Of a stretch of 14,580 nucleotides of DNA, positions 1 through 14,580 are shown piece after piece. A program made the translations under genes and the position numbers. A model generated the notes under the pieces. It was not told the DNA's origin. It made no database searches and saw only the letters and a list, made by a program, of their open reading frames with translations. Source of the DNA: Candidatus Altarchaeota archaeon (lineage in GTDB: Archaea > SpSt-1190); the NCBI GenBank assembly GCA_030590165.1, contig JAUUZA010000015.1, positions 1 to 14,580 of the forward strand, given 5' to 3'. The first letter of the stretch is position 1, and every line of letters starts with the position of its first letter.

Positions 1-250
1 TACCAATTCTTGTTGCAGTAAATGCATCAAAAGGTAAGAGTGAATAATATAAGAGTGGCGCATAACTATACGATGCACGTCCAATTTCTTCCATTGGAAT
101 ATTTGGAAAAGAGGTTCTAATTTTAGGGATTAATGAAATATACAAACCTTCATCACTCCAAATACTATCTTGAAAAATGAAGGGCAACGTGTTTATTGAA
201 AAAATGAATAACGCCAAAATAAAAATACCGAGTGAAATACTTTTTTTCAT
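1..250 (-). CDS. N-terminus of GT39-like membrane glycosyltransferase (partial)
   Basis: This is an open frame of 83 codons starting at ATG 250 and running off the left edge. A hydrophobic helix at about residues 6-22 (SLGIFILALFIFSI) is followed by an extracytoplasmic loop with an acidic pair, SIWSDEGLYISL at about 30-41. The family places its conserved acidic catalytic residues in this first loop. Downstream, the SYAPLLYYSLL and ATRIG stretches resemble the HPPLYY...AARL pattern of GT-C/PMT (GT39) enzymes, which transfer sugars from polyprenyl-phosphate carriers on the outer face of the membrane. The gene lies 22 bases behind a Dol-P-Man synthase-like gene with no promoter of its own, so the pair looks like a donor synthase plus the enzyme using that donor. 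The exact sugar and acceptor cannot be told. Only the first helix and loop are visible, so the assignment is moderate. Confidence 0.6.
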   Translation of the reverse strand, partial: MKKSISLGIFILALFIFSINTLPFIFQDSIWSDEGLYISLIPKIRTSFPNIPMEEIGRASYSYAPLLYYSLLPFDAFTATRIG

Positions 251-272
251 TAATATTTTCTGATTTAATCCT

Positions 273-929
273 TTAAAATAACTCAGATAAATAGAGCGTG
301 ATAAGAGTCATACCAATTTTAATTCCATCTATGATTGTCGTCCCTTTCTTTACATCTTTGTAGATTATTGGGATTTCAACTGTTGAGATTATAATTTTAT
401 TTTTTAAAATGTTTACAAGCATTTCAATTTCAACTGAGTATCCATCAGTTTTCCACATTATTTTTTCTAAAGATTTACTTCTTATTGCTTTGAAACCACA
501 TAACATGTCACCAGGGTCTGCTCCAAATAGAAGTTTGAATAAATTTATTATTCCCCAATTTCCAATTCGTTTAATTAAAGGCATCTTTCCGCCTTTTCTT
601 GAACTTAATACAATATCTACACCTTTTAGTGCTTCAATAAATTTAGGTATGTCTTCAGTCCTGTGTTGTTCATCCGCATCAATAAAAATTAAGGTTTCCG
701 CCCCCCTTTCAATGGCCTTTTTAGCTCCAAATCTTAGTGCATACCCTTTTCCCCTATTTTTTGATAATTTGTAAACTTTAGCACCGTTTTCGTGAGCTAC
801 TCCAGAAGTTCCGTCTGTTGAACCATCATCAACTACAATTACATTACCAAATTCCTTAGCCCCACGCACAACATTTCCAACATGTTTTTCCTCATTATGA
901 GCCGGAATGATGATGAATGTCTTATCCAC
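273..929 (-). CDS. GT2 family glycosyltransferase, dolichol-phosphate mannosyltransferase (DPM1)-like
   Basis: The 218-residue protein has a GT-A fold. The opening strand with IIPAHNEE (residues 7-14) is the family's nucleotide-sugar binding start, DDGSTD lies at 34-39, the metal-binding DAD at 84-86, and DMLCGFKAIR (141-150) is the acceptor-side motif typical of polyprenyl-phosphate mannosyl/glucosyl transferases. Unlike GtrB/DpgS-type enzymes it has no long C-terminal membrane domain, only a hydrophobic end, so it should sit on the cytoplasmic face of the membrane. The family transfers mannose or glucose from GDP/UDP to dolichyl phosphate. The start is GTG at 929, 23 bases from the centre of a TATA-like element, which fits a leaderless mRNA. 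The next gene (1-250) is the likely user of the lipid-linked sugar. Substrate identity is inferred from family and context. Confidence 0.85.
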   Translation of the reverse strand: MDKTFIIIPAHNEEKHVGNVVRGAKEFGNVIVVDDGSTDGTSGVAHENGAKVYKLSKNRGKGYALRFGAKKAIERGAETLIFIDADEQHRTEDIPKFIEALKGVDIVLSSRKGGKMPLIKRIGNWGIINLFKLLFGADPGDMLCGFKAIRSKSLEKIMWKTDGYSVEIEMLVNILKNKIIISTVEIPIIYKDVKKGTTIIDGIKIGMTLITLYLSELF

Positions 930-946
930 TGAATTACACTAAATGG

Positions 947-956
947 TTATTTAATT
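947..956. promoter_or_regulatory. Central TATA-like element shared by the divergent genes at 929 and 975
   Basis: TTATTTAATT lies exactly midway between the GTG at 929 (minus) and the GTG at 975 (plus). Its centre is about 23 bases from each, the spacing expected for leaderless archaeal transcripts in both directions. No second TATA candidate fits either gene as well in the 45-base gap. Confidence 0.55.
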
Positions 957-974
957 GTTTTACGAAGAATTCTT

Positions 975-1697
975 GTGATACTAACTGTTAATATTGGAAA
1001 CGATTGGGGAAAAGATACTAATGAAAATTTTGATTTTTTACCGGGGCTTTTCAGTTTTTTAGAGGATACAGAGTCTTCAGCCACACTTTTTATTCAGAGT
1101 CAAGTTGCTGAAAAATTAAAGAGTATTGGTGTTCCTCCTGGTGTTGAAATTGCGTCCCTTGGTGTTTCTGGAAAGAGTTTTGGTGTTTTAACTGAGGATG
1201 AAATAGCTGAAGAAATAGTTAGTAGTAAAAAAAGCCTTGAAACCTTATTTAAAAGAGAGATTTTGGGATTTAGAACTCCTGATTTTTTTTGTTATGAAAA
1301 TTTATGGTCACTCCTTAGAAATGCTGGATATGTATATTCTTCTTCCTTGTCTAAGGGAAAGAAGTATAAAAATTTTAAATTTGATTCAAAACCCTTTGAA
1401 AAGGATGGAATAACTGAATTTCCTTTCCAAAAAACAAAATTTTTTCCTTTTACATTTAATTTTCAATTTTATCGGAGTTTTTATCCCTTTTCTAAACTTT
1501 TTGAGCCAAAAAATTGTACTTTATTTTATTATGATTTGACTGAATTACTCCAGACTTTTCCAGGGTCAGGATTATCTTTGAAAAAAAGATTGTTATTATC
1601 TATAAATAGAGGAAGAAAAGCACGCAGAATCTTATACCCTTTCCTTAAGAAACACGCCCCAACTCAATCAATGACAGAAGCACTAAATTTAAAATAA
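975..1697 (+). CDS. Polysaccharide deacetylase-fold protein, probably catalytically inactive
   Basis: The 240-residue protein follows the NodB/PF01522 (DUF3473-like) pattern: an N-terminal strand ILTVNIGNDWG (2-12) in the place of the usual T-[IF]-D-V-E-D-W, ATLFI (36-40), EIASLG (58-63), a helix TEDEIAEEIVSSKKSLE (73-89), GFRTPDFF (98-105) equivalent to the GFRAP motif, and an aromatic-rich C-terminal half. The family removes N-acetyl groups from surface polysaccharides or glycolipid sugars using an Asp-His-His metal site. Here the metal Asp position reads Asn6, and the two His of the SHG..H motif read Leu62 and Gly66, although Arg100 of motif 3 is kept. The fold is therefore supported but activity is doubtful. 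The start is GTG 975, which fits the shared TATA element. The divergent neighbours are lipid-linked sugar enzymes, which suits a surface-glycan role. Confidence 0.7.
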   Translation: MILTVNIGNDWGKDTNENFDFLPGLFSFLEDTESSATLFIQSQVAEKLKSIGVPPGVEIASLGVSGKSFGVLTEDEIAEEIVSSKKSLETLFKREILGFRTPDFFCYENLWSLLRNAGYVYSSSLSKGKKYKNFKFDSKPFEKDGITEFPFQKTKFFPFTFNFQFYRSFYPFSKLFEPKNCTLFYYDLTELLQTFPGSGLSLKKRLLLSINRGRKARRILYPFLKKHAPTQSMTEALNLK

Positions 1698-1730
1698 AAA
1701 CTATTTTTAATATCAAATTCATATTTTTGA

Positions 1731-3246
1731 ATGGATGAATTGATTCAGAGGCGCGTTCAACGACTTAATAAATTAATGGACAAAGGAATAAACCCCTTTA
1801 ATGAAACTAATTTTGAAAAAACTAAATATTCCTCTGAAATCAAAAAACAATTTTCAAAGCTCACTAATGGTGAGATAACAGACAAATTCGAAAAAGTATC
1901 AGGTAGAATAATGTCTATACGTATTCATGGTGGTGTTGCCTTTGTCGATTTACTTGATGCAAAAGGAAAACTTCAACTTTTGTTCAGGAAAGATTCAGAG
2001 GGGGAGTCTTTTGAATTCTTACAAGAATATTTAGACGAAGGAGATTTTATTGGAGTTGGTGGTGTTATATTAAAGACAAAAAGAGGGGAGATAAGCCTTA
2101 AAGTTTCAGAATTAAAAATTCTTTCAAAATCACTTCGACCACTTCCTTCAGAATGGTATGGTTTAAAAGATGTTGAGAAAAGATATCGTCAAAGATATGT
2201 CGACCTCGTTATGAATGAAGAGGTTAGAAATAATTTCAAAAAAATAAGTGCATTTGTGAATGGGATGAGGGAATATATGTTGTCTCAAGGATTTACAGAA
2301 GTGAATACACCCATACTTCAACCAATTTATGGGGGGGCATTTGCCAAACCATTTAAGACCCATCACAATTTTTTGAAGCAAGATATGTTTTTACGAATTG
2401 CTCCAGAATTATATTTGAAGCGTTTAATAGTTGGAGGAATGGAAAAAGTTTTTGAGTTTGCTACTTGTTTTAGAAATGAATCTGTTGATAGTAGACACAA
2501 CCCCGAATTTGTTCAAATGGAGTTCTATCAAGCGTTTACAGATTATAAAGGTATGATGAAACTTTCCGAAAAAGTAATTTCATACGCAGTTAAGAAGGCA
2601 ATGGGAACTACCAAAATAAAATATCAAGAAAAGGAAATAGAATTTGCGCCACCTTGGCGTAGAATTACTATGGGGGATTCACTCAAAGAAAAAGGAATTG
2701 ATATTGACAATATGACAGACGAACAAATTTTAAGTTTAGCAAAAAAAAGAAGGAATAAAAGTACATCGAGTTGGTGATGCCATTGAAGAATTATTTTCAT
2801 TGAAGGTAGAAAAAACTTTAAGTCAGCCAACATTTATTACAGATTTTCCTTCTGATATAAGTCCATTAGCAAAGAAAATGAAAGATAATAAAAAACGAGC
2901 TCAACGATTTGAATTATATATTGCAGGAAGTGAGTGTGGTAATGCATTTAGTGAATTAAATAATCCTTTAGAACAATACCTTAGATTTAAAGAAGAAGAA
3001 CAAATTAGAAAAAAAGCTAAAGTGAAAGGTATGGAATATATGCCAATGGATAAAGATTATATTCGTGCTCTTGAATATGGACTACCTCCAACAGGTGGAA
3101 TGGGAATTGGAATTAGTAGAATAACAACAATACTCCTTAATAAACAGAGTATAAAAGAAGTAATAATTTTTCCCTCAATTTCAAAGACTGAAGATATTAA
3201 AGTTGTAGCTGAAATGGATAAAACACTGGCAAAGCGCTTTGATTAG
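1731..3246 (+). pseudogene. lysS: Class II lysyl-tRNA synthetase, interrupted by a single-base frameshift
   Basis: Two frames together encode a class II LysRS. The first (1731-2777) has the anticodon-binding OB domain at about residues 56-135, motif 1 around MREYMLSQGFTEVNTPIL (179-196), and motif 2 FRNES...RHNPEF (247-260). The second frame continues with GSECGNAFSELNNP and motif 3 GGMGIGISRI, ending at 3246. The frames join at an A8 run (2741-2748). With seven A the reading becomes AKKEGIKVHRVGDAIEELF and runs straight into the second half. The repaired length would be 504 residues, the usual size for LysS. The enzyme charges tRNA-Lys and is essential unless a class I LysRS exists elsewhere, so an assembly or sequencing error, or slippage at the A run, is more likely than a dead gene. 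The ATG at 1731 has a weak AT element near 1703-1712. Confidence 0.9.
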
Positions 3247-3247
3247 T

Positions 3248-3257
3248 GATTTAAATC
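3248..3257 (+). promoter_or_regulatory. TATA-like element for the YhaM-like gene
   Basis: GATTTAAATC, a perfect palindrome, is centred about 24 bases before the ATG at 3276. This is consistent with a leaderless transcript starting at or next to the start codon. It lies immediately behind the lysS stop, so the two genes need not be cotranscribed. Confidence 0.45.
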
Positions 3258-3275
3258 AAGCCCCTCTATTAGATT

Positions 3276-4247
3276 ATGTTCAAAAAGAAAAAGAGAATTA
3301 GTGAATTGAAAGAAGGCGAAATCATTGATGATATTTTTGTTGTTAAATTAAAGAGAGATTTTAAACCATATGTTAAAGGGTTTTCTTTTCGCTTGTTTTT
3401 GTCTGACGCCAGTGGACAAAGCCTTGAGTATGTTTATTGGGGTGACAGAAATGAAGCCGAAGTTAAAGCACTTTTTGATAAGGTTTCTGAAGATAAGGTT
3501 ATTCATATAACTGGGTCTGTTGGGCGTTATAGGAGAGCACTCCAAATTTCTGCAAATAATAGAAATCTTTTTGAGGTATTAAAGGAAGATGAGTTTGACC
3601 CACAAGATTTTATTCTCCCTCCAAATCGTGACGTAGATATTATGTTTAAAGAACTCCTTAGTGCAGTGAATTCAATTAAAAATAAAGACATAAAAAATTT
3701 ATTACAAAATATTTTTAATGACCCTGAAATTTCTAAAAGAATGAAAAAACATCCAGGTGGAATAGAAATTCACCATAATAGGTATGGGGGTTTGCTTGAA
3801 CATACTCTTGAAATTCTTCGTTATTGTTTATTGAGTGAAGAATTTTTCAAACTAAATAAAGATTATTTGATTGCAGGTTCCCTTCTTCATGATATAGGGA
3901 AATTGGAAGAACTTAGTATGGGAACGAGGATAAAAGGAACAAGACAGGGTCAACTCTTAGGTCATATAGTTTTAGGTATTAGTTTCCTTTCAAAACGAAT
4001 GGAAACTCTAAAAACCCCAAAATTAATTCAAGAGAAAATTTTACACATCATAACCAGTCATCATGGATTACTTGAATATGGTTCTCCAAAGGAACCAATG
4101 TTCCCCGAGGCACTTGCAGTTCATCTTGCAGATATGATGTCATCAAAATTAAGTGAAATGCAGACCTTCATAGAAAAAGTTAAGGGAAATACTGAAAATG
4201 ATTTTGCATATTATGTGCGAGGGCGTAAAAATATTTTCTTAGATTAA
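3276..4247 (+). CDS. YhaM-like OB-fold + HD-domain 3'-5' exoribonuclease
   Basis: The 323-residue protein has an N-terminal OB fold (about 10-100, starting ISELKEGEIIDDIFVVK) and a metal-dependent HD phosphohydrolase domain (about 150-300). The visible HD ligands are His176 in GGLLEHTLEI, His205-Asp206 in LLHDIGKLEE, His230 in GHIVLG, His262-His263 in TSHHG and Asp286 in HLADMMSSK. The order and spacing match the YhaM family (about 310-320 residues in bacteria), which degrades RNA and single-stranded DNA from the 3' end. The same architecture occurs in Archaea, but the in vivo substrate there is not something this sequence reveals. It converges on the RPA-like gene, the two stop codons sharing the palindromic TTAA at 4244-4247. 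Confidence 0.85.
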   Translation: MFKKKKRISELKEGEIIDDIFVVKLKRDFKPYVKGFSFRLFLSDASGQSLEYVYWGDRNEAEVKALFDKVSEDKVIHITGSVGRYRRALQISANNRNLFEVLKEDEFDPQDFILPPNRDVDIMFKELLSAVNSIKNKDIKNLLQNIFNDPEISKRMKKHPGGIEIHHNRYGGLLEHTLEILRYCLLSEEFFKLNKDYLIAGSLLHDIGKLEELSMGTRIKGTRQGQLLGHIVLGISFLSKRMETLKTPKLIQEKILHIITSHHGLLEYGSPKEPMFPEALAVHLADMMSSKLSEMQTFIEKVKGNTENDFAYYVRGRKNIFLD

Positions 4248-5125
4248 ATATTGATGCTTTGGTTTATTGCGTCATCTACCAAGTCGCCAACATCAATTGT
4301 GTGAACACTATTCACTACAAATTCGTTGCTATCTGTAAAATCATTATATTTTATTCTACCGACCAAGAAGAAAGTAGTGAATAATTTTACTGCATCTAGA
4401 ATTGCTTCTTTTCCTTTTTCAATTGCTGTCTTTTTTGACATTCCTATAATTTTTTCAACTGAATCTCTAAAAAATATGGCACGCATTGAAGCTGAACCAT
4501 CATCAAGAATTCCACTTATAATTAATTGTGGACCGTCAGAGTTATTAAAAAAAGGCTCACGGTCAAAAACTCTAGTTAAACACGCTTTTAATCTAATATC
4601 GTCCCCTGTTTCAGCTGTTTTTAATGTTTTTTCCTCTTTTTTTTCATTAATATTACTTAAGATTTCAGGGGCGTCTTTTGGATTAATATCAATTATTGAT
4701 TGTCTCCCTGCTCTTATTTCTAATTCCTTACCGTTTTTTCTTACATAGGCACCAATTATTTTTATGGTATTATTAATTTTAATATCTAATTCCGCTTTAT
4801 CGTCCCATAGACTGAGGTATAATTCACCAGTTTCATCCTTTACAAATAAATTTCTAACTTTTCCAAGTTTTCCTTTTCTCTGAAATTCTCGAAGTTGGGA
4901 AACGTCAACAACTTTTACAAATAAATTCACCCCAGAAATTCCATCTTGTAAATCTTTTATTTTGAATTCCGGTTTTGAAACAATTCCCAATTCACTTGCA
5001 ATAATATGTATTGCTCCCTCCTCACTTATTAAATAATCAAGATTTTTTCTTTTCAATTCAATTAGAACATGGACTTCATTTTTATTCTTTCCTGTTTTTT
5101 TCATAATTTTTTGAAGCGTATCCAC
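4244..5125 (-). CDS. RPA-like single-stranded DNA-binding protein (replication factor A)
   Basis: The 293-residue protein starts with a helical region (about 1-50: TLQKIMKKTGKNKNEV...EEGAIHIIASELGI) typical of archaeal RPA subunits. An OB fold follows at about 65-155 (VNLFVKVVDVSQLREFQRKG...LFVKDETGELYLSLWDDKAE), then a charged linker (about 157-172) and a second OB-like domain (about 175-280: RLKACLTRVFDREPFF...MRAIFF). RPA coats single-stranded DNA during replication and repair, so it would work with the family-B polymerase in the same window. No C-terminal zinc finger is visible. The GTG start at 5125 is supported by a TATA element centred 24 bases upstream. Its stop overlaps that of the convergent YhaM-like gene. 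Confidence 0.8.
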   Translation of the reverse strand: MDTLQKIMKKTGKNKNEVHVLIELKRKNLDYLISEEGAIHIIASELGIVSKPEFKIKDLQDGISGVNLFVKVVDVSQLREFQRKGKLGKVRNLFVKDETGELYLSLWDDKAELDIKINNTIKIIGAYVRKNGKELEIRAGRQSIIDINPKDAPEILSNINEKKEEKTLKTAETGDDIRLKACLTRVFDREPFFNNSDGPQLIISGILDDGSASMRAIFFRDSVEKIIGMSKKTAIEKGKEAILDAVKLFTTFFLVGRIKYNDFTDSNEFVVNSVHTIDVGDLVDDAINQSINI

Positions 5126-5145
5126 TAAATTAATATGATGGGTCG

Positions 5146-5152
5146 CTTATAG
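5146..5152 (-). promoter_or_regulatory. TATA-like element for the RPA-like gene
   Basis: On the minus strand the sequence reads CTATAAG, centred about 24 bases before the GTG at 5125, the leaderless spacing seen for other genes here. It lies in the 37-base gap behind the stop of the upstream gene (5163). Confidence 0.4.
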
Positions 5153-5162
5153 ATGTATTGTG

Positions 5163-6032
5163 TTAAGAAGATGAAGTTTCAATTTCAATCCCCCACTTTT
5201 CTGCATACTTTTTTGCAGATTCACTTATATCATTACAAAATACTTTTAGTTTTGTAGGCAAACCAAGAATTATTTGTTTTTCACGTAAAGTTTTAAGATG
5301 ACTTAAACTGATGTATTTTTTATTTAAGGCAAGATAAAATAATTTATTTACAGGATCCCAAGCTGCTAATTCAAATTTAAGTTTAATTTTTTCTGGACCG
5401 TCGCGCAGGACCCAAGTTTCAATAGCAAAAGGTTTCCAAATTTTAAAGTGTGTTGGGAAGGCTTCATGAGATTCTGACTTTTTTGAGTTAACAATTTTGA
5501 AACCGGGGCTTACTGCACAGGGAGCCCCTATTTTTTGAACTTCAATTAGTCCATAATATTCTAAGAGATGGACTGCTCGTTTATTTGAGGGATTTATTCT
5601 AACGGGGCCTTTTTTGACATTTTTTAGGGTTTCCCATTGGTGACCTCCTCCCTTCTTTACAAGTTCTCTTACCTTAGTTTGGATTTGACCCTCGTGTCCC
5701 TTTGAATAAAAAATTCTGCCAAATCGCTTCCCCCCTGCAATTACAGGTTTGTGTGTGTGTAATAAACTTTTTTTTATTTTGGAAACAATTAATCTAAGAT
5801 TGTTTAAAATATTTGTTTTAGCTGTTTTCTCCCCAATTTTTCGACCAAAACTTAATTTATAACTTTTTATGAGACTGCCTGTCATTTTTTCTAAATTTGG
5901 TGAAAAGAAAGCTAAAGATTCTTCCCAAAGTTCTGTTTCAGACAGAAGCCCCTTATCTTCAAGAATAAACTTAAGATGCGTAAAAAGACTTTTTTCAAGT
6001 CCTTCCGTTGCTATATGAATTTTAGGTCGCAC
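5163..6032 (-). CDS. Unrecognised protein with winged-helix-like middle and possible degenerate nuclease-fold C-terminus
   Basis: I do not recognise this 289-residue protein as a named family. The N-terminal half is basic and helical. Residues about 140-183 (GPVRINPSNKRAVHLLEYYGLIEVQKIG) look like a small winged-helix element. The C-terminus has a strand-strand-helix-strand-helix order: KLKFELAAWDPVNKLFYLALNKK (217-239), a helix LSHLKTLREKQIILG, then KLKVFCND and SAKKYAEKWGIEIE (272-285). This resembles PD-(D/E)XK nuclease-like proteins, where one expects ELDVVA...LYLVECK. If so, the catalytic Asp is Ala (ELAAW) and E-x-K is replaced by A-L-N, so it would be a non-catalytic binding fold. This is inference from pattern only. 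The start is GTG 6032, with a TATA element centred about 23 bases upstream that also faces the small RNA. Confidence 0.6.
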   Translation of the reverse strand: MRPKIHIATEGLEKSLFTHLKFILEDKGLLSETELWEESLAFFSPNLEKMTGSLIKSYKLSFGRKIGEKTAKTNILNNLRLIVSKIKKSLLHTHKPVIAGGKRFGRIFYSKGHEGQIQTKVRELVKKGGGHQWETLKNVKKGPVRINPSNKRAVHLLEYYGLIEVQKIGAPCAVSPGFKIVNSKKSESHEAFPTHFKIWKPFAIETWVLRDGPEKIKLKFELAAWDPVNKLFYLALNKKYISLSHLKTLREKQIILGLPTKLKVFCNDISESAKKYAEKWGIEIETSSS

Positions 6033-6049
6033 AACATTAGTAATACTTG

Positions 6050-6060
6050 TATATAATTAA
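6050..6060. promoter_or_regulatory. Bidirectional TATA element between the 6032 gene and the box C/D RNA
   Basis: TATATAATTAA is centred at 6055, 23 bases from the GTG at 6032 on the minus strand and 23 bases from the first C-box base (6078) on the plus strand. It fits as the TATA box for either or both. Confidence 0.6.
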
Positions 6061-6077
6061 GCTTGCTAATATTTTTT

Positions 6078-6146
6078 GTGATGATGACGCTCTACTGATT
6101 CCCAATCCTAGATTGGGGGTATGATGATGATTATGAGTTCTGATTA
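6078..6146 (+). ncRNA. Probable archaeal box C/D guide sRNA targeting elongator tRNA-Met (Cm34)
   Basis: The boxes occur in canonical order: C GTGATGA (6078-6084), D' CTGA (6095-6098), C' ATGATGA (6121-6127) and D CTGA (6140-6143). The D guide is 12 bases (6128-6139, TGATTATGAGTT), and its complement contains ACUCAUAAUC, the anticodon loop of a CAU tRNA. The fifth base upstream of D is G6135, which pairs with C34, the wobble base. Cm34 of elongator tRNA-Met is a known C/D-guided modification in Archaea. The 10-base D' guide (6085-6094) is complementary to UAGAGCGUCA, a plausible D-arm plus anticodon-stem sequence. A 7-bp hairpin lies between D' and C', where a short spacer is usual. A TATA element is centred 23 bases before the C box and a T-rich stretch follows D. 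The main weakness is that no clear terminal stem is visible. The exact ends are estimated. Confidence 0.75.
6101..6117 (+). repeat. 7-bp hairpin between D' and C' boxes
   Basis: CCCAATC and GATTGGG pair perfectly around a CTA loop, and two further T-G wobble pairs (6099-6100 with 6118-6119) can extend the stem to the D' and C' boxes. This would close the C'/D' motif as a stem-bearing kink-turn rather than the short kink-loop usual in archaeal guides. It is not followed by a T run on either strand, so it is unlikely to be a terminator. Confidence 0.7.
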
Positions 6147-6284
6147 TTTTTCGTCTTCTCTATCTTCGTCCAGTTTATTTGTTACGTCCAGAAGCATAAG
6201 CTTAATTTCCTCAAATTCTTTTTTCAGTTTTTGAATTTCTTCTGAAATATTTTCAATAGCATCAACCATATCTTTTTCTATCAT
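6144..6284 (-). CDS. 46-residue coiled-coil microprotein
   Basis: ATG 6284 opens 46 codons, ending with TAA directly adjacent to box D of the small RNA. The peptide (MIEKDMVDAIENISEEIQKL, then KKEFEEIKLMLLDVTNKL, ending DEDREDEK) is highly charged with hydrophobic residues at heptad-like spacing (I10, I13, I17, L20, F24, I27, L31), so it should form a single amphipathic helix or coiled-coil oligomer. A TTTATA element (minus strand, 6306-6311) is centred about 24 bases upstream of the ATG, the same leaderless spacing as neighbouring genes. That, plus the helix-like composition, argues for a real gene. No family is recognised; a small subunit or adaptor role is possible but unproven. Confidence 0.6.
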   Translation of the reverse strand: MIEKDMVDAIENISEEIQKLKKEFEEIKLMLLDVTNKLDEDREDEK

Positions 6285-6305
6285 ACTAAAATATGGAAGG
6301 GGAAG

Positions 6306-6323
6306 TATAAAGGTTTTAAACCT
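6306..6323. promoter_or_regulatory. Paired TATA elements and inverted repeat between divergent small genes
   Basis: TATAAA at 6306-6311 (TTTATA on the minus strand) is about 24 bases from the ATG at 6284. TTTTAAAC at 6314-6321 is about 25 bases from the GTG at 6342. The second sits inside a perfect inverted repeat, AGGTTT-T-AAACCT (6311-6323), which could also be an operator. Confidence 0.45.
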
Positions 6324-6341
6324 ACCTCAACATTCACTAAA

Positions 6342-6629
6342 GTGTTATACAAAGAAATTGGGGCCTTGATTTTAGCCTCACTTATAGTTGTTGTTTTTGG
6401 GAGTTTCATAAGTTATCCGCCTTATGCAAAACTTGCTGGGCTTACAGTTTTTATTGCAGGTGCGTCATTACTTGTTTTACGCAGCCAAGATGTAAAAAGC
6501 ATAGGCAAAAAGGGCTTGAAAGGGAATTCCAGGAAAGGCTCCGAAGATTCTGGCGAGCTTTTGATTAAAACTAAATCCAAGAGCAAGAAGAGGAATAGAA
6601 AGAAGCCCCTTAAATCCAAAACTAAGTGA
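6342..6629 (+). CDS. Small two-helix membrane protein with lysine-rich tail
   Basis: GTG 6342 opens 95 codons. Residues about 6-24 (IGALILASLIVVVFGSFIS) and 28-47 (YAKLAGLTVFIAGASLLVLR) are two clear transmembrane helices, separated by a short PPYAK turn. The remaining half is an extremely basic, disordered tail (KSKSKKRNRKKPLKSKTK at the end). By the positive-inside rule both termini would be cytoplasmic. The last 153 bases (6477-6629) run antisense through the conserved C-terminus of the presenilin-like protease gene, so the tail sequence may be constrained by, or a by-product of, the other strand. The membrane half lies outside the overlap and is preceded by a well-placed TATA element. No family is recognised. 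Confidence 0.5.
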   Translation: MLYKEIGALILASLIVVVFGSFISYPPYAKLAGLTVFIAGASLLVLRSQDVKSIGKKGLKGNSRKGSEDSGELLIKTKSKSKKRNRKKPLKSKTK

Positions 6630-7229
6630 GAACATTAATGGAAGTGCGTAATCACCAGCTCCGACCATTCCATTTTTGAAAAGAATTGCCATACTTTCAA
6701 AATTATATTTTCTTAATTTTTGCTTTTCCACTTTAGGTTTCTTTGTAGTTTCTAACCATAAAAATTTAATGTAAGGAAAATAAAGTACACCAATAACATC
6801 ATAAAAACTCAATAAAGCAAGGAGTAACATTCCTACCTCTGGTGTTATGAAGGGGGCAAAAAGAAGTGAAAAACAAATAATGGTTGCTGCAGATGAAAGA
6901 TTGAAGAGAGTAAAATTTTTTGATTTTCTTAAAGAAAGAATAAGCAAACCCAATGGAAGACCAATTCCAAACATACTACCTAAGAGATATCCTGAAAAAA
7001 ATGAAGACGCATCAATGAACCAAGAAAGTTTGATTTTTAGTTTTTTAAGAATTACGAGACTGATAGTAAGTAGAACTACAGATTTGAAAATATTTAAACC
7101 ACCTTCAAATTCTTTACCTTCTACTAATTCTTGTGGTCTGTATTCTTCAAGATTTGGAACGGCGTTTATGAATGGTAAAAGAATGAAGGCAATTAAACTT
7201 ATTAATAAAAAAGTTTCAGTTGGCTTCAT
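6477..7229 (-). CDS. Presenilin/signal-peptide-peptidase-like intramembrane aspartyl protease (PSH family)
   Basis: This is a polytopic membrane protein of 250 residues from ATG 7229 (or 257 from GTG 7250). It carries both catalytic signatures of the GxGD proteases, given here in the 257-residue numbering: FYDVIGV with Asp151 and GAGDYALP with Asp200, each in a hydrophobic helix, separated by a basic cytoplasmic loop. A C-terminal PGIPFQAL (240-247) is in the position of the PAL motif. This matches archaeal presenilin homologues (PF06550), which cut transmembrane helices within the bilayer. I prefer ATG 7229 because the AT element centred near 7254 is about 25 bases upstream, as elsewhere in this window. 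The gene is divergent from corA and its 3' end overlaps the small membrane protein gene by 153 bases. The substrate is unknown; signal peptides or membrane regulators are plausible. Confidence 0.8.
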   Translation of the reverse strand: MKPTETFLLISLIAFILLPFINAVPNLEEYRPQELVEGKEFEGGLNIFKSVVLLTISLVILKKLKIKLSWFIDASSFFSGYLLGSMFGIGLPLGLLILSLRKSKNFTLFNLSSAATIICFSLLFAPFITPEVGMLLLALLSFYDVIGVLYFPYIKFLWLETTKKPKVEKQKLRKYNFESMAILFKNGMVGAGDYALPLMFSLSFGFKGLLSIPLLALGFSFNQKLARIFGAFPGIPFQALFAYAFYILAA

Positions 7230-7250
7230 AAATAGAGTATGAAAATCCAC

Positions 7251-7258
7251 TTAAATAC
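7251..7258. promoter_or_regulatory. TATA-like element between presenilin-like gene and corA
   Basis: TTAAATAC (GTATTTAA on the minus strand) is about 25 bases from ATG 7229 on the minus strand and about 22 from ATG 7276 on the plus strand. It is the only good TATA candidate in the 46-base gap, so it is probably shared. Confidence 0.5.
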
Positions 7259-7275
7259 ACAGAGTATTTTTCAAT

Positions 7276-8196
7276 ATGCTTAGTATTTTACTCAAGAAAG
7301 CGGGAGAAACTGAACTTTCAAGGCTTGAAAAGCCAGTTACCGGTTCTTGGATAAATGTCGTAAATCCAACAAATAAAGAAATTGAAACCCTTCTTAAAAT
7401 TGGAATCCCAAAGGAATTTATTAGTAGTAGTTTAGACCCAGATGAAAGGCCTCGTATAGATGAAGAAGAGGATGTAAAATTAACTATTATGCAAATTCCT
7501 AATATTGTTGAAGGTGACCTTGAAACTATTCCTCTTGGAGTAATATCGACAGAAAAATATGTAGTAACTATTTCAAAAAACGAGACAAAAATAATTGAAG
7601 CCTTAGTGAATAATCCTAAGGGTTTTTTTACTACTAAGAGAACTCGTTTCCTTTTTCAAGTTTTTTGGATGACAGTGCGAAGTTTTTTAGGATATCTTTC
7701 ACACATAGAAAAAAAAATTGATGAAATGGAAGACGAGGTTCATAAATATTTAGGAAACAAAAAAATTCTTAATCTTCTTAATATACAAAAAACTTTAACA
7801 TATTTTAAGAGTGCCGCATATGGAAATCAAACAGTTCTTGACAAAATTATGACAGGAAAATTTTTACGACTTTATTCACAAGATGCAGATATACTTGATG
7901 ATATTGGAATTGATAACAATCAGGCAATTGAAATGATTAATATGTATCTTGCAATAACTGCAAATACTATGAGTGCTTATTCAAGTATTGCCGGAAATAA
8001 TCTTAATGAAATTATGAAAGTTTTAACTGTTCTAAGTTTAACGCTCGCCATTCCAACAATAATGACAGGTTTGTATGGTATGAATGTTATTTTGCCATTT
8101 CAAACAGAAGTGAATGCTTTTTGGATAGTTATTGCAATAAGTACTTTGCTTGGGACTTTAGGTTTTTTTACTTTTTCAAAACTAAGAAAGTTGTAG
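7276..8196 (+). CDS. corA: CorA-type magnesium/divalent cation transporter
   Basis: The 306-residue length is in the usual range for CorA. The N-terminal cytoplasmic alpha/beta domain (about 1-120) contains SWINVVNPTNKEIETLLKIG and IPLGVISTEKYVVTIS, which are characteristic. A long helical stalk follows (about 130-240, with FLGYLSHIEKKIDEMEDEV). Two C-terminal transmembrane helices lie at about 245-265 and 281-301, with the signature YGMN (Gly268-Met269-Asn270) at the end of the first. The family forms homopentameric channels in which the GMN ring selects hydrated Mg2+. The loop after GMN reads VILPFQTEVN in place of the common MPE-containing loop. It is divergent from the presenilin-like protease gene and convergent with the DNA polymerase gene, only seven bases separating the two stops. 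Confidence 0.93.
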   Translation: MLSILLKKAGETELSRLEKPVTGSWINVVNPTNKEIETLLKIGIPKEFISSSLDPDERPRIDEEEDVKLTIMQIPNIVEGDLETIPLGVISTEKYVVTISKNETKIIEALVNNPKGFFTTKRTRFLFQVFWMTVRSFLGYLSHIEKKIDEMEDEVHKYLGNKKILNLLNIQKTLTYFKSAAYGNQTVLDKIMTGKFLRLYSQDADILDDIGIDNNQAIEMINMYLAITANTMSAYSSIAGNNLNEIMKVLTVLSLTLAIPTIMTGLYGMNVILPFQTEVNAFWIVIAISTLLGTLGFFTFSKLRKL

Positions 8197-8203
8197 AAAT
8201 AAG

Positions 8204-10474
8204 TTAGAAAAAAGAAGTCAAACCTTTTTGGGTTTCCTCTAACTCTGCCTTTGTTCCGCCTAAAGCCTCAAATATTCGCATTACTGAGGGTAAAACCTGA
8301 TTTTGAATATAATAAGAAGAATCATAATCTTTTGCAAGATTTACGGCAATTGAACGCTCCGAAATACTTCTACCTCCAGGTGTTACAATATATTCAATAA
8401 GCATTCCTGGAAAAATATCCTCTCCTCGGTTCTTCATATCTTTTGCAACTTTTACGTGAGGGGCCATCTGTTTATATTCATTAAGTGGTTTTGTCAATTG
8501 AGTTTTCATAATTAGTTCACTGATTGGAATTTCCTTTGATTTTAATTTTTTTATAACTTCGCGTATATATTCTTTAGCGTCTTCAACTTTATTATTTAAA
8601 ATTAATCTCAATACCTTCCCTTGTGTATTTCTTGCCAATTTACTCCAATCTCGTCTAACTTTTTCTAATCCCTTTACAACGAGCTGGTTATCTTCACTAA
8701 GTAAGGCATATCTTTTTTTTGTTACGAAGACGCCCCTAATAAAAAAACCTTCCACTTCAAGTTCAATTGGGGAAGGTAATGATTTATTTATTTCTTTTGT
8801 AAAATTTATTACATCGTCTTTAAATGATTCACTTTGTGAAGTGAGCATTACTGAATCGGTATCGCCATAAACAACAGTGAAGTTTTTCATTGATGCTTCT
8901 TTCATAATTTGAGTGATATATTCTCGTCCCCAAGCTGTTACTGCTCTTGCAGAATCGAGGGTATACCATCTTGCATTTGCATAACCTAAGTAACCGTAAA
9001 AGCTGTTAAGAATAAGCTTCAGGCCCTTTTGTTCCGTATCAACAATTTTTTGTTCTAAGGTTCCCTTTTTCAATTCTCTTGCTTTTTTCTTTAATTTCAT
9101 TCGCCTATCAAATAATTTTTTTAAGGTTTCAGGGATGAATCCTGTTTGTCTCGTACAAAAGTGAGTTCCTGTCGAGGAAATATTTTTTTTACATTCTGGA
9201 TGATTGCAATTAATTGTATCTGCTGAAATATTATGAGCCATAATAATAGTTGGATAAAGACTTCTGAAATCACAAACTGCAATTGGTGAATGTAATCCTT
9301 TTATTGGGTCTTTAACAAATGCACCCTCAAATCGAACAGAACGCCTGCCAAAAGAGTCTTCATATTTTGGTCTATTTGGAACAAGCATTTTTTGTTTGTG
9401 AGCTTCTTTTATTAAAGTCCATTCAACCATTTGCCCAGATGTCATTCTTGAAACATCAAAGAGAGTTTGTCCAACTGTTGAAGCAAGAGTATAAATCATA
9501 GGTAGTACTTCCATTGCAAGTAGATATGTTACTTTTGCGTCTTGAAGTGAATATTCATATAAAAGTTTAGGATTATTTTCCCAAGCATCATTAATTCCTT
9601 CAGCTCCACCAATTGAAACTTTTCCTTGTCCAACAAGTTCTTTTGAAACATCATCCAGTTTAAGAGTTTCACTCTTCATATAAGGTGCAAGTATATTCTT
9701 AATAAAGAGGTACAAATCTATGTTAATGAGACCTTTAAGCTTAATTACATTTTCTCGTCCACGACGCAAGGCTGAAACTTTATGAGAATTTATTCTAAAT
9801 TTCACCTTGTGTAATTTTGCTCTTTCCTTAAAATAAGGCCAATCAAAGGAATCACTATTATACCCAACAATTATGTCTGGTTTAAATTTATCAACAACTT
9901 CCACAAATTTTTCAATTAATTCTTTTTCGTCTTTAACTCTAATGAAATGTTTTCCCTCACCTTTTCCCCACCCAATTACCATTTTTAAGTTTTCACTCCA
10001 TAGGCTTGCCATAATGATGGGGTCTTTTCCTATTGCAATTCCCTTACTTGCTATGGTTTCTATATCAAATGCAAGAACTCGTGGGGGGTATTCTTTTTTT
10101 CCTGCTTTAATTTCGGGTAAGATTACATCTCCTAATGGAATTAATTTTTTGTCTATCATATAACGGCGAGCGAATGGTAAATCCATCTCGCGGCGTTCAC
10201 CAAATTCTTTTAGTTCGTGACGAAATAAATTTAAATCACTTGGATTTTTGAAATAAATTTTCCAAACATTCACTTCCTTATTCAAGTCTTTCATCACGAG
10301 TTCTTCAATTTTTACTATTTTTCTGCCATTGATTATCATATTTGGTTTTTCTGTTTTTTCAGGTATGACATACATATACGGTAAAAATTTTGTGTCTTCA
10401 AAGGTTTCCCCTCGTCCCCAAAGGGTTGTTGTTACCTCATCTTTACCCTCGTATGTTATGTCCAGTAATATCAC
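8204..10474 (-). CDS. polB: Family B DNA polymerase (replicative, with 3'-5' exonuclease and PIP box)
   Basis: The 756-residue protein has the full archaeal PolB layout. The N-terminal domain includes LPFARRYMIDKKLIP. The proofreading exonuclease has Exo I FDIET (136-140), Exo II GYNSDSFDWPY (204-214) and Exo III YSLQD (308-312). The polymerase domain has motif A DFRSLYPTII (402-411), motif B KLILNSFYG (486-494), motif C YGDTDS (536-541) and TKKRY (585-589). All catalytic acids are present, so both activities are expected. A Cys-containing insert (CNHPEC, 423-428, and Cys440) follows motif A. The last eight residues, QKGLTSFF, are a textbook PCNA-interacting (PIP) box. The start is GTG 10474, with a TTTAAA element about 23 bases upstream. 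No intein interrupts the motifs. With RPA in the same window, this is a core replication enzyme. Confidence 0.97.
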   Translation of the reverse strand: MILLDITYEGKDEVTTTLWGRGETFEDTKFLPYMYVIPEKTEKPNMIINGRKIVKIEELVMKDLNKEVNVWKIYFKNPSDLNLFRHELKEFGERREMDLPFARRYMIDKKLIPLGDVILPEIKAGKKEYPPRVLAFDIETIASKGIAIGKDPIIMASLWSENLKMVIGWGKGEGKHFIRVKDEKELIEKFVEVVDKFKPDIIVGYNSDSFDWPYFKERAKLHKVKFRINSHKVSALRRGRENVIKLKGLINIDLYLFIKNILAPYMKSETLKLDDVSKELVGQGKVSIGGAEGINDAWENNPKLLYEYSLQDAKVTYLLAMEVLPMIYTLASTVGQTLFDVSRMTSGQMVEWTLIKEAHKQKMLVPNRPKYEDSFGRRSVRFEGAFVKDPIKGLHSPIAVCDFRSLYPTIIMAHNISADTINCNHPECKKNISSTGTHFCTRQTGFIPETLKKLFDRRMKLKKKARELKKGTLEQKIVDTEQKGLKLILNSFYGYLGYANARWYTLDSARAVTAWGREYITQIMKEASMKNFTVVYGDTDSVMLTSQSESFKDDVINFTKEINKSLPSPIELEVEGFFIRGVFVTKKRYALLSEDNQLVVKGLEKVRRDWSKLARNTQGKVLRLILNNKVEDAKEYIREVIKKLKSKEIPISELIMKTQLTKPLNEYKQMAPHVKVAKDMKNRGEDIFPGMLIEYIVTPGGRSISERSIAVNLAKDYDSSYYIQNQVLPSVMRIFEALGGTKAELEETQKGLTSFF

Positions 10475-10494
10475 AAGAAGATAAGAAAAAGGAA

Positions 10495-10500
10495 TTTAAA
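10495..10500 (-). promoter_or_regulatory. TATA-like element for polB
   Basis: TTTAAA is centred about 23 bases before the GTG at 10474. It lies in the 31-base gap after the stop of the TFE gene (10506), so polB can have its own leaderless transcript as well as read-through from TFE. Confidence 0.45.
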
Positions 10501-10505
10501 AGAAG

Positions 10506-11012
10506 TCAGGATCCGATTGAGATTTCAATAGCTTTTAATTGTTTTTCCATCTGAGTTACGAGATGTGAATTGTCTCTAAAATCTAATCTAGAACCGCAAT
10601 GAGTACATTTAAAACTTGCTTCCATAGCATCACTGAAAGGCATTCTTGAGCACCCATTTTCACACATAAAGAATTGATGTTTTTTCTCATAATCTAAACG
10701 TTCTCGAATTGTTGTAATTTTTGTTTTTCTCATGCGATGAATTAGAATGTTAAGTTTAGGTTCATCAAATTTCCAGAGATAAATATACCACCCGGTTTCA
10801 TCATCTTTAATTCTGCGGAAATTAACTAATCGGCTATCATATAAACGATATAAAATTTTCCTTACTGTTTTTACATCCATTCCAAGTCTTTCTGCCAAAC
10901 TAAATTCATCCATTTCGTTTTCTTCAGAAAGCTCTTCAACAATGTCCAAAGAATTAGCTCCAGCGACCTCAGCTAACACATTTACAATTTCAGGATTATT
11001 TATATCTTCCAT
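10506..11012 (-). CDS. tfe: Transcription initiation factor TFE (TFIIE alpha homologue)
   Basis: The 168-residue protein has an N-terminal winged helix (about 1-95; FSLAERLGMDVKTVRKILYRLYDSRLVNFRR is the recognition part, and GWYIYLWKFD the wing). A linker helix (about 96-112) follows, then a zinc ribbon with Cys117, Cys121, Cys136 and Cys139 (MCENGC...FKCTHC). This is the standard archaeal TFE alpha architecture and length. TFE binds the RNA polymerase clamp and stabilises open promoter complexes with TBP and TFB. Unlike most genes here it has a leader: the TATA box is 40 bases upstream and a GGTGGGG purine block precedes the ATG. It is upstream of polB on the same strand, 31 bases away. Confidence 0.95.
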   Translation of the reverse strand: MEDINNPEIVNVLAEVAGANSLDIVEELSEENEMDEFSLAERLGMDVKTVRKILYRLYDSRLVNFRRIKDDETGWYIYLWKFDEPKLNILIHRMRKTKITTIRERLDYEKKHQFFMCENGCSRMPFSDAMEASFKCTHCGSRLDFRDNSHLVTQMEKQLKAIEISIGS

Positions 11013-11014
11013 GA

Positions 11015-11021
11015 CCCCACC
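11015..11021 (-). promoter_or_regulatory. Shine-Dalgarno-like site of the TFE gene
   Basis: On the minus strand GGTGGGG ends two bases before the ATG at 11012. The GGTG core can pair with the pyrimidine-rich 3' end of archaeal 16S rRNA. It is closer to the start than usual, but it is the only obvious such site among the promoter-proximal genes of the window. Confidence 0.45.
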
Positions 11022-11048
11022 TACAAGAAAGATTCTGACTTTTTTAAT

Positions 11049-11056
11049 TTATATAA
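11049..11056 (-). promoter_or_regulatory. TATA box of the TFE gene
   Basis: TTATATAA is a strong, symmetric TATA element centred about 40 bases before the ATG at 11012. With the usual 25-base TATA-to-start distance, the transcript would begin near 11027 and carry a short leader containing the GGTGGGG site. Confidence 0.6.
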
Positions 11057-11075
11057 GACCTGTACTACTTTTGAG

Positions 11076-12062
11076 TTAAAACACAATAGGCCCCAGAATG
11101 TTGAAAATTAGGAGAATTCCTGACACAATTCCAATTAATTTATACCATTTTTTACTAATTTCAGCCATCATTCTTCCACCGTCAAGAATACCGAGAGGTA
11201 AGAGATTGATTATTCCGACTCCAATATTAATTTTAAAACAAATATCAAGAACTCTGAATATAAATCCAAGAAGTTTTCCTAATGGGTTTGTGAAATGGAA
11301 TTGTTGTTCTAAATAAACTCCAAGTTTACCCTCTTCATTGAGCTTTGCCACTCTGTCTTCTTCATTTACTTTTATTATAATTTCTGAATTAGGGACGAGT
11401 TCATCAAAAGCAGTAATTAAATTATTGAAAGAACTTATATCAATTCCATTAATCTCAGTGAGAAGGTCTCCACTTTCAAGAGCTGGATTTGTTGAATTAG
11501 TTATTAAGAGGCCGTCATAAACAATTAAACCACTAATCAATTTACCTGTTGGAAATATTAAGGCGAGACAAATAAGGGCTAAGATAAAATTACCGAGTGA
11601 ACCTGCTGAAAATATTCGAAGTTTTGCCATTTTTGATTTCTTTTTTAGTTTTTGTTCATCAAGTTCAACTCCTGCTGCTGGGATTACAAGCATTAAGAGA
11701 AGAGCAGTATACCTTGATTTTATTCCCTCGGCTGCGGCCATAATTCCGTGCATACCCTCATGAAATATTGCTAAGAAGAAGATTGAAATGATGCCTTCCC
11801 AAAATGGAATAAAAAGTTGTGAACCGGGGAGTCTTACTCCGGGAATTACTAGACCAACTTGTGATGGACCGCCGTTGATTACAGTGAATGCACCCTTAAT
11901 CATGAGCCACATTGCAAGAATCATTCCAAGTATTCCAAGAACAACCGCAACATTCCCAATGCGTTTAACTGCTTTTTTATGCTTAGTCCCAAAGGAATAC
12001 ATCCATTCCACTGGCTTTTGGAACTTAAGCATAATAAGCGGAAAATTGAATTCGAATTCCAT
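11076..12062 (-). CDS. Site-2 protease family (M50) intramembrane metalloprotease with PDZ domain
   Basis: The 328-residue protein has an N-terminal helix (about 37-58), then a membrane helix carrying HEGMH (101-105), the HExxH zinc motif. The conserved VIPAAGVELDE segment lies at 126-136 and a further helix at about 155-170. A PDZ-like domain follows (about 180-245, with GLLITNSTNPALESGDLLTEINGIDI). Near the C-terminus, NLLPLGILDGGRM (286-298) supplies the third zinc ligand, Asp294. This is the S2P layout, with both zinc motifs intact, so it should cleave transmembrane substrates, usually in regulated membrane proteolysis. The PDZ insert normally gates access. The start ATG 12062 has a TATA element about 27 bases upstream. 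It lies 64 bases behind the TFE start. The substrate is unknown. Confidence 0.92.
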   Translation of the reverse strand: MEFEFNFPLIMLKFQKPVEWMYSFGTKHKKAVKRIGNVAVVLGILGMILAMWLMIKGAFTVINGGPSQVGLVIPGVRLPGSQLFIPFWEGIISIFFLAIFHEGMHGIMAAAEGIKSRYTALLLMLVIPAAGVELDEQKLKKKSKMAKLRIFSAGSLGNFILALICLALIFPTGKLISGLIVYDGLLITNSTNPALESGDLLTEINGIDISSFNNLITAFDELVPNSEIIIKVNEEDRVAKLNEEGKLGVYLEQQFHFTNPLGKLLGFIFRVLDICFKINIGVGIINLLPLGILDGGRMMAEISKKWYKLIGIVSGILLIFNILGPIVF

Positions 12063-12085
12063 CAGAAAGGAATTGGTTTATTGAG

Positions 12086-12093
12086 TATAAATA
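12086..12093 (-). promoter_or_regulatory. TATA-like element for the site-2 protease gene
   Basis: On the minus strand the sequence reads TATTTATA, about 27 bases before the ATG at 12062. It lies in the gap after the stop of the upstream minus-strand gene (12113). Confidence 0.5.
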
Positions 12094-12112
12094 ATTAAAG
12101 TTTTGTAATTCA

Positions 12113-12586
12113 TTATAAATCACATAGGGACTTACCAAAAACACTTTCTATGGTTAAACCGTCAATAAATTTATCTATTTCAATGTCAGAAACATAAGCC
12201 TTTTCACTATTTGGGGTTTTATTTTTTTTAGTAGGTATAAGAGTAGTGGTAATTTCTAGTTGATTTTGACAAGGAGAAGCGTTTTTTTGTTCTTGATAAG
12301 ATATTTGGTCTCTTTGTTTTGAAGTTTCTTTGTAGGGTGGAGTGTCTTTTAGTTTTTTTGATTCAAGATAAGGTAGAGAAATATTTTTAAGAAAAGAATT
12401 GAAGACTTTACACCTTTCTTTTATTTCTTTTTTATATTCTTCTGGAATTGTTTGGTTTTCCCATAAAGATTCAGTAATTTTTGACTCAGAGCTTACTGGC
12501 TTTTCTTTAGGTGTAGAAACAAGAATTTGTAATTGTTGTGCGCTCTCTACAACATTCCTCTTAACACTTGAGTTATCAATTAACAC
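12113..12586 (-). CDS. Unrecognised hydrophilic, probably disordered protein
   Basis: GTG 12586 opens 157 codons. I recognise no family. The protein is rich in Lys, Glu, Ser, Thr, Pro and Gln, with no membrane segment and few hydrophobic clusters. A short helix-like region with two Cys-flanking aromatics lies in the middle (YKKEIKERCKVFNSFLKNI, about 51-69). A more ordered C-terminal end (VSDIEIDKFIDGLTIESVFG) could be a binding peptide. Low complexity suggests a linear scaffold or a fast-evolving accessory protein. Support for it being real is the long open frame and a strong TATA element (CTATATATAG) centred 26 bases from the GTG. It is divergent from the small membrane protein at 12711. 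Confidence 0.5.
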   Translation of the reverse strand: MLIDNSSVKRNVVESAQQLQILVSTPKEKPVSSESKITESLWENQTIPEEYKKEIKERCKVFNSFLKNISLPYLESKKLKDTPPYKETSKQRDQISYQEQKNASPCQNQLEITTTLIPTKKNKTPNSEKAYVSDIEIDKFIDGLTIESVFGKSLCDL

Positions 12587-12607
12587 AATCCCTTCTTGGA
12601 CAATCTT

Positions 12608-12617
12608 CTATATATAG
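12608..12617 (-). promoter_or_regulatory. TATA box of the 12586 gene
   Basis: CTATATATAG is a perfect palindrome centred about 26 bases before the GTG at 12586. On the plus strand the next gene starts 98 bases away and has its own element at 12684-12691. Confidence 0.55.
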
Positions 12618-12683
12618 TTTATTACCATTAAATAATAGTTAATATTTTCTAATTTCATTGATTTCTTAATTTTTTCAGAACAC

Positions 12684-12691
12684 ATTTAAAA
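12684..12691 (+). promoter_or_regulatory. TATA-like element for the 12711 gene
   Basis: ATTTAAAA is centred about 23 bases before the ATG at 12711, the leaderless spacing found for the other genes. Confidence 0.45.
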
Positions 12692-12710
12692 TTCCCCTTT
12701 AATTTATTAA

Positions 12711-13016
12711 ATGTCTTTAATGGGTGCATTAATAGAAACATTATTTTTAGGAGTGGCTAATGTTTTAGTTAAAATTATTCTTGTTGTGGCTTTTGTAATT
12801 TTATTCCTTCTGATTTTTGGTGCTGGATACACAATTTTTGAAATAATTAAAGGAAATAAAAAAATTGGCCTACTTTTAATTTCAGCCCTAGTGTTTTGTT
12901 TAAGTTTATCAAAGATTACTGAAAATATAGGGGGAATTATACTTTTCATTCTAATTATATTTGGGGTTCTCTTTTTTAGGCTTGGAAGTTTCATTTTTAA
13001 GAAGTTTAAGAAATAA
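12711..13016 (+). CDS. Small membrane protein with three predicted helices
   Basis: The 101-residue protein starts at ATG 12711 (a second ATG at 12720 is possible). Hydrophobic stretches at about residues 8-42 (ANVLVKIILVVAFVILFLLIF is long enough for one or two passes), 52-66 and 73-92 give three or four membrane segments, joined by short basic loops (KGNKK) and ending in a basic KKFKK tail that would be cytoplasmic. No catalytic motif is seen and no family is recognised. The gene is monocistronic with its own TATA element. Its last 11 bases overlap the end of the convergent metallopeptidase gene. Confidence 0.6.
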   Translation: MSLMGALIETLFLGVANVLVKIILVVAFVILFLLIFGAGYTIFEIIKGNKKIGLLLISALVFCLSLSKITENIGGIILFILIIFGVLFFRLGSFIFKKFKK

Positions 13017-13701
13017 GTTCAAGGAGTTTTTTTGAGCGTATCCAATATAAGTGAAGTTTTTTGTCGAGGCTTCTAAAGAGAGGAAATTCTTTTTCAATGA
13101 AGCGTTTAAAATTTGGCCCGTGGTTTTTGTGAATAGTGTGAATTAATTCATGAAAAACTACATAATCAATTAAATTAAGGGGTAGGACACACATTCGTAG
13201 ATTAAAACGTAAAGTATTGTCGCCAGAACAACTTCCCCATTGGGTTTCTGTCTTATTAATTCTTACACTCTTGATTTCAAAATCATATTTTTCTTTATAT
13301 TTTATAGTGAATTCTTCAAGTTTTTTACTGAGTCGTCGTTTAAATGTTTGGCTCAGGTGTTTTTTATGGAGTGGGTTGTCCTTATTGAAGTGAATAATTT
13401 TTTGTCCAGAGTCTAATGTGAAGTTTGAGGATTCTTGAATAGCCCAAGGTTCTCCAAAAATGAAAGTAGCTTTTTCATTAATATCAAAAGAGTGAATCAT
13501 TTTGAATTTATTATAAACCCATTTTGCGTTTTCTTTTAAGATTTGATTCTCATTTTTCATCCAAGGAGGTAAGACTATCACTACTTGATTATTTTTAATT
13601 TCAATTCGTGCATTTTTCACTTTTCGTTTTGAAACTAAGTAAGGAATATCAAGTCCATAAATTTTAACTTGTTTTACTGTTTCATTTATTAAATTTTTCA
13701 T
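13006..13701 (-). CDS. YgjP/DUF45-type (SprT-like) zinc metallopeptidase
   Basis: The 231-residue protein matches the YgjP-like family. An N-terminal beta region (about 10-105, with ARIEIKNNQVVIVLPPWM) is followed by helices and the diagnostic TQWGSCS (153-159). Then come the zinc motif HELIH (184-188) and the third ligand His194 in HKNHGPNFKRFI. Length and motif order agree with bacterial YgjP/UPF0758-unrelated DUF45 proteins, which are often near restriction-modification or stress genes; the substrate is not established. The catalytic residues are intact. The ATG at 13701 lies inside the end of the upstream gene (20-base overlap), which implies translational coupling with the winged-helix protein. 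Confidence 0.85.
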   Translation of the reverse strand: MKNLINETVKQVKIYGLDIPYLVSKRKVKNARIEIKNNQVVIVLPPWMKNENQILKENAKWVYNKFKMIHSFDINEKATFIFGEPWAIQESSNFTLDSGQKIIHFNKDNPLHKKHLSQTFKRRLSKKLEEFTIKYKEKYDFEIKSVRINKTETQWGSCSGDNTLRFNLRMCVLPLNLIDYVVFHELIHTIHKNHGPNFKRFIEKEFPLFRSLDKKLHLYWIRSKKLLELIS

Positions 13702-14212
13702 AACCTTTCACAATAATATGATTTCTTTTAATATCCTTCTTGGCATAATTATTTTTGTCCGTATCTAAAATAATGTTTTCATGAATTTCTGAAATTTTTC
13801 TAAATACTGTTTCGTCTTTAGTATCAATAAATAAATTTAAGTAGTCATAATTTCTTGCAGTGAGACTTGCGTGTTTTCCTGAAATTATAATTAAAGGATA
13901 TTCGAGATTTTGTAATTTAATTATTTCTTTTTTGAATTCAGGATAAGTTTCAATGAATAAAAGAAGTTTGTATTGTTCAGCCATCAATTGCCACTGACTT
14001 GATTCAAAAGTATCTTTTAATTGAAACCTCAAAATATTTCCTTCTTTTTTTGATTCAATAATTTCTTGTTTAATTAATTTTTCAAGAAGACGGCCCAAGG
14101 TAGAATGTGGAATGAATGTTTTTCTTGATAGATTTCTTAAATAAGTGCTATTCTTTTGAAGCTCCAAAATAATTTCAAATACATTGTTTCGTTCTTGAAC
14201 CATATGTATCAT
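13682..14212 (-). CDS. Winged-helix protein with degenerate MNT-like nucleotidyltransferase domain
   Basis: The 176-residue protein begins with a winged helix (about 8-66: VFEIILELQKNSTYLRNLSRKTFIPHSTLGRLLEKLIKQEIIESKKEG). A connecting helix follows, then an alpha/beta region where YPLIIISGKHASLTARNYDYLNLFID (about 105-130) takes the place of the minimal nucleotidyltransferase core (usually vlIFGSyArGe..eSDIDLlvi). The Gly-Ser pair reads Gly-Lys, and of the DxD metal motif only the first Asp is kept. It is thus probably a non-catalytic member of the archaeal HTH-MNT proteins, possibly a DNA-binding regulator of the coupled metallopeptidase. The start could be ATG 14212 or ATG 14203; AT elements at 14227-14242 do not decide between them. 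Confidence 0.65.
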   Translation of the reverse strand: MIHMVQERNNVFEIILELQKNSTYLRNLSRKTFIPHSTLGRLLEKLIKQEIIESKKEGNILRFQLKDTFESSQWQLMAEQYKLLLFIETYPEFKKEIIKLQNLEYPLIIISGKHASLTARNYDYLNLFIDTKDETVFRKISEIHENIILDTDKNNYAKKDIKRNHIIVKGYEKFNK

Positions 14213-14408
14213 TAATGGTACAATCCTTTTTATGTCTTATGAAAAAATATTTTCAAATTAATTTTTGAATTTATGAATTATCGAAATTATGCACTAAACT
14301 GACTTTAATTGGTTTTTTGCGGTTTAAATTAATAAGTGTTTAATGACGATTTAAAGAAATAATTATTATGTAATCTTCAAGTATTTGAATAATTTGAGTT
14401 TAGGTGTC

Positions 14409-14417
14409 TTTATAAAA
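14409..14417 (+). promoter_or_regulatory. TATA box of the secreted repeat protein gene
   Basis: TTTATAAAA is centred about 24 bases before the ATG at 14437, a strong element at leaderless spacing. The rest of the 224-base gap (14213-14436) is AT-rich and I see no other gene or RNA in it. Confidence 0.6.
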
Positions 14418-14436
14418 TGAGGAAAAGTTACTGAAT

Positions 14437-14580
14437 ATGGGAAACAAACTGATGTTTATTTTGTTTTTTTCTGCTATGTTGCTTGCAACAGGTTTTAGTC
14501 AGAACAATGAAACGGCCCTTGATTTGAATAATGAAACAGATTTAGGATTGAACAACGAAACTGATGTTGACTTAAACGAA
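14437..14580 (+). CDS. N-terminus of a secreted protein with sequon-bearing 8-residue repeats (partial)
   Basis: ATG 14437 opens 48 codons that run off the right edge. Residues 1-21 form a classic signal peptide: a short basic start (MGNK), a hydrophobic core (LMFILFFSAMLLATG) and a small-residue end (GFS before QNN). The mature part is a tandem repeat of eight residues: NNETALDL, NNETDLGL, NNETDVDL, then NE. Each copy carries an N-E-T sequon for N-glycosylation and acidic residues. This suggests an exported, heavily glycosylated spacer or a cell-surface protein. The rest of the protein is outside the window, so its main domain is unknown. No paralogue is visible here. Confidence 0.65.
   Translation, partial: MGNKLMFILFFSAMLLATGFSQNNETALDLNNETDLGLNNETDVDLNE
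14503..14574 (+). repeat. Three 24-base tandem coding repeats
   Basis: Copies at 14503-14526, 14527-14550 and 14551-14574 encode NNET followed by A/D, L/V, D/G, L. They differ mainly at third codon positions (for example AACAAT, AATAAT and AACAAC for Asn-Asn), so the peptide is better conserved than the DNA. The array probably continues past the edge. Confidence 0.75.

Follow-up and report, generated by a model that had tools for sequence, protein, structure and literature searches.

A 14,580-nt stretch of the genome of a Candidatus Altarchaeota archaeon (hereafter the window) carries what is very probably (about 0.93) an unannotated, stand-alone box C/D sRNA gene directing methylation of C34 in elongator tRNA-Met. 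This reading is supported by the boxes themselves, by complementarity between guide and target within the same genome, by the conservation of the RNA and of its position, by the way in which the guide tracks its target, and by the presence of fibrillarin and Nop5 genes.

The features of the locus are collected in Table 1. All four boxes, which the initial annotation had described as present in order, can be read directly in the sequence as GTGATGA-TGACGCTCTA-CTGA-(hairpin)-ATGATGA-TGATTATGAGTT-CTGA. They match the RUGAUGA and CUGA consensus of archaeal box C/D sRNAs, and the two guides, D' of 10 nt and D of 12 nt, fall in the range of 10-12 nt that is used to define such RNAs. The register given for box C' was chosen because the relatives show a single C' box followed by a 12-nt guide. 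The TATA element that had been reported upstream is also there, and four of six family genomes (the window's own, G005, G006 and G002) have a TATA-like element 27-29 bases upstream of box C; in G004 and G001 the element is weaker or hard to make out. The sRNA sits between two minus-strand reading frames; searches of Pfam and NCBIfam with the protein of the larger frame gave no match. The smaller, 46-aa frame ends directly at box D, and it and the sRNA gene are nearly back to back. ARAGORN found no tRNA genes in the window, and an Rfam scan of the window returned no family at cut-off, the lone C/D-box match being to sR3 with an E of 0.6. The C/D k-turn of archaeal box C/D sRNAs is usually closed by a terminal stem. 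Here the flanks of boxes C and D hardly pair (around 3 bp in G004), so that such a stem is absent or very short, which counts against the guide-RNA reading.

Table 1. Features of the sRNA locus and its neighbours, in window coordinates
Feature	Position	Strand	Remarks
Whole element	6078-6143	+	boxes C, D', C', D in order, read directly in sequence
TATA-like promoter element, TATATAATTA	6050-6059	+	28 bases before box C
Box C, GTGATGA	6078-6084	+	identical box in five relatives
D' guide, TGACGCTCTA, 10 nt	6085-6094	+	probably orphan; 7-base match only, not kept in relatives
Box D', CTGA	6095-6098	+	sequence and relatives
9-bp hairpin in D'-C' spacer	6099-6119	+	-9.8 kcal/mol; equally stable shuffles 0.2%
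Box C', ATGATGA	6121-6127	+	pattern search and relatives
D guide, TGATTATGAGTT, 12 nt	6128-6139	+	11 bases (6129-6139) paired to positions 30-40 of elongator tRNA-Met
Box D, CTGA	6140-6143	+	sequence and relatives
T-rich stretch, possible 3' end or terminator	6144-6151	+	immediately 3' of box D; not kept in every relative
Reading frame, 289-aa protein	5163-6032	-	conserved in six family genomes
46-aa coiled-coil-like frame	6144-6284	-	similar frames in G005 and G006

The genome to which the window belongs (G000; 724 kb, 64 contigs, 87.6% complete) gave 44 tRNA matches, two of them with a CAU anticodon. The first is the initiator, with an AGCGGGG acceptor and a GGG/CCC anticodon stem; the second, which begins GGCGAGGTAGCTCAGTAGGTAGAGCGCTGGACTCATAATCCAGAGGCC and lies at G000:C18:520-592, is elongator tRNA-Met. 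Its anticodon arm, CTGGA-CTCATAA-TCCAG, contains GACUCAUAAUC, the target predicted in the initial annotation, and this sequence spans the anticodon. The gene is intronless, and it is the mature anticodon arm that the guide pairs with. The predicted duplex of 11 bp consists of ten Watson-Crick pairs plus one G.U, the latter at tRNA position 30, next to box D. The fifth base before box D, G6135, lies opposite C34, just as the fifth-base rule had been taken to require. The claim that a 12-base D guide is complementary to the tRNA held in part; the guide is indeed 12 nt long, but 11 target bases are paired, T6128 not pairing with C41. The predicted energy of the duplex is -13.5 kcal/mol with elongator tRNA-Met versus -8.8 kcal/mol with the initiator, and -9.5 kcal/mol or weaker with five other anticodon arms of the same genome.

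The RNA was searched for with the pattern C'-N(1-8)-TATGAGNN-CTGA, made up of box C', the guide core and box D. It was found in six of the seven family genomes (G000, G001, G002, G004, G005 and G006), the relatives being Candidatus Altiarchaeota in the named collection. The seventh, G003, which is 72% complete, gave no match, and this counts against the guide-RNA reading. In all six the sRNA adjoins the same divergent gene, the counterpart of that at 5163-6032; its protein shows 44-60% identity to the one encoded in the window. A pairing of 11-12 bases links each of the six guides to the tRNA-Met of the genome it comes from. A U at base 41 of the tRNA is faced by G or A in the guide, and with C at that base (G000 and G002) the pair is lost. 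More widely, the pattern is present in 26 of 101 archaeal genomes, and the guide GATTATGAG occurs also in Nitrososphaera-type and other archaea. The tRNA-Met of two distant archaea, G030 and G053, differs in sequence and contains an intron; the guides of these genomes, GCTCATACGGAT and GCTCATAGGGT, match their tRNA-Met over 11-12 bases, covering the anticodon and the bases that follow it. Since the guides match their own tRNA-Met in the family genomes and in G030 and G053 alike, the guide follows its target, and the fact that it does so in each genome tested supports long-term selection on the modification.

A wider reading would have one orthologous guide RNA kept across archaeal phyla, with the guide changing as the tRNA-Met intron was gained or lost; in some lineages it would pair across exon and intron of the pre-tRNA, and in this Altiarchaeota family it would invade the anticodon stem of the mature tRNA. 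Cm34 would have been kept in the family even though tRNA-Ile(UAU) took the place of tRNA-Ile2(CAU) and TiaS. We put this forward tentatively, the odds on it being somewhat unfavourable. The order of units around the tRNA-Met guide was also seen to vary; at L058-L062 (G011, G033, G093, G073 and G053) the tRNA-Met guide unit (C'-guide-D) precedes a unit with box C and the guide TGATGGGCGAT, whereas at L053-L055 it comes after the box C unit. In many of the Nitrososphaera-type loci L093-L108 the guide RNA for tRNA-Met is closed by a strong terminal stem, GGATGC/GCATCC, and has the D' guide GAAGAGCCGGCTGA in common.

The best match of the D' guide is of 7 bases, with UAGAGCG, a heptamer that many tRNAs carry in their D arm. 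Nothing convincing or conserved was found for it among the tRNAs of its own genome or the rRNAs of relatives (there are no rRNA genes in the genome bin itself), and the D' guides of five relatives differ and have no convincing targets in the available sequences. It could be proposed that both guides of the RNA act on a single tRNA, the D guide directing Cm34 and the D' guide directing Gm24 in the D arm of that tRNA-Met, as the heptamer CGCTCTA adjoining D' is complementary to UAGAGCG at positions 20-26 of the genome's own elongator tRNA-Met. This is improbable; seven or more further tRNAs of the genome also contain UAGAGCG, the match is only 7 bp long, and those of the differing D' guides of the five relatives that were scanned against their own tRNAs have no such D-arm match. 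The D' guide is probably an orphan with no conserved target, and is regarded as such because tRNA-directed archaeal sRNAs are described as using one guide for tRNA, the other guide being without such a target (PMC7994747).

The D'-C' spacer is 4, 4, 14, 20 and 79 nt long in the relatives, the usual 4 nt being found in G001 and G004, and spacers of more than 10 nt fold as hairpins of varying strength. In G006 (L067, 79 nt before position 1501) the D'-C' spacer of the orthologous sRNA contains a 79-nt insertion that includes a strong hairpin, CAAACTTTTT...AAAAAGTTTG. Because the orthologues in G001 and G004 keep a 4-nt spacer, the D'-C' hairpin is, on this comparison, variation inside one predicted orthologous set. 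A short k-loop at C'/D' is usual, though not strictly defining, for archaeal box C/D sRNAs, and in some members the hairpin-forming spacers would convert it to a closed stem.

The identity of the target must also be considered, as the CUCAUAA loop is found in the Ile2 tRNAs of other archaea too, and the true target might then be tRNA-Ile2(CAU) instead of tRNA-Met. This proposal is largely refuted and deserves very little credence. The family yielded no tRNA-Ile2(CAU) and no more than two CAU tRNAs in any one genome, and TiaS is absent from all seven family genomes in a search where four archaeal control genomes were positive. The target tRNA has G2-C71 and C3-G70 pairs, as in the initiator; Ile2 tRNAs of other archaea begin GGGCC or GGGAC (an isoleucine-type acceptor). 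Further, an intron-containing tRNA-Ile(UAU) with an isoleucine-type acceptor is present in three family genomes, G000 (L021, G000:C30:1573-1690), G002 (L179) and G005 (L206); the anticodons were read by hand, ARAGORN labelling these genes Trp or Ser. The Altiarchaeota family seems, from these genes, to decode AUA by tRNA-Ile(UAU), of which Korarchaeum and Nanoarchaeum are reported as rare cases (PMC6000648), and AUA is common in the window's reading frames (117 of 4349 codons). Because of the initiator-like acceptor pairs, the lack of tRNA-Ile2(CAU) and TiaS in the family and the presence of tRNA-Ile(UAU), the predicted target of the guide is tRNA-Met and not tRNA-Ile2(CAU).

The search pattern is expected about 0.003 times in a genome of 724 kb (by arithmetic from 16 fixed bases and 8 gap lengths); the genome matches it at this locus only, in two overlapping registers, and the reversed pattern, as a control, was present in none of the 101 archaeal genomes. 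A chance arrangement of repeated TGATGA words within AT-rich intergenic DNA, which the two copies of TGATGATGA and the shortness of both guides might suggest, is barely credible in the face of that empty control and of position, boxes and guide conserved in six genomes despite an identity of only 44-60% in the neighbouring protein.

As a box C/D guide for tRNA-Met, the stand-alone gene would be transcribed from its own promoter on the plus strand. L7Ae would be expected to bind the transcript at the C/D and C'/D' motifs, and Nop5 and fibrillarin, whose genes are adjacent in this genome and are both present in 7/7 family genomes, would be recruited to it. With the D guide paired to the anticodon stem-loop of elongator tRNA-Met, C34 would lie opposite the fifth base from box D and be methylated at its 2'-OH by fibrillarin. 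The modification Cm34 is held to stop C34 reading AUA (PMC7668247); it may be expected here to restrict the CAU anticodon to AUG, away from AUA.

No earlier report of such a guide in this lineage was found in the open-access literature. The guide class is already known in archaea; what is new is this lineage, with a matching target and the protein machinery. RNA-guided wobble methylation of tRNA-Met would thus be extended to a little-studied uncultured lineage, and guides could allow tRNA modification to be read out computationally in archaea not amenable to culture. Guided Cm34 in archaeal elongator tRNA-Met had been called established in the initial annotation, and rightly so, as box C/D guidance by sR-tMet is given for Haloferax (Joardar et al. 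2011, as listed in PMC4033218). From what is given there, the Haloferax volcanii sR-tMet is likewise a stand-alone box C/D RNA for Cm34 of elongator tRNA-Met; set side by side by description, its target is reported as pre-tRNA-Met, whereas here the tRNA-Met is intronless and the mature arm is paired. A Pyrococcus sRNA that targets the first anticodon position of tRNA-Met (PMC7994747), likened by description and not by sequence, has the same predicted site and mechanism in another lineage. In human, Cm34 of elongator tRNA-Met(CAT) is guided by the box C/D RNAs SNORD97 and SCARNA97 (PMC6601510); likened by function, the modification site is the same, but these are eukaryotic RNPs with two cooperating guides. 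Finally, the box C/D intron of pre-tRNA-Trp also guides Cm34 of a tRNA (PMC7994747, PMC4033218), but that guide sits in the tRNA's own intron, whereas the putative tRNA-Met guide here is a separate gene.
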